From NCBI GenBank assembly GCA_900317925.1, contig ONIQ01000010.1, positions 1 through 55,658 on the forward strand: a DNA stretch of 55,658 nucleotides, in the 5' to 3' direction. Each line of letters begins with the position of its first letter. Position 1 is the stretch's first letter. This DNA comes from an uncultured Bacteroidales bacterium (GTDB taxonomy: Bacteria; Bacteroidota; Bacteroidia; Bacteroidales; UBA932). Under the pieces are notes generated by a model. The model was not told where the DNA came from and searched no databases. It was given only the letters and a program-made list of their open reading frames with translations. Of this stretch, positions 1 to 55,658 are shown in pieces. The position numbers and the translations under genes were made by a program.

Positions 1-137
1 CCTATGAGCGCAATATATATCCACGAAACACCCCGTTGAGTCGAAGGGAAAACATTCCATCAACTTTGTTAAAATAAATTTTGAAAAGTCTTAGAATACA
101 GGTGAGCCAATAAAGCAGGGGAAAGGGAAATTTTTCG

Positions 138-145
138 TACATTTG
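138..145 (+). promoter_or_regulatory. -7-like element TACATTTG ahead of a candidate small RNA
   Basis: TACATTTG matches the Bacteroidota -7 consensus TAnnTTTG. No good TTTG -33 box sits 19-20 bases upstream, so the promoter is only half supported. It lies just before a short transcript-sized stretch that ends in an intrinsic terminator. Confidence 0.4.
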
Positions 146-149
146 CAAA

Positions 150-226
150 CGAAGTGGCAGCCCCAAAGCTGTACTTTAAAATGCTCGGGTCCGGGACTGC
201 GTTGCCAATTGCAGCCGGACCTTTTT
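150..226 (+). ncRNA. Candidate small RNA ending in an intrinsic terminator
   Basis: A TAnnTTTG element at 138-145 is followed about 75 bases later by a strong hairpin, GGTCCGG (188-194) pairing with CCGGACC (215-221). The inner CTGC/GCAG pairing continues the stem after a two-base bulge, and five T residues follow at 222-226. No convincing reading frame lies between. Promoter, short body and rho-independent terminator together are what an independent small RNA looks like. It could also be the tail of a leader or of a gene to the left. I do not recognise the family. Confidence 0.35.
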
Positions 227-240
227 CGCAGCCAAAGCGA

Positions 241-262
241 AAAATGTAGCCAAAATGTAGCC
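241..262. repeat. Tandem 11-bp direct repeat AAAATGTAGCC x2
   Basis: Two exact adjacent copies of AAAATGTAGCC occupy 241-251 and 252-262, between the small-RNA candidate and tRNA-Phe. Purpose unknown. The rest of positions 1-312 holds no supported gene. Confidence 0.5.
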
Positions 263-275
263 AATTTGTTACACT

Positions 276-309
276 AAAAATGCCCCTCAGCTATCTGAGA
301 GGCATTTTT
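276..309 (-). terminator. Intrinsic terminator of tRNA-Phe (likely bidirectional)
   Basis: AAAAATGCC-c-CTCAG-ctat-CTGAG-a-GGCATTTTT folds into a long hairpin with one mismatch. The A tract at 276-280 reads as U on the minus strand just after the tRNA 3' end at 313; the T tract at 305-309 would serve plus-strand transcripts. Confidence 0.8.
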
Positions 310-312
310 CTG

Positions 313-385
313 TGGTGCTGGGAAGAATCGAACTGCCGACACATGGATTTTCAGTCCATTGCTCTACCATCTGAGCTACAGCACC
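313..385 (-). tRNA. tRNA-Phe (anticodon GAA)
   Basis: Read on the minus strand this folds as a full cloverleaf. The acceptor stem is GGTGCTG/CAGCACC with discriminator A. The anticodon stem is ATGGA/TCCAT with loop CTGAAAA, giving GAA, and the T-loop is TTCGATT. CCA is not encoded. A consensus promoter lies 16 bases upstream and a terminator follows directly. Confidence 0.95.
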
Positions 386-400
386 ATCGTTTTGGGAATG

Positions 401-431
401 CAAAGATACAGCAATTTTTAGACTTTGCAAA
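401..431 (-). promoter_or_regulatory. Promoter of tRNA-Phe
   Basis: On the minus strand TTTG (428-431) is followed after 19 bases by TATCTTTG (401-408), a full match to the Bacteroidota TTTG-N19/20-TAnnTTTG consensus. The predicted start lies about 12 bases ahead of the mature tRNA. The -33 box is half of the palindrome TTTGCAAA at 424-431. Confidence 0.85.
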
Positions 432-496
432 CTTTTCTTGAACAAAAGCATAACATTTCCATTATTTTTCCGAACTTTGAAGAAAAATGACTGCGT

Positions 497-1051
497 ATGT
501 TGCTGCCCAATGATCATACCCGCCGCTGGGAGATACTTTCCACCGAATACCTGATCCGTCGTCCCTGGCTCACGGCACGCCGCGATAAAGTGCTGCTGCC
601 GGACGGACGCATCAATCCGGAATACTATGTAGTGGAATATCCCGACTGGGTAAACGTCATTGCCATTACCCGCGACGGACAGTTCGTCATGGAACGGCAG
701 TACCGGCACGCGGTGGCCATGACCTGCTACGAGCTCCCCTGCGGCGTGATGGAGGAAGGAGAAACGCCCCTGCAGGCTGCTCAGCGCGAGCTTTTGGAAG
801 AAACGGGATACACGGGCGGCGAGTGGACGCACCTGCTGGACATCACCCCGAATCCCAGTTCGATGTCCAACTTTACCCACTGCTTCCTGGCCACCGGCGT
901 CGCGAAAACAGCCACGCCGCATCTGGACGCGACGGAAGAGTTGGAAGTGCACCTCCTTTCCCGCGAGGAAGTGCTCACCCTGCTGAAAGAAAACCGGCTC
1001 ATCCAGTCGCTGATGCTCACTCCCCTGCTGAAATATTTTTCGGGCATATAG
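497..1051 (+). CDS. NUDIX hydrolase, ADP-ribose pyrophosphatase-like
   Basis: 184 aa. A complete Nudix box runs from about residue 83: G-x5-E-x7-RELLEETGY, with the REUxEE metal ligands intact. The fold around it (N-terminal strand with VVEYPDWVNVIAITRDGQ, then ERQYRHA) is the arrangement of ADP-ribose pyrophosphatases, which split ADP-ribose and related nucleoside diphosphate derivatives into AMP and a phosphorylated sugar. The substrate is inferred from the family and not proven by the sequence. The ATG at 497 is the only early in-frame start. The stop at 1051 is three bases before priA, so the two genes are probably co-transcribed. Cytosolic; no signal peptide. Confidence 0.85.
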   Translation: MLLPNDHTRRWEILSTEYLIRRPWLTARRDKVLLPDGRINPEYYVVEYPDWVNVIAITRDGQFVMERQYRHAVAMTCYELPCGVMEEGETPLQAAQRELLEETGYTGGEWTHLLDITPNPSSMSNFTHCFLATGVAKTATPHLDATEELEVHLLSREEVLTLLKENRLIQSLMLTPLLKYFSGI

Positions 1052-1054
1052 CGG

Positions 1055-3187
1055 ATGGCAGAACGGCGATATATCCAGGTCATTTTACCGCTCCGGCTGG
1101 GGTGGGAGCCCTTTTACGCCCTCCCGTCCGGCATCTCGGTGCAGGTAGGTGACCGGGTCAAAGTCCTCTTTTCCCGAAAGCCCTATCTGGCCGTCGTCAG
1201 CCGGACCGATACGGAACCCTCCATCGACAATCGGAAAGTATTCACCATCCAGTCGGTCGAGGCCGATCTGCCCCGCGTTTCCGAACAGGAAATCGCCTTC
1301 TGGCGACAGGTGGCGGACTATTACCTCTGCAGCATCGGCGAGGTTTATAAACTGGCGTATCCGGCCGCCCGCGCCGAAGAGATGAAGGCCACGGCCAACC
1401 AGGCCAGGCGGGAACGGCTGGAAGAGCGGATTGCACGCGTGGAAGCGGAGCTGGCCAAGGCGGAGGCCTCGAAGCGGACCCGGGAAAGCACCCGGGAGCG
1501 CCTGCGGGAAACGCTGCAGCAATTGCGGATTGAAAGAGACAACCGTGAAGCCGGACCGGACGGAAGGCCGGCTGCGGTAGATGACAGCATTGTCCTCTCC
1601 CCCGCCCAGCAGCAGGCGTATGAAGGGATCCTGTCGGCCGGAAAGAAACCCGTCCTCCTGCACGGGGTAACCGGATCCGGCAAAACGGAAATTTACCTGA
1701 AATTGGCCGCCCGCACACTCTCAGAGGGGAAAAGCGTCCTGTATCTGGTCCCCGAAATCGCCCTGAGCCGCCAGTTGGAATCGCGGGTTGGGAAAGTCTT
1801 CCCGGGCGTACAGGTCTATCATTCCGGAGAGACAATCGCCCGCCGGCGGGACATCGCTGCCCGTTGCCGGACCGGCGCTCCCGGCATCGTCCTGGGAACC
1901 CGATCCGCCCTCTTCCTCCCCCATCGCAACCTCGGGTTGATCATCGTGGACGAGGAGCACGACACCTCCTATAAGCAGACCGAACCCGCCCCGCGCTACC
2001 ATGCCCGGGAAACCGCCGTCATGCTGGCGCTCCAATACGGGGCGCGCATGGTGCTTGGCAGCGCAACCCCTTCGCTGGAATCGCTGTACAACTGCATGGG
2101 AGGCCGTTTTATCCGCATCAGCTTAAAAGAACGATTCTTTCACGGGAACGATGCGGAGGTAGAGGTGATAGATACCGTGGAAGAACGGCGCAAACGCGGG
2201 ATGATCGGACATTTTTCCCGCAAACTCATCGCCCATATCCAGGAAGCCCTGCAGGCTGACAAACAAGTCTTTATCCTGCGCAGCCGGCGGTCCTATGCAC
2301 CCCTGCTACAATGTCATGAATGCGGTGAAATGGCCACTTGTCCCCAATGCTCGGTAAAATTAAGTTGGCACCAGGATACGGGCCGGATGGTGTGCCATTA
2401 TTGCGGCTACAGCGAGCCCTACACGGGCCACTGTCCCAGCTGTGGCGGAGAACTGATTTCCCTGGGCGCCGGGACCCAGAAAATCGAAGAAGAAGCCCGG
2501 GAACTCTTCCCGCAGGCCCAGGTTGCCCGGCTAGACAGCGATACCGCCCAGCAGGCCGGCTATACACGAAACCTCCTGAACCGCTTCGAAAAAGGCGAAA
2601 TCGACATCCTCGTGGGCACGCAAATCATCACGAAAGGTTTTGATTTCGAGCGGCTTGCGCTGGTAGCCGTCATTGGGGCCGACACCTTGCTCGGCCAACC
2701 CGATTTCCGTTCGGACGAGAAAGCCTTCCAGCTGCTGGAGCAGTTCCGCGGACGCTGCGGACGACGGGGCGGAAAGGGCCTGTTCGTGATCCAGACCGCC
2801 CAGAGCGGACATCCCGTCTATCGCAACCTCTCCAGCCTGACCGGGACGGAAAGCATGCTTCCGGAACGGAAAAATTTCGGTTATCCTCCTTTTACCCGGC
2901 TTATCCTCATCCTGCTCAAAGACAGCAACCTCAAACGGCTCACTTATCTGGCCGACGAACTGGCCCGCCTGCTGGGCGCCACCCTGGGGCCCGAGGTCCG
3001 GATTTCCGGCCCCTACGCACCTGCCATAGACAAAATTGCCGGGCAGCACTTCAGGCATATCCGCCTTACGATGGCCAAGGACAAGCACCTTGGCGAGCAC
3101 AAAAAGCTGCTGGCAGAGACGCTTGCCGCTTTCGAGAAAGAGCGTTCCTGGAACGGCCATTTCGCCATCGATGTAGATCCCGTATAA
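1055..3187 (+). CDS. priA: Primosomal protein N' (replication restart helicase PriA)
   Basis: 710 aa, close to the usual PriA length. An N-terminal fork-binding domain is followed by a charged, probably coiled-coil stretch near residues 110-170. Helicase motifs come next: Walker A GVTGSGKT at about 204-211, DEEH near 299 and GSATPS. Then comes the cysteine-rich zinc-binding insert typical of PriA (CHEC, CPQC, CHYC and CPSC pairs), followed by GTQIITKGFDF and the C-terminal helicase lobe. PriA recognises stalled forks and D-loops and reloads DnaB. It starts three bases after the NUDIX gene and is probably in one transcript with it. The gene appears intact. Confidence 0.95.
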   Translation: MAERRYIQVILPLRLGWEPFYALPSGISVQVGDRVKVLFSRKPYLAVVSRTDTEPSIDNRKVFTIQSVEADLPRVSEQEIAFWRQVADYYLCSIGEVYKLAYPAARAEEMKATANQARRERLEERIARVEAELAKAEASKRTRESTRERLRETLQQLRIERDNREAGPDGRPAAVDDSIVLSPAQQQAYEGILSAGKKPVLLHGVTGSGKTEIYLKLAARTLSEGKSVLYLVPEIALSRQLESRVGKVFPGVQVYHSGETIARRRDIAARCRTGAPGIVLGTRSALFLPHRNLGLIIVDEEHDTSYKQTEPAPRYHARETAVMLALQYGARMVLGSATPSLESLYNCMGGRFIRISLKERFFHGNDAEVEVIDTVEERRKRGMIGHFSRKLIAHIQEALQADKQVFILRSRRSYAPLLQCHECGEMATCPQCSVKLSWHQDTGRMVCHYCGYSEPYTGHCPSCGGELISLGAGTQKIEEEARELFPQAQVARLDSDTAQQAGYTRNLLNRFEKGEIDILVGTQIITKGFDFERLALVAVIGADTLLGQPDFRSDEKAFQLLEQFRGRCGRRGGKGLFVIQTAQSGHPVYRNLSSLTGTESMLPERKNFGYPPFTRLILILLKDSNLKRLTYLADELARLLGATLGPEVRISGPYAPAIDKIAGQHFRHIRLTMAKDKHLGEHKKLLAETLAAFEKERSWNGHFAIDVDPV

Positions 3188-3217
3188 AAAACTGCACGTT
3201 TTTTGCGATATTATTCC

Positions 3218-3225
3218 TATCTTTG
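3218..3225 (+). promoter_or_regulatory. -7 element TATCTTTG upstream of parA
   Basis: TATCTTTG fits TAnnTTTG and lies 20 bases before the parA ATG. The only TTTG nearby (3202-3205) is too close for the usual 19-20 base spacing, so the -33 half is weak. Confidence 0.55.
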
Positions 3226-3245
3226 TAAGTTAAGAGATAGGTTTT

Positions 3246-4013
3246 ATGTCAAAAGTCATCGCCATTGCGAACCAGAAAGGCGGCGTCGGTAAGACGACGA
3301 CAGCCATCAACCTTGCCGCTTCGCTTGCCGTACTGGAGCGGAAGGTGCTCATCATTGACGCCGATCCGCAGGCAAATACCACCTCCGGCCTGAATTTCCC
3401 GCCCGAAAGCGACCAGAAGCGCACGCTGTACGAGGTCATGATTGGCCAGATCGGTGTTCGGGACGCCCTGATCCAGACGGAAATGAACAACCTGCATCTC
3501 ATCCCGTCGCACATCAACCTGGTGGGCATCGAGTTCGAGATGATCAATGAGGAGAACCGGGAATCCATTCTCAAAAACTGCCTCGCTCCCATCCGCAATG
3601 AATACGACTACATCATCATTGACTGTTCCCCTTCCCTGGGCCTGATGACCATCAACTGCCTGACGGCCGCCGACTCGGTCATCATCCCTGTCCAGCCCGA
3701 ATTCTTTGCCCTGGAAGGTCTGGGCAAGCTGCTGCAGACCATCCGCCTGGTAGAGAAGGGTGTGAATCCGAACCTGACCATCGAGGGTTTCGTCGTTACC
3801 ATGTTCGACGGGCGCACCCGCGTCCATACCCAGGTGGTAAACGACTTGCGCGAGCACTTCAAAGACATGGTTTTCAAGACCATCATCCAGCGCAGCATCC
3901 GCTTGAGCGAAGCGCCCTCGCACGGAAAACCCATCGTCCTGTACGATGTGGTGAGCAACGGTACCACGAATTACCTCAACCTCGCCAAAGAGGTGATGGA
4001 TAAAAACGAATAA
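3246..4013 (+). CDS. parA: Chromosome partitioning ATPase ParA/Soj
   Basis: 255 aa. The deviant Walker A box KGGVGKTT is at residues 11-18, [10 protein letters not shown] follows, and the Walker B region is IIDCSPSLG. This is the short chromosomal Soj form without an N-terminal helix-turn-helix. It is a DNA-binding ATPase that, with ParB, moves newly replicated origins apart. parB starts three bases after the stop, so the two are translated from one message. The order ParA, ParB, DUF5683 protein, LysM transglycosylase is the usual Bacteroidota arrangement and supports the chromosomal rather than plasmid assignment. Confidence 0.95.
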
Positions 4014-4016
4014 GCC

Positions 4017-4946
4017 ATGGCACAACCGAAAAGAGGGCCCGGAAGAGGGCTGAGCGCCATTTTGGGCGAGAGCAACATCGATGTCCGCGACTTGCGCAAG
4101 CCGGTGGGCTATATCAACAAGAGCATCGTGGACGAGAAAGCGCCGCAAGACACTTCCGATATCCTCCGGATTCCCATCGACCGGATCGAGCCGAACCCCT
4201 TCCAGCCCCGCATGTCTTTCGACCAGGAGGCCTTGGAGGAACTGGCAGAATCCATCCGGACCTTCGGCCTGATCCAACCGGTTACCGTCCGCCGGAAAGC
4301 CGATGGCAAGTACCAGATTATCAGCGGTGAGCGGCGTTTCCGCGCCTGCCGTCTGGCCGGGATGGACATGATTCCCGCCTATATCCGCGACGCCAACGAG
4401 CAGGGAATGCTGGAGATGGCCATCGTGGAAAACATCCAGCGCGAGAACCTGGATCCCATCGAGGTGGCCATGAGTTATCGCCGGCTGATTGAAGAATGCA
4501 ACCTTACGCAGGAACAGATGGCCGAACGCGTCGGGAAAAAACGCGTTTCCGTGACCAATTACCTGCGCCTGCTGAAACTGCCCGCCAAGGTCCAGCACGA
4601 CCTGAAAGTGGGTCTGTTGAGCGTAGGGCATGCCAAGGTGCTGCTGGGTGTGGAGGATCCCGTCCTCCAGGAGCGCCTGTGCGATGCGGTTGTGAAGGAC
4701 GGCCTGTCGGTGCGACAGTTGGAAGAGAAACTGAACCGGCTGGGAAAGGAGCCGAAACCGGCATCCCCCGCCCAGCAGGATCTCCCGGACAGCTACTACA
4801 AAGTATTGGAACATATCGGGAAATATTTTGGCAACAACATCTCACTGAAGCGGTCTGCCTCCGGCAAAGGAACCATGACCATCCGTTTCGATTCCGATCG
4901 CGAAATGCAAGCCTTCCTGAATGCGTTGGAGAATGCGAATTTGTAG
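4017..4946 (+). CDS. parB: Chromosome partitioning protein ParB/Spo0J
   Basis: 309 aa. The ParB N-terminal domain begins near residue 51 (IPIDRIEPNPFQPR), with the CTP-binding signature GERRFRA at 104-110. The parS-binding helix-turn-helix follows (about 160-185, LTQEQMAERVGKKRVSVTNY), and a C-terminal dimerisation domain ends the protein. ParB loads at parS sites, clamps on DNA using CTP and stimulates ParA. No clear parS palindrome was seen in this window. The last 26 bases overlap the start of the next gene. Confidence 0.95.
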   Translation: MAQPKRGPGRGLSAILGESNIDVRDLRKPVGYINKSIVDEKAPQDTSDILRIPIDRIEPNPFQPRMSFDQEALEELAESIRTFGLIQPVTVRRKADGKYQIISGERRFRACRLAGMDMIPAYIRDANEQGMLEMAIVENIQRENLDPIEVAMSYRRLIEECNLTQEQMAERVGKKRVSVTNYLRLLKLPAKVQHDLKVGLLSVGHAKVLLGVEDPVLQERLCDAVVKDGLSVRQLEEKLNRLGKEPKPASPAQQDLPDSYYKVLEHIGKYFGNNISLKRSASGKGTMTIRFDSDREMQAFLNALENANL

Positions 4947-5850
4947 ATTTCTAATTATTGTAGCCATTCTGGTCCTGGCCTGCCCGGGCACCCGCGCACA
5001 GTTTAAGCGCGATGCCTTTACGCAGAATTACAGCGACCTCAAAGATACGACAGCCCGCAAGGATTCCATTGATAAGATGTTCTCTTTCAAGGAGTTCTTC
5101 CGCGGCGTGTCCCACAAGCAGGAACTGCTGCCCGGCACTTTGTTCGCCGGCTCGATGCTCTTCATCGGAAGCCAGCAGATCTATCACAAAGACTATTGGA
5201 AACTGCCCATCATCTACGGTGGCCTGGGCGCCACAGTGGGCCTGGGTATCCACTACCGGCGGAACTTTAACGAAACGGGGAATGAACATGACCGGAATCT
5301 GAGTACCGCCATGTTCATCGGAGCCGGCGCCATATACTGGGCCACGCTGATGGACGGTGTCATCCGGTATCCGTCCGGCGGACGGCATCCGCACCCCGGA
5401 AAGGCTACCCTGTATTCCCTTCTGCTACCTGGGCTCGGACAAGCCTACAACGGCGAATACTGGAAGATCCCCATCTACTGGGGCGGTCTGGTAGCCTCTT
5501 TCCATTACTATAATCTGAACAATACGAATTATTTACGCTATAAACGCATCTACAACGAGGCAACGGATCCCGAATCCACGACCAAACCGCCCATCTCCGC
5601 TGATGCGGCCTTGTATTATCGCGATGTTTTCCGTCGCTGGAGGGATTATTCCATCGTGGCGATCCTTGGTGTTTACCTGCTGCAAATCATTGATGCCAAT
5701 GTATTTGCCTATATGCAGGACTTCGACGTAAGCGACGACCTGTCCATGCACATCGCGCCGGCCGTCATTACGCCCGAAACGACCTATGCCATGCGCCATA
5801 CCCCCTTCGCCCCCACCGGATACGGGTTGAGCGTCGGATTCAGATTTTAA
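4921..5850 (+). CDS. DUF5683 family exported/membrane protein
   Basis: 309 aa from the ATG at 4921; an in-frame ATG at 4933 would give 305 aa and places a shorter, cleaner N-terminus before the hydrophobic stretch FLIIVAILVLACPG. A signal peptide ending near TRAQ is likely. The body contains several short hydrophobic segments with glycine and aromatic residues (GSMLFIGSQQIY, SLLLPGLGQAYNGEYWKIP), the pattern of the DUF5683 family. It overlaps parB by 26 bases and precedes the transglycosylase gene by five, so it is in the partition operon. The function is not known; the conserved linkage suggests a cell-envelope role coordinated with segregation or division. Confidence 0.8.
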   Translation: MRWRMRICRFLIIVAILVLACPGTRAQFKRDAFTQNYSDLKDTTARKDSIDKMFSFKEFFRGVSHKQELLPGTLFAGSMLFIGSQQIYHKDYWKLPIIYGGLGATVGLGIHYRRNFNETGNEHDRNLSTAMFIGAGAIYWATLMDGVIRYPSGGRHPHPGKATLYSLLLPGLGQAYNGEYWKIPIYWGGLVASFHYYNLNNTNYLRYKRIYNEATDPESTTKPPISADAALYYRDVFRRWRDYSIVAILGVYLLQIIDANVFAYMQDFDVSDDLSMHIAPAVITPETTYAMRHTPFAPTGYGLSVGFRF

Positions 5851-5855
5851 CGCCC

Positions 5856-7496
5856 ATGCATGTAAACAAGATATTGGTTTCCGCCCTGCTTTGTGTCGCG
5901 CTGACGGCACCCGCGCTTGGCCAGAACCTTCGCCTTACCAAAAAACAGCTTCGCCAGGAAAACGCACGCTTGCGCATGCAGATGGATTCGCTGCGAATCG
6001 ACCTGGAAAAATACCGCAGCGACTCCCGCCTGAACGACAGCATCGTTTCCGAATTGCGCGATATTTACGAGAACAACGCCCAGCGGAGCGCCGCCGGCCT
6101 GAATCCGGAAGATTATACGCCGGAAATCACGGACAGCCTGCTGAGCATCTGGTATTTACACCGCCAGATCGGGCGCAACCGGGAAGGACAGGAATACGAC
6201 ATGGATTCGGTCCACTTCGAATCCAACGTACCGGACAAGGTCTATATTGAACGGCTCGAGGCGATGAATTCTTTCATCACCCTGCCCTTCAACGAGACGG
6301 TACGCAACTATATCATCCTCTATTCCGAGAAAATGCCCACCAAGATGGGCCATATCCTGGGGCTCTGCCGCTATTATATGCCCATTTTTGAAGAGATCTT
6401 CAACAAATATGACATGCCGCTGGAGCTCAAGTACATGGCGGTGATAGAATCTGCCTTGAATCCGGTGGCGGTGTCGCGCGCCGGCGCCAAGGGCATGTGG
6501 CAATTCATGTACAAGACGGCCCGCGATTACGGCCTGGAAATCAATTCCTACGTGGATGAACGCCTGGATCCGGTGGCCTCGGCCGATGCCGCCGCCCGTT
6601 TCCTGTCCGATTCCTATGCCATTTTCGGTGACTGGAACCTGGCCATCTCTTCCTACAACTGCGGAGCCGGAAACGTGAACAAAGCCATTCGGCGCAGCGG
6701 CGGGAAACGCGATTTCTGGTCCATCTACCCCTATCTTCCCCGCGAAACGAGGGGTTATGTCCCGGCATTCGTGGGCGCCATGTATGCCATCCGCTACTAC
6801 AAGGAACACGGGCTGGTCCCGGAAGTGGTCCCGATGCCGGAGCATACCGACACCTTCCGTGTTCACAAACAGCTGCATTTCAAGCAAGTAAATGCCCTTG
6901 CCGGTGTTCCGATGGACGACCTGCACAACCTGAACCCGCAGTACATGCACGATATTGTCCCGGGGGCGTCGCAGGAATACATCCTCCGGATTCCGTACCA
7001 ATATACCAATGCGTATATCGAGCACGAGGACTCCCTGTACACCTACATGGTCGATTCCCTGTTCAAGCCGGCCACCCTGAAGGCCATCGAGGAAGGTCGC
7101 GCAAGCGGAGGCGGGCGCATCACGTACAAGGTAAAATCGGGCGATTACCTGGGGCGCATCGCCTCCCGGTATCATGTGAGCATCAACCAAATCAAGCAGT
7201 GGAACCACCTGCGCAGCAATAACTTGCGGGTAGGACAGATCCTGTATATCTACGGCCGCGGCAGTGGACCGGCCTCCCAGGAAGCCAGCTCGAAGCCAGT
7301 TTCCGGCACAAAGGCAGCAACCGGTTCGAAGCCGGCCTCCGGCAGCGGGTACACGGTCTATACCGTCAAGAGAGGCGATACCCTTTACGATATTGCGGCC
7401 CGGTATCCGGGCGTTTCGGCACAGGATATCATGAAATACAACGGCATTTCTTCCAAGATCCGCATCGGGCAAAAAATCAAAATTCCCAATCGATAG
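5856..7496 (+). CDS. mltD: Membrane-bound lytic murein transglycosylase D-like, two LysM domains
   Basis: 546 aa with an N-terminal signal peptide (cleavage near ALGQ). A coiled-coil rich in Q/R/L follows, then a lytic transglycosylase (SLT) domain. Its catalytic glutamate is E198 in AVIESALNPVAVSRAGAKG, followed by GMWQFM and SYNCGAGNV. Two LysM modules close the protein (YKVKSGDYLGRIASRYHVS and YTVKRGDTLYDIAARYPG) and bind peptidoglycan. The enzyme cleaves the MurNAc-GlcNAc bond with 1,6-anhydro ring formation. It is the last gene of the par operon. Its 3' end overlaps the convergent gene by 20 bases. Confidence 0.92.
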   Translation: MHVNKILVSALLCVALTAPALGQNLRLTKKQLRQENARLRMQMDSLRIDLEKYRSDSRLNDSIVSELRDIYENNAQRSAAGLNPEDYTPEITDSLLSIWYLHRQIGRNREGQEYDMDSVHFESNVPDKVYIERLEAMNSFITLPFNETVRNYIILYSEKMPTKMGHILGLCRYYMPIFEEIFNKYDMPLELKYMAVIESALNPVAVSRAGAKGMWQFMYKTARDYGLEINSYVDERLDPVASADAAARFLSDSYAIFGDWNLAISSYNCGAGNVNKAIRRSGGKRDFWSIYPYLPRETRGYVPAFVGAMYAIRYYKEHGLVPEVVPMPEHTDTFRVHKQLHFKQVNALAGVPMDDLHNLNPQYMHDIVPGASQEYILRIPYQYTNAYIEHEDSLYTYMVDSLFKPATLKAIEEGRASGGGRITYKVKSGDYLGRIASRYHVSINQIKQWNHLRSNNLRVGQILYIYGRGSGPASQEASSKPVSGTKAATGSKPASGSGYTVYTVKRGDTLYDIAARYPGVSAQDIMKYNGISSKIRIGQKIKIPNR

Positions 7497-9090
7497 CCAA
7501 CTTGGCTTCCGGATAGGTTGACAAGCGCAGCCAGGCTCGAAGCCGCGAGCGCTTCCATACCCATTTATAGGACGATAAAGCACTGAGTACAAATCCATTC
7601 CCATAATAGGCCGGAACGGAGAAGTTACCCGGCGCATCGCGTTCATAGCAGTAGATACGGTTGTCCCAGTGGCCAATGAAATAGACGCAGGCGCGCAGCC
7701 ACACGGCCAGGCGGTCGTTTTTCCGCCCGCCCTCCAGATAACCCAGCCAGCCGAGCCCCTTCGACCAGGATTCTTCGCTGCGGAGGATGGCGGTCCACTC
7801 CCCTTTCGTATAACGGAAATCGGTCCGCAGACCCGCCCGATGGCGGACATCCTCATTTTTCCATCGTTCCGAAAGACGGACTTCCATGTCCCAGTTTCCG
7901 GGTAATGATACCGGGAAGACCATGCGGGCCTTGAGCTGGCGTTGGCCGCTCAACTGGGTGGAGGAGATATCCAGGGAAGAAACAAAGCCGCCCTGTTCCC
8001 ACCCCAGGGCCAGACCGCACTGGTCCGACACCTTGGTCGAGGTCCGCATGGCGCCGGAGAAGGTACCGTCATACGCGCTGTGGTACCAGCGGAAGGCAAT
8101 CGGGAAACGGGCGCGGTCCCCTACCGGAAAAACGGCTCCGGCCAGGAAGGCCGGAACCTTCCCATCCCATGCCGCTTCGCCGAAAAGATCGATTCCCCGC
8201 AGGCAGAAACGGCCATCGGCCGACACCTTGCGGACCCCATCGCTGGAGAAAGCCGTCAGCCCCACCTGCCCCTTCCTTCCAAACCAGGTGGCGTTTCCCC
8301 CAACAGTATTTTTTGCGACAAATCCCGTGACAATCAGCCGTTTCCACGTATAATCGGCCGCGAGGCCCCGCCAGGTTCCCAGCCCCGAATACGAGCGCGC
8401 GGGAGAGAGCCCGGAAGGCCGTTTGTAGAAGGAGGAGGCCCCGGAAAGGCCGGACACGGAAAAGCCCGACCACAAGGCCAGGCCCTGTCCGAAACGGGTA
8501 TGGAAGTCTCCGGCTACCACCTTGCCGCGCTTCCCCGACCAGGCAACGCTGCCGGTTGGACGGAAGGCCTCCAGATAGGTACTGCGGCCGGCCAGGTTCA
8601 TCTCCAGGGATTCGCCGGCAAACAAGTATTGCACGCCGTCTCCGTACTGGATATCCCCCTTTTTGCGGATACTTCCCCTCACCTTGAGATGCTGCGAAGG
8701 ACGGGCGGAAACCGCCGGACTCCCGGGCAGGCGGTCCGATTCAAAAGAAAGGAAGGGTGCCAGCGCCCGGGCGGTTCCCTCCCCGAAACCATCCACCAGG
8801 GCCAGTTCGGCCACCGACAGCACATCTCCCTGCCGCTGGCGGTAATCCAGCAGGCAGGCTGTCTGGTACTGCGAGAAAAGGCCGCTGGATACCAGCCGCG
8901 AAAGCGAGGCCGAATTGATGCGCAAGGGATGGGCGGCGTAGAAGAAAAACCGGTCAATTTCCTGCTGGTCAAGGGATTCTACATCTTCCGCCCCGGTCAG
9001 GAAAGCGATGGAGCGAAGGAGTGCGTTGTGCTGGGCCGGAAGGGTTACGGGGGCGCAAAGGAGCGCCAAAATGACGATGAAGTTTCTCAT
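7477..9090 (-). CDS. Helix-hairpin-helix protein with outer-membrane barrel-like C-terminus
   Basis: 537 aa. A signal peptide (MRNFIVILALLCAPVTLPAQ) is followed by a ComEA-like helix-hairpin-helix region at about 40-125, with INSASLSRLVSSGLFS and VAELALVDGFGEGTARAL. The remaining 400 residues alternate aromatic and polar residues in strand-length pieces (GDFHTRFGQGLALWSG, ADYTWKRLIVTGFV), as in outer-membrane beta barrels. The family occurs in Bacteroidota as a helix-hairpin-helix domain protein of unknown role. Helix-hairpin-helix units usually bind DNA, so DNA uptake or surface DNA binding is possible but unproven. The 3' end overlaps mltD by 20 bases in convergent orientation. Confidence 0.75.
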   Translation of the reverse strand: MRNFIVILALLCAPVTLPAQHNALLRSIAFLTGAEDVESLDQQEIDRFFFYAAHPLRINSASLSRLVSSGLFSQYQTACLLDYRQRQGDVLSVAELALVDGFGEGTARALAPFLSFESDRLPGSPAVSARPSQHLKVRGSIRKKGDIQYGDGVQYLFAGESLEMNLAGRSTYLEAFRPTGSVAWSGKRGKVVAGDFHTRFGQGLALWSGFSVSGLSGASSFYKRPSGLSPARSYSGLGTWRGLAADYTWKRLIVTGFVAKNTVGGNATWFGRKGQVGLTAFSSDGVRKVSADGRFCLRGIDLFGEAAWDGKVPAFLAGAVFPVGDRARFPIAFRWYHSAYDGTFSGAMRTSTKVSDQCGLALGWEQGGFVSSLDISSTQLSGQRQLKARMVFPVSLPGNWDMEVRLSERWKNEDVRHRAGLRTDFRYTKGEWTAILRSEESWSKGLGWLGYLEGGRKNDRLAVWLRACVYFIGHWDNRIYCYERDAPGNFSVPAYYGNGFVLSALSSYKWVWKRSRLRAWLRLSTYPEAKLAIDWEF

Positions 9091-9136
9091 AATCCATATT
9101 TTTCTGCAAGATACATATTCTGTCCGGATTTTTTGC

Positions 9137-9144
9137 TACATTTG
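9137..9144 (+). promoter_or_regulatory. -7 element TACATTTG of hpt-adk-mutY
   Basis: TACATTTG, 23 bases before the hpt ATG, matches TAnnTTTG. No good TTTG is present 19-20 bases upstream. The region between the divergent start at 9090 and 9168 is only 77 bases. Confidence 0.5.
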
Positions 9145-9167
9145 TTCAATAAAAAACAAGCATTATC

Positions 9168-9710
9168 ATGGATCATGTCAAACTGCACGACAAGACTTTC
9201 AAGCCTTTCATCCCTTACGAAAAGATTATCAGTGCGATAGACGGAGTAGCCGATAAAATCAACCGGGATTTTCGCGGTTGCACGGATATTCCCATCGTCC
9301 TGTGCGTCCTGAACGGTTCCATTGTCTTCACGGGCGAACTGCTCAAACGGCTGGACTTCCCCTGCCAGTTGGTTTCGATGAAACTCACTTCCTATGAGGG
9401 CACGAATTCCACGGGCAAGGTTCGTCAGGTCATGGGCCTCACTTCCAGCGTCCGGGACCGCCGGGTCATTGTGGTGGAGGACATCGTGGACACGGGCAAT
9501 ACCATTTTCGACCTGTGCGACATCCTGAAGGGAGAAGGTGCCAGCGAGGTCCGCATCTGCACCCTGCTGTTCAAGCCGGATGTGTACAAGAAGGACGTGA
9601 AACTGAATTATGTGGGCATGGAGATTCCCAACGCCTTCATCGTCGGCTTTGGCCTGGATTACAATGAGTTGGGACGCAACCTCAAGGATATTTACGTTTT
9701 GGATCAATAG
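9168..9710 (+). CDS. hpt: Hypoxanthine phosphoribosyltransferase
   Basis: 180 aa, the usual length. The PRPP-binding loop VVEDIVDTGNT and the preceding acidic pair are intact. The N-terminal VLNGSIVFTGELLKRL and the C-terminal VGFGLDYNELGRNL are typical of bacterial HPRT. It converts hypoxanthine (and usually guanine) with PRPP to IMP or GMP in purine salvage. adk begins two bases after the stop, giving a purine nucleotide operon hpt-adk with mutY overlapped behind. Confidence 0.95.
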   Translation: MDHVKLHDKTFKPFIPYEKIISAIDGVADKINRDFRGCTDIPIVLCVLNGSIVFTGELLKRLDFPCQLVSMKLTSYEGTNSTGKVRQVMGLTSSVRDRRVIVVEDIVDTGNTIFDLCDILKGEGASEVRICTLLFKPDVYKKDVKLNYVGMEIPNAFIVGFGLDYNELGRNLKDIYVLDQ

Positions 9711-9711
9711 T

Positions 9712-10284
9712 ATGAAGTATTTCATCTTATTTGGCCCTCCGGGCGCCGGGAAAGGCACCCAGGCCTCTGCAATGGTTGAACAATTCAACCTCAAGCATAT
9801 CTCCACGGGCGCATTGCTGCGTGAAGAAATCGCTGCCGGAACCGAACTTGGCCTGCAGGCCAAGGCCCTTATTGACGCCGGTTCGCTGGTTCCCGACGAA
9901 GTCGTGGAAGGCATGATCGAAAGCCAGTTCAAGACCGTCAAGGGCGTGAACGGCTTCCTGTTGGACGGCTTCCCGCGTACCATCGCCCAGGCAGAAGCCC
10001 TGGACAAAATGCTCGCCAAATCATCCGAAGAAGTGACCGGCGTGGTTTCCATCATGATTCCGGATAACCTGATCATGGAGCGCATCAAGCACCGCGCCAC
10101 CATCGAGGGCCGGGCCGACGATGCCAAGGAAGAGACCATCAACAACCGCATCAAGACCTATCACGACAAGACCGAACCCCTGGTGGGATTCTATCAGGCC
10201 GCCGGCAAATACAACGAAATTGACGGCGTAGGCTCCATTGAAGAGGTCCGTGACCGGATTGCAGCCCTGATGCAGCGTTTCTAA
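9712..10284 (+). CDS. adk: Adenylate kinase
   Basis: 190 aa from the ATG at 9712; longer upstream reading is in the hpt coding region and is rejected. The P-loop GPPGAGKGTQ is at the N-terminus, followed by HISTGALLREE and FLLDGFPRT in the core. The LID has RADDAKEETINNR and no zinc cysteines, so this is the short-LID type. It catalyses 2 ADP = ATP + AMP. The start is one base after the hpt stop, and its own stop TAA shares a base with the mutY ATG. Confidence 0.96.
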   Translation: MKYFILFGPPGAGKGTQASAMVEQFNLKHISTGALLREEIAAGTELGLQAKALIDAGSLVPDEVVEGMIESQFKTVKGVNGFLLDGFPRTIAQAEALDKMLAKSSEEVTGVVSIMIPDNLIMERIKHRATIEGRADDAKEETINNRIKTYHDKTEPLVGFYQAAGKYNEIDGVGSIEEVRDRIAALMQRF

Positions 10285-11279
10285 TGGCCGACCGGCATTT
10301 CACCGAAGCCATTCTGAAATGGTACCAAGAGAACCGTCGTTCCCTGCCCTGGCGGGGGACGACGGATCCATATCCCGTATGGCTCAGTGAAATAATCTTA
10401 CAACAAACCCGCATCGCCCAGGGGCAGGCCTACTGGGAGCGTTTTATGGAGCGCTTCCCTACCGTCCGTGACCTGGCCGACGCTTCGGAAGACGAAGTCC
10501 TGCGGCTTTGGCAGGGCCTGGGCTATTACAGCCGGGCCCGGAACCTGCACGCCGCCGCCAAACAGATTGCCGCCGCCGGGCGCTTCCCGGATACGCTGGA
10601 CGGTATCCGCGCCTTGAAGGGCGTGGGAGATTATACCGCAGCGGCCATCGGTTCCATCGCCTTCGGTTTGCCAGCCGCCGTGGTGGACGGGAATGTCTAT
10701 CGGGTGCTCGCCCGGTATTTCGGGATTGCCGAACCCATCGGAACACCCCAGGGGAAAAGGATCTTCACCGCACGGGCCCAGGAACTCCTGCCGCCCGGAC
10801 AGGCAGCAGACTTCAATCAGGGAATGATGGATTTCGGGGCACTTCAGTGTACGCCGCAGCATCCGGATTGCCCGTCCTGCCCGCTCCAGCGAACCTGCCG
10901 GGCCTTCCTGGAGGGTCGCACCACCATGCTTCCCGTCAAAAAAGCCGGTCCCGCCATCCGGCAGCGTTTCTTTACCTATTTGTATATTCGCTGCCAAGGC
11001 CAGACCGCTTTCCGCAAACGGCCGGCCGGCGACATTTGGCAGGGCCTTTGGGAGCCCTTGCTTTTTGAAGGACCGTTGCCCGAAGCATACGGGAACGCCG
11101 TCCTGCTGAAAAAAGGAGTCCGGCATGCCTTGACCCACCGGCTCATCGTGGCCGATTTCTATTGTCTCGAGACAACAAAAAAACCGTCCCTTCCGGACGG
11201 TTGGATCTGGATGGATGAAAAGATGCCCGCGCAACTGGGGAAACCCCGTCTTGTGGAGCATCTCCTGTCCCTGCTTTAG
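10284..11279 (+). CDS. mutY: A/G-specific adenine glycosylase MutY
   Basis: 331 aa. The helix-hairpin-helix LKGVGDYTAAAIGSIAFG is followed by the catalytic aspartate in VVDGNVYRVLAR. The catalytic glutamate lies in SEIILQQT. A 4Fe-4S cluster motif C-x6-C-x2-C-x5-C ends the catalytic domain (CTPQHPDCPSCPLQRTC), and a C-terminal Nudix-like domain recognises 8-oxoG. It removes adenine mispaired with 8-oxoguanine. It overlaps adk by one base (TAATG). The C-terminal coding region contains, on the other strand, the terminator of the convergent exopolysaccharide operon, and the last four bases overlap the DUF1573 gene. Confidence 0.95.
   Translation: MADRHFTEAILKWYQENRRSLPWRGTTDPYPVWLSEIILQQTRIAQGQAYWERFMERFPTVRDLADASEDEVLRLWQGLGYYSRARNLHAAAKQIAAAGRFPDTLDGIRALKGVGDYTAAAIGSIAFGLPAAVVDGNVYRVLARYFGIAEPIGTPQGKRIFTARAQELLPPGQAADFNQGMMDFGALQCTPQHPDCPSCPLQRTCRAFLEGRTTMLPVKKAGPAIRQRFFTYLYIRCQGQTAFRKRPAGDIWQGLWEPLLFEGPLPEAYGNAVLLKKGVRHALTHRLIVADFYCLETTKKPSLPDGWIWMDEKMPAQLGKPRLVEHLLSLL
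11177..11202 (-). terminator. Intrinsic terminator of the minus-strand operon, inside mutY
   Basis: AACCGTCC (11182-11189) and GGACGGTT (11195-11202) form an 8-bp stem with a five-base loop. Seven A residues (11177-11183) on the plus strand become the U tract for minus-strand transcription. It lies about 75-100 bases beyond the DUF1573 stop and within the mutY reading frame. Confidence 0.8.
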
Positions 11280-11782
11280 TGTTCTACGTAATAACCCAGA
11301 CCGGTTCCGCGGCCCGTACCTTGAACGATATCGCGCAAAGACTTATCGGTGGGTCTATCGTGTTCGTAGAGTTCCTCGTAATCGTGCTGGTAATTGGCAT
11401 CCGGAACCACATTGATATCGAACCGCATTTCGGCCACTCCCTTGGGCGAGATGTTGCCCCAGATGCGGACGGTATGCACCACCTTGCCCACGTTCTTTTT
11501 GCTATCATAATCCAGGGTCAGATACATGAACCGGCCAGGAGGCACAATCACTTCCCGTTTCACGTTGACAACGATACAGCCGCAGGACGGCTGTATATCG
11601 CAGATTACCAGCGGCACATTCCCGATGTTCGTCACACGGGCCACGATCCGAAGCTGCTGTCCCTGCAGGATGGGATAATAATGGCGGACCGGATCGGAAA
11701 TCATGACTTCCGTAAAGGAGACCTTTTGCGTACAGCCTGCAAGCAGTACGACCGCCATCAGGAAGAGAAGAACGCGTTTCAT
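11276..11782 (-). CDS. DUF1573 domain lipoprotein
   Basis: 168 aa. The N-terminus MKRVLLFLMAVVLLAGC is a lipoprotein signal with lipobox LAGC. The rest is one DUF1573 domain: VARVTNIGNVPLVICDIQPS followed by the hallmark SCGC, then PPGRFMYLTLDYDSK. DUF1573 proteins are immunoglobulin-like exported proteins common in Bacteroidota and their role is unknown. The ATG overlaps the stop of the DUF4838 gene by four bases (ATGA), so this is the last gene of the exopolysaccharide-type operon. It may be an accessory or assembly factor. Confidence 0.8.
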   Translation of the reverse strand: MKRVLLFLMAVVLLAGCTQKVSFTEVMISDPVRHYYPILQGQQLRIVARVTNIGNVPLVICDIQPSCGCIVVNVKREVIVPPGRFMYLTLDYDSKKNVGKVVHTVRIWGNISPKGVAEMRFDINVVPDANYQHDYEELYEHDRPTDKSLRDIVQGTGRGTGLGYYVEH

Positions 11783-13977
11783 AACTTGACCAGGATTTCT
11801 TCTAATGCCAGATCACGCGTATTCGAGGGCGTAAAACGAAGTTCTACCGATTGGGAACCGCTCACATCGGCATCGCCACGGAAGACGACCTCTTCGCCTT
11901 CATCCAGCAGCGATACATCCTGTTCTGGCAGGAGCCGCCCTTTCATCTGGCCGTCCGCCCAGATCTGGACATCTTTCGGAGGAGACATCCGGTGACGCTC
12001 CAGATTCAGGAAGGCAATGGCAAAATGGATGGCGTCCTGGATCTTATCGGCCGGCAGTTCAATGACAAGACCTTCCTGCTGGAACACCTGCCATCCCCAG
12101 TGATAATTCTGCGAAATGCCCAAAACGCCGTCGGTCAGGAAGGTATTCGTCTCCGTTCCGTTTGCGGAATGGATGACCAGCGGTTCTCCCAGGATGACGT
12201 CTCCACGCCAGAGCGCCGTACGGAGCCATTCGTCACATTCACTCTCATAATCGGCCAAATAAATACCGTTTTCGTTTACGCGATCCATATGGTCCATGGC
12301 CGCCCGGTCGTTGTTGGTCAGGATATAAATGTCTTCCTCGGGGGTGATGGCGCCCAAATCAGCCAGCGCAGAGAGGACTTCCGGTTTCACTTCCCACTCA
12401 TCTTCTACCTTGTCGGCAAATCCGCCCGGACCGATTCCGTGAAGACGGACCAGTTCCATATAGGTAAAGGACACGTTCTGGCGGGTTTTCTCGTAAATCA
12501 CCCGCTCGCGGTGGGTCATTTCCACATCTCTCAGGGCGAGGAATTTTGTATAATACTCGCGGAATCCCGGTTCGTAAATATAGGTTTTCACCGCATCCTT
12601 GATACCGCCATACAGCGGGAGCTCTTTTTTCGTCGTCCGGGCCCGTCTTTCCATGGCGATATTCGCTGCTGCCATGAAATCGCCGATATGCGGCATCGCA
12701 TCCTGGTAATAGGTACGCAGTTCTTCGTCAATATCCAGGTCCGGATCGATCAGCATATTGGCCAGAATGAAGGTGAAATGTTCCTGAAGGCAGGAGTAGA
12801 AGTAACCGCTTCCATTCAGGAAAATGCCCTTCACGCCGCGTCGACGGTATTCCTGGATCCGCTGCTGCATCACGGACAAAATCGGATAGGCGGTAATGTA
12901 ATCGTCGAAATTACAAATATAGTCCCAGACATAGATGGTCTTGCACACCTTCTTCCACTGCTCCATCAGGTCGAAGAAATGACGGGCTGCAGGAGAATCC
13001 AGGTTATCCCATGCCCGCGGATAATCGATAGCGGAAAGGAAGACACCCACATTGTCGGGCAACGGTTTGGCCGGAGGCAACCCGGTTGTCAGATAAGCCG
13101 GAATGAAGAAGTGGTGTTTCGGGAAACGTTTCGCCAATTTTTCCACGAACTGCGTTACCGCAGGCGTCGCATTCCGGGCCGTATTGCCGATTCCCTGGCA
13201 ACGCGGGCACATGCAGACGATGGTGTTGTCATTCGGACCGATGGTAATCCGGGACGGGGTCCGCGAGCCGTCCCCGTACTGGTCCAGGATATACCGGACC
13301 GTAAGGTCATACAGTTTCTCGGAAGAAAAACAGAACTGGTCCTTATACGTCATGCTTCCGGAATGGGCGAACAATTCCTCGTCCATGTTCTGGAAACCAT
13401 AGGCGGTGTCGTCATTCGTACCCAGCACCCGTGCCAGTTGATGGCCCCAGAGGCCCCAGTCGTTTTCCAGGTTGTTCAAGCCGAGCAGCCAGGTCATGTC
13501 CGGATTCTGGTTGGCCGGCATGTAAATATCGCGATATTCGAACGGGAAGGTGGCCACCGTATCTTTTTGCGGGAAGATACTGGGCGGCAGGTCTGTCGCG
13601 TCCATGTATTCTTTGTCCTTGCTGACATATTTGATGAACTGATAGACCAGCCAGGTCATCGTCCGCTCATCTTTCGCCGCCAAATAATAGGCGTTCTCGC
13701 CGCGCCTGACCGCATAGTCTCCCCCGAAATCGTCTCCGACATGGAGCGTAACGTCGCAGTTATCCTCGTTTTTCTTGATCGATACGATGGCTACGGATGA
13801 GCGCTTCTGCAAATGACGGGACAGATATTCGGCCATCTTCACCTCGGCCTTTGTATTGCTTTCGGGATGAATATAGTACACGACATCGGCCTTGGCTCTC
13901 CAGAGTTGACAGGAAAGGAAGGTCAGACCGACAAAGGCGAGGATCGCCCAATTAGAAATATACCGTAACTTGGACAT
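11779..13977 (-). CDS. DUF4838-type lipoprotein, probable polysaccharide-active enzyme
   Basis: 732 aa from the ATG at 13977; a TTG two codons earlier is less likely. The lipobox is LSC in GLTFLSC. The N-terminal 130 residues resemble the small alpha/beta domain found before glycosidase barrels (YYIHPESNTKAEVKMAEYL). A large barrel-like region carries C255-x-C257-x2-C260 (VCMCPRCQG), a signature of DUF4838 proteins, related to the alpha-glucuronidase/hexosaminidase architecture. A discoidin-like beta domain probably forms the C-terminus (VELRFTPSNTRD). Its start lies inside the TPR-barrel gene. I infer a periplasmic or surface role in trimming or modifying the polymer, comparable in position to PgaB. 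The substrate is unknown. Confidence 0.7.
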   Translation of the reverse strand: MSKLRYISNWAILAFVGLTFLSCQLWRAKADVVYYIHPESNTKAEVKMAEYLSRHLQKRSSVAIVSIKKNEDNCDVTLHVGDDFGGDYAVRRGENAYYLAAKDERTMTWLVYQFIKYVSKDKEYMDATDLPPSIFPQKDTVATFPFEYRDIYMPANQNPDMTWLLGLNNLENDWGLWGHQLARVLGTNDDTAYGFQNMDEELFAHSGSMTYKDQFCFSSEKLYDLTVRYILDQYGDGSRTPSRITIGPNDNTIVCMCPRCQGIGNTARNATPAVTQFVEKLAKRFPKHHFFIPAYLTTGLPPAKPLPDNVGVFLSAIDYPRAWDNLDSPAARHFFDLMEQWKKVCKTIYVWDYICNFDDYITAYPILSVMQQRIQEYRRRGVKGIFLNGSGYFYSCLQEHFTFILANMLIDPDLDIDEELRTYYQDAMPHIGDFMAAANIAMERRARTTKKELPLYGGIKDAVKTYIYEPGFREYYTKFLALRDVEMTHRERVIYEKTRQNVSFTYMELVRLHGIGPGGFADKVEDEWEVKPEVLSALADLGAITPEEDIYILTNNDRAAMDHMDRVNENGIYLADYESECDEWLRTALWRGDVILGEPLVIHSANGTETNTFLTDGVLGISQNYHWGWQVFQQEGLVIELPADKIQDAIHFAIAFLNLERHRMSPPKDVQIWADGQMKGRLLPEQDVSLLDEGEEVVFRGDADVSGSQSVELRFTPSNTRDLALEEILVKL

Positions 13978-16768
13978 GTGCAATAAAGATATTCCTGTAA
14001 CTAACCCGGCTTTCGCTCTCCGAATACCAGGTATTCCAGGTTCCGGAAAGGGAAAACATCAAACCCGGCGCCGCCAGCCAATTGCCGCCCAAAGCGACAA
14101 AGGAATTCAAATGATTATAGGCGCGCGGGGAATAATAGAAATTAAGGAAATTCAATTCAGGGGCCGTTCCGACACCCACCTGGGCTTCCACGCTGGTCTT
14201 GCCGTCATCGTATGGGAAATACTTTCCGCGCAGGGTGGAATTGAAGAAAAAGCGGTTGCCCAACAGGCCGCCCGTCACCTTGGCGCCCAAGTAGCATTGC
14301 GCCGGCGTAATGCTGGCACCGAGCCACAGGGCTTCCATGTTGGAATGATCCTGCAGGTAACGGTACTGGATGCCCGCTTCCGCATCGAAGGCGGAGAAAT
14401 GGCGGGTAACCGATGCATCCAGGGTCAGTTTCGGGAAATAGGCATAGCCCACCCCGGCCTGTCCCATGAGGGACCAGTTGTCCGACAAGTCAAAATTATA
14501 CTGGACCTGGAATTGCAGGCCACGGCCTCCCGGGCTCTCTTCCGTTGCCTGGTCATCTTCAATCTCCAGGACGGCATCGCGGCCGGTGTAGTTTACCTGT
14601 GCCGTCAGATCGCTTCGTTTGAATTTGCGGTTGTATCCGAGCTGGGCATATCCCACAATCTTATAGTCGTCTCCGAACCGCATCTGGTCGTAACCTGCGA
14701 AAACGGAATTCTTGAACATTTTGTTCTGGAGGGCCAGCATTTGGGCGCGGTACGCTTTTTCTTCCAGGAAGGCAGGACGATAGGTCCGCTGATAATAGAA
14801 GGCGGAATCCCACTGGTGATGATGGGCATACACCTGCCCGCGGGCATAACGGAGCTGTACGTCATCCGGGCTGAAAACCAAGGCCGTATCCAGCACGGTC
14901 TGCGCCTGATCCCATTGTTTCTGCGCCATCAGGGTATCGGCCTGCCGGACCGACATACCGGCATAGGCGCTGGCCAGGTCCGGATCGGCCGGATACATGG
15001 CGAGCATTTCCTTCAGGGACGCCATGGCTTCCTCGTTCCGGCCGCTCTCCGAAAGGAGGACGGCTTCTTTGCGGCGGAACCAGGGATCGTTCGGATAATA
15101 CAGGACGCCTCCCTTGATGTACGGTTCCGGATCGTCGGAAGCGTTGGCCGCATACCGGAGAGCCCAGTAATTGGCGGGATTCATCTCCAGGAGGACATCG
15201 CACATGGCCACCACACGCGGAGAAGCCCCTTCTTCGTTTGCTTCCCGGACAACGGGCATGGCCTTTTCCTCATACAGATTCTTGTAGAATTTACGGGTAA
15301 AACCATCTTCCGCCGCACGGTAGGCGTTCTCCAGCAGGCTCAGGGCTCCGTCCTTGTTCCCTTGTTTTTCCAAAAGCTCCGCGCGATCGGCCGTCACCTG
15401 GTAGACAGGATCGTAAAGCAGGCGCTCGTTCAGTTTTACCTCCGCCTTGTCAAACATACCCGTTTCCCGATAGCACAGCGAGAGGCGACGGACGGCGTTC
15501 TGGCGCTGCTCGGGATCGTCGGCACGGGCATCGACATATTCCAGCGGCGCGATGGCGGCGGCATACTGCCCGTCGGACATCAGCTTGGCGGCATCGTCCA
15601 GCATCAACTCACAATAAGCCAGATTGATATCATACTCTCCCGGGAACTGCTTCGCAGCCGCCTCCAGGGTGCGCCGGGCCGATTTCTGGTCCCCTTTGCG
15701 TAGGTGAACTTCGTGTTCCAGCATGCTGAGCCGAGGCGACGGACCGGTCTTGGCGCGCATTTCTCCGATGTAGGTCAAGGCATCGTCATAATACCCCCGG
15801 CGGATTGACTGCGTCATCATATACTCCAGCGATTCCGGGCTCTTGCTCGAACGATAGACCTTGGCATACAGCTGATAGGCATCGGCATCCTTCTCGATAC
15901 GGGCAGCATCCTCCATCAGCGAATCATACAGGCGCTGCAGTGCGGGCGAGGGATGCTGGGCAAGCTGGTTCCGCACCAGGGACAGGGCGGCCATATTGCG
16001 GCCGCTGTCCATCAGGATTCCGGCCGCCCGACGAATCAGTTCCACATTGCCCGGATTCTCATTCGTCGCATAGATCAGATGGTCCAACGCATCGTCCAAA
16101 CGGCCTTTCCGGATGAGCAGGTTGGCATAGGCGACCTGAGATTCCACATCCTTCGGATTCAGCAGGACCATCTCAGACAAGGCATCTTCCGAAGCATTCA
16201 GGTCACCGCGGATGTGGGCTTCCTGATAGGTCCTCTGAAGCACCTCATAGACATCGGCCGAAATACTCGCATCATGCGGATATATCTTGTTCAGACGACG
16301 TAGGAACTGGTTGGCCATTTCCAGGTTTCCCTCTTTTTTGTACAAGTTGATCTTTCTGAGCCAGAGGCCTTTCCAGTAAGGATTCACTTCCAGCAATTCA
16401 TTCACGTAGCAGATGGCGCTGGAATAATTTCCCGTCGCCTCCTCTACGTTCACCAGCAACTGTTTGGCATCGGTATGGTTGTAATTGATGTGGCAGGCTT
16501 TCACCAGATGATAGCGGGCCTGGTCATAATTCTTGCTGCGGACCCAGTACCGGCCGGCCAGGTAGTGAAGGTTCGGATCGTTCGGGTATTGCGCCAGACC
16601 TTCGTCCAGCAGGGACTTCCCCTTGGCCCAGTGGTGCTGGACAAAGAGGGAATTAACCTGGTCTACGTAATAACCGGGAAGCTTGCGCCTCTTCAGCACA
16701 GCCTCGGAAGAGACGGCCAGGACCAGGGTCATGGCCAACACCATCAGTATGCTGATAACCTTACGCAT
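13952..16768 (-). CDS. TPR protein with C-terminal outer-membrane beta barrel (PgaA/BcsC/NfrA-like exporter)
   Basis: 938 aa. A signal peptide (ILMVLAMTLVLAVSSEA) precedes a long TPR superhelix from about 30 to 670 (for example NDPNLHYLAGRYWVRSKNYD and NPKDVESQVAYANLLIRKG). The last 250 residues are strand-like with aromatic girdles (GYAQLGYNRKFKR, LQFQVQYNFDLSDNWSL) and end in VQVTVYF, an outer-membrane barrel terminus. This TPR-plus-barrel plan is that of exopolysaccharide exporters such as PgaA, AlgK/AlgE and BcsC, and of YaiO-family proteins. It overlaps the glycosyltransferase gene by eight bases and the DUF4838 gene by 26. I infer that it takes the polymer across periplasm and outer membrane. 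Confidence 0.8.
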   Translation of the reverse strand: MRKVISILMVLAMTLVLAVSSEAVLKRRKLPGYYVDQVNSLFVQHHWAKGKSLLDEGLAQYPNDPNLHYLAGRYWVRSKNYDQARYHLVKACHINYNHTDAKQLLVNVEEATGNYSSAICYVNELLEVNPYWKGLWLRKINLYKKEGNLEMANQFLRRLNKIYPHDASISADVYEVLQRTYQEAHIRGDLNASEDALSEMVLLNPKDVESQVAYANLLIRKGRLDDALDHLIYATNENPGNVELIRRAAGILMDSGRNMAALSLVRNQLAQHPSPALQRLYDSLMEDAARIEKDADAYQLYAKVYRSSKSPESLEYMMTQSIRRGYYDDALTYIGEMRAKTGPSPRLSMLEHEVHLRKGDQKSARRTLEAAAKQFPGEYDINLAYCELMLDDAAKLMSDGQYAAAIAPLEYVDARADDPEQRQNAVRRLSLCYRETGMFDKAEVKLNERLLYDPVYQVTADRAELLEKQGNKDGALSLLENAYRAAEDGFTRKFYKNLYEEKAMPVVREANEEGASPRVVAMCDVLLEMNPANYWALRYAANASDDPEPYIKGGVLYYPNDPWFRRKEAVLLSESGRNEEAMASLKEMLAMYPADPDLASAYAGMSVRQADTLMAQKQWDQAQTVLDTALVFSPDDVQLRYARGQVYAHHHQWDSAFYYQRTYRPAFLEEKAYRAQMLALQNKMFKNSVFAGYDQMRFGDDYKIVGYAQLGYNRKFKRSDLTAQVNYTGRDAVLEIEDDQATEESPGGRGLQFQVQYNFDLSDNWSLMGQAGVGYAYFPKLTLDASVTRHFSAFDAEAGIQYRYLQDHSNMEALWLGASITPAQCYLGAKVTGGLLGNRFFFNSTLRGKYFPYDDGKTSVEAQVGVGTAPELNFLNFYYSPRAYNHLNSFVALGGNWLAAPGLMFSLSGTWNTWYSESESRVSYRNIFIAHVQVTVYF

Positions 16769-18260
16769 TGATTTCTTTTTCTACACTTGCCTCTTCGGCT
16801 GCTTCTCCCGCTTCGCCGCCGTTCGTAACCGACGCCTCGGCCGGCTGGAAACCTTTTCGGGTCATGGCGCCCCAGACCATGCGTCTACCCCAGATATGCT
16901 TCCAGTATCCCCGCAGCGAGAAAAACACATTCAAGGGGTGGTACAGGAAGGGTTCCAGCAACGAGGCCAGGAAAAGCCACAGGTAGTCCCGCTGCTTCTT
17001 GAAGCCATGCGCCACGTAATTATCGATGGTAATAATCGTCAAACTCAGGAATTGTGCAAAGCTATACAAGGATAAGAACACAATCCAAATGGTATGATAG
17101 TTAATGGCCTGGATCAGGAAGAGCCAGAGAATCATCAGGTAGCCGGTGAACTCGATGAGCGGGGCGAACAGTTCGAACACCATAATGTACGGAAGCGTAA
17201 ACAAACCATACTGCCGGTATGCCGGGTTGAACACCATATCGCGGTGCACCTGGAACATCTGCAGCAGGCCACGTCCCCAGCGCGTACGTTGACGGGAAAG
17301 GATCTTCAGGTTGGAAGGACCTTCCGTCCAGCAGCAGATCTCCGGAATCTGGACAATCCGGTAGGACTCGCCGCTATCGCACATGTATCGGATCATTCGG
17401 GCGATCATATCCATATCCTCCGCGAACGAGTCTCCGTCGTATCCGCCAGCCTTGATGGCCACGTCCGTGTCGAACAAACCGAAACCGCCGGATACGTTCT
17501 GCAGGGCATTGAAAGTGCTCAGGGCCGTCTTGCCGATGTAGAACGAACGTGCATATTCCAGATCCTGGAAAAGCGGGATCAGGTTATGCGGTGGACGGAC
17601 TTCGCGCATCTGTCCGTTAACCACCTTGCAACCATTGGACATCCGCATCGTCGCACTTACGGCGATCACGCGGATACCGGTATTCATCGTCGGCCAGATA
17701 ATGCGGTACAAGGCTTCCTTGTCCAAGATACAATCCACATCCGTACACACGAAATAGGGATTCGTCACCACATTCACACCGGCGTTGGAGGCATCGGCCT
17801 TCGTACCGCCGTTAACCTTGTCCACCACCGTCAGGCGTTTGAAGACCGGATTGTCGGAGCGGGTTTTATACAAGGCCCGGAACGGCTTGGTCTTGATTTT
17901 TTCGATATAGGCATAAGGGACCTTCTCCAGGTCGAACTGTTCGATGAGCAGGTCCAGGGTCCTGTCCTTTGAACCGTCGTTGACAATGATCACCTCATAA
18001 TCGGGATAGTCCAGGCTCAGCAGGGAATGGACATTATCGATAATGGTCCTTTCCTCGTTATAGGCCGGCGCCACGATGGAAATACCCGTTGCATAAGGCG
18101 AATGGCGAAGTTCCTCGATGGTATTCTTTTCGTTGTGGTAGATGCCGTGAAGGCGGTGTTTGCGCAAAGCCAGGATTACCATCAAGACATAACTCAAGAC
18201 CAGAAATCCCGAGTAGAAGATGACGAAGAAATTGAAGAAATCTATAATCGCCTCACGCAT
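16761..18260 (-). CDS. Processive family 2 glycosyltransferase, membrane polysaccharide synthase
   Basis: 499 aa. One transmembrane helix at about 8-32 precedes the GT-A domain: APAYNEER at 64-71, D95 in VNDG, D174 and D176 in TDVD, acidic pair E281-D282 in AEDMDM, and Q324-x2-R-W328 in QRTRW. Several transmembrane helices follow (about 352-440). This set (D, DxD, ED, QxxRW) defines processive synthases such as BcsA, PgaC and NfrB, which polymerise and move a polysaccharide through the inner membrane. No PilZ domain is visible; the C-terminus is a short acidic tail. Overlaps with both neighbours by eight bases indicate coupled translation. The donor sugar cannot be read from sequence. Confidence 0.9.
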   Translation of the reverse strand: MREAIIDFFNFFVIFYSGFLVLSYVLMVILALRKHRLHGIYHNEKNTIEELRHSPYATGISIVAPAYNEERTIIDNVHSLLSLDYPDYEVIIVNDGSKDRTLDLLIEQFDLEKVPYAYIEKIKTKPFRALYKTRSDNPVFKRLTVVDKVNGGTKADASNAGVNVVTNPYFVCTDVDCILDKEALYRIIWPTMNTGIRVIAVSATMRMSNGCKVVNGQMREVRPPHNLIPLFQDLEYARSFYIGKTALSTFNALQNVSGGFGLFDTDVAIKAGGYDGDSFAEDMDMIARMIRYMCDSGESYRIVQIPEICCWTEGPSNLKILSRQRTRWGRGLLQMFQVHRDMVFNPAYRQYGLFTLPYIMVFELFAPLIEFTGYLMILWLFLIQAINYHTIWIVFLSLYSFAQFLSLTIITIDNYVAHGFKKQRDYLWLFLASLLEPFLYHPLNVFFSLRGYWKHIWGRRMVWGAMTRKGFQPAEASVTNGGEAGEAAEEASVEKEINA

Positions 18261-19446
18261 ACTTCTTGTTGTCTATCAGTGGACACTCAATGTGCTGGAA
18301 GAAAATCTCATATTCTTTCTCTGAAGACGCTTTCAGGTTTTCATATGCGATGCGCCCCCGGATTCCATAGTCGTACAGGGTAGACAGTAATTTCATCCGT
18401 GTCACGGCGTCCGTCGTCTGCCGATAATCATCCACCAGGAAATCCACGACATCCTGCCGGTCCGATTGGATGTTCCCGAAAGCTTCCACCAGGGCGGCAC
18501 GTTCGGCGAAGGAAGCGGAGGCGTACCGATGGAAGAATTCATGCTCGGCCGGGATGTATTTCAATTCTCCCAATGCCTTGATCAGGGCGCAGGCGAAGCG
18601 TTCATCACGGGTATCACGCAACAGCAGAAGGAGCTCCGGGCAGGATTTATCCAATTTCAACAGGCGGATCTCATTCACCGCAAAAATCCGCAGTTCTTCG
18701 TTGACCGGGTTCAGGTTGCACCACTGAATCAGGTTGGGCATGGAAAGACGGTTCTTGACCCGATAGAGAAAAACGTTGTGATACCGGACCATCATCTCCT
18801 CGGAGAAACGGAAGGAGGGATCCTCCTCAATCACCTTGAACGGATAGGAACTGCCGTACCGGGCCGCATGGATACGGGCATAGATTTTCAACTTGGCATC
18901 CTTTGCAAACAGGTACCGGGTTGCAATGGCCTCTTTCAGTTCCGCATCGATATCAGAGATATTCATCAATGCGTTCAGACGTTTCCGCGTATCGCGGGAC
19001 CGGACCTGGCGCTCGAAATAGACCTGCATACGGAAGGTGCGCAGGATTTCACGCCAATTGGCCTTGTTGATGTCGTCCTTGATTTTCGGATAGATATCCA
19101 GCAACATCTGCAGGATGGGACGGACAAAGCGGGGACGCGGTTTGTAGTCCTCCGGGATATCCAGCCGTTCCAGGATCACATCGCGATCCAGGTTCTGGGG
19201 GGTGGTCGCCATTTCCACGACGGCCTGCTGGTATCTGCGGCGGGCACGACGGTCATGCCGTTCATGAATGGTATTCCGATATGTCCGGACACCATCCAGG
19301 AAAAGCAAAACCACGAAGGAAATCAAGAAGAACGTGGTAAAGATGGCACAGAAGCGGACCATCGGCGGGTATTCTGCCAAGCGGTAATAGAGAAGCATTA
19401 TGTAATACTTCCAATATCCAAAACCGCTTAAAACAAAATAATCCAT
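18253..19446 (-). CDS. HEAT-like repeat inner-membrane protein of the exopolysaccharide operon
   Basis: 397 aa from the ATG at 19446. A longer version from a GTG at 19524 would start upstream of the mapped promoter and is rejected. A hydrophobic helix lies near residues 30-55 (CAIFTTFFLISFVVLLFL), after which the protein is soluble and helical. Paired-helix units such as ELRIFAVNEIRLLKLD and RFACALIKALGELKYIP resemble HEAT repeats. The consensus promoter at 19461-19492 lies just upstream, making this the first gene of the operon. It overlaps the synthase gene by eight bases. I infer a scaffold or regulatory partner of the synthase on the cytoplasmic side; no enzymatic motif is seen. Confidence 0.7.
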   Translation of the reverse strand: MDYFVLSGFGYWKYYIMLLYYRLAEYPPMVRFCAIFTTFFLISFVVLLFLDGVRTYRNTIHERHDRRARRRYQQAVVEMATTPQNLDRDVILERLDIPEDYKPRPRFVRPILQMLLDIYPKIKDDINKANWREILRTFRMQVYFERQVRSRDTRKRLNALMNISDIDAELKEAIATRYLFAKDAKLKIYARIHAARYGSSYPFKVIEEDPSFRFSEEMMVRYHNVFLYRVKNRLSMPNLIQWCNLNPVNEELRIFAVNEIRLLKLDKSCPELLLLLRDTRDERFACALIKALGELKYIPAEHEFFHRYASASFAERAALVEAFGNIQSDRQDVVDFLVDDYRQTTDAVTRMKLLSTLYDYGIRGRIAYENLKASSEKEYEIFFQHIECPLIDNKKYA

Positions 19447-19460
19447 TGCCTTAAATCGCA

Positions 19461-19492
19461 CAAAAGTACGGACTATCTGATAAAAATACAAA
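19461..19492 (-). promoter_or_regulatory. Consensus promoter of the exopolysaccharide-type operon
   Basis: On the minus strand TTTG (19489-19492) is separated by exactly 20 bases from TACTTTTG (19461-19468), a full TTTG-N20-TAnnTTTG match. The expected start lies about 11 bases before the ATG at 19446. Confidence 0.88.
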
Positions 19493-19518
19493 AAAATATA
19501 TAAATTTGTATAGAGAAA

Positions 19519-19550
19519 TTTCACTTATAAACGTTATAAGTGTAACTTTG
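19519..19550 (+). promoter_or_regulatory. Promoter of obgE (TTTC-N20-TAACTTTG)
   Basis: TAACTTTG (19543-19550) is a perfect -7 box; TTTC at 19519-19522 is a one-mismatch -33 box at the right distance. The spacer is filled by a 21-bp palindrome. The start codon at 19571 is 20 bases downstream of the -7 box. Confidence 0.75.
19522..19542. promoter_or_regulatory. 21-bp perfect inverted repeat, candidate operator
   Basis: CACTTATAA-ACG-TTATAAGTG has two perfect 9-bp arms. It lies exactly between the -33 and -7 elements of the obgE promoter and about 30 bases upstream of the divergent operon promoter, where a dimeric repressor could act. The cognate regulator is not identified. Confidence 0.6.
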
Positions 19551-19570
19551 TACCCGATAATAGGTTAGAG

Positions 19571-20563
19571 ATGGCTGAAAGCAACTTCATAGACTACGTA
19601 AAAATCTTTTGTCATTCCGGGCACGGAGGGGCGGGATCGATGCATCTTCACCGCGCCAAATATGTCCCGAAAGGCGGTCCGGACGGGGGTGACGGAGGCC
19701 GCGGCGGGCACATCATCCTGCGGGCCAATCCGCAGAAATGGACGCTCATCCACCTCCGCTACCGAAAACACGTCAAGGCAGAAGACGGAGAGAAGGGCGG
19801 TGCCGCCTTATGCAAAGGCAAAAACGGGACGGATGTCATCCTGGACGTACCGGTGGGAACCGTCGCCAAAGACGCAGAAACCGGCGAGATGCTTTTCGAA
19901 CTGCTCGAACCCGGAGCGGAACGGATTCTCTGCCGAGGGGGCCGGGGCGGACTGGGAAACAACAATTTCAAATCAGCCACCAACCAAACCCCGCGGTACG
20001 CACAGCCCGGCGAGGAGGGTGAGGAAGGCTGGTTCATTCTGGAACTCAAGGTCTTGGCCGATGTCGGGCTGGTCGGATTCCCGAATGCAGGCAAATCCAC
20101 CCTGCTGGCCACCATCACCTCTGCCAAGCCCAAGATTGCCAACTATGCCTTCACCACCCTGGAGCCCAATCTGGGTATTGTAAGCTACTACGATGAGCAA
20201 TCTTTCGTGATGGCCGACATCCCGGGAATCATCGAAGGCGCCCACGAAGGGAAAGGGATCGGTATCCGTTTCCTGCGGCATATCGAACGCAACTCCGTCC
20301 TCCTGTTCATGGTTTCGGCCGAGGAGGAGGATATCAACAAGGGATACGAGACCCTGCTGAACGAATTACGGGAATACAATCCCGAACTGCTCGTCAAGGA
20401 ACGGGTGCTGGCCGTCACGAAATGCGACCTGATTGATGCCAAACAGGCCGCCAAAATTGAAAAGAAACTGCCGGCCGGCATTCCGCATGTACTCATTTCA
20501 TCGGTCGGACAAACCGGCCTCAACGAACTTAAAGACCTGCTTTGGAAGGCACTGCATTCATGA
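19571..20563 (+). CDS. obgE: GTPase Obg/CgtA
   Basis: 330 aa. The glycine-rich Obg fold fills residues 1-160 ([32 protein letters not shown]). The G domain follows with P-loop GFPNAGKST, switch [29 protein letters not shown] and the SSV loop. The C-terminal OCT domain found in some Obg proteins is absent. Obg binds the 50S ribosomal subunit and takes part in ribosome maturation and stringent control. It is followed by a PAP2 phosphatase gene with an ATGA overlap. adk-obgE adjacency is common in Bacteroidota as I recall it; here mutY and the polysaccharide operon lie between them. Confidence 0.95.
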
Positions 20564-21141
20564 TTCAGACACTTCATCAAATAGACCGGGAATTGACGCT
20601 GGCCCTCAACGGCCTTCACTGTCCTGCCAGCGACGCCGTCTGGATGCTGGTTACGGAAAAGAAAGTTTGGTTCCTGCTGTACGCCATCGCCATCATCTTC
20701 TTGTTCAAGCAGTTGGGTTGGAAGAAAGCCCTGGTGGTCATTGCCTCGGTGGCGCTGTCTGTCGGGCTGATTGACTCACTCTCCAACCTGGTGAAAGACT
20801 CGGTGGCGCGGCTGCGTCCCTGCTACGACACCTGGATGCTCGGTCACGGGCTCTATATGCTGGAGCCGCGCGGCGGGTTCTTCGGCTTTTTCTCGGCTCA
20901 CGCCGCCAATCATTTCGGCATGGCCACAGCCCTGGTCATGGGATTCCGGAACGACCCCACGCACTCCTACCGGGGCCTGGCCTGGGGCGCCTGGACATGG
21001 GCTTCCCTGGTGGCCATCAGCCGCGTTTTCGTGGGAAAACACTTCCTGGGAGATGTCCTGGTCGGTACGATCGTCGGCCTGGCCATCGGTTTCCTGATGG
21101 GATTGCTTGCCCGATGGGTGATCCGCCGCTTCCGCTTATAA
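20560..21141 (+). CDS. PAP2 family membrane phosphatase
   Basis: 193 aa from the ATG at 20560, which overlaps the obgE stop (ATGA). A TTG at 20542 is not needed. The three phosphatase motifs are [16 protein letters not shown] (in place of the usual PSGH) and [12 protein letters not shown], with catalytic histidines present. About five transmembrane helices. Relatives dephosphorylate lipid phosphates such as undecaprenyl pyrophosphate or phosphatidic acid. The exact substrate is not shown. The 3' end overlaps murF by six bases in convergent orientation. Confidence 0.85.
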
Positions 21142-22464
21142 TTCCGGAATCACTTTTTCCATCTGCTGGGAACGGGAACCTTTCACCAGCACCACGGCAT
21201 CCTTGACCGGATGCGCTTTCAGCCAGTCTGCCAGCGCCTGCGAGGTTTCAAACCACAGGCAGTCGACCGAATGGGCCGCCAGTGCCTTGCGGAATTCCTC
21301 CCCTACCAGGAGCACCTGGGTCGCACCGGCTACCGGAAGCCGCTCCAGGATCTTCACATGCTCAGCCACGGAATCCGTACCCAACTCCCCCATCGACCCC
21401 AGCATCAGGACCTTCCGGTCCGATACGATATTTGCGATGTTGTCCAGGGCGGCCGCCATGCTCGTCGGATTGGCATTGTAGGCATCCACCACCAGGGTGT
21501 TGTTCGCCGTGCGCATCATCTGGGAACGGTTGTTCGAGGGTTCATACCGGCAGACCGCTGCGATGGCATCGTCCTGCGGCACGCCGAAATACCGGCCGAT
21601 CGCCAGGGCTGCCAGGACATTGGGGGCATTATAGGTGCCCACGAGATGGGTTTCCACGCCCAAGAGGATATCCGGATCCGACTCGGAAGGAACCGCCATG
21701 CGCAGGAACGGATGGGCGGCATCGGCCGGCAGGACAATGGCACCGTCCCCATAGGGGATGGTTTCCAGCCCCTTCCGGGCAGCGGCCATCTGGACAAGGT
21801 CCGCATCGGCACTGCGCACAAAGGCCTTCCCGCCATGAGCCTGGAGATAATCGTACAGCTGGCCCTTGGCCTTCTTTACCCCTTCAAACGAGCCGAAGCC
21901 CAACAAGTGGGCCTTGCCCACATTGGTAATAATTCCCAGATCCGGCTCGCTTACCGCCACGAGATGGGCGATATCGTCGGGATGGCTGGCCCCCATTTCA
22001 ATCACGGCAAGCTGGGTCCGCGCATCAATTTTCAACAGCGAGAGCGGGACGCCGATATCGTTGTTCAGGTTTCCCTCGGTCGCGGTCACGACATATTTGG
22101 CCGAGAGGACGGCGCGGATCAGCTCCTTGGTGGTCGTCTTGCCGTTGGTGCCGGTCAGGCCCACGACGGGAAGCCGTTTCCCCGCTACCAGGATATGTTC
22201 ACGATGGTAACGGGCCAGGGCTTGAAGGGCCTCCAGGGTGTCCGGTACGGGAATCAGACGCGCATCGCCCGATGCCGCCGCTTCAGAGGCAGCATCGACC
22301 ACGGCATAGGCAGCCCCTTTTTCCAGGGCGGACGCCGCATAGGCATTGCCATCGAAATTCTCCCCTTTCAGGGCGAAAAACAGTTCTCCGCCCTTCAAGG
22401 TGCGGCTATCGGTCGTCACCCCCGTGCTGCGGAGGAACAACGCATATAATTGCTTGATTTCCAT
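21136..22464 (-). CDS. murF: UDP-N-acetylmuramoyl-tripeptide--D-alanyl-D-alanine ligase
   Basis: 442 aa from the ATG at 22464 ([10 protein letters not shown]); the longer reading to 22536 lies inside dut and is rejected. The Mur ligase N-terminal domain has SRTLKGGELFFALKGENFDGN, followed by the ATP loop GLTGTNGKTTTKE and the central EMGASHPDDI. The C-terminal region has YNANPTSM and MLGSMGELG. It adds D-Ala-D-Ala to the UDP-MurNAc-tripeptide in peptidoglycan synthesis. The ATG overlaps the dut stop (TAATG). Confidence 0.95.
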   Translation of the reverse strand: MEIKQLYALFLRSTGVTTDSRTLKGGELFFALKGENFDGNAYAASALEKGAAYAVVDAASEAAASGDARLIPVPDTLEALQALARYHREHILVAGKRLPVVGLTGTNGKTTTKELIRAVLSAKYVVTATEGNLNNDIGVPLSLLKIDARTQLAVIEMGASHPDDIAHLVAVSEPDLGIITNVGKAHLLGFGSFEGVKKAKGQLYDYLQAHGGKAFVRSADADLVQMAAARKGLETIPYGDGAIVLPADAAHPFLRMAVPSESDPDILLGVETHLVGTYNAPNVLAALAIGRYFGVPQDDAIAAVCRYEPSNNRSQMMRTANNTLVVDAYNANPTSMAAALDNIANIVSDRKVLMLGSMGELGTDSVAEHVKILERLPVAGATQVLLVGEEFRKALAAHSVDCLWFETSQALADWLKAHPVKDAVVLVKGSRSQQMEKVIPEL

Positions 22465-22898
22465 TATTTTACTCCTGTCGATCCGAATCCGCCGGCTCCC
22501 CTTTCGGTTTCGTCCAGCACCTCCACTTCTTCCCATTCGATATGCTCATGCCGCGCGATGACCATCTGCGCAATCCGCTCGCCCGGAACAATCTCGAAGG
22601 GTTCTTCCGAAAGATTCACCAGGATCACGCGGATTTCGCCGCGATAATCGGCATCGACGGTACCCGGCGAGTTGAGCACCGTGATTCCCTTCTTCGCCGC
22701 CAACCCGCTGCGGGGACGGACCTGGGCCTCGTAACCCTCGGGCAACGCGATATACAGGCCGGTAGGGACCATGGCGCGCTGGAGCGGCTTCAACACAACC
22801 GGTTCGGTGATGGCCGCCCGCAAATCCATTCCGGCCGACAACGGGGTCGCATAAAACGGAGACGGATAGGGCGAATGGTTGACAATCTTCACTTTCAT
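22464..22898 (-). CDS. dut: Deoxyuridine 5'-triphosphate nucleotidohydrolase (dUTPase)
   Basis: 144 aa, typical trimeric dUTPase length. The five conserved motifs are present: [42 protein letters not shown], and the C-terminal arm [10 protein letters not shown]. It cleaves dUTP to dUMP and pyrophosphate, preventing uracil incorporation and feeding dTMP synthesis. The gene lies between the LptF/G-type permease gene and murF on one strand with short gaps, so it is likely co-transcribed from tgt onward. Confidence 0.96.
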
Positions 22899-22909
22899 AT
22901 CGAATGATG

Positions 22910-24004
22910 TTATTTCGGTGCGTATTTATAAAGGAACCCGGTGATGATGGCGAAAATGATGTTCGGCAGCCACAGGGCCAGCCACGGCGGGAGGGTCCCG
23001 GTAAAGACAAACATCTGGCTGAAGCGCAGGAAGAGGATGTAAGAGAAGCTCAGGGCGATGCCCACGCCGATGTTCCAGCCGATGCCACCCCGCTTTTTGC
23101 GCGACGAAAGGGCCACGCCCATGATGGTCAGGATAAAGGCCGAAAACGGCAGGGCGAAACGCGTATGCTTCTCGATCTGGGCGTACATCACGTTCTTGTC
23201 GCCCCGCATATTCTGGGTATCGATCAATTCATTCAACTGGGAATAGGACAAGGATTCCACCGTTTTCTTGTTGCGGTAGAAATCCGTAACCGTCAGGTTC
23301 AGGACCGTATCCAGGCGTTCTCCGCTGCGGACGTGGTCTTCCATCCCCTCGCCATATTCCCGGATGAAATAACGGTTCAGCCGCCAGGCGGCCTTGGTAC
23401 TGTCCCAAACCGCCGCTTCGGCCGATACCTTGCTGACCAGCTGGTTGTCCCGGATTTCCTCCAGGGTAAAACCGTATGCCGTGTTGTTCCAGGTACTGAA
23501 CGATTCCACATACACAAATTGTCCGGGGTTGATCTGGTAGTGCATGTTGCGGCTGTTCAGGCTCTTGTAGTCCAGCGAAGTGTACTTGATCTCGAATGCG
23601 GCCCGCGTCACGTTCGCACGCGGGATGATAAAGAGGTTCAGCGTGAGCGAAAGGAGGAAAATGACAAAGGCCGAGAAGAAATACGGAACCATCAGCCGGT
23701 GAAAGCTGATGCCGCAGGACAGGATGGCGATGATTTCGGAATTCGCAGCCAGCCGGGAAGTAAAGAAAATCACCGTAATGAACACGAACAGCGGACTGAA
23801 CATGTTTGTAAAATACGGGATGAAATTCACATAATAGTCAAAGATGATGGCCTTCATGGGCGCCTGTTTGGACACGAAATCGTCAATCTTCTCGCTGATG
23901 TCGAAAATAATGACGATACCGATGATCAAAATCAGCGCGATACCGAAGGTCAAGAGGAACTTCTTGACGATATATACATCCAGTTTCTTGGGTCTCAGGT
24001 CCAT
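22910..24004 (-). CDS. LptF/LptG family permease (YjgP/YjgQ)
   Basis: 364 aa. Three N-terminal transmembrane helices ([20 protein letters not shown] near 18-37, then two by residue 120) precede a periplasmic beta-jellyroll ([24 protein letters not shown]). Three more helices form the C-terminus ([34 protein letters not shown]). This is the membrane component of the LptB2FG transporter that extracts lipopolysaccharide from the inner membrane. Which of LptF or LptG it is cannot be settled here. It starts six bases after tgt ends, on the same strand. Confidence 0.9.
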
Positions 24005-24010
24005 ACTTCT

Positions 24011-25153
24011 TTACAATCTTGCGGTAACTTTGCGGATGACTTCTTCTTTCCACGGCAGGAAATCCCCCGCCTCGATGTGGGCGCGTGCCCGGCGCACCAG
24101 GTCCAGGTAAAACGCCAGGTTGTGCTCGGTGGCAATCATGGCGGCGAACATTTCCCCGGCAATGAACAGGTGGCGCAGGTAGGCCTTGGTATAGGCATGG
24201 TCCACAAAAGAAGTACCCGCCGGATCCAATTCGCTGAAATCCTGTTCCCATTTGGCGTTGCGCATGTTCATGATGCCGTTCCAGGTGAACAGCATGCCGT
24301 TTCGGGCATTGCGGGTCGGCATCACGCAATCGAACATATCCACGCCGCGGGCGATGCCCTCCAGCAGGTTGGCCGGAGTACCCACCCCCATCAGGTATCG
24401 GGGTTTGCCGGCCGGCAGGATGGGACAGACCACCTCCAGCATTTCGTACATTTTCTCCGTGGGCTCCCCTACCGCCAGTCCGCCGATGCCATATCCGCCA
24501 CGGTTGTCGTTATCCAGGGAGAGGGCGTGCTCCACCGCCTGCCGGCGCAGATCCGGATACACGCAGCCCTGGATGATGGGGAACATGACCTGGCCGTATC
24601 CGTACAGGGGTTCCGTCTCGTCGAAGTGCCGCGCAAAGCGTTCCAGCCAGCCCTGGGTGAGCCGCAGGGACTTTTCGGCATAGCGGTAGTCGGCATCGCC
24701 CGGACAGCACTCGTCCAGGGCCATGACGATATCGGCACCGATGATCCGCTGCGTTTCCACGTTGTTCTCGGGGGTAAAAGTATGGCGGGAACCGTCGATG
24801 TGGGAGGCAAAGGTGCAGCCGTCCGGCGTCAGTTTGCGGATCGGCGTCAGGGAAAAGACCTGGAAACCGCCGCTGTCCGTCAGGATGGGACGGTCCCAGT
24901 TTTCGAACCGGTGCAGGCCGCCCGCCTTACGGAGGGTGTCCAGTCCGGGCCGCAGATAGAGATGATAGGTATTCCCCAGGATGATTTCCGCACCGATATC
25001 CTCTTTCAGGTCCCGGTGATAGACCCCTTTTACGGAGCCCACCGTTCCCACCGGCATGAAGATGGGGGTATGGATCTCCCCATGGTCGGTAGAAACGACT
25101 CCCGCGCGGGCGGAACAGCCAGGGTCCTGGGCGGTGCAGATAAATTTAAACAT
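24011..25153 (-). CDS. tgt: tRNA-guanine transglycosylase (queuine tRNA-ribosyltransferase)
   Basis: 380 aa from the ATG at 25153. Conserved segments include DSGGFQVFSL, HIDGSRHTF, GGLAVGEP, the nucleophile region MFDCVMPTRNARNG and MRNAKW. It exchanges guanine 34 for a queuine precursor in GUN-anticodon tRNAs. The usual zinc ligands CxCxxC near residue 310 are replaced by AGTSFVDH, while the fourth ligand, a histidine at about 344 (TEHNLAF), is kept. The protein otherwise looks intact, so this is a real family variant rather than decay. A 66-base gap separates it from the divergent nupG-like gene. Confidence 0.93.
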   Translation of the reverse strand: MFKFICTAQDPGCSARAGVVSTDHGEIHTPIFMPVGTVGSVKGVYHRDLKEDIGAEIILGNTYHLYLRPGLDTLRKAGGLHRFENWDRPILTDSGGFQVFSLTPIRKLTPDGCTFASHIDGSRHTFTPENNVETQRIIGADIVMALDECCPGDADYRYAEKSLRLTQGWLERFARHFDETEPLYGYGQVMFPIIQGCVYPDLRRQAVEHALSLDNDNRGGYGIGGLAVGEPTEKMYEMLEVVCPILPAGKPRYLMGVGTPANLLEGIARGVDMFDCVMPTRNARNGMLFTWNGIMNMRNAKWEQDFSELDPAGTSFVDHAYTKAYLRHLFIAGEMFAAMIATEHNLAFYLDLVRRARAHIEAGDFLPWKEEVIRKVTARL

Positions 25154-25190
25154 CTCTTGCGGTATATTTCTGCAAAAATACGGAAAATTT

Positions 25191-25204
25191 CGTACATTTG
25201 TACG
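25191..25204 (+). promoter_or_regulatory. -7 element TACATTTG embedded in inverted repeat CGTAC-N4-GTACG
   Basis: TACATTTG (25193-25200) is a perfect -7 box; TCTG lies 20 bases upstream as a weak -33. The box is framed by CGTACATTTGTACG, a 5-bp dyad. Start codon of the transporter at 25220. Confidence 0.6.
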
Positions 25205-25219
25205 ATAACACGTGTGACT

Positions 25220-26506
25220 ATGCAGATAAAAATCAAACCCGTTACCATCAAGTTGATCTTGATGCTCTTCCTTGAATTTGCCGTCTGGGGGGCTTACCTG
25301 ACATCCCTCGGCCGCTACCTGGGCAATATCGGACTCGGTTCCCAGATCAAATGGTTCTTTGCCATGCAGGGAATCGTCTCCATTTTCATGCCGACGCTCA
25401 TGGGAATTGTGGCCGACAAAAAGATGGAAGCGCAGAAGGTCCTTTCCCTCTGCCACGGCCTGGCCGGCCTGTTTATGGCCGGTGCCGGCTGCTATTGCAT
25501 CGCGGCCGGCGCTTCGATTCAATTCGTTCCCCTTTTCGTGCTTTATAGCATCAGCGTGGCCTTTTTCATGCCCACCATCGCCCTGGTGAACTCGGTTTCC
25601 TACAACGCCCTTTCCAAAGAAGGGATGGATCCGGTGAAGGATTTCCCGCCGATGAGGGTGTTCGGCACCATCGGTTTCATCTGCAGCATGTTGCTTACCA
25701 ACTTCCTGTCTATCAATGGCGTACGCATGCAGGAATCGGCCTTCCAGCTCATTTCTTCGGGTGTTCTCTCGCTTGTGCTGTGCGGCTATTCGCTCACCAT
25801 GCCATCCTGCCCCGTAAACCATTCCACGGAGAAGCAGTCCCTGGCCGACGCTTTCGGGCTGAAGGCGTTTGCGCTCTTTAAGAACTCGCAATTCGCCATC
25901 TTCTTCATCTTCTCCATGCTGCTGGGCGCTTCGCTCCAGATTACGAACGGCTACGCCAACACCTTCCTGGGCTCCTTTGCGGCCAACCCGGCCTTTGCCG
26001 ATTCGTTCGCCGTCAAGAATTCCAACGCGCTCATCGCCATTTCCCAGGCATCCGAGACGCTCTGTATCCTCTTGATTCCGTTTGCCATGAAGAAATTCGG
26101 CATCAAGAACGTGATGCTCATCGCCATGTTCTCCTGGGTGGGACGCTTTGCCTTCTTCGGCATGGGCAATCCGGCCATGCCCGGCGTGCTGTTCTTCGTC
26201 TTGAGTTGCATCGTGTACGGCTTTGCCTTTGATTTCTTCAACATTTCCGGTTCCCTGTATGTGGAGCAGAACGTCGCAGTGGATATCCGTTCCAGCGCAC
26301 AGGGCCTGTTCATGATGATGACCAACGGCTTCGGTGCCACGATCGGCACCCTGGCGGCCGGTGCGGTGGTGGACGCCTGCGATGTATTCAACACTCCCGC
26401 CAACTGGCCCATGGCCTGGTACATCTTCGCCGGCTACGCCTGCGTAGTGGGCATCCTCTTCGCCATCCTATTCAAGAGTCCCCAGAAGCAAGGCGTCAAA
26501 GCATAA
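25220..26506 (+). CDS. nupG: MFS nucleoside permease, NupG family
   Basis: 428 aa from the ATG at 25220, placed 20 bases after the -7 box; upstream reading through tgt is discarded. About twelve hydrophobic segments. The N-terminus LILMLFLEFAVWGAYLTSLG and the loop FMPTLMGIVADKKM match the nucleoside:H+ symporter (NupG/XapB) family of the major facilitator superfamily. It probably imports nucleosides with protons across the inner membrane, which would feed the salvage step performed by Hpt. The 3' end overlaps the convergent zinc-finger gene by 11 bases. Confidence 0.85.
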   Translation: MQIKIKPVTIKLILMLFLEFAVWGAYLTSLGRYLGNIGLGSQIKWFFAMQGIVSIFMPTLMGIVADKKMEAQKVLSLCHGLAGLFMAGAGCYCIAAGASIQFVPLFVLYSISVAFFMPTIALVNSVSYNALSKEGMDPVKDFPPMRVFGTIGFICSMLLTNFLSINGVRMQESAFQLISSGVLSLVLCGYSLTMPSCPVNHSTEKQSLADAFGLKAFALFKNSQFAIFFIFSMLLGASLQITNGYANTFLGSFAANPAFADSFAVKNSNALIAISQASETLCILLIPFAMKKFGIKNVMLIAMFSWVGRFAFFGMGNPAMPGVLFFVLSCIVYGFAFDFFNISGSLYVEQNVAVDIRSSAQGLFMMMTNGFGATIGTLAAGAVVDACDVFNTPANWPMAWYIFAGYACVVGILFAILFKSPQKQGVKA

Positions 26507-26879
26507 CCGGGACCTGTTCTATCCGGCATACCTTAGCGGCTGTCTTTCGATATCGTATATCGAGGCAGCCGTATTCGTTGTGTCCGTTGATCTGGAAATG
26601 GGAGCTGACACAATCGAACCGGAAACCCAGGAAGGCCAGTTCTTCCACACTCACCGACCGGAGCCCCCGCTCCAGGCAGGAAAGCAGGATGGAGCGGTTC
26701 TTCTCCAGCGCATGCATGTACCGCATTTTCAGCATTTTCAACGACTGCCGGCCCCGGTGGTTGTGCCATTCCGACCGGCAATGGTCATTGCAGAATTTCT
26801 TGTCCGGACGGCCATAGATTGCCTCTCCACATTGCAGGCACAGGTGCTCCGCTTGTTTTTGTACCACTTTGTATTGCAT
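26496..26879 (-). CDS. Small protein with treble Cys/His zinc-finger motif, function unknown
   Basis: 127 aa from the ATG at 26879 (26885 is an alternative). The N-terminal 45 residues carry CLQCG...KKFCNDHC followed by RSEWHNHR, a C-x2-C...C-x3-C finger of the kind seen in short Bacteroidota proteins with the reading GRxDKKFCsDxCR. The C-terminal part is mixed alpha/beta (ILLSCLERGLRSVSVEELA, GFRFDCVSSHF). No enzyme motif. The phenylalanine-rich extension upstream of 26885 is not credible as coding sequence. It is convergent with the transporter, overlapping by 11 bases. Confidence 0.65.
   Translation of the reverse strand: MQYKVVQKQAEHLCLQCGEAIYGRPDKKFCNDHCRSEWHNHRGRQSLKMLKMRYMHALEKNRSILLSCLERGLRSVSVEELAFLGFRFDCVSSHFQINGHNEYGCLDIRYRKTAAKVCRIEQVPVML
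26537..26571. other. Imperfect hairpin at the 3' side of nupG
   Basis: CGGCTG (26537-26542) pairs with CAGCCG (26566-26571), and TCGATAT with ATATCGA inside. It starts 31 bases after the transporter stop and within the coding 3' end of the zinc-finger gene. No U tract follows, so it may protect the transcript end rather than terminate. Confidence 0.4.
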
Positions 26880-27194
26880 ACACATCCAGTATTGGACGCA
26901 CAAAAATGACAAAGAAAAAGCATCCCGGCAAGCCTTCGAAAAAAAGCGGCGGAATGTTTTGAAAAATTTTTCGAAAGGGCCCGAAAAGCCGCTGAAAGAA
27001 AAACGAATGTTCCGGTCCCCGAAATCTTTCGACTTCCAAAAGAATCCGCGCATTTCTTTAAAATTCATAAAAAACCACGTCCCATCCGCTTAGAAAGGCG
27101 ATTCCTTCCATTTTTCTTCCCGTACTTTGCCCTCGACCCGCCGGGGTGCACACCAGCGCGGGCCGGACATGTTACACGCATAAAACAAGAAAAA
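26880..27194. other. Intergenic region upstream of ssb, structured and AT-rich
   Basis: About 315 bases without a confident gene. It contains the self-complementary runs GAAAAATTTTTC and GGGCCC, and a short plus-strand frame at 26906-26962 encoding an 18-residue lysine-rich peptide. Another lysine/arginine-rich frame to 27093 lacks a good start. GTACTTTG at about 27121-27128 resembles a -7 box for ssb but is one base short of TAnnTTTG. A small RNA or a short basic protein cannot be excluded. Confidence 0.4.
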
Positions 27195-27542
27195 ATGGAA
27201 CAACTGAACAAAATCGAACTGCGCGGCACGGTCGGGATCGTCCGCATCAAAGACTACGAAGGACGGCAGATGGCCCGCTTCTCCCTCGCGACGAATTTTG
27301 CCTACTTCGACCGCAACAACGAAGGCATTATCGAGACCTCCTGGCACAATGTCATCGCCTGGGAAGGGAAAGAGATGCCCGACTTGAAGAAGATTGAGAA
27401 AGGTGCCACCGTATATGTCTGCGGGCGCCTGCGCATTCAAAAGTACTCGGCCCAGGACGGTTCCGAAAAATTCAGCTACGATGTCCTGGCGAACAAAGTC
27501 GTCATTGAAAAGGAAAAAGCGGAAATCCAATTCGGCTCCTAA
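27195..27542 (+). CDS. ssb: Single-stranded DNA-binding protein
   Basis: 115 aa, one OB-fold: LRGTVGIVRIKDYEGRQMAR, then ETSWHNVIAWEGK and VCGRLRIQKYSAQDGSEKF. The usual acidic C-terminal tail (DDDIPF-like) that recruits partner proteins is missing; the protein ends KAEIQFGS. It may therefore be a shortened SSB paralogue. A purine-rich ribosome-binding stretch AAAACAAGAAAAA precedes the ATG. The fimbrial operon begins 12 bases after its stop, so the genes may share a transcript. Confidence 0.85.
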   Translation: MEQLNKIELRGTVGIVRIKDYEGRQMARFSLATNFAYFDRNNEGIIETSWHNVIAWEGKEMPDLKKIEKGATVYVCGRLRIQKYSAQDGSEKFSYDVLANKVVIEKEKAEIQFGS

Positions 27543-27554
27543 CCCTTCCGGACT

Positions 27555-29504
27555 GTGCGTACCTATCTCCTCCTCCTGCCGGTCCTGGCCGGCCTTATCC
27601 TTCCGGGGTGTTCTTCCGGGAGAAAAATCGGCGCGCTTCGGAGCGGGCAGGTTTCCGCTTCCCTCTCGCTTCCCCGGGAGCAGAGTGCCCTGCCGGAAGT
27701 CGATACCGCTGAACTGCAGCGGGATACGATGACCGTCACGGACCTGAACGGCCGGGAAGTTACCATCATGAACGCGGTCAAAGACGAGAATGGGGAAATG
27801 GTGGCTACAGACGTGCTCAAAGCCGCCACGGTCACCGCCCGCTTCCGGAATGTGGCCGAACGTCACGGGAAAGTAGATCTGTGCTTCCAGGTCATCGTCC
27901 CGGAAGCCATGCAGGACAGCCGCTGGCAGCTCCGCTTCTATCCCATGATGTTCTTGTTGGGCGACAGTACCGCCCTGGCCAACGTCGTCATCACCGGCAA
28001 GGATTACCGGCAGGAGCAGTTGCGGGGATACCAGCACTACGAACGCTTTCTCAAAAGCATCATTGACGATCCGGACCATTTTATCCGGCATCACCAGCTG
28101 GAGGTTTTCATCCGGCGGAACATCCCGCAACTGTATCGCTTCCGACGGGATTCCTCTTTCGTGAGCGAGGAAGAATTCCGTTCTTCCTACGGCGTCAGCG
28201 GCGAGCAGGCCATCCGGCACTATACCCGGATGATGAGCCTCCGTTGGAATAACCGGAAAATCAGCCGCAAAGACCTGGTTTTCAAGAAGAGGGTCAAGGT
28301 TCCCATCCAAACGGAGGGGCTCCGGCTGGATACGGTCATCCAGCAACCCAACGGGGATTTTATCTACGATTATGTCCAGGAGGTCGCGGTCCGTCCCAAG
28401 CTGAAGAAGGTGGATATCACCCTCGAGGGAGAGATTTATGAGCAGGCCGACCCGGTCTTCCGGATTCCCCGCAGCAAGCCCCTCACCTTCTATATCAGTT
28501 CGCTCAGCACCCTGGCCGACGGCACCGAACGCTACCTGAAACGCATCCTGGAGCGCCGGGTCGAAGCCAACACCGCCTGCTACATCGACTTCGGTGCCGC
28601 CCAGTCGGACATCGACCCGGAGCTGGGGAACAACGCATCGGAGATCGGACGCATCAAACAGAACCTGCGGTCGCTGGTTGAGAATGAGGTATTCGAGATG
28701 GACTCCATCACGGTTACCGCCTCCTGTTCCCCGGAAGGAGATTGGGCCTACAACGAACGCCTTTCCCGCAGACGGTCCGAAGCGGTCTCGACGTATTTCG
28801 GCCGGTTCGTCCGGGACTGCGTGGATTCCCTGCGACGCGAGCAGGGCGCCGTTTTCGACCTGGACGGATCCCTGGAAACGACACGGCAGGACATCCGTTT
28901 CATCGCCCGGAGCGACCCGGAAAACTGGCGGATGCTGGATGAACTGGTGCGGATCGATTCGCTGCTCCTCCCGGAACAGAAAAGCCGATACGAGTCCCTC
29001 AGGGACCGGGAACCCGATGCGCGGGAGCGTCTCCTCCAGGAGGAGTCCTTTTATCCACACCTGCGGGAGAAACTCTACCCGCGGTTACGCACGGTTCGGT
29101 TCGGCTTCTTCCTGCACCGGAAAGGGATGCTCAAGGATACCGTTCACACAACCGTCCTGGACACTGCCTATATGCAGGGCGTACAGGCCATCCGGGACCG
29201 GGACTACGAACGCGCCGTCACCCTGCTGCGGCCGTACAAGGATTACAATACCGCCGTTGCCTATTGTTCCATGGATTACAATGCCAGTGCCCTGAGCATT
29301 CTGGAAACGCTTCCGCGCGACGACAAGGTCAATTACCTGCTGGCCATCGTCTATAGCCGGCGCGGGGATGAGCGAAGCGCCGTAGAATGCTATATCCGGT
29401 CCTGCCAGCAGAACCCTTCCATGATCCACCGGGGCAATCTGGATCCCGAAATCAGCCAGCTCATCCGTCTGTATGGGCTGAATCAAGAACCGTCCGAGCC
29501 ATGA
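27555..29504 (+). CDS. OmpA-like lipoprotein heading the fimbrial operon
   Basis: 649 aa with a GTG start at 27555. This start is required because the signal peptide TYLLLLPVLAGLILPGC follows directly and no ATG occurs for about 55 codons. The lipobox is LPGC. An N-terminal region of about 250 residues (LRFYPMMFLLGDSTALA, ITGKDYRQEQLRGYQ) resembles DUF3868-type domains found at fimbrial loci. An OmpA-like segment follows (ITVTASCSPEGDWAYNERLS). The C-terminal 100 residues are TPR-like (YERAVTLLRPYKDYNTAVAY). It may hold the fimbrial assembly to the outer membrane or peptidoglycan. The stop overlaps the next ATG (ATGA). Confidence 0.7.
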   Translation: MRTYLLLLPVLAGLILPGCSSGRKIGALRSGQVSASLSLPREQSALPEVDTAELQRDTMTVTDLNGREVTIMNAVKDENGEMVATDVLKAATVTARFRNVAERHGKVDLCFQVIVPEAMQDSRWQLRFYPMMFLLGDSTALANVVITGKDYRQEQLRGYQHYERFLKSIIDDPDHFIRHHQLEVFIRRNIPQLYRFRRDSSFVSEEEFRSSYGVSGEQAIRHYTRMMSLRWNNRKISRKDLVFKKRVKVPIQTEGLRLDTVIQQPNGDFIYDYVQEVAVRPKLKKVDITLEGEIYEQADPVFRIPRSKPLTFYISSLSTLADGTERYLKRILERRVEANTACYIDFGAAQSDIDPELGNNASEIGRIKQNLRSLVENEVFEMDSITVTASCSPEGDWAYNERLSRRRSEAVSTYFGRFVRDCVDSLRREQGAVFDLDGSLETTRQDIRFIARSDPENWRMLDELVRIDSLLLPEQKSRYESLRDREPDARERLLQEESFYPHLREKLYPRLRTVRFGFFLHRKGMLKDTVHTTVLDTAYMQGVQAIRDRDYERAVTLLRPYKDYNTAVAYCSMDYNASALSILETLPRDDKVNYLLAIVYSRRGDERSAVECYIRSCQQNPSMIHRGNLDPEISQLIRLYGLNQEPSEP

Positions 29505-30460
29505 AACACCTGTTCTTTCCCCTCTTCCTCTTTCCCTTGCTTTTTGCTTGCAGCCAGACGCTGCCCGACGAAGCCGGATCCGCCACGGTCCGCTTCCAGG
29601 TGGGGTTCTCTCCGGTTCTGACCCGAAGCGACGTCACCCCCCTGGAGGAAGAAACCACCATGCACACCCTGCATGTCTATGTCTATGACGATGAAACCCC
29701 CAACGGGATACTGGAATCCCATTATACGTTCCAGCCCGAATCCTCGATCCTGGATGCCAAGATCAAATCTTCCTATGGCAGGAAACGCTTTGTTTTCGTC
29801 GCCAATACCGGCGTCCCGGAAAACTGGGCATTCGAAGACAACCCTACCTCCAGGGATTCCTTCGTCATGATGGCATCCTCCACGATGGATGTCCAAGAAG
29901 ACCGGATCGACCTGGGATACCATTTCCTGGAACGGCTGGTAAGCCGCGTGGAAATCCGCCAGATCCGGAATCTGCTGCCCAATTCGGCGGGAATCGTCCG
30001 CCTGAAAGGCATCTACCTGCACAACGTCGCCAGGAACCTGGACAATACCCGCTGGGAAGACGAGGCCTACTGGCGCCATGATTCGGACGATCTGGACCGG
30101 GTTCGCCCCCTGCTGGATGGCGGAGCCTCCGGATTGTTCGCGCCCGGCAGTACCTGGAATGCCCCGGCGGGCGGTTATTATCTCTACGGCTATCCCAATG
30201 CCGCTCCCCAGTCGGACGATGACCAGATCCGGGACTGGGTTACCAGGCTTGTCGTCGAACTGGAAATCGACGGTGTCACCAGCTTTTACCCCATCGGCAT
30301 TCCGGACATGGAAAGCAACCGGTGCTATACCATCCAGAGGCTGGATATCCTGCGCACTGGTTCCCCCGACCCGGACCATTATGTTACCACCACGCAGATC
30401 AATTTCGAGCTCCTCTCCCGCCCCTGGCAGGAGGTAGCGATCGGCACGCAGGAGTTATAA
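29501..30460 (+). CDS. Minor fimbrillin (FimA/Mfa1-type)
   Basis: 319 aa from the ATG at 29501. Lipobox FAC in FPLLFACSQ. The N-terminal domain has MHTLHVYVYDDETPNGILES. The C-terminal domain has YLYGYPNAAPQ, TRLVVELEIDGVTSFYPIGI, and a W near the end (RPWQEVA), the conserved fimbrillin plan of type V pili. Such precursors are lipid-modified, moved to the surface, and cut at an arginine to release a donor strand for polymerisation. It precedes the major subunit and is separated from it by a 63-base AT-rich leader, so it is probably made in smaller amounts. Confidence 0.8.
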   Translation: MKHLFFPLFLFPLLFACSQTLPDEAGSATVRFQVGFSPVLTRSDVTPLEEETTMHTLHVYVYDDETPNGILESHYTFQPESSILDAKIKSSYGRKRFVFVANTGVPENWAFEDNPTSRDSFVMMASSTMDVQEDRIDLGYHFLERLVSRVEIRQIRNLLPNSAGIVRLKGIYLHNVARNLDNTRWEDEAYWRHDSDDLDRVRPLLDGGASGLFAPGSTWNAPAGGYYLYGYPNAAPQSDDDQIRDWVTRLVVELEIDGVTSFYPIGIPDMESNRCYTIQRLDILRTGSPDPDHYVTTTQINFELLSRPWQEVAIGTQEL

Positions 30461-30523
30461 ATAATGCACTTAACTATTTTATATACCATCATTTATTAAA
30501 AACCATCTTTAAACACAGAGAAA
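30461..30523 (+). promoter_or_regulatory. AT-rich leader before the major fimbrillin
   Basis: This 63-base gap, the first real spacer in the operon, is strikingly AT-rich (runs such as ATTTATTAAAAA and CTTTAAACACAGAG). AT-rich, unstructured leaders favour translation in Bacteroidota, and a separate promoter is possible, but no full TTTG/TAnnTTTG pair is seen. Confidence 0.45.
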
Positions 30524-31867
30524 ATGAAAAAGAGTTTTCTGTTCTTTGCCGCACTTGCTGCCATCCTCTCTCTTTCTTCCTGCAAGAAAGACTTCACGCC
30601 CACTCCGGAATCCGGCCAAAACGAAACATCCCGCCAGCCGGCACGGATCACGGTTTCCGTCCAGGGAGCACCGGTCACCAAAGCCGACATCGCCACCCGG
30701 AACAACGAAGACCGGCTCAACACCGTTGAAGTGTATGTCTTTGACGCACAGACCGGTTCTATCACCAACGGGATGCTGGAATCCTACAAGAAGGCGGAAG
30801 ACGCCGAGATTCTGGGCGAACAACACAACAACGCCAAGGTAACGTTCAACGCGACCACCGGCAAAAAGCACATTTATGTGGTTGCCAACGCGGGGAACAA
30901 CTATGCCGTGACGCCTGCGGCCGCCCTGGCGCAGACCATCGCCACCGAGGAAGAATTCCTGGCCACCATCAGCCGATTCAACGAGAATGCCATTGCCTCC
31001 GGCACCCTTGCGACCAGCCTGCTCATGGCAGGAGGCTGCGAGAGCGTGCTCACCCAGGGAGAGAACAACATCGACATCAGCCTCCGCAGATTGGTCTCCC
31101 GCGTAAAAATCGAGAAGATCACGGGTGGGTTCACATCGCCTGCTCTCCAGTCTTCCACATTCACCGTCAAGAAGTTGTATCTTGTCAATGTTGCCAAGCA
31201 GGCCAAGATGGTCAATGGCGACTGGTCGGATATCTTCGGAACCGAAAGCGGCAATACCGCCCTGCCCGACGGCCATGTCCTCTGGCCGGAAGGATTCATC
31301 GCCAACGGAAGCATGAAGTACTACAAATACGCCGTTCCCAGCGTCAGTGACGGGAACGACGGGTTCTGGAACTGGATGACGCCCGCCAATTTCGTCAACG
31401 GCACCACCACCTCCGATTCCTTCCTGGCAACGGACACGAATGTCCGCCTGATGACGCAGTTCACCACCAGCGGCGGAGAAGGGGTCCTGTACGGAACCGG
31501 CGCCAATGCCTCCCACAACTACCTGCCTGGCAAATTCTTCTATGCCTATCCCAATGCTTCGCCCGCAGAGCGGAACAACAGCGAAACACCGGATTACACC
31601 ACCAAACTGGTCATCGAAACCGAGATCTCCGTCCATGGAAAGACGGTAACGTCCTTCTACCCCATCTCGATTCCTTACCTGCAGCCGAACTATGCCTATA
31701 CCATCGAGAACGTGACGCTCACGCGACTGGGCAGCAACAATCCCTTCATTCCCGTTACAACGGCCGAGTGTACCTTCTCCATCGTGGTAAGTGACTGGCA
31801 CACAGGTGTCATTACCGGAAAATACAACAATGAGACAACGCCTGGTACAGGCATCTTTGAGATTTAA
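30524..31867 (+). CDS. Major fimbrillin (FimA/Mfa1-type shaft subunit)
   Basis: 447 aa. Signal MKKSFLFFAALAAILSLSSC with lipobox LSSC. The N-terminal domain holds RLNTVEVYVFDAQTGSITNG and KKHIYVVANAGNNY. The C-terminal domain holds FFYAYPNASPAERNN, TTKLVIETEIS, TSFYPISIPYLQPNYAYTI, LTRLGSNNP and the terminal strand CTFSIVVSDW. By analogy with P. gingivalis fimbrillins, cleavage after an arginine near residue 64 (ATR before NNED) would free the donor strand; this site is inferred. The position after a strong leader and before a stable mRNA hairpin fits the most abundant subunit. Confidence 0.85.
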   Translation: MKKSFLFFAALAAILSLSSCKKDFTPTPESGQNETSRQPARITVSVQGAPVTKADIATRNNEDRLNTVEVYVFDAQTGSITNGMLESYKKAEDAEILGEQHNNAKVTFNATTGKKHIYVVANAGNNYAVTPAAALAQTIATEEEFLATISRFNENAIASGTLATSLLMAGGCESVLTQGENNIDISLRRLVSRVKIEKITGGFTSPALQSSTFTVKKLYLVNVAKQAKMVNGDWSDIFGTESGNTALPDGHVLWPEGFIANGSMKYYKYAVPSVSDGNDGFWNWMTPANFVNGTTTSDSFLATDTNVRLMTQFTTSGGEGVLYGTGANASHNYLPGKFFYAYPNASPAERNNSETPDYTTKLVIETEISVHGKTVTSFYPISIPYLQPNYAYTIENVTLTRLGSNNPFIPVTTAECTFSIVVSDWHTGVITGKYNNETTPGTGIFEI

Positions 31868-31932
31868 CCAACCCGTTTCTTTCTCTGATGACCCCTCCGG
31901 AACCGTTCCTTACCCGGAGGCGTAGCAAGTCT

Positions 31933-31958
31933 CCGGTCCGGCCTGACCGCCGGACCGG
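31933..31958 (+). other. Very stable 10-bp hairpin downstream of the major fimbrillin
   Basis: CCGGTCCGGC and GCCGGACCGG pair perfectly around a six-base loop. No U tract follows, so full termination is unlikely. It sits 65 bases after the major subunit stop and 21 before the anchor gene, the place for a partial terminator or a 3' end stabiliser that sets subunit ratio. Confidence 0.6.
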
Positions 31959-31979
31959 GGCCCAAATAAACGAAGTAGC

Positions 31980-32807
31980 ATGAGATACATGAAAAGAATT
32001 CGAACGGTAATCTTTATCTTGATGATGACGGCCTGTACCATCAAGGAAGACAGGACCTTCTGCCCCTGTTACCTTACCATCGACTTTGTCGACCTTCCCC
32101 TCCAGTGGCAAAACGACGACAAATCGCTGTGGATGGATGTGCAGGACCACCGGTCCGATGTCCTGGTTCTGGAAACCGTCACCCTGACAGAAACGATGCG
32201 GAACCGGGGGATGCGCGTCAAAGTCCCCAAAGGGAAGGCCCTGGTAGCCTCTGCCGGAGGCCGGGACCGCTTCCGTCCCTCGGCGGACGGGAAACTGCTG
32301 GTCCTGCCGGAAGGATACCAATCCGACAGCCTCTTCCTGCATGCCCGCGTCGTGGACTGCTCCGGTGAGCTGGCCCGGGATACGGTCCGCCTGCACAAAC
32401 AATGGTGCACCCTCTCGGTCGTGGTGGCCGGGATGGATGCCTACCAGCGATATGATTTTGAACTGACCGGCGCCTGGGCCGCCTTCTCGGCCGAAGACCT
32501 CTCCCCCATGCGCAGTCCCTTCCGGGCATCCCTGACCCGAACCGACCGGGACCGTTTCGTATGCCGGATCCCCCGGCAGGGAGATAACAAATTGGAACTG
32601 CGCCTTTTCGATGAGAATGCCGACGGAACCCGGGGCCGCTTGATTCACGCCTATCCACTGGGGGAACTCATCTACCGGGCAGGATACGACTGGTTTGCGA
32701 CCGACCTGGACGATGTCACGGTGAAACTGGATTTCGCAAGAGCAGACATTACGGTCGGCATCCAGCCCTGGGATGCCGGTGAGAATTTGGGAAACATTGT
32801 AATCTGA
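31980..32807 (+). CDS. FimB/Mfa2 family fimbrial anchor subunit
   Basis: 275 aa (an in-frame ATG at 31989 is an alternative start). The lipobox is MMTAC, and the mature N-terminus CTIKEDRTFCPCYLTIDF matches the C-x-yEDr-x-CPC-L hallmark of FimB/Mfa2 proteins. Two beta domains follow (VKVPKGKALVASAGG, KQWCTLSVVVAGMD) and the protein ends in ITVGIQPWDAGENLG. FimB/Mfa2 subunits stay anchored by their lipid and cap the base of the fimbria, controlling length. It directly follows the major subunit, as in P. gingivalis fim and mfa loci. Confidence 0.85.
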   Translation: MRYMKRIRTVIFILMMTACTIKEDRTFCPCYLTIDFVDLPLQWQNDDKSLWMDVQDHRSDVLVLETVTLTETMRNRGMRVKVPKGKALVASAGGRDRFRPSADGKLLVLPEGYQSDSLFLHARVVDCSGELARDTVRLHKQWCTLSVVVAGMDAYQRYDFELTGAWAAFSAEDLSPMRSPFRASLTRTDRDRFVCRIPRQGDNKLELRLFDENADGTRGRLIHAYPLGELIYRAGYDWFATDLDDVTVKLDFARADITVGIQPWDAGENLGNIVI

Positions 32808-32812
32808 TCCGC

Positions 32813-34732
32813 ATGAATAGAATACTTTCACGCTTGCTTTTCCTGCTCCTGCTGCCGGGAGCGGCCTGTTCCCGAAACGGGGATGGGCCCGAGCGTCCGG
32901 TCTCTTCCGTCCGCATCGAAACCCGGAACGGGGAAAAGCTCATCGACCTCAACCTGTTTGCGTTCGATGCCACCACCGGAGCCCTGCTGGGCCAGCGATA
33001 CAGCGTCGGGACGGAAACGACTTTCCACTTCCCGGATATCCCGGCCGGCACGCTGGTCCGGCTGGCCGCCATCGGGAACGCAGGAGAAAAACGGCTGGGG
33101 AAGACGGCCACATACGATGACCTGATGCAGGTAGAAGTTCCGCTCGATTCCCTGGAAGGGGCCCGTCTACACAAAGCGGGCTGCTGGCTCATGACATCGG
33201 ACCGGACCAACCGAGCCTCCATTTTCCGGACCGACACCCTGGCAACCCTCATCCTGCAGCCCCTGTTTACCCGGCTGGGGCTGCGCATCGATGCGACGGC
33301 CCTGACACAATGGAACGTGGAGTTGCGCGATGTCCGGCTGGTGAGTCCCGAAGGCGTCTGCCATATCTGGGCCCGCACCTTTGCGCCCATCGGGAAAGAA
33401 TTCGCGCAATGTCCTACTTCTGCGGAGTTTACCTCGCTGCAAAATGCCCTTTCATCCAAAGAAAGGACACCAGCCGTCTATTTCCACGTGCCGGATGCGT
33501 TGGACGGAGAAAGCGCCGCCTTCGTCCAGGTCACGGCCCGTCTGCATGCAAAAGCCGACGGGATGGTTTTGAACCGCACCTGGACGGCACGGGTGAAAGA
33601 CCTGCAACCCATCAACCGGGACGAAGAAAAGCCGCTTTCCGCCATCCTCCACCTAACCGATGGCAATGCCGGCGTCGATGGACAATGGAGTTGCATCGAC
33701 GAGCCGTCCCGCGCGCTCCGGATCCGGCTGGGGAACGCCCCAGCCGCAGGCGACACGCCTCCCATCCGGTCCGCAGCCGTCCTCCTCTTTTCTTCCCTTC
33801 CGCCATCCGGCTTCCACGACCCTTCCTGCACGCCCCTCGCCAGCGGGCGGTCCGACGGGAACGAGGTATGCCTCGATATCCGGAACGGGGACCTCGACAT
33901 CAACCAACCGGCTTACTATCTGGTCGTTGCCAATTCAACCGAAGCCCTGTATCAGCGACTCCTGCAACCGGGAGGGCCCCTGGATGAACTCTTCACCACC
34001 TGTTCGGAAGAAGATCCCCAGTACCCGTTTATGTGGTCTTGCGGCACCCTGAACCTGCAAGGAAACGGAGATATTTCCTTATCAATACCGGTCCAATGCG
34101 GCCTGGTGAAGATTTCCGTCAGCCATATCTACCATACCCTGCGGGACGACAACCGCAGCCTCACCTTGAAAAGCCTGTCCCTCATTAACGCTTCCGCGTG
34201 CTTCTTTCCACACTTTCTCGCCGACGGCTGGGACATGGACCGGGACGCGTACTGCCGGAAATACTATCATCCATCCGCCTGCTATACGCCGGGGACAGAC
34301 GGCTGGCCCTCTACCTCGGCCGACGGGTACGGAATGACCTCCGCCGCCCCGTCTTTCATGCGCCTGTCCACCCAGAAAACCGTGCAGAAAGGCAATACCA
34401 TCGACGATACTTTCGTCCTGTACACGTATCCCAATTCCACCGTAGAGGATGCCTGGAGCACACTGGCAGAAGTTCATTCCTGGTCGAGCCTGGAAGGGAA
34501 CTGGCTGCCCCGGCACACCCGGCTGGTCCTGGAAGTAGAGATTGGCGGGCAGACCTGCTGGTATCCCATTACCCTGCCCACTCTCCTTCCGGGACGCTGG
34601 TACAAAATCGATGAGGTACGGCTGACCAACAGCGCTTCCTCCTCCCCCGACATTCCGGCCTCCCGGATAGACCCGGTTTATGCCCTTCATGTCCACAATT
34701 GGGGCTACGCCTCTCTTCGTGAAACCATTTGA
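32813..34732 (+). CDS. Accessory fimbrial lipoprotein with two fimbrillin-like modules
   Basis: 639 aa. Lipobox GAAC in LLPGAACS. Residues 20-290 resemble a FimB/fimbrillin N-terminal half (LIDLNLFAFDATTGALL, LVRLAAIGNAGE). After about 300 a second fimbrillin-like unit begins (AVLLFSSLPPSGF, YYLVVANSTEALYQ). It ends with the fimbrillin signature VLYTYPNST, TRLVLEVEIGGQ, CWYPITLPTLLPGRWYKI and a tryptophan-containing strand (HVHNWGY). It shares this C-terminal signature with the two fimbrillins upstream. It is probably a minor adaptor between shaft and tip. The start is five bases after the anchor gene stop. Confidence 0.7.
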   Translation: MNRILSRLLFLLLLPGAACSRNGDGPERPVSSVRIETRNGEKLIDLNLFAFDATTGALLGQRYSVGTETTFHFPDIPAGTLVRLAAIGNAGEKRLGKTATYDDLMQVEVPLDSLEGARLHKAGCWLMTSDRTNRASIFRTDTLATLILQPLFTRLGLRIDATALTQWNVELRDVRLVSPEGVCHIWARTFAPIGKEFAQCPTSAEFTSLQNALSSKERTPAVYFHVPDALDGESAAFVQVTARLHAKADGMVLNRTWTARVKDLQPINRDEEKPLSAILHLTDGNAGVDGQWSCIDEPSRALRIRLGNAPAAGDTPPIRSAAVLLFSSLPPSGFHDPSCTPLASGRSDGNEVCLDIRNGDLDINQPAYYLVVANSTEALYQRLLQPGGPLDELFTTCSEEDPQYPFMWSCGTLNLQGNGDISLSIPVQCGLVKISVSHIYHTLRDDNRSLTLKSLSLINASACFFPHFLADGWDMDRDAYCRKYYHPSACYTPGTDGWPSTSADGYGMTSAAPSFMRLSTQKTVQKGNTIDDTFVLYTYPNSTVEDAWSTLAEVHSWSSLEGNWLPRHTRLVLEVEIGGQTCWYPITLPTLLPGRWYKIDEVRLTNSASSSPDIPASRIDPVYALHVHNWGYASLRETI

Positions 34733-34743
34733 CAATCCATATT

Positions 34744-37700
34744 ATGCGTACCTTATCCTATTATTTGGCGCTTGTCCTCCTACTCGGCGGAGTGGCCTCC
34801 TGCCAACGTGAGACGGATCCCGCTCCGGAAGAAGACGTGGACCTCTATACCCTTTCTTTGTCCCGGGTGCAACCCGAGAGCAAAGGCCTCATCGGTTCCT
34901 GGAACGACCGCTCGGCCGAAACCATCCTTTCACAGGCCCGTCTGGCCATTTACTTGAATGGCCGTCTGCACACGGACTACCCGGTCGGGAGCGGTGACAA
35001 AGTTCAGTTGAACAAAGCCTTGGAATACAACATCTACGCACTAACTTCAACCGGAGAGGGCTGGGTCTGGCCGCAGGATGAAGCGGACCTGGCTGAAAAG
35101 ACGCTGATTCTGGAAGAAGATTCCTCCGTCTATCGGACCCGCGGCATTCCGCTATTCGGGTCCCTGACAAAAAAAAGACCCGAGGAGGCCGATGCGTATG
35201 ACGGGCTTACGGACGGATGCATCACCCTCCCGGTCCGGCGCCTGTTCGCCCGTGTCTCCTTCCATTTCGAACCCGATTTCGCGTCTCTCCAGCCGTACGC
35301 TTTCAACGAATTGGTTTCCCTCAACGTTTGTCATTCCAACAACGTACTCCGTCCCTTCTCCGAATCATGCAAAGCTTTGAGTACGAGCGATATCCGGATT
35401 TCAGGCTGGGACCGAAAAACAGAGCCTTACCTGTATTCAGACCAGCCGGACGCCATTGTCCTGTACATCCCCGAAAACTTGCAGGGAGACCTGCTTTCCC
35501 ATAACGATGACCCCTATCGAAAAATCCCGGACCAGGTCGATCTCCTTAACGGGGCTGGAAAAGCAGACCTGTGCACCTATCTGGAGGCTGTCGTACATGC
35601 AGAAGAGACCTATCTTCCAGGGGTGGGCGGCGACGCCACCTACCGGTTTTACCTGGGGAAAAACACCACCACCAACTTCGATGTGGAAGGCAATGTGGAT
35701 TACGATGTTACCCTGACCCTGTCCCGGAAGGGCCTGGGCATGACCGCAAACTGGAAGGTGGATACCGGATCCCTCACCGACAACCGCCATTTCCACTTTC
35801 TGGCAAACAGCAGGATGGTCCGGCCCGGCGGGACCGCCTACCTGCGATGCACCTATGGGTCCTCCGATACCTATGATAATTTTGCTGCGCCGATGTGGGG
35901 CTCCCAATGGGGCTTTTATGCCGGGGACGCCGCCACCTACACGGCCTATACCACAACGGGAGCAACGGATGCCTCACAGGTACACCTGCACGGAACCTCG
36001 CTGGTATGTCCTCATTGCGGGCACGAATACGAGGCCTTTCCGGACGGACTGGACGGAGACCTGTCCAGGCTGGGGTCCTCCTTCATCCAAACCCGTCAGC
36101 ACCAATGGATTGCAGAGAATCTCTATCGGGAAGGAAACGAGTTTATCTGTCGGTATTGTTCCGACAGTCCCACGGTCTTTTTCCCTGCGGAAGATCCCGA
36201 CCACCTGCCCCTGGTTGACTGCTCGACCTATGCCTACACGGGTTCCACGACCGCTTCCTACCTGTGGATTCCCATTCCGGACAGCGTGCCGTTACACAGC
36301 GTCTTTCCGGTTTTCGGGGGATCGGGCGACGGCCGGCATACAGACCGCATCGACATCCAGGTCGGAGACGATACGCCCGTGCTGCTGAACCTGTCCGCGC
36401 TCCCGCGATACATCGCGCAACAAGGGTCGGTAACGGCTTCCCGCCTTCCTGCCGGGACCACCGGACTGACCTTCCGCACCACGTATCAATCCACGGCCGG
36501 CATGCTTTCCGTAGAAGACACCTCTCCGGCTGTCACCAACCTCTCGTGTACCATCAAGAGTCGAAAGGCCGGCACGGCGACCGTGAAGGTCTTTGACAAA
36601 GATACCGATCTGGAAGTAGGCTCCTTCGCCTTGCAGGTCGCCGCTCCGGTCATCGCGTTTGAAGGGAACGCTTCCGCAACACAATGGCTGGTACCAGACG
36701 GGACTGCCCTGGACCTTCCCGCGCACTATGAGACCATAGAAGGAGCGGCCATGGACGTTGCGGCGACGGATGAACTGGGCCATGGAACTCATTTTTCCCC
36801 AAGCCTTTACGCAGCCCTGCTAGGCGAGATCACCGCACAGCCCGGCACACATGCCGACACGCCCCTGCTGGGTTTCTCGGGCCGGGAGGTTTATCTCCAG
36901 TACTTCGTCCGGGAAGGACATGCCGCCACTTTCAATTCTCCCTTGGCAGACGCCGTCCGGCTCGGCTCCGCCCATAGTACGGAAGTCTCGCCCGTTTCCC
37001 TCACGGCAGCCATCCATGCCCCGGTTTCAGGCTATCTGGGCGATGATATCCTGATTGAAGACTGGTCGCTCCTGGAAGAAATCGGCTGGGATGCCACCCA
37101 GACCGCCGCCATCGCCTGGCGGGCCCGCTCCGGTTCCACCCTGCTGCTCCCGGGAGGCCATCCTTCGATTGGGAATTATGATGTCCAGACCCCTGTTACA
37201 CAAGAAAACACCAGCGTAAGCTTTGCCAACGAAGGGATCGTGGACGGCATGATCAATGGAACGCCGCCGTATTACGACAACATCCAACGGGAGGTATCCG
37301 CCAGCGGCCAGGTAACCGTCCGCGTCGCCCCGGGAGGGACATCGAAGGGCATTGGTCAATTTGCCATCGTCTTCAATGTCAAGAATTTCCGCAGCAACCA
37401 ATACCACCAGACCAAGATCGGGACAATGAAGATTTACCTCCACACGGTCATCGGCGGATGGATTGGTACCTGGCAGAGTTCCACCGGCGGATTCGGGCCC
37501 GGCTATACCTGTACCATCTATGTCTATCCCCTGGGATATTACAAGGTTCCGTCCGCCTTCAACAACATGCTGGAAGACTGCATGACCCTGGACCCGGCCA
37601 TCCAGGCTCAGATCAACGCCCCGGCCGGCACCATGACCGTCAAAGGAGTCTCCATGGATATCGCCTATATATATCCCGGCCTGGTGACCTGGTCTCCCGA

Positions 37701-38022
37701 CAACGGGGTTTACGAGATGGACCTGACCCCACGGAGTCATTCAAATGCAAATGGGAACGACTGTAAAAGAGCCTGTTACGACAATCAGATGCCCAGCGTT
37801 GTCGTTGACGAGGAAAAACGCATGAAAGACGCATACAAGGATATCCTGAAAGCATCCGGCACGCACAGCGGTTCCTGGCACTATGCCATCGGCGGAATGC
37901 AGGATGCCGATAACGGAAACCGGGGATACTATGTCTTTGATTTCTTCCAGGACATCTATCCGGCATCCCGCGGCTGGTATGACTATCATTCCTTTACCAC
38001 GACCCCGCCCTGCGGGCAATAA
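34744..38022 (+). CDS. Large DUF4906 fimbrial protein, candidate tip subunit/adhesin, with a zinc-ribbon-like insert
   Basis: 1092 aa from the ATG at 34744; a TTG at 34729 is less likely. Lipobox VASC. Residues 30-345 form the fimbrillin/DUF4906 part (LPVRRLFARVSFHFEP, TYRFYLGKNTTTNFDVEG, YDVTLTLSRKGLGM). A CPHC (C422, C425) and CRYC (C469, C472) pair, 43 residues apart, forms a zinc-ribbon-like knuckle, unusual in an exported protein. An Ig-like stretch lies near 560-640, then a large C-terminal region with no recognised family, ending SFTTTPPCGQ. Size and place in the operon suggest the fimbrial tip. Confidence 0.7.
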   Translation: MRTLSYYLALVLLLGGVASCQRETDPAPEEDVDLYTLSLSRVQPESKGLIGSWNDRSAETILSQARLAIYLNGRLHTDYPVGSGDKVQLNKALEYNIYALTSTGEGWVWPQDEADLAEKTLILEEDSSVYRTRGIPLFGSLTKKRPEEADAYDGLTDGCITLPVRRLFARVSFHFEPDFASLQPYAFNELVSLNVCHSNNVLRPFSESCKALSTSDIRISGWDRKTEPYLYSDQPDAIVLYIPENLQGDLLSHNDDPYRKIPDQVDLLNGAGKADLCTYLEAVVHAEETYLPGVGGDATYRFYLGKNTTTNFDVEGNVDYDVTLTLSRKGLGMTANWKVDTGSLTDNRHFHFLANSRMVRPGGTAYLRCTYGSSDTYDNFAAPMWGSQWGFYAGDAATYTAYTTTGATDASQVHLHGTSLVCPHCGHEYEAFPDGLDGDLSRLGSSFIQTRQHQWIAENLYREGNEFICRYCSDSPTVFFPAEDPDHLPLVDCSTYAYTGSTTASYLWIPIPDSVPLHSVFPVFGGSGDGRHTDRIDIQVGDDTPVLLNLSALPRYIAQQGSVTASRLPAGTTGLTFRTTYQSTAGMLSVEDTSPAVTNLSCTIKSRKAGTATVKVFDKDTDLEVGSFALQVAAPVIAFEGNASATQWLVPDGTALDLPAHYETIEGAAMDVAATDELGHGTHFSPSLYAALLGEITAQPGTHADTPLLGFSGREVYLQYFVREGHAATFNSPLADAVRLGSAHSTEVSPVSLTAAIHAPVSGYLGDDILIEDWSLLEEIGWDATQTAAIAWRARSGSTLLLPGGHPSIGNYDVQTPVTQENTSVSFANEGIVDGMINGTPPYYDNIQREVSASGQVTVRVAPGGTSKGIGQFAIVFNVKNFRSNQYHQTKIGTMKIYLHTVIGGWIGTWQSSTGGFGPGYTCTIYVYPLGYYKVPSAFNNMLEDCMTLDPAIQAQINAPAGTMTVKGVSMDIAYIYPGLVTWSPDNGVYEMDLTPRSHSNANGNDCKRACYDNQMPSVVVDEEKRMKDAYKDILKASGTHSGSWHYAIGGMQDADNGNRGYYVFDFFQDIYPASRGWYDYHSFTTTPPCGQ

Positions 38023-38033
38023 ATGCATGACCG

Positions 38034-38705
38034 ATGAAATACGTCATTCTCATCATCCTGACGCTTGCAGGAGGGATCTTCCTCTCCTCCTGCCGGAAAA
38101 ACGGTCCAGAAGAACCGGAGACCCTCCCTGAATCAGAAGAGGAAGAAAAAGAGAAAGAAGTCCCGCTGGATTTCCTCCGGATCCGGGTTACCACCAACAA
38201 AGGATTCGACCAGACGGTAGAACTGCACAGCCTGCCCGAAAAGATGCAGGTGAGCAATACGGACCGTTCCTGGAAGTATTACTGGGAAACGGCCAAAGGG
38301 CAGGAAGAATTGAAACCCTATTTCCTGTTCACCGGCTCCTATTCGGAAATGGGCAAGGGCGACGTGTACGTTGCCTTCGAAATCGTAGGCTTCTCACCGG
38401 AGACAACCACCTGCCGTACCGTCCAACAGATCGGGTTCAGCGGGGATTACGAGTACATGTTTTCCCGGATCAACCCCCATCCCGAATGGCGGGAGACCTT
38501 TGCCTCCTACCGGGGTTTCCTGGAGACCGCCTGTGAAGGGAAAGACCTGCAAGGGATGCTGCACAGTTTCTATTTTTCGCGGAACCAGGGCTGTCCGTCA
38601 GAGCCCCTGCCATACGACCCGTCCCTGGCCGGCACCCTGGTTATCCGGTCGCAGGATTCCCGCCAGAAACAGTCCTTCGCCTTCATTACGGCCAATACGC
38701 AATGA
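38034..38705 (+). CDS. Lipoprotein of the fimbrial operon, unknown function
   Basis: 223 aa. Signal MKYVILIILTLAGGIFLSSC with lipobox LSSC. A strongly acidic linker follows (PESEEEEKEKE, about 28-45) and then a compact beta-rich domain (FLRIRVTTNKGFDQTVELHS, DVYVAFEIVGFSPE). I do not recognise the family. It starts 11 bases after the large tip candidate and is the last gene of the operon. An accessory subunit is likely from position only. It ends five bases before the convergent sugar-isomerase-like gene; no terminator is visible between them. Confidence 0.6.
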   Translation: MKYVILIILTLAGGIFLSSCRKNGPEEPETLPESEEEEKEKEVPLDFLRIRVTTNKGFDQTVELHSLPEKMQVSNTDRSWKYYWETAKGQEELKPYFLFTGSYSEMGKGDVYVAFEIVGFSPETTTCRTVQQIGFSGDYEYMFSRINPHPEWRETFASYRGFLETACEGKDLQGMLHSFYFSRNQGCPSEPLPYDPSLAGTLVIRSQDSRQKQSFAFITANTQ

Positions 38706-38710
38706 GGGGC

Positions 38711-39904
38711 CTATTCCACCAGGGCTTCGAGGAGGGCCCGGCAATGACCGGGCAGGATAATGTGGTGATTGCCAATAGGATTCGTGAGGAAATATGCCGT
38801 TTCCGGAAGATGTAGGACCACCTGCGTCCGGCAGAGGTCGGGCTTGGACTGGTTGCGCAGCAACTCTCCTTCCGCGACAAAGCGGCGGGACAGGTCGCCG
38901 GAGACCTTGAAAACCGTTACCGGTCCTTCCGGAATATGGCCCCGGACCCCTACGCCGATGCCCGATTCGAAATGCGTATCGAAGGCATAACGGGAAACCA
39001 TGTCGAACGGCACGGTGCAGTGCGCGAAAAGGATTTCCCCGGTTTGGGGATCGATCCGGGAAGGATTGGCCTGGAAGCCCGATACGCCCAGTAGGGAGCG
39101 GCCGATGTACATGCTCAACATAGCCGGCACATCTCCCTCACAACCGGCCACATAGCCATCGGCATTCAATTGGGCGAGCGCGATGCATCCGGTATTTTTC
39201 ACCGCCGTCAGCAAATCGAAACAGCGGATGGTGAAGCCCTTCAAATCATGCCGTTCCACCACACGCCGGAGCGCCTTGTACAGGGACCAGGCTCCCGGGA
39301 AGGCATTCTGGACAGGCTGTGCACTTTCATACACCGGTGTGCCACAGGCAATGGCGGCATCGGCCAGCGTTGAAGGTTCCAGGGCCTCCAGAACCTCTTC
39401 CATGGGAATCTCGACCAGTTCCACTCCCAGCCTTTGCCGGATGGCAGCCGGATCGAAGGAACTGGAAATCAACCAGTCAGACGGTTTGCCGATGATTCCC
39501 AGCCGGGTGCCCCGCATCTTCCGACGGGCCGCCTCAACCTCGTGGAGCAAGGCGATCCGGCCATTGACATATCCGGCATCGCCATGCAGGATTTCCCCTT
39601 TCAGGCCCCGTTGGCGCAGGAAGGAAAGGATTTCCATCGATGCGGCCAGGGAATTGCTTTTCCCGGAAGTCAGCAGGTAGAAGGCTCCGCCGCCCAGTTT
39701 GGGGAGCAAATCCTTGAACAAGCCCTCGGTTCCGCCGGTCCGGACATAGATGAGGTCCAGGTCGTGAGAAGACCCGAATCCGGCATAATCCGTCGCGCAA
39801 AAATCGTAGGTACAGTTTAGTGTTGAAAGGAATTCGCGGGTAACGCCCGCCACGGCCGCCTCGTCGTGGAGAGGCGAAGTAAGGGTATAAATGGCTACTG
39901 ACAT
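38711..39904 (-). CDS. L-fucose isomerase-like protein
   Basis: 397 aa from the ATG at 39904; the longer reading upstream crosses the promoter and is discarded. The N-terminal half is a Rossmann-like sugar isomerase domain (AIYTLTSPLHDEAAV, GGGAFYLLTSGKSNSLAASM, LGIIGKPSDWLISSSF). The C-terminal half has GFTIRCFDLL, CIALAQLNADGYVAGCEGDVPAM and FAHCTVPFDM, as in the L-fucose/L-arabinose isomerase superfamily (COG2407-like). A metal-dependent aldose-ketose isomerase activity is likely, but the sugar is unknown. It is monocistronic by layout, divergent from tcdA. Confidence 0.75.
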   Translation of the reverse strand: MSVAIYTLTSPLHDEAAVAGVTREFLSTLNCTYDFCATDYAGFGSSHDLDLIYVRTGGTEGLFKDLLPKLGGGAFYLLTSGKSNSLAASMEILSFLRQRGLKGEILHGDAGYVNGRIALLHEVEAARRKMRGTRLGIIGKPSDWLISSSFDPAAIRQRLGVELVEIPMEEVLEALEPSTLADAAIACGTPVYESAQPVQNAFPGAWSLYKALRRVVERHDLKGFTIRCFDLLTAVKNTGCIALAQLNADGYVAGCEGDVPAMLSMYIGRSLLGVSGFQANPSRIDPQTGEILFAHCTVPFDMVSRYAFDTHFESGIGVGVRGHIPEGPVTVFKVSGDLSRRFVAEGELLRNQSKPDLCRTQVVLHLPETAYFLTNPIGNHHIILPGHCRALLEALVE

Positions 39905-39923
39905 ATTGAATCGATTGGTTATC

Positions 39924-39931
39924 CAAAAATA
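39924..39931 (-). promoter_or_regulatory. -7 element TATTTTTG of the isomerase-like gene
   Basis: On the minus strand TATTTTTG matches TAnnTTTG and lies 19 bases upstream of the ATG at 39904. No matching -33 TTTG is seen. Confidence 0.5.
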
Positions 39932-39948
39932 CAAAGAATTCACGAGAA

Positions 39949-39980
39949 TTTGACCATCCGGGAATAATATTTTACCTTTG
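39949..39980 (+). promoter_or_regulatory. Consensus promoter of tcdA with very short leader
   Basis: TTTG (39949-39952), exactly 20 bases, then TACCTTTG (39973-39980): a perfect match to the Bacteroidota consensus. The ATG at 39988 is only seven bases after the -7 box, so the transcript should carry almost no leader. Confidence 0.85.
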
Positions 39981-39987
39981 TCCCGCA

Positions 39988-40721
39988 ATGGATCAGATGC
40001 AACGACAAATTTTCGATCGTACCCGCCGGCTGGTGGGCGACGAGCAGATGGAAAAACTCGCCCGGAAGAAGGTGATTCTCTTCGGTGTGGGCGGCGTGGG
40101 CAGCTGGTGCGCCGAAGGACTGATCCGCGGCGGTATTGGCCACCTCACGATCGTGGATCCCGATTGCGTGAGCGTCACCAACATCAACCGGCAGTTGATG
40201 GCCACCACCCGCACGGTCGGACGCGTCAAGGTGGAAGTCCTCCGGGAGAGGCTGCTGGAAATCAACCCGGAAGCCGATATCACCGCCCTCCAGGCCACTT
40301 TCAGCGAGGAAACCGCGGCCGATTTCCACCTGGAGACATACGACTATATCCTGGATTGCATCGATTCGCTGAAAGACAAAAGGAGCCTCATCCTGCACGC
40401 CTGCGATACCCCGGCAAAATTTTTCTGCTCGCTGGGCGCGGCCCTGAAAATCGACCCCGTCCAGATCAAGGTGGCAGAGTTCTGGAAGGTGCGCGGCTGC
40501 CCGCTGGGTTCCCTCCTCCGCAAGAAAATGAAACGGGAGAATACCCTGCCCCGCCACAAATTCCTCTGTGTCTATGATGAAGAGGTGCTGCCCAACCGGG
40601 GGCCCGAACCGCAGGGAGAAGACCCGGGGTTGTTCCAGAAAGCCGTCACCAACGGCACCATGGCCCACATTACGGCCCTTTTCGGGTTCACCCTCTGCGG
40701 CCTCGTCATACGGGATGCCTG

Positions 40722-40740
<19 letters not shown>
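39988..40740 (+). CDS. tcdA: tRNA threonylcarbamoyladenosine dehydratase TcdA (ThiF/E1-like)
   Basis: 250 aa. The E1-like ATP-binding motif is FGVGGVGSWCAEGLIRGG, followed by IVDPDCVSVTNINRQ and the conserved DCIDSLKDK. TcdA/CsdL uses ATP to cyclise t6A37 in ANN-decoding tRNAs to its dehydrated ct6A form. The length and the CQEILL end fit the family. The promoter sits directly upstream. The 3' end overlaps recG by 19 bases, convergent. Confidence 0.9.
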
Positions 40741-42842
<2,102 letters not shown>

Positions 42843-42855
42843 CGTCTCTACCTTT

Positions 42856-42887
42856 TTTGACAAAGATAAGAATTTTCATTATTTTTG
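42856..42887 (+). promoter_or_regulatory. Consensus promoter of the WYL-S9 peptidase-plug operon
   Basis: TTTG (42856-42859), 20 bases, then TATTTTTG (42880-42887): a full match. The start codon at 42906 follows 18 bases later. The recG -7 box on the other strand lies within the 20-base spacer, so the two promoters physically overlap. Confidence 0.85.
42861..42868 (-). promoter_or_regulatory. -7 element TATCTTTG of recG
   Basis: Minus-strand TATCTTTG lies 18 bases upstream of the recG ATG. No TTTG is present at the right upstream distance. It lies inside the spacer of the divergent WYL promoter. Confidence 0.6.
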
Positions 42888-42905
42888 GGAATAAATAGAC
42901 CGGAT

Positions 42906-43832
42906 ATGGTAGCAGAACTCATCAACAAATACCTCTGGCTCGTCGAGACCCTCCGCGGGGGCGGCGACCGCGGTCTTGCATTTGTTGATATCTGCCGGAA
43001 ATATCGGTCCGAATTTCACGAGGACTATCCCCGCCGCACCTTCAACAACCACCGGGAAGCGATTGCCGACGCCTTCGGCATTGAAATCGCCTGCGACCGC
43101 AGCACCAACCGGTATTATATCCCCTTTGTGGATGATGCCCTGGACCGCGACGCTTCCAAGCAATGGCTTATCAACACGTTCACGGTGAACAACTTGCTAA
43201 GCGGGAGCCGAGACCGCCTGAGCGGCCGCGTCAGCGTGGAAGACATCCCCTCCGGGCATCAGATACTTCCGGTCCTGCTGAGTGCCATGAAAGAAAACCG
43301 CCGGGTATCGTTCCTTTACCGGAAATATACCGGCAATGTTCCCGAAGAGCGCATCCTGGCACCGTATGCGGTGAAGGAATTCGAAAAAAGGTGGTATGTT
43401 GTGGGACGGGTGAGCGGACGGGATGTCCTGCGGGTCTATGGGCTGGACCGCATCCGCGACATCCGCATCCTGGAAGAGACCTTCCGGGTCCCCGAGGATT
43501 TCGATGTCAACAGCCTGTTTTACAATAGTTTCGGCGTCTATCCCCCCGAACCGGGCCAGCAAGCCGTCTCCGTCCTGCTGAAAACGTCGGAAGTGGAAGC
43601 CCGCTTCCTGCGCGACCTGCCCCTGCACCACAGCCAGACAGAAGAGACCGGACCGGACGGGTGCCGCCTTTTCCGTCTGCGCGTCATTCCCAACGCCAAT
43701 TTTATCATGGCGCTCTGCCGCCTGGGTTCCCGGATCGAGGTCCTTGAACCGGCAGAAGTGCGCCGCCAGGTTGCGGAAGAATTGCGTTCCGCTGCCCTGC
43801 AATACACAGACAAACAACAAATTACAATATGA
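42906..43832 (+). CDS. WYL domain transcriptional regulator
   Basis: 308 aa from the ATG at 42906. The N-terminal 95 residues form a winged helix-like DNA-binding region (DICRKYRSEFHEDYPRRTFN, CDRSTNRYYI). The WYL domain begins near 130 (SAMKENRRVSFLYRKYTG), with RWYVVGRVSG carrying the family motif as WYV, and a WCX-like C-terminal domain follows (QAVSVLLKTSEVEARFL). WYL domains sense nucleic acid or nucleotide ligands and control DNA-damage or defence genes in several bacteria. Here the stop overlaps the start of a peptidase lipoprotein gene (ATGA), so it may regulate its own operon or the divergent recG. Confidence 0.88.
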   Translation: MVAELINKYLWLVETLRGGGDRGLAFVDICRKYRSEFHEDYPRRTFNNHREAIADAFGIEIACDRSTNRYYIPFVDDALDRDASKQWLINTFTVNNLLSGSRDRLSGRVSVEDIPSGHQILPVLLSAMKENRRVSFLYRKYTGNVPEERILAPYAVKEFEKRWYVVGRVSGRDVLRVYGLDRIRDIRILEETFRVPEDFDVNSLFYNSFGVYPPEPGQQAVSVLLKTSEVEARFLRDLPLHHSQTEETGPDGCRLFRLRVIPNANFIMALCRLGSRIEVLEPAEVRRQVAEELRSAALQYTDKQQITI

Positions 43833-46033
43833 AATATTTAACTGGGGCGGCCGTACTGGCCGCGAGCACATTACTGCTTATGAGCTGCTGTGACAAAACC
43901 TCGGAGCCCGCTTATATCGGACCTTCCGACATTCGCATCGAAAACGGCAAGATGACGCCGGAAGTCCTTCTTTCCCTGGGCCGGCTGGGCGATCCGCAAC
44001 TATCGCCCGACGGCCAATTCATCCTGTATGGCGTCAGTTATACCTCCATCGCGGATAACCGCAGTTGCCGCAACCTCTTCCTCTGCAAGGCCGACGGCTC
44101 GGATAAAGTCCAGTTGACCCGCAGCGGAAAAAGCATTTCCAACGGCCGCTGGAGCGCAGACGGAAAGGCTATCTGGTATCTTTGCGGCGGCCAGGTTTAC
44201 AAAGCGCCGTTCAAAGCCGGCAAACTGGGCAAGGCGGTGAAAATCACCGATGTACCTTCCGGTATCGGCGAATTCAGCCTGTCGCCCGACAACGCCCAGA
44301 TGCTCTATGTCAGCACGGTTCCCGGCCCTGTCAAGCATCCCTCCGACTTCGACCCGGCCCTGGACAAAGCCAAGGCCTATGTTACGGAGGACCTGATGTA
44401 TCGTCACTGGGATCATTGGATGGAGGAACTGCCGCAGACCTATCTGGCATCGACCGCCAACGGCACCATCACCCCGGACAAGTCCCTCAACCTGCTGGGC
44501 GAGGATGCCGGCAAATTCGAGCTTCCGATGGAGCCTTTTGGCGGCCTGGAGCAGACTTCCTGGAGTCCTGACGGTACGCGCATCGCCTATTCGTGCAAGA
44601 AACTCGCCGGGAAGGAATACGCCTTCTCTACCGATACCGATATCTTTATCTATGATATCCCTTCCGGCCAGACCTGTCGGGTTCCGGGTGGAGCCGGCTA
44701 TGACACCAATCCGGTCTGGAGTCCCGATGGCAGCAAGCTGGCCTGGCTGAGCATGGCCCGGAACGGTTATGAAGCCGACCAGATGCGCCTGATGGTGGCC
44801 TCGGTCTCCCCCGCTACGGAGAACCAGGCCCCTCTCTCCATCACCGATATCCGCCATCTTTCCGCCCAGCTGGACGCCAATGTCGAAGATCCGGTCTGGG
44901 ATGCCGATGGCAGGCGCATCTGGTTCAGCGCCCTTGTAGATGGGCTGAAAGGCGTTTTCAGCATCACCCCGGAGGGGGTTGTCACCCGCCTCACCCCCGA
45001 AGATGCCTGGTTCGATTTCGGATCGCCCTTCGGCATCCAGGAAGACGGGACCGTGCTTTCCAGCTATTGCAGCATGGAATTCCCCACCGAACTGGTGGCC
45101 ATCCGTCCCAACGGAACCTTCTCCCAGCTTACACACGAGAACGAGCACATCCTCTCTCAGCTGACTCCGTATAAGACCGAAAAACGCTACGTGAATACCG
45201 TGGACGGAAAGGATATGTTGACCTGGGTGCTTTTCCCGCCGGAATTCGATCCCAGCGTTCAATATCCCGCCATCGAGATTCTCCTGGGAGGTCCGCAGGG
45301 AGCTTTGAGCCAGGGTTGGTCTTACCGCTGGAACTACCGGCTGATGGCCGCACAGGGCTATGTGGTCGTCCTTCCGAACCGCCGCGGCACCACCGCCTTC
45401 GGCCAGGAATGGTGTGAGCAGATTTCGGGCGACTACCCCGGCCTGAACATGCAGGATTACCTGAGCGCCGCCCAGATGATCAAGGCGGAACCGTATATCG
45501 GCAAACTGGCCGCCTGCGGTGCCAGCTACGGCGGGTATTCGGTCTATTACCTGGCCGGCGTGCACGGAGACACCTTCGACTGCTTTGTCGCCCATGCGGG
45601 GATTTTCGACGAGAAATACCTGTACTATGAGACGGAAGAGATGTGGTTCCCGAACTGGGACAACGGCGGTCTGCAGGAATATGCCTTCACCCCGGGACAG
45701 ATGGGTCCTGCCGGAGACGGCATTACCTTCGGCGGCATGAAACAGGCCGGTTCGCCCTGGAGCAACCTGCCCAAGCCCCAGCGCCACTATGCCAACTCCC
45801 CTGCCGCCAATGTCACCGCCTGGCACACGCCCATCCTGTGCATCCACGGCATGATGGACTTCCGGATCCCCTATGACCAGGGCATGGCCGCTTTCAACAC
45901 CGCCCAGATGATGGGTGTACCCTCCAAACTGGTGGTTTTCCCCGAGGAGAATCACTGGATCCTGAAACCGCAGAACGCCTTGTTCTGGCATCGGACCTAT
46001 TTTGACTGGCTTGATAAATGGTGCAAATCATGA
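43829..46033 (+). CDS. S9 family prolyl oligopeptidase-like lipoprotein
   Basis: 734 aa. Lipobox MSC in LLLMSCC. A beta-propeller occupies about 50-470 with repeated SPDG blades (DPQLSPDGQFILYG, SWSPDGTRIAYS, VWSPDGSKLAWL). The alpha/beta hydrolase domain follows with catalytic S566 in GASYGG, D677 in HGMMDFR and H709 in ENHW, so the triad is intact. These exported dipeptidyl or acylaminoacyl peptidases help anaerobes use peptides. The lipid anchor puts it in the outer or inner membrane facing out of the cytoplasm. It overlaps the WYL gene by four bases and the plug gene by four. Confidence 0.9.
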   Translation: MKYLTGAAVLAASTLLLMSCCDKTSEPAYIGPSDIRIENGKMTPEVLLSLGRLGDPQLSPDGQFILYGVSYTSIADNRSCRNLFLCKADGSDKVQLTRSGKSISNGRWSADGKAIWYLCGGQVYKAPFKAGKLGKAVKITDVPSGIGEFSLSPDNAQMLYVSTVPGPVKHPSDFDPALDKAKAYVTEDLMYRHWDHWMEELPQTYLASTANGTITPDKSLNLLGEDAGKFELPMEPFGGLEQTSWSPDGTRIAYSCKKLAGKEYAFSTDTDIFIYDIPSGQTCRVPGGAGYDTNPVWSPDGSKLAWLSMARNGYEADQMRLMVASVSPATENQAPLSITDIRHLSAQLDANVEDPVWDADGRRIWFSALVDGLKGVFSITPEGVVTRLTPEDAWFDFGSPFGIQEDGTVLSSYCSMEFPTELVAIRPNGTFSQLTHENEHILSQLTPYKTEKRYVNTVDGKDMLTWVLFPPEFDPSVQYPAIEILLGGPQGALSQGWSYRWNYRLMAAQGYVVVLPNRRGTTAFGQEWCEQISGDYPGLNMQDYLSAAQMIKAEPYIGKLAACGASYGGYSVYYLAGVHGDTFDCFVAHAGIFDEKYLYYETEEMWFPNWDNGGLQEYAFTPGQMGPAGDGITFGGMKQAGSPWSNLPKPQRHYANSPAANVTAWHTPILCIHGMMDFRIPYDQGMAAFNTAQMMGVPSKLVVFPEENHWILKPQNALFWHRTYFDWLDKWCKS

Positions 46034-46560
46034 AACGCATCCTTCTCTTTTCCCTTACGGCCCTGGCTGCCTGCGCTTGCGGGCCGACCGCAAAAACGCC
46101 CGCCGATGCTCCCAGGGATGAGCAAATCAACATCGGCTACGGGACCCTTGACAAAAACGCCTTGGGTTACGCCGTAGATAAGGTAAATGTGGACGACCAG
46201 GTAATCCGCTCCTATTCTTCTATCGCGGAATACCTGCAGGGCCGCGTGCCCGGGGTACGGGTAACCGAAAATGGCGGCATCCAAATCCGGGGCAACAACA
46301 ACCTGAACGGGCAGCCTTCCGAAGCGCTGATCGTGGTGGATGGTATCATCTGCGACAACATCAACAACCTGAATCCCGTGAACATCCATTCCGTCGAGGT
46401 CCTGAAAGATGGCAGTTCCTCCATCTACGGCTCCCGCGGCGGCAATGGCGTGGTCCTGATCACGACCAAAGGCGAATACGAACGAAAAAAAGCCCTGGAA
46501 GCGGAACGAGCCGCTGCCAGGGAAGCGAAAAAGGCTGCTAAAAAAGCCAAGAAGAACTAG
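46030..46560 (+). CDS. Orphan TonB-dependent receptor plug domain lipoprotein
   Basis: 176 aa from the ATG at 46030 (46018 is in frame but lies upstream of the ATGA overlap). The signal MKRILLFSLTALAAC has lipobox LAAC. The rest is a single SusC-type plug: IGYGTLDKNALGYAV, YLQGRVPGVRV, IQIRGNNNLNGQPSEALIVV, DGIICDNINNLNP, VEVLKDGSSSIYGSRGGNGV and LITTKG. There is no beta barrel; the protein ends in a lysine/alanine-rich helical tail. It cannot be a transporter on its own. It may be a partner or decoy plug, or a periplasmic/surface module working with the S9 peptidase. Confidence 0.85.
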   Translation: MKRILLFSLTALAACACGPTAKTPADAPRDEQINIGYGTLDKNALGYAVDKVNVDDQVIRSYSSIAEYLQGRVPGVRVTENGGIQIRGNNNLNGQPSEALIVVDGIICDNINNLNPVNIHSVEVLKDGSSSIYGSRGGNGVVLITTKGEYERKKALEAERAAAREAKKAAKKAKKN

Positions 46561-48272
46561 TCTTCCGCCACGCGGAAGGAGGCCAGGTCTTCGGCTTTGA
46601 AGTTCATGACGTAGGCGCTGTGGGCGCTGACTTCCGCTTCGGCGTGACGCACATAGACCTCGGCGCTCTTGGCAAAGAGTTCGGGGGCTTTGGAAGCATC
46701 GTCCAGCAGCAGCAGTGACATGACGATCACGCCAGTCATATCGTACAGGCGGCGGGACAGGAAATCCTGCTCTTCCTGATTGGCATCGGCCTTCACCTTC
46801 TCAATGGCGGCCAGATAGGTCGGCAACAGGGCGGCGACGCGCTCCTGCAGCGGTTTCATCTTCTCGGAAACCTCGTGTCCGAGCATTTCCTCGAAAATAC
46901 CCTGCCACGTTCCGTTGATGATGTACCGGATGGCGGCCACGACCTGCAGCTGCGTCGTACCTTCGTAGATGGAGAAGATACGGGCGTCACGGAAGAGCCG
47001 CTGGCACTTGTATTCCATGATAAAACCGGAACCACCATGAACCGATACGGAATCGTAGGCGTTCTGGTTGGCATATTCGGAGGTCATACCCTTGCACATC
47101 GGCGTGAAGGCATCGGCCAGACGGGAATACTTCTTCAGTTCGGCACGCTCCTCGGCCGTTAGCGGACGCTCGCGCTGAATGTCCTCCAGGGCCTTGTACA
47201 CATCCACGTAACGGGAGGTCGTATACAGCAGGGACCGTCCACCGTCCAGCTTGGCTTTCATACGGGAAAGCATATCATAGACACCGGGGAAACGGTTGAT
47301 CTTCTGGCTGAACTGCTCGCGCTCGCGGGCATAGGCGATGGCCTCGTTCAAGGCCTCCTGGCTCAGGCCGGTGCTCTGTGCACCGATCCCCAGACGGGCG
47401 CCGTTCATCAGGGACATCACGTACTTGATCAGACCCAGACGGGTGCTGCCGCACAGTTCGGCACGCGCGTTCTTATAGGTAAGCTCGCAGGTCGGGCTGC
47501 CGTGGATACCGAGCTTGTGCTCGATGTGGCGGACGTTCACGCCTCCCTGGCGCTTGTCGTAAATGAACATGGAAAGGCCACGGCCGTCGCGGGTACCTTC
47601 CTCGCTGCGGGCCAGGACCAGGTGAATATCGGAGTCACCGTTGGTGATGAAGCGCTTCACACCGTTCAGCAGCCAGCATCCCTCCTCCTCGGACCAGGTG
47701 GCCTTCAGCATCACGCGCTGCAGGTCGGACCCGGCATCCGGCTCGGTCAGGTCCATGGACATGGTCTCGCCGGCGCAGATACGGGGGATGAATTTCTGAC
47801 GCTGCTCTTCGGAACCGAACTCATAGAGGGTTTCGCAGCAGCTCTGCAGGCTCCAGATATTCTGGAAGCTGGAATCGGCCGCGGAAACAATCTCGCTGGC
47901 CATGCTGAAAATGGTCTCGGGCACATTAAGACCGCCGTAACGGCGCGGCATGGTAATGCCCCACAGGCCAGCCTGGCGGATGGCTTCCATATTCTCCACG
48001 GTCTTGGACGCGTAGATCATACGGCCGTTCTCCAGATGCGGGCCTTCCAGATCCACGCTCTCGGAATTGGGGGCGAGGATATTCGCGGCGATATCACCGG
48101 TGATTTCCAGCATCCGGCGGTAATTCTCGATGGCGTCCTCGTAATCTACGGGCGCATCGGCATACGTATCTTTGTCTGCAAAATTACGTTCCTTCAGTTC
48201 CACGATGCGACGCATCAAGGGATGGTCCAGATGGAATCCAATCTCGGGATGATCGGTAAAATAATTTGCCAT
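46557..48272 (-). CDS. Acyl-CoA dehydrogenase
   Basis: 571 aa, longer than the 380-residue mitochondrial type but usual for this Bacteroidales form. Conserved regions are LTEPDAGSDLQ, ERTx-free LHGSP-like IEHKLGIHGSPTCEL, ARLGIGAQSTGLSQEALNEA and the C-terminal SIYEGTTQLQ with the candidate catalytic glutamate. FAD-dependent oxidation or reduction of an acyl-CoA; with EtfA and EtfB directly upstream on the same strand, a role in crotonyl-CoA reduction to butyryl-CoA is plausible but not proven. It starts 11 bases after etfA and ends next to the plug gene, convergent with a four-base overlap. Confidence 0.9.
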   Translation of the reverse strand: MANYFTDHPEIGFHLDHPLMRRIVELKERNFADKDTYADAPVDYEDAIENYRRMLEITGDIAANILAPNSESVDLEGPHLENGRMIYASKTVENMEAIRQAGLWGITMPRRYGGLNVPETIFSMASEIVSAADSSFQNIWSLQSCCETLYEFGSEEQRQKFIPRICAGETMSMDLTEPDAGSDLQRVMLKATWSEEEGCWLLNGVKRFITNGDSDIHLVLARSEEGTRDGRGLSMFIYDKRQGGVNVRHIEHKLGIHGSPTCELTYKNARAELCGSTRLGLIKYVMSLMNGARLGIGAQSTGLSQEALNEAIAYAREREQFSQKINRFPGVYDMLSRMKAKLDGGRSLLYTTSRYVDVYKALEDIQRERPLTAEERAELKKYSRLADAFTPMCKGMTSEYANQNAYDSVSVHGGSGFIMEYKCQRLFRDARIFSIYEGTTQLQVVAAIRYIINGTWQGIFEEMLGHEVSEKMKPLQERVAALLPTYLAAIEKVKADANQEEQDFLSRRLYDMTGVIVMSLLLLDDASKAPELFAKSAEVYVRHAEAEVSAHSAYVMNFKAEDLASFRVAED

Positions 48273-48283
48273 ATCTTCTTGAT

Positions 48284-49306
48284 TTACTTGCTGTTCTGCT
48301 TATAGTACTTGATGAGTTTCGGGACCACTTCCTCAACCGTGCCCACAATCACGTAATCGGCGATCTTGTTGATCGGCGCATCGGGATCGGAGTTCACGCT
48401 GATGATGATCTTGCTGTCCTGCATACCGGCGATGTGCTGGATCTGACCGCTGATACCGCAGGCGATGTACACCTTCGGATGAACGGTCACACCCGTCTGG
48501 CCCACCTGACGGTCGGCATCGCAGAAACCGGCATCGACCGCCGCGCGGGAGGCACCCACCTCGGCGTGAAGGACCTTGGCCAGGTCGAAGAGCATGTCGA
48601 AGCCCTCGCGGCTGCCCATTCCGTAGCCGCCGGCCACGACGATGGCAGCACCCTTGAGGTTGTGCTTCGCCGCTTCTACATAGTGCTCAAGCACTTTCAC
48701 CACATAGGAAGCATCGGAAACATATTTCGAGACGGCGGGATAAACCACCTCGCCCTTTGCCTTTCCGGTAAAGACGGCCTTCTGCATGACGCCCGAGCGG
48801 ACCGTCGCCATCTGCGGACGATGGTCGGGGTTCACGATGGTAGCCACGATGTTTCCACCGAAAGCCGGACGAATCTGATACAGCAGGTTCTCATATTTCT
48901 TTCCGCTCTTGGTATCCTCATAGGGGCCGATTTCCAACTGCGTGCAGTCGGCGGTAAGGCCGCTGGTAAGGCTGGAAGAAACACGCGGGCCCAGGTCGCG
49001 GCCAATCACGGTCGCACCCATCAGGCAAATCTGCGGCTTCTCTTCCTTGAACAGGTTCACGAGGATATCCGTGTGCGGGGCAGAGGTATAAGGGAAGAGG
49101 CCCTCGCCGTCAAAGACGAAGAGTTTGTCCACGCCGTAAGGGAGGATCTGGTCTTCCACCTTTCCTTTGATACCGGTACCGGCCACCACGGCGTGCAGTT
49201 CCACGCCCAGCGTGTCGGCGAGCTTGCGGCCCTTGGTCAGCAGCTCCTGGGAAACTTCGGCAACGACAGTGCCTTCAATTTCACAATAAACAAATACGTT
49301 GTCCAT
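48284..49306 (-). CDS. etfA: Electron transfer flavoprotein alpha subunit
   Basis: 340 aa. The C-terminal FAD domain is complete: AAIVVAGGYGMGSREGFDML, GASRAAVDAGFCDADRQVGQTG, VYIACGISGQIQHIAGMQ and SVNSDPDAPINKIADYVIVG. The N-terminal domain has the usual ETF alpha/beta fold (VFVYCEIEGTVVAEVS). It forms a heterodimer with EtfB and passes electrons to or from the acyl-CoA dehydrogenase encoded next to it. Four bases separate it from etfB. Whether this pair is electron-bifurcating cannot be decided by eye. Confidence 0.95.
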   Translation of the reverse strand: MDNVFVYCEIEGTVVAEVSQELLTKGRKLADTLGVELHAVVAGTGIKGKVEDQILPYGVDKLFVFDGEGLFPYTSAPHTDILVNLFKEEKPQICLMGATVIGRDLGPRVSSSLTSGLTADCTQLEIGPYEDTKSGKKYENLLYQIRPAFGGNIVATIVNPDHRPQMATVRSGVMQKAVFTGKAKGEVVYPAVSKYVSDASYVVKVLEHYVEAAKHNLKGAAIVVAGGYGMGSREGFDMLFDLAKVLHAEVGASRAAVDAGFCDADRQVGQTGVTVHPKVYIACGISGQIQHIAGMQDSKIIISVNSDPDAPINKIADYVIVGTVEEVVPKLIKYYKQNSK

Positions 49307-49310
49307 ATTC

Positions 49311-50180
49311 CTAACCGATAATCTTTTCGTCCAACAATTCTTTTACGAGGCCCTCCACATCGGCATCCGAGGCGGTGAGGGTCTTGCTTTCCTTGGCCTG
49401 GAAGACGATGTTCATCACCGTCTTCACCTTGGTCGGCGAACCGGCCAGACCGCACTGCTGCGGGTCTCCGCTCACATCGGCCACATTCCACTGATTCAGC
49501 GTCAGATACGGCCTGTCGGCGTACAAGTCTGCGCGGGGATCCTCGGCGGGACGCTCCAGCGGGCAGGTGGCATATTTGTATTTCATGACGAGTTTCGCGT
49601 TCTGCGGACGGCAGGGAGCCGCGCTTCCATTTACGGTGACCAGCACCGGAAGCGGCACCTGGACGGTCTCTTTTCCACCATCGATCCGACGGTTGATGGT
49701 GGCGATGCCGTTTTCAATCTTGACGATTTCCTCGGCATAGGTAACCTGGTTCAATCCCAGCTTCTGGGCTACCTGAGGGCCTACCTGTGCGGTATCGCCA
49801 TCAATAGCCTGACGGCCACCGAGCACGATATCGACCTTTCCGATCTTGCGGATGGCGGTTGCCAGCGCATAGGAAGTAGCCAGGGTATCGGCACCGGCGA
49901 AAAGGCGGTCGGTCAACAACCAACCCGTATCGGCACCGCGATACAGGCCCTGCCGGATAATTTCTCCGGCACGGGGCGGCCCCATGGTCAAAATGCCCAC
50001 GGAACTACCGGGATTCTGTTCCTTCAACCGAAGCGCCTGCTCAAGGGCGTTCAGGTCGTCCGGGTTAAAAATAGCGGGGAGCGCAGCACGGTTCACCGTT
50101 CCTTCCGGTGTCATGGCGTCCTTCCCCACATTGCGGGTGTCCGGCACTTGTTTGGCCAAAACGACAATTTTCAGACTCAT
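49311..50180 (-). CDS. etfB: Electron transfer flavoprotein beta subunit
   Basis: 289 aa. The ETF beta fold shows IVVLAKQVPDTRNVG, NPDDLNALEQALRLKEQ, the nucleotide-binding segment GGRQAIDGDTAQVGPQVAQ and LPVLVTVNG. It is the first gene of etfB-etfA-acyl-CoA dehydrogenase, read from the consensus promoter at 50218-50248. The C-terminal extension around VKTVMNIVFQAKESKTLT is typical of anaerobe EtfB proteins. Confidence 0.95.
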   Translation of the reverse strand: MSLKIVVLAKQVPDTRNVGKDAMTPEGTVNRAALPAIFNPDDLNALEQALRLKEQNPGSSVGILTMGPPRAGEIIRQGLYRGADTGWLLTDRLFAGADTLATSYALATAIRKIGKVDIVLGGRQAIDGDTAQVGPQVAQKLGLNQVTYAEEIVKIENGIATINRRIDGGKETVQVPLPVLVTVNGSAAPCRPQNAKLVMKYKYATCPLERPAEDPRADLYADRPYLTLNQWNVADVSGDPQQCGLAGSPTKVKTVMNIVFQAKESKTLTASDADVEGLVKELLDEKIIG

Positions 50181-50217
50181 ATCTTATCCTGTATAAATAT
50201 TCGATAATTAAATCTGA

Positions 50218-50248
50218 CAAAGATAGGAATTTTCCAGGGATTTGCAAA
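50218..50248 (-). promoter_or_regulatory. Consensus promoter of etfB-etfA-acyl-CoA dehydrogenase
   Basis: Minus-strand TTTG (50245-50248), 19 bases, then TATCTTTG (50218-50225). Full consensus match, about 38 bases ahead of the etfB ATG. The -33 box is one half of the palindrome TTTGCAAA (50241-50248). Confidence 0.88.
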
Positions 50249-50271
50249 ACCGATAATAATTCGTACCTTTG
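50241..50271 (+). promoter_or_regulatory. Consensus promoter of the 50297 lipoprotein gene
   Basis: TTTG (50241-50244), 19 bases, then TACCTTTG (50264-50271); full match. Its -33 box is the other half of TTTGCAAA, immediately abutting the divergent etfB -33 box. Confidence 0.88.
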
Positions 50272-50296
50272 TGCAGATACATAATCACAGAAAGAT

Positions 50297-50773
50297 ATGA
50301 AGAGAACAATTTTAATGCTGGCTGCCGTGCTTTGCCTTGCGGCGTCGTGTGAAAAGAAGTACATCACAGAAGAATACATTACGGAATACCATTCCAATGT
50401 TACCACTTTCGATATCCGGATCGCCCCCACTGACTGGCTTCGTGAACAGGGCGCCCAGGAACCCGGAAGCACCAATTATCTCTATTATATTTATTCCAGC
50501 CCGGAGTTTTCCAAGGACGTCATGAAAAACGGCGCCGTAGTTGCCTATATCTATACCCTCTACGATGTCAATGCCCAACAGGGCGCCTGGAACCTGCTCC
50601 CCTATGTTTATCCGCTGGAAATGACCGAAGAAGGGAAGATTACCATTATCCCGGAGACCATCCGTTGCGAGTGGGAGGAAGGAAAGATCACCTTTGTCAT
50701 CCAGGATCTGGACGGCTATGCCCCTCTTAACGTCAACGAGACCCTCCTGATGCGCGTCAGCGTGATTCTGTAA
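50297..50773 (+). CDS. Small lipoprotein of unknown function
   Basis: 158 aa. Signal MKRTILMLAAVLCLAASC with lipobox AASC. The mature part begins EKKYITEEYITEYHSN, a short charged segment, and then forms a beta-rich domain (VTTFDIRIAPTDWLRE, AVVAYIYTLYDVN, GKITFVIQDLDGY). Similar short lipoproteins with a KYITEEYITEY-like start are scattered in Bacteroidales, but I cannot assign a function. Single gene with its own promoter and a terminator directly after it. Confidence 0.7.
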   Translation: MKRTILMLAAVLCLAASCEKKYITEEYITEYHSNVTTFDIRIAPTDWLREQGAQEPGSTNYLYYIYSSPEFSKDVMKNGAVVAYIYTLYDVNAQQGAWNLLPYVYPLEMTEEGKITIIPETIRCEWEEGKITFVIQDLDGYAPLNVNETLLMRVSVIL

Positions 50774-50791
50774 AGGTTTTTCGACCGATAT

Positions 50792-50822
50792 AAAAAAGCC
50801 AGGCGTTGAACCTGGCTTTTTT
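50792..50822. terminator. Bidirectional intrinsic terminator
   Basis: AAAAAAGCCAGG (50792-50803) pairs with CCTGGCTTTTTT (50811-50822) around a seven-base loop. It can end the lipoprotein transcript on the plus strand and tRNA-Arg on the minus strand. Confidence 0.9.
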
Positions 50823-50824
50823 CG

Positions 50825-50896
50825 TACCCCCGCTCGGAATCGAACCGGGACCGTCAGAACCGGAATCTGAAATTCTATCCTTTAAACTACAGGGGC
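50825..50896 (-). tRNA. tRNA-Arg (anticodon CCG)
   Basis: Minus-strand cloverleaf of 72 bases. The anticodon stem is TCAGA/TCTGA with loop TTCCGGT, giving CCG, and the T-loop is TTCGATT. The acceptor stem GCCCCTG/CGGGGGT has G-U pairs at its first and sixth positions, and the T stem has one A-C mismatch. CCA is not encoded. It reads CGG codons. Terminator follows at once. Confidence 0.9.
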
Positions 50897-50908
50897 AGTT
50901 TGGGATTG

Positions 50909-50916
50909 CAAAGATA
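50909..50916 (-). promoter_or_regulatory. -7 element TATCTTTG of tRNA-Arg
   Basis: Minus-strand TATCTTTG lies 12 bases upstream of the tRNA 5' end. No clear -33 TTTG. Confidence 0.6.
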
Positions 50917-50957
50917 GTAATTATTTTGGAAGATTTTATTTTTCGGCAAGATTTTCG

Positions 50958-50965
50958 TATATTTG
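50958..50965 (+). promoter_or_regulatory. -7 element TATATTTG of fabD
   Basis: TATATTTG matches TAnnTTTG; TTTT at 50934-50937 is a near match for the -33 box with a 20-base spacer. The fabD ATG at 50994 is 28 bases downstream of the box. Confidence 0.6.
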
Positions 50966-50993
50966 AAAGCTATTATAATATTATTGTCAAAAT

Positions 50994-51875
50994 ATGAAAA
51001 AAGCATACATTTTCCCCGGACAGGGTTCTCAGTTCCCCGGAATGGCCAAAGACTTGTACGATGGCAATTCCATCGCCCGCGACATGCTGGAGCAGGCCAA
51101 TGAGATTCTGGGATTCCGGATTACCGATATCATGTTCGACGGCACGGCAGAAGACCTCAAGGCCACCAAAGTTACCCAGCCGGCTATTTTCCTGCATTCC
51201 GTGGCGCTGGCCGCGACGATGGAGGACTTCACGCCGGACATGGTGGCGGGTCATTCTTTGGGAGAGTTCTCCGCCCTGGCTGCCGCCAAGGCCATCCGTT
51301 TTGAAGACGCCCTGCGTCTGGTAGCCATCCGGGCCAGGGAAATGCAGAAGTGCTGCGAAATGGTTCCCGGTACCATGGCCGCCATCCTGGGCCTGGACAA
51401 CCTCACGGTTGAAATGCTCTGTGCCGGCTGCGATGGGCTGGTGCTTCCGGCCAACTACAACTGTGACGGCCAGGTCGTGATTTCCGGAGAGAAAGAAGCG
51501 GTCGAACAGGCTTGTGCCAAGGCAAAGGAATCCGGTGCCAAACGAGCCCTTCCCCTGCCGGTCAGCGGAGCCTTCCACTCTCCTCTTATGGAACCTGCGC
51601 GCGTGGAACTGGCGAAAGCCATCGAACAGACGGAAATCGTGCAGCCCTGCTGCCCGGTGTACCAGAATGTCTGCGCCTCCCCGGTAACGAATCCCAAGGA
51701 AATCAAAAAGAACCTACTTACCCAACTCACTTCACCCGTGAAGTGGACGCAGTCCGTCCAGGCCATGCTGGCAGACGGAGCCGACTGGTTCATGGAAGTT
51801 GGTCCGGGAACCGTTCTGCAAGGCCTTGTACGCCGGATTTCCGGAGGCCTGGTCAACATTGAAGGAATTCAATAA
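50994..51875 (+). CDS. fabD: Malonyl CoA-acyl carrier protein transacylase
   Basis: 293 aa. The N-terminal FPGQGSQFPGM, the nucleophile elbow GHSLGEFSALAA, QVVISG and the active-site histidine in SGAFHSPLM are all present. It moves malonyl from CoA to acyl carrier protein to start fatty acid elongation. It stands alone, 23 bases upstream of the pyruvate:ferredoxin oxidoreductase gene, and may be co-transcribed with it; the gap shows no terminator. Confidence 0.96.
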   Translation: MKKAYIFPGQGSQFPGMAKDLYDGNSIARDMLEQANEILGFRITDIMFDGTAEDLKATKVTQPAIFLHSVALAATMEDFTPDMVAGHSLGEFSALAAAKAIRFEDALRLVAIRAREMQKCCEMVPGTMAAILGLDNLTVEMLCAGCDGLVLPANYNCDGQVVISGEKEAVEQACAKAKESGAKRALPLPVSGAFHSPLMEPARVELAKAIEQTEIVQPCCPVYQNVCASPVTNPKEIKKNLLTQLTSPVKWTQSVQAMLADGADWFMEVGPGTVLQGLVRRISGGLVNIEGIQ

Positions 51876-51898
51876 AAACAATATAATAACACTGCAAT

Positions 51899-54800
51899 AT
51901 GGCAAAAGAAAAAAAATTCATCACTTGTGATGGCAACACTGCGGTAGCAAATATCGCTTATCTTTTCAGCGAGCACGCTGCCATCTATCCAATCACGCCC
52001 TCGTCCCCGATGGCCGAGAACATCGACGAGTGGGCCGCCCATGGGAAAAAGAACCTTTGGGGAGAACTCGTCAAAGTGACTGAGATGCAGAGCGAGGCCG
52101 GTGCCTCGGGAACGGTCCACGGATCGCTCCAGGCCGGCGTGCTCACCACCACTTATACCGCATCGCAGGGTCTCCTGTTGATGATTCCGAACATGTATAA
52201 GATTGCCGGTGAAATGCTTCCGGCTGTTTTCCATGTATCGGCCCGTGCCCTGGCATCGCATGCCCTGTCCATCTTCGGTGACCACCAGGATGTGATGGCC
52301 TGCCGCCAGACCGGTTTCGCCCTGCTGGCTTCCGGCTCCGTCCAGGAGGCACAGGACATGGCCGCCGTCGCGCATCTGGCCGCCATTAAGTCTTCGATTC
52401 CGTTCCTGCATTTCTTCGACGGTTTCCGCACCTCGCACGAAATCCAGAAAATCGAGGCCCTCGACGAGGAGGCCCTCAAGGGAATGGTCAGCACCAAGGC
52501 CCTGGAGAATTTCCGTGCCCGTGCCCTGAATCCGGACGCTCCTGTCACCCGCGGTACCGCCCAGAATGGCGACGTCTATTTCCAGGGTGTCGAGTCCCGC
52601 AACCAGTTCTATGATGCCGTTCCGGACATCGTTGCCCGCTACATGGGCGAGATCAGCGAGCTCACCGGCCGCGAATATCGTCCGTTCACCTATTACGGTG
52701 ACAAGAAGGCCGAGAACATCATCGTCGCGATGGGTTCCGTGACCGAGACCATCAAGGAGACCATCGACTACCTGGCCAGCCGCGGCCGCAAATACGGCGT
52801 GGTATCGGTTCACCTGTATCGCCCGTTCTCCGAGAAGTACTTCCTGAAAGTGCTGCCGAAGAGCGTCAAACGCATTGCCGTACTGGATCGTACGAAAGAG
52901 CCCGGATCGCTTGGCGAACCGCTCTATCTGGATATCAAAGCCCTCTTCCAGGACAAGGAGAACAGCCCGCTGGTCATCGGTGGACGCTATGGTCTGTCTT
53001 CCAAGGACACCACGCCGGCCCAGATCATCGCCGTGTTCGACAACCTGGAGATGAAAGAGCCCAAGAAGGACTTCACCATCGGTATCGTGGACGATGTTAC
53101 CTTCAAGTCTCTCCCGATCAAGAGCGAGATTTCCATCGTGAAGGAAGGCACCACCGAGTGCAAGTTCTATGGCCTGGGTTCCGACGGTACCGTGGGTGCC
53201 AACAAGAACACCATCAAGATCATCGGTAGCCATACGCCCAAATACTGCCAGGCTTACTTTGACTACGATTCCAAGAAATCCGGCGGTTACACCTGCTCGC
53301 ACCTGCGTTTCGGTGACCTGCCCATCAAGGCTCCTTACCTGGTATCGACTCCGGACTTCGTGGCCTGCCACGTTCCCTCCTACCTGCAGAAGTACGATAT
53401 CCTCAAGGGTATCAAGGATGGCGGCACCCTGCTGCTGAACAGCCTCTGGGACGAGAAGGAGACCATCCAGCGCATCCCGGACTATGTCAAAGCCGTCATC
53501 GGCCGGAAGCATCTGAACTTCTATATCATCAACGCGACCAAGATCGCCGCAGAAATCGGTCTGGGCGGACGTACCAATACCATCCTCCAGAGCGCCTTCT
53601 TCAAGATCACGGGAATCATTCCTTACGAGGATGCCGTTAAATATATGAAGGACGCCATCGTGAAGAGCTATGGCAAGAAGGGCGAGAACGTGGTGAACAT
53701 GAACTACGCAGCCGTCGATCGCGGGGGCGAATACACCCGCGTGGAGGTACCTGCCGAATGGGCTGAGATTACCGCCAAGTTCGAGACCCCGAACAAGGGC
53801 CGTTTCGCTCCCGAATTCGTGAAGAAGGTGGCCGATGTGGTGAATGCCCAGAACGGCGATTCCCTGCCGGTGAGCGCCTTCCTCCCCTATGCCGACGGTA
53901 CCATGCCGGCCGGCACCACCGCTTTCGAGAAACGTGGCGTGGCCGTAACCGTCCCGACCTGGGATGCTGATAAATGTATCCAGTGCAACACCTGCGCCTT
54001 CGTGTGCCCGCACGCCGCCATCCGTCCGTTCCTGCTGACCGCCGACGAGGCCGCTGCCGCTCCGGCCGGTCTGAAACTCGCCGATGGCAAAGCCAACCTG
54101 AAAGATTACAAGTATGCCCTGTCCATCTCGGTCGATGACTGCACGGGCTGCGGTAACTGCGTGGATGTCTGTCTTGCCAAGGAGAAAGCCATTACGATGG
54201 TTTCCGCCGAACAGGAGCAGGCCGAGCAGGAGAACTTCAACTACTTGAATGCCAAGGTCGGATATAAGGAAGATGTGGTGAACAAGGCCGCCAACATGAA
54301 GAACGCCCAGTTCGCCCAGCCGCTGTTTGAGTTCTCCGGTGCCTGCGCCGGTTGCGGTGAGACCCCGTATATCAAGAATATCACCCAGCTCTTCGGCGAC
54401 CACATGATGATTGCCAACGCAACGGGTTGCTCCTCCATTTACGGTGCTTCCTTCCCGGCTTCTCCTTACTGCACCAACGCCCAGGGTCACGGTCCGGCAT
54501 GGGCCAACTCCCTGTTCGAGGACTTCTGCGAGTTCGGTCTGGGTATGAAACTCGGTTCCGACCGCGCCCGTGAGACGGTGGCCCGCTTCATGGAAGAAGG
54601 CCTGCAGTGCGAATGCTGCACAGAGGAGATGAAAGCGCTCTTCCGTCAGTGGCTTGATAACCGCAACAATGCGGCTGTCACCCGCGAAGTGGCCGACAAA
54701 CTCGTTCCGCTTATCGAGAAATGCAAATGCGACGTCTGCAAGGGCCTCGCAGAGTACAAGCACTTCATTCCTTCCCGCAGCCAGTGGATCTTCGGTGGTG

Positions 54801-55426
54801 ACGGTGCTTCCTACGATATCGGTTTCGGTGGTCTGGACCACGTCCTGGCCAGCGGCGAGAATGTAAACATCCTCGTTCTGGATACGGAGGTTTACTCCAA
54901 CACCGGTGGTCAGAGCTCCAAGGCTACGCCGGCTGGCGCCATTGCCAAGTTTGCCGCTTCCGGTAAGAAGATCCGCAAGAAAGACCTCGGTATGATGGCC
55001 ATGAGCTATGGCTATGTCTATGTTGCCCAGGTGGCCATGGGTTCGAGCCCGGTACAGTATATGAATGCCATCAAGGAAGCTGAGGCCTATGACGGTCCTT
55101 CCCTGATTATTGCATACGCACCTTGTATCAACCACGGTCTGAAGGCCGGCATGGGTCTGAGCCAGAAAGAAGAGAAGCTCGCCGTGGATTGCGGTTACTG
55201 GCATCTCTATCGCTACAACCCGATGCTCGAGGCTGAAGGCAAGAATCCGTTCACGCTGGACAGCAAGGAGCCGGATTGGACCAAGTTCCAGGACTTCCTG
55301 AAAGGTGAAGTCCGCTTCGCTTCCCTGTACAAACTGTTCCCTGACCGGGCACAGGAACTGCTGGAGCGTACGGAAGAATTCGCCAAGATCCGCCTGGAGA
55401 CGTACAAACGTCTGGCCGGAAAATAA
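51899..55426 (+). CDS. nifJ: Pyruvate:ferredoxin (flavodoxin) oxidoreductase, single-chain
   Basis: 1175 aa, the usual length of fused PFOR. Domains in order: the pyrimidine-binding thiamine domain (ITPSSPMAENIDEWAA), domain II (VAMGSVTETIKETIDYL), and the gamma domain (FYGLGSDGTVGANKNTIKII). Two 4Fe-4S clusters follow (CIQCNTCAFVCP from about 693 and CTGCGNCVDVC from about 748), then CAGCGE near 816 and the thiamine pyrophosphate-binding domain (GDGASYDIGFGGLDHV near 967, with EVYSNTGGQSSKAT). It converts pyruvate and CoA to acetyl-CoA, CO2 and reduced ferredoxin, the central step of anaerobic energy metabolism. Codon choice looks highly biased, suggesting strong expression. Confidence 0.96.
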   Translation: MAKEKKFITCDGNTAVANIAYLFSEHAAIYPITPSSPMAENIDEWAAHGKKNLWGELVKVTEMQSEAGASGTVHGSLQAGVLTTTYTASQGLLLMIPNMYKIAGEMLPAVFHVSARALASHALSIFGDHQDVMACRQTGFALLASGSVQEAQDMAAVAHLAAIKSSIPFLHFFDGFRTSHEIQKIEALDEEALKGMVSTKALENFRARALNPDAPVTRGTAQNGDVYFQGVESRNQFYDAVPDIVARYMGEISELTGREYRPFTYYGDKKAENIIVAMGSVTETIKETIDYLASRGRKYGVVSVHLYRPFSEKYFLKVLPKSVKRIAVLDRTKEPGSLGEPLYLDIKALFQDKENSPLVIGGRYGLSSKDTTPAQIIAVFDNLEMKEPKKDFTIGIVDDVTFKSLPIKSEISIVKEGTTECKFYGLGSDGTVGANKNTIKIIGSHTPKYCQAYFDYDSKKSGGYTCSHLRFGDLPIKAPYLVSTPDFVACHVPSYLQKYDILKGIKDGGTLLLNSLWDEKETIQRIPDYVKAVIGRKHLNFYIINATKIAAEIGLGGRTNTILQSAFFKITGIIPYEDAVKYMKDAIVKSYGKKGENVVNMNYAAVDRGGEYTRVEVPAEWAEITAKFETPNKGRFAPEFVKKVADVVNAQNGDSLPVSAFLPYADGTMPAGTTAFEKRGVAVTVPTWDADKCIQCNTCAFVCPHAAIRPFLLTADEAAAAPAGLKLADGKANLKDYKYALSISVDDCTGCGNCVDVCLAKEKAITMVSAEQEQAEQENFNYLNAKVGYKEDVVNKAANMKNAQFAQPLFEFSGACAGCGETPYIKNITQLFGDHMMIANATGCSSIYGASFPASPYCTNAQGHGPAWANSLFEDFCEFGLGMKLGSDRARETVARFMEEGLQCECCTEEMKALFRQWLDNRNNAAVTREVADKLVPLIEKCKCDVCKGLAEYKHFIPSRSQWIFGGDGASYDIGFGGLDHVLASGENVNILVLDTEVYSNTGGQSSKATPAGAIAKFAASGKKIRKKDLGMMAMSYGYVYVAQVAMGSSPVQYMNAIKEAEAYDGPSLIIAYAPCINHGLKAGMGLSQKEEKLAVDCGYWHLYRYNPMLEAEGKNPFTLDSKEPDWTKFQDFLKGEVRFASLYKLFPDRAQELLERTEEFAKIRLETYKRLAGK

Positions 55427-55452
55427 GCCGAACCAAACAGTTCCTCAATGAA

Positions 55453-55484
55453 AAAGTTGGTCCTCACACGGACCAACTTTTTTT
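55453..55484 (+). terminator. Intrinsic terminator of the PFOR transcript
   Basis: AAAGTTGGTCC and GGACCAACTTT form an 11-bp stem around TCACAC, followed by a T run to 55484. It lies 26 bases after the stop codon. Confidence 0.9.
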
Positions 55485-55490
55485 ATCCTA

Positions 55491-55548
55491 TTGGACCCGG
55501 CCCGGAGATGGAGTAGTTGGATCTGGTCCAATTTCATGTACTGGACCA
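55491..55548. repeat. Repeated GGTCC/GGACC inverted elements
   Basis: TTGGACC (55491-55497), the dyad TTGGA-N5-TCCAA (55517-55531) and TGGTCCA...TGGACCA (55524-55530 with 55542-55548) repeat the core of the preceding terminator stem. No gene lies here; function unknown. Confidence 0.45.
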
Positions 55549-55596
55549 GGAAGGGATGTGACAGGACCGCACGGCCCGGGCGGAGCGGCAACACAC

Positions 55597-55630
55597 AAAA
55601 AAAAGAGGGTGGCTCGAATGAGTCACCCTC
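55597..55630 (-). terminator. Terminator of the rRNA operon
   Basis: GAGGGTGGCT (55605-55614) pairs with AGTCACCCTC (55621-55630) with one G-T position and a six-base loop. Eight A residues (55597-55604) give the U tract on the minus strand. It follows the 5S rRNA 3' end by nine bases. Confidence 0.9.
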
Positions 55631-55639
55631 TCGAAAAAC

Positions 55640-55658
55640 GGCAGCTACCTACTCTCCC
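55640..55658 (-). rRNA. rrf: 5S rRNA, 3' end only (truncated by the window)
   Basis: Read on the minus strand the edge is GGGAGAGTAGGTAGCTGCC, the conserved 3' arm of bacterial 5S rRNA (GAGAGTAGG core), directly followed by a strong terminator. The rest of the rRNA operon lies outside the window to the right. Confidence 0.8.

What the first reader, a model, noticed from the sequence alone, without database searches (positions are those of the whole stretch)
11276..19492. Possible uncharacterised synthase-dependent exopolysaccharide secretion operon
Five minus-strand genes overlap one another by 4-26 bases. In order they encode a HEAT-like membrane protein, a processive glycosyltransferase with D95, D174/D176, E281-D282 and QRTRW, a TPR protein ending in an outer-membrane barrel, a DUF4838 lipoprotein and a DUF1573 lipoprotein. 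Established parallels (Pga, Bcs, Alg, Nfr) combine an inner-membrane synthase with a TPR-barrel exporter and a periplasmic polymer-modifying enzyme. The HEAT-like subunit, the DUF4838 enzyme and the DUF1573 protein are not parts of those systems as I know them, and no PilZ domain is present. The polymer and its control are unknown.
Basis: partly seen in the sequence, partly recalled or inferred. Interest (0 to 1): 0.8.

Follow-up and report, generated by a model that had tools for sequence, protein, structure and literature searches.

The report
Polysaccharide secretion operon with HEAT partner
Five adjacent bacterial genes look like a machine that builds a sugar polymer and pushes it out through both membranes, and the polymer-building enzyme belongs to a family that nearly always comes with a HEAT-repeat partner protein and, in most close relatives but not here, with a signalling receiver protein.

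Summary
In detail: five overlapping minus-strand genes encode a HEAT membrane protein, a GT2 synthase, a TPR protein with a YaiO barrel, a DUF4838 and a DUF1573 lipoprotein, behind a Bacteroidota-type promoter.

The secretion-operon reading gains support. In 247 genomes of the class, 32 of 35 GT2 places have the HEAT gene next door, using all 32 strong HEAT matches. The pair also occurs in Bacillota and Bdellovibrio. A stand-alone receiver accompanies 60 of 70 other Bacteroidota-side relatives but 1 of 13 in the window's clade. That clade (support 100/99) shows one gain of DUF1573 and has DUF4838 in 13 of 13 loci, two cut by contig ends. The window genome showed no stand-alone receiver, GGDEF or PilZ.

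I read it as a receiver-less branch of a HEAT-partnered synthase-dependent system. Ten paper searches showed nothing on a HEAT-GT2 pair.

The parts
19461..19492 (-). Bacteroidota-type promoter pattern TTTG-N20-TACTTTTG, 14 bases before the HEAT gene's ATG
   Evidence: pattern search: 7 in window, 0.22 expected; sequence; the -33/-7 consensus is recalled knowledge
18253..19446 (-). HEAT-repeat membrane protein, 397 aa from ATG; one strongly hydrophobic segment at residues 32-50 followed by a basic stretch, rest predicted cytoplasmic
16761..18260 (-). processive GT2 polysaccharide synthase, 499 aa (D95, D174/D176, E281-D282, QRTRW)
13952..16768 (-). TPR protein with C-terminal YaiO outer-membrane barrel, 938 aa; signal-peptide-like start; last residue F
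13955..14713 (-). barrel region of the TPR protein (residues 686-938; Pfam YaiO match 686-871)
   Evidence: PF19413; amphipathic strand-like segments 14 against 8.6 in shuffles, for residues 680-938
11779..13977 (-). DUF4838 lipoprotein with glycoside-hydrolase-like flanking domains
   Evidence: PF16126 1e-34; profile matches GH20 beta-hexosaminidase 6q63 at both ends; invariant R151, H181, C218, D252, C259, C262, D354, E571; lipobox read by eye
11276..11782 (-). DUF1573 Ig-like lipoprotein, 168 aa (LAGC lipobox)
   Evidence: PF07610 2e-13; lipobox model PF08139 0.0018, just below its cut-off
11182..11202 (-). terminator-like stem-loop (8 pairs) with T tail
   Evidence: consensus match only, number of such sites not above chance

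Best explanation
This is a synthase-dependent polysaccharide secretion operon of a HEAT-partnered kind. The GT2 enzyme polymerises a nucleotide sugar on the cytoplasmic side and threads the chain through the inner membrane (inferred from motifs and homology to PgaC). The HEAT protein, held in the inner membrane by an N-terminal helix with its solenoid in the cytoplasm, sits on the synthase and gates it; in most Bacteroidota relatives a phosphorylated stand-alone receiver is the likely input. In this branch the receiver gene is gone, so the operon is probably switched by transcription, by another cytoplasmic ligand of HEAT, or is always on once made. The DUF4838 lipoprotein trims or cuts the polymer in the periplasm, the TPR solenoid guides it and the YaiO barrel lets it out. 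DUF1573 is a periplasmic accessory of this branch. Shown by computation: gene content, motifs, HEAT-GT2 pairing, clade history, no receiver found in the genome. Inferred: secretion, gating, enzyme activity. My step estimates: secretion machine 0.85; HEAT as regulatory partner 0.6; receiver-to-HEAT signalling in relatives 0.5; DUF4838 cutting the same polymer 0.5.
For: GT2 catalytic set invariant in 21 sequences and homology to E. coli PgaC (hhalign 99.8%; 24% over 364 aa). In 247 genomes, 32 of 35 GT2 places at E<=1e-40 have a HEAT match within 174 bases (31 of 32 same strand), using all 32 HEAT matches at E<=5.7e-23; the next HEAT hits, 3.4e-18 and weaker, are none of them beside a listed GT2. 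14 of the 32 HEAT proteins were rows of the profile, 18 were not; at most 6 or 7 candidates per genome were scored. In GT2-chosen loci HEAT is directly upstream in 103 of 111 eligible places; in loci outside the model's training set, 74 of 78. HEAT and GT2 share one polypeptide in L119 (HEAT over Pfam's cut-off) and L107 (below it), probably L114 (marginal). Receivers: 59 of 102 within 4.5 kb upstream against 3 of 72 in the next 4.5 kb. Pairwise distances of GT2, HEAT and receiver correlate (0.79, 0.66, 0.65 over 61 loci; 0 of 2000 permutations each). Window clade 13 rows, 100/99; DUF1573 one change with the two cut loci left out. Precedent: EpsW, a single-domain receiver, activates an EPS-initiating transferase in Myxococcus xanthus (PMC12802240; abstract and passages).
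Against: No structure could be predicted, so neither the barrel nor a HEAT-GT2 contact was tested. YaiO is not matched in 2 of 13 clade exporters; L008 and L010 show no excess of amphipathic strands; hhalign of the exporter family against single E. coli sequences gave 17% for YaiO and 0.3% for PgaA's barrel. The HEAT family has no invariant column. Gene pairing and correlated distances show co-inheritance, not contact, and shared species history alone would give some correlation. 8 of 70 Bacteroidota-side loci outside the clade have no receiver of any length nearby, so the receiver is not indispensable. In L101 and L110 the receiver gene beside HEAT also holds a GGDEF domain, so c-di-GMP may take part in some relatives. 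DUF4838 lies at the GT2 locus in only 7 of 14 genomes with a match; 5 of the other 7 have no GT2 match, 2 have it on another contig. The terminator is not above chance.
Confidence: 0.7

Rival explanations
1. HEAT is an assembly or stability factor for the synthase, like a chaperone or scaffold, not a regulatory gate; the receiver acts on something else and happens to be co-transcribed.
For: HEAT solenoids are generic scaffolds (recalled); no invariant columns; the window clade keeps HEAT without the receiver.
Against: Stand-alone receivers sit in the same cluster in 60 of 70 Bacteroidota-side loci outside the window clade, and in distant phyla receiver genes of other make-up (tandem receivers, receiver plus GGDEF) lie just upstream of HEAT (L097, L101, L105, L110, L115).
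Confidence: 0.3
2. The product stays in the cell envelope (a glycolipid, periplasmic glucan or capsule-like anchored polymer) instead of being released through the barrel.
For: Sulfatase-superfamily proteins, one of them weakly like LtaS and phosphoglycerol transferase, occur in related clusters; Gram-positive relatives, which have no outer membrane, keep HEAT-GT2.
Against: A long TPR exporter in 13 of 13 clade loci, YaiO matched in 11 of them and a terminal F in 13; processive QxxRW motif invariant.
Confidence: 0.2
3. The system is a divergent PNAG (Pga) machine: the GT2 makes a beta-1,6-GlcNAc polymer.
For: PgaC_IcaA is the best NCBIfam model (1e-31), PgaA's model also matches the exporter (4e-12), and PgaC is the nearest of the three E. 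coli synthases compared.
Against: 110 bits against a cut-off of 422 for PgaC and 45 against 367 for PgaA; no PgaB deacetylase or PgaD model among the matches shown for the five proteins.
Confidence: 0.12
4. Chance neighbours: the five genes are not one unit.
For: None found.
Against: Overlapping frames, one promoter pattern, all five genes in order in 11 of 13 clade loci, the other 2 cut by contig ends.
Confidence: 0.01

Closest known systems
Pga (PNAG) system, E. coli pgaABCD
   Same: inner-membrane GT2 synthase (homologous), exporter matching the same TPR profile, periplasmic enzyme PgaB
   Different: GT2 only 24% identical and far under the PgaC cut-off; no PgaB or PgaD match; HEAT partner instead; no GGDEF or PilZ in the window genome
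E. coli yaiS-yaiP-yaiX-yaiO cluster (uncharacterised as far as I know)
   Same: GT2 plus YaiO barrel gene
   Different: no HEAT and no TPR extension in the annotation; has a deacetylase and an acyltransferase pseudogene; GT2 aligns over only 62 residues by BLAST (profile E 1.9e-18)
Nfr system, E. coli nfrA-nfrB
   Same: GT2 synthase plus large outer-membrane exporter
   Different: NfrB is annotated as c-di-GMP-activated; GT2 similarity weak (1.8e-7); no HEAT annotated
Cellulose (Bcs)
   Same: GT2 synthase, TPR-barrel exporter, periplasmic hydrolase (parts recalled)
   Different: CelA model 22.5 bits against 699; no BcsB or PilZ match
EpsW-EpsZ of Myxococcus xanthus (PMC12802240, abstract and passages)
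   Same: single-domain receiver that switches an EPS transferase after translation: works like what I propose for the receiver-bearing relatives
   Different: its target is a monotopic phosphoglycosyl transferase of a Wzx/Wzy pathway; no HEAT-repeat protein in the passages I read; the window lacks a receiver

Membership tests
synthase-dependent exopolysaccharide system (definition in PMC7112194, passages read) | inner-membrane processive polysaccharide synthase | tested here: met
   GT2 motifs invariant; PgaC homology
synthase-dependent exopolysaccharide system (definition in PMC7112194, passages read) | c-di-GMP-binding regulatory domain or co-polymerase (given there as typical) | tested here: not met
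   no PilZ or GGDEF among the matches shown for the five proteins; no GGDEF or PilZ match in the 95%-complete genome. Other c-di-GMP receptors were not searched
synthase-dependent exopolysaccharide system (definition in PMC7112194, passages read) | periplasmic polymer-modifying enzyme | tested here: inconclusive
   DUF4838 lipoprotein with hydrolase-like flanking domains; activity untested
synthase-dependent exopolysaccharide system (definition in PMC7112194, passages read) | periplasmic TPR domain with outer-membrane pore | tested here: met
   Pfam TPR and YaiO over cut-off; strand pattern; by sequence only, no structure
Pga (PNAG) | PgaC synthase above the NCBIfam cut-off | tested here: not met
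   110.3 bits against 422.3
Pga (PNAG) | PgaA exporter above the NCBIfam cut-off | tested here: not met
   45.2 bits against 366.65
Pga (PNAG) | PgaB deacetylase/hydrolase and PgaD in the operon | tested here: not met
   no such match among the five proteins
Bcs (cellulose) | BcsA-type synthase with PilZ, and BcsB | tested here: not met
   CelA 22.5 bits against 699.1; no PilZ or BcsB hit
YaiO outer-membrane barrel family (PF19413) | domain score over gathering cut-off | tested here: met
   43 and 45.8 bits against 23.9
HEAT-GT2 synthase family defined here | family HEAT gene directly beside a family GT2 gene | tested here: met
HEAT-GT2 synthase family defined here | stand-alone receiver in the cluster (usual, not universal) | tested here: not met
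   none beside the operon; the genome's 5 receiver matches all sit in proteins of about 217-383 aa that I read as having output regions
EpsW-type receiver control | phosphorylated receiver binds and activates the synthase complex | not testable with these tools
   needs binding and activity assays
outer-membrane beta-barrel fold | barrel in a predicted or solved structure | not tested
   structure prediction switched off

The most novel reading that the evidence does not exclude
HEAT membrane proteins are the constant gating subunit of a cross-phylum class of processive polysaccharide synthases, switched by direct contact with phosphorylated receiver domains rather than by c-di-GMP bound to PilZ (a few relatives, L101 and L110, may feed c-di-GMP in through a receiver-GGDEF protein). 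The class is modular at the outside (YaiO barrel with or without long TPR, DUF4838, CotH, LtaS-like or deacetylase-like modules). The window's clade has lost the receiver and runs the gate by another input.
Probability: 0.4. Interest if true: 0.85.

Novelty: new variant of a known kind. Interest (0 to 1): 0.66.

Why it matters
A 2020 survey lists five synthase-dependent polymers and names a c-di-GMP-binding subunit as typical (PMC7112194, passages). This family has a different constant partner, HEAT, and a different likely input, the two-component receiver. It could explain how Bacteroidota, many of which lack GGDEF proteins (recalled; here no match in the window genome nor in the control Bacteroides ihuae), control a matrix polymer. 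It offers a clear test set: close relatives with and without the receiver.

Tried and rejected
Rejected: Pga, Bcs, Nfr or Yai membership; chance clustering; a link to the Flavobacterium psychrophilum glycosyltransferase fpgA (PMC4293000, passages), a gene cloned on a 1105-bp fragment with a different operon partner; a link to the zetaproteobacterial sfz stalk cluster (PMC8250860, outline and passages), where no HEAT repeat is mentioned in the passages and c-di-GMP sites are claimed. Papers in which 'HEAT repeat' turned out unrelated, passages only: PMC12419801 (beta-catenin), PMC3826837 (effector XopN), PMC10434189 (a B. thetaiotaomicron gene in a table, beside DUF4876 and a TonB receptor).

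Led nowhere: NCBIfam for six unknown proteins of 382-392 aa in relatives' clusters (0 hits each); hhalign of the exporter family against PgaA's barrel. Paper searches, ten in all: two returned no paper at all, only the last listed a paper on a single-domain receiver controlling EPS, and no title or abstract start that I saw describes HEAT with a GT2 synthase. Seven papers were opened, none in full. The library holds open-licence papers only.

Rows dropped: in the 103 of 111 count, 5 GT2 places at contig edges (under 900 bases upstream) and 5 second copies of tandem GT2 pairs were left out of 121, and an overlap of up to 700 bases was allowed because ORFs were called from the first start codon. 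The 8 misses: L020 (HEAT match next door but on the other strand and joined to a sulfatase domain), L041-L043 (distant cousins), L107, L114, L119 (long ORFs with HEAT-like N-terminal parts) and L123. Of the 13 clade loci L044 has only 724 bases upstream, so a receiver there could be missed. DUF1573-like hits too weak for my cut-off lie on the other strand in L021 and L023. A list of GT2 ORFs over 1000 aa printed is incomplete, because my script misread minus-strand names.


Full report
WHAT IS THERE. Five minus-strand ORFs overlap one another between 11276 and 19446: HEAT, GT2, TPR-YaiO, DUF4838, DUF1573. A mutY-like and an obg-like gene flank them on the plus strand. The ATG of the HEAT gene follows at 19446. 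The -33/-7 consensus for Bacteroidota is recalled.

THE SYNTHASE. Pfam places protein 2 in GT2. In 21 aligned sequences the residues expected of a processive membrane synthase are invariant. Of three E. coli synthases compared (PgaC, YaiP, NfrB) the nearest is PgaC, 24% over 364 residues, and the profile aligns with PgaC up to QRxRW at 99.8% probability. NCBIfam's PgaC model scores 110 bits, far below its cut-off of 422.

THE HEAT PARTNER. The window protein matches HEAT_2 only weakly, but 27 of 30 aligned family members match it at E<=0.01, best 7e-37. In 247 genomes of the class the GT2 was found at 35 places in 31 genomes at E<=1e-40. The HEAT profile was found at 32 places down to 5.7e-23, with a gap to the next hit at 3.4e-18; I set the line at that gap after seeing it. 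The two sets pair one to one, matches within 174 bases, 31 of 32 on one strand; the three unpaired GT2 places are the three weakest. Fourteen of the 32 HEAT proteins were rows of the profile and so match by construction; 18 were not. These searches scored at most 6 or 7 candidates per genome. Across GT2-chosen loci HEAT lies directly upstream in 103 of 111 eligible places, and in 74 of 78 of the named set, which the HEAT model was not trained on. In L119 (Spirochaetales MAG) HEAT and GT2 share one polypeptide with HEAT_2 just over its cut-off, in L107 (Clostridium MAG) below it; L114 (Bacillota MAG) has the same layout with only a marginal HEAT match. Topology: one hydrophobic segment at residues 32-50 of the 397-residue form and a basic stretch some residues after it visible in the translation, so by the positive-inside rule the solenoid is cytoplasmic.

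THE MISSING RECEIVER. A stand-alone receiver (95-190 aa, same strand) lies within 4.5 kb upstream of GT2 in 59 of 102 places, against 3 of 72 in the next 4.5 kb; downstream it is 8 of 102 against 1 of 73. Among 69 such receivers the columns I take for the acidic pair are kept in 87 and 94%, the phospho-acceptor Asp in 97% and the Lys in 100%. Hybrid kinases sit next door in some, for example a 1309-residue one with HisKA, two receivers and Hpt in L084. In five loci of other phyla (L097, L101, L105, L110, L115) the gene just upstream of HEAT holds two receivers, with a GGDEF domain as well in L101 and L110; so c-di-GMP may matter there. In the window's own clade 1 of 13 has a receiver within 4 kb (L050; L046 has two at about 5.7 kb downstream; L044 has too little upstream sequence to tell), against 60 of 70 in the other Bacteroidota-side loci (62 of 70 counting longer receiver proteins). 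These loci share ancestry, so the Fisher values printed overstate independence; on the careful tree the clade has support 100/99 and DUF1573 changes once, the two contig-cut loci left out. The window genome holds five receiver matches, in an NtrC-like, an OmpR-like, a NarL-like and two LytTR-like proteins by my reading of the sequences, and no GGDEF or PilZ match; it is 95% complete, so a missed gene is possible.

THE EXPORTER AND THE ENZYMES. YaiO is matched in 34 of 36 aligned exporters and in 11 of the 13 of the window's clade, and the last residue is F in 13 of those 13. In many relatives the exporter is about 400-440 residues; in the window's clade and its nearest kin it is 937-1013 residues with long TPR runs. 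The barrel region holds 14 amphipathic strand-like segments against 8.6 in shuffles (1 of 500 as high). E. coli PgaA's barrel gives 16 against 10.0 and YaiO 11 against 7.1; the two TPR controls show no excess and the DUF4838 control little (29 against 25.3); L008 and L010 show none, L047, L017 and L037 some (z 1.8 to 2.3). DUF4838 is present in 13 of 13 clade loci, two of them cut by contig ends. Its profile matches a GH20 beta-hexosaminidase (6q63, 8e-23) at the N-terminal and C-terminal domains, not in the middle, and weakly (0.005 to 0.04) the N-terminal parts of BPa0997 and xylan alpha-glucuronidase. Invariant C218, C259, C262, R151, H181, D252, D354 and E571 suggest a metal or structural knot plus an active site; which residues act is unknown. 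Elsewhere in the family the clusters hold CotH (L012, L022), a sulfatase-superfamily domain (fused to GT2 in L016 and L039, separate in L034, fused to HEAT in L020) or a sub-threshold polysaccharide-deacetylase match (L027).

MECHANISM. GT2 makes and translocates the chain; HEAT gates it; in relatives the phosphorylated receiver is the probable input; TPR and barrel export; DUF4838 processes. Co-inheritance is supported by distance correlations over 61 loci carrying all three genes (GT2-HEAT 0.79, GT2-receiver 0.66, HEAT-receiver 0.65; 0 of 2000 permutations each), though shared species history alone would give some. A direct precedent for a single-domain receiver acting on an EPS transferase after translation is EpsW-EpsZ (PMC12802240; abstract and passages). 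For the window clade the input to HEAT is open.

NOVELTY. The kind, synthase-dependent secretion, is known. The constant HEAT partner and likely receiver control are described in none of the titles and abstract starts listed by ten searches of the open library nor in the passages of the seven papers opened. Subscription papers were not searched, so a description elsewhere is possible. I file it as a new variant of a known kind.

Noticed in passing
L053, L054, L055, L057, L120: Two family GT2 genes stand in tandem in one cluster after HEAT (followed by the TPR exporter in four, by DUF4838 in three), which might make a two-sugar polymer.
   Followed up: no
L016:10477-14259, L039:6937-10374, L020:10711-13995, L034:10500-12929: Sulfatase-superfamily domains (in L034 weakly like LtaS) are fused to the GT2, fused to the HEAT protein, or encoded separately in the same cluster, suggesting phospho-group decoration of the polymer.
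   Followed up: partly
L012:7438-8796, L022:6737-8071: CotH-kinase-family genes lie inside the receiver-YaiO-HEAT-GT2 cluster.
   Followed up: no
L018:7960-9114, L021:8135-9283, L036:9391-10566, L037:11655-12827: Proteins of 382-391 aa with one hydrophobic segment sit in the clusters and match no Pfam or NCBIfam model at E<=0.1.
   Followed up: partly
L041-L043: A more distant GT2 subfamily (33-34% identical) comes without a HEAT match; in L041 and L043 it precedes an exporter-like protein of about 520 aa and proteins of about 1050 and 610 aa, perhaps a sister export system.
   Followed up: no
L053, L092, L095 record titles: MAGs labelled Beijerinckiaceae, Mesorhizobium and Klebsiella pneumoniae carry this system; L053 groups with Chitinophaga in the tree, so its label looks wrong.
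   Followed up: partly
window 50218-50271: Two promoter-like patterns face away from each other and overlap at their upstream ends, a divergent promoter pair.
   Followed up: no
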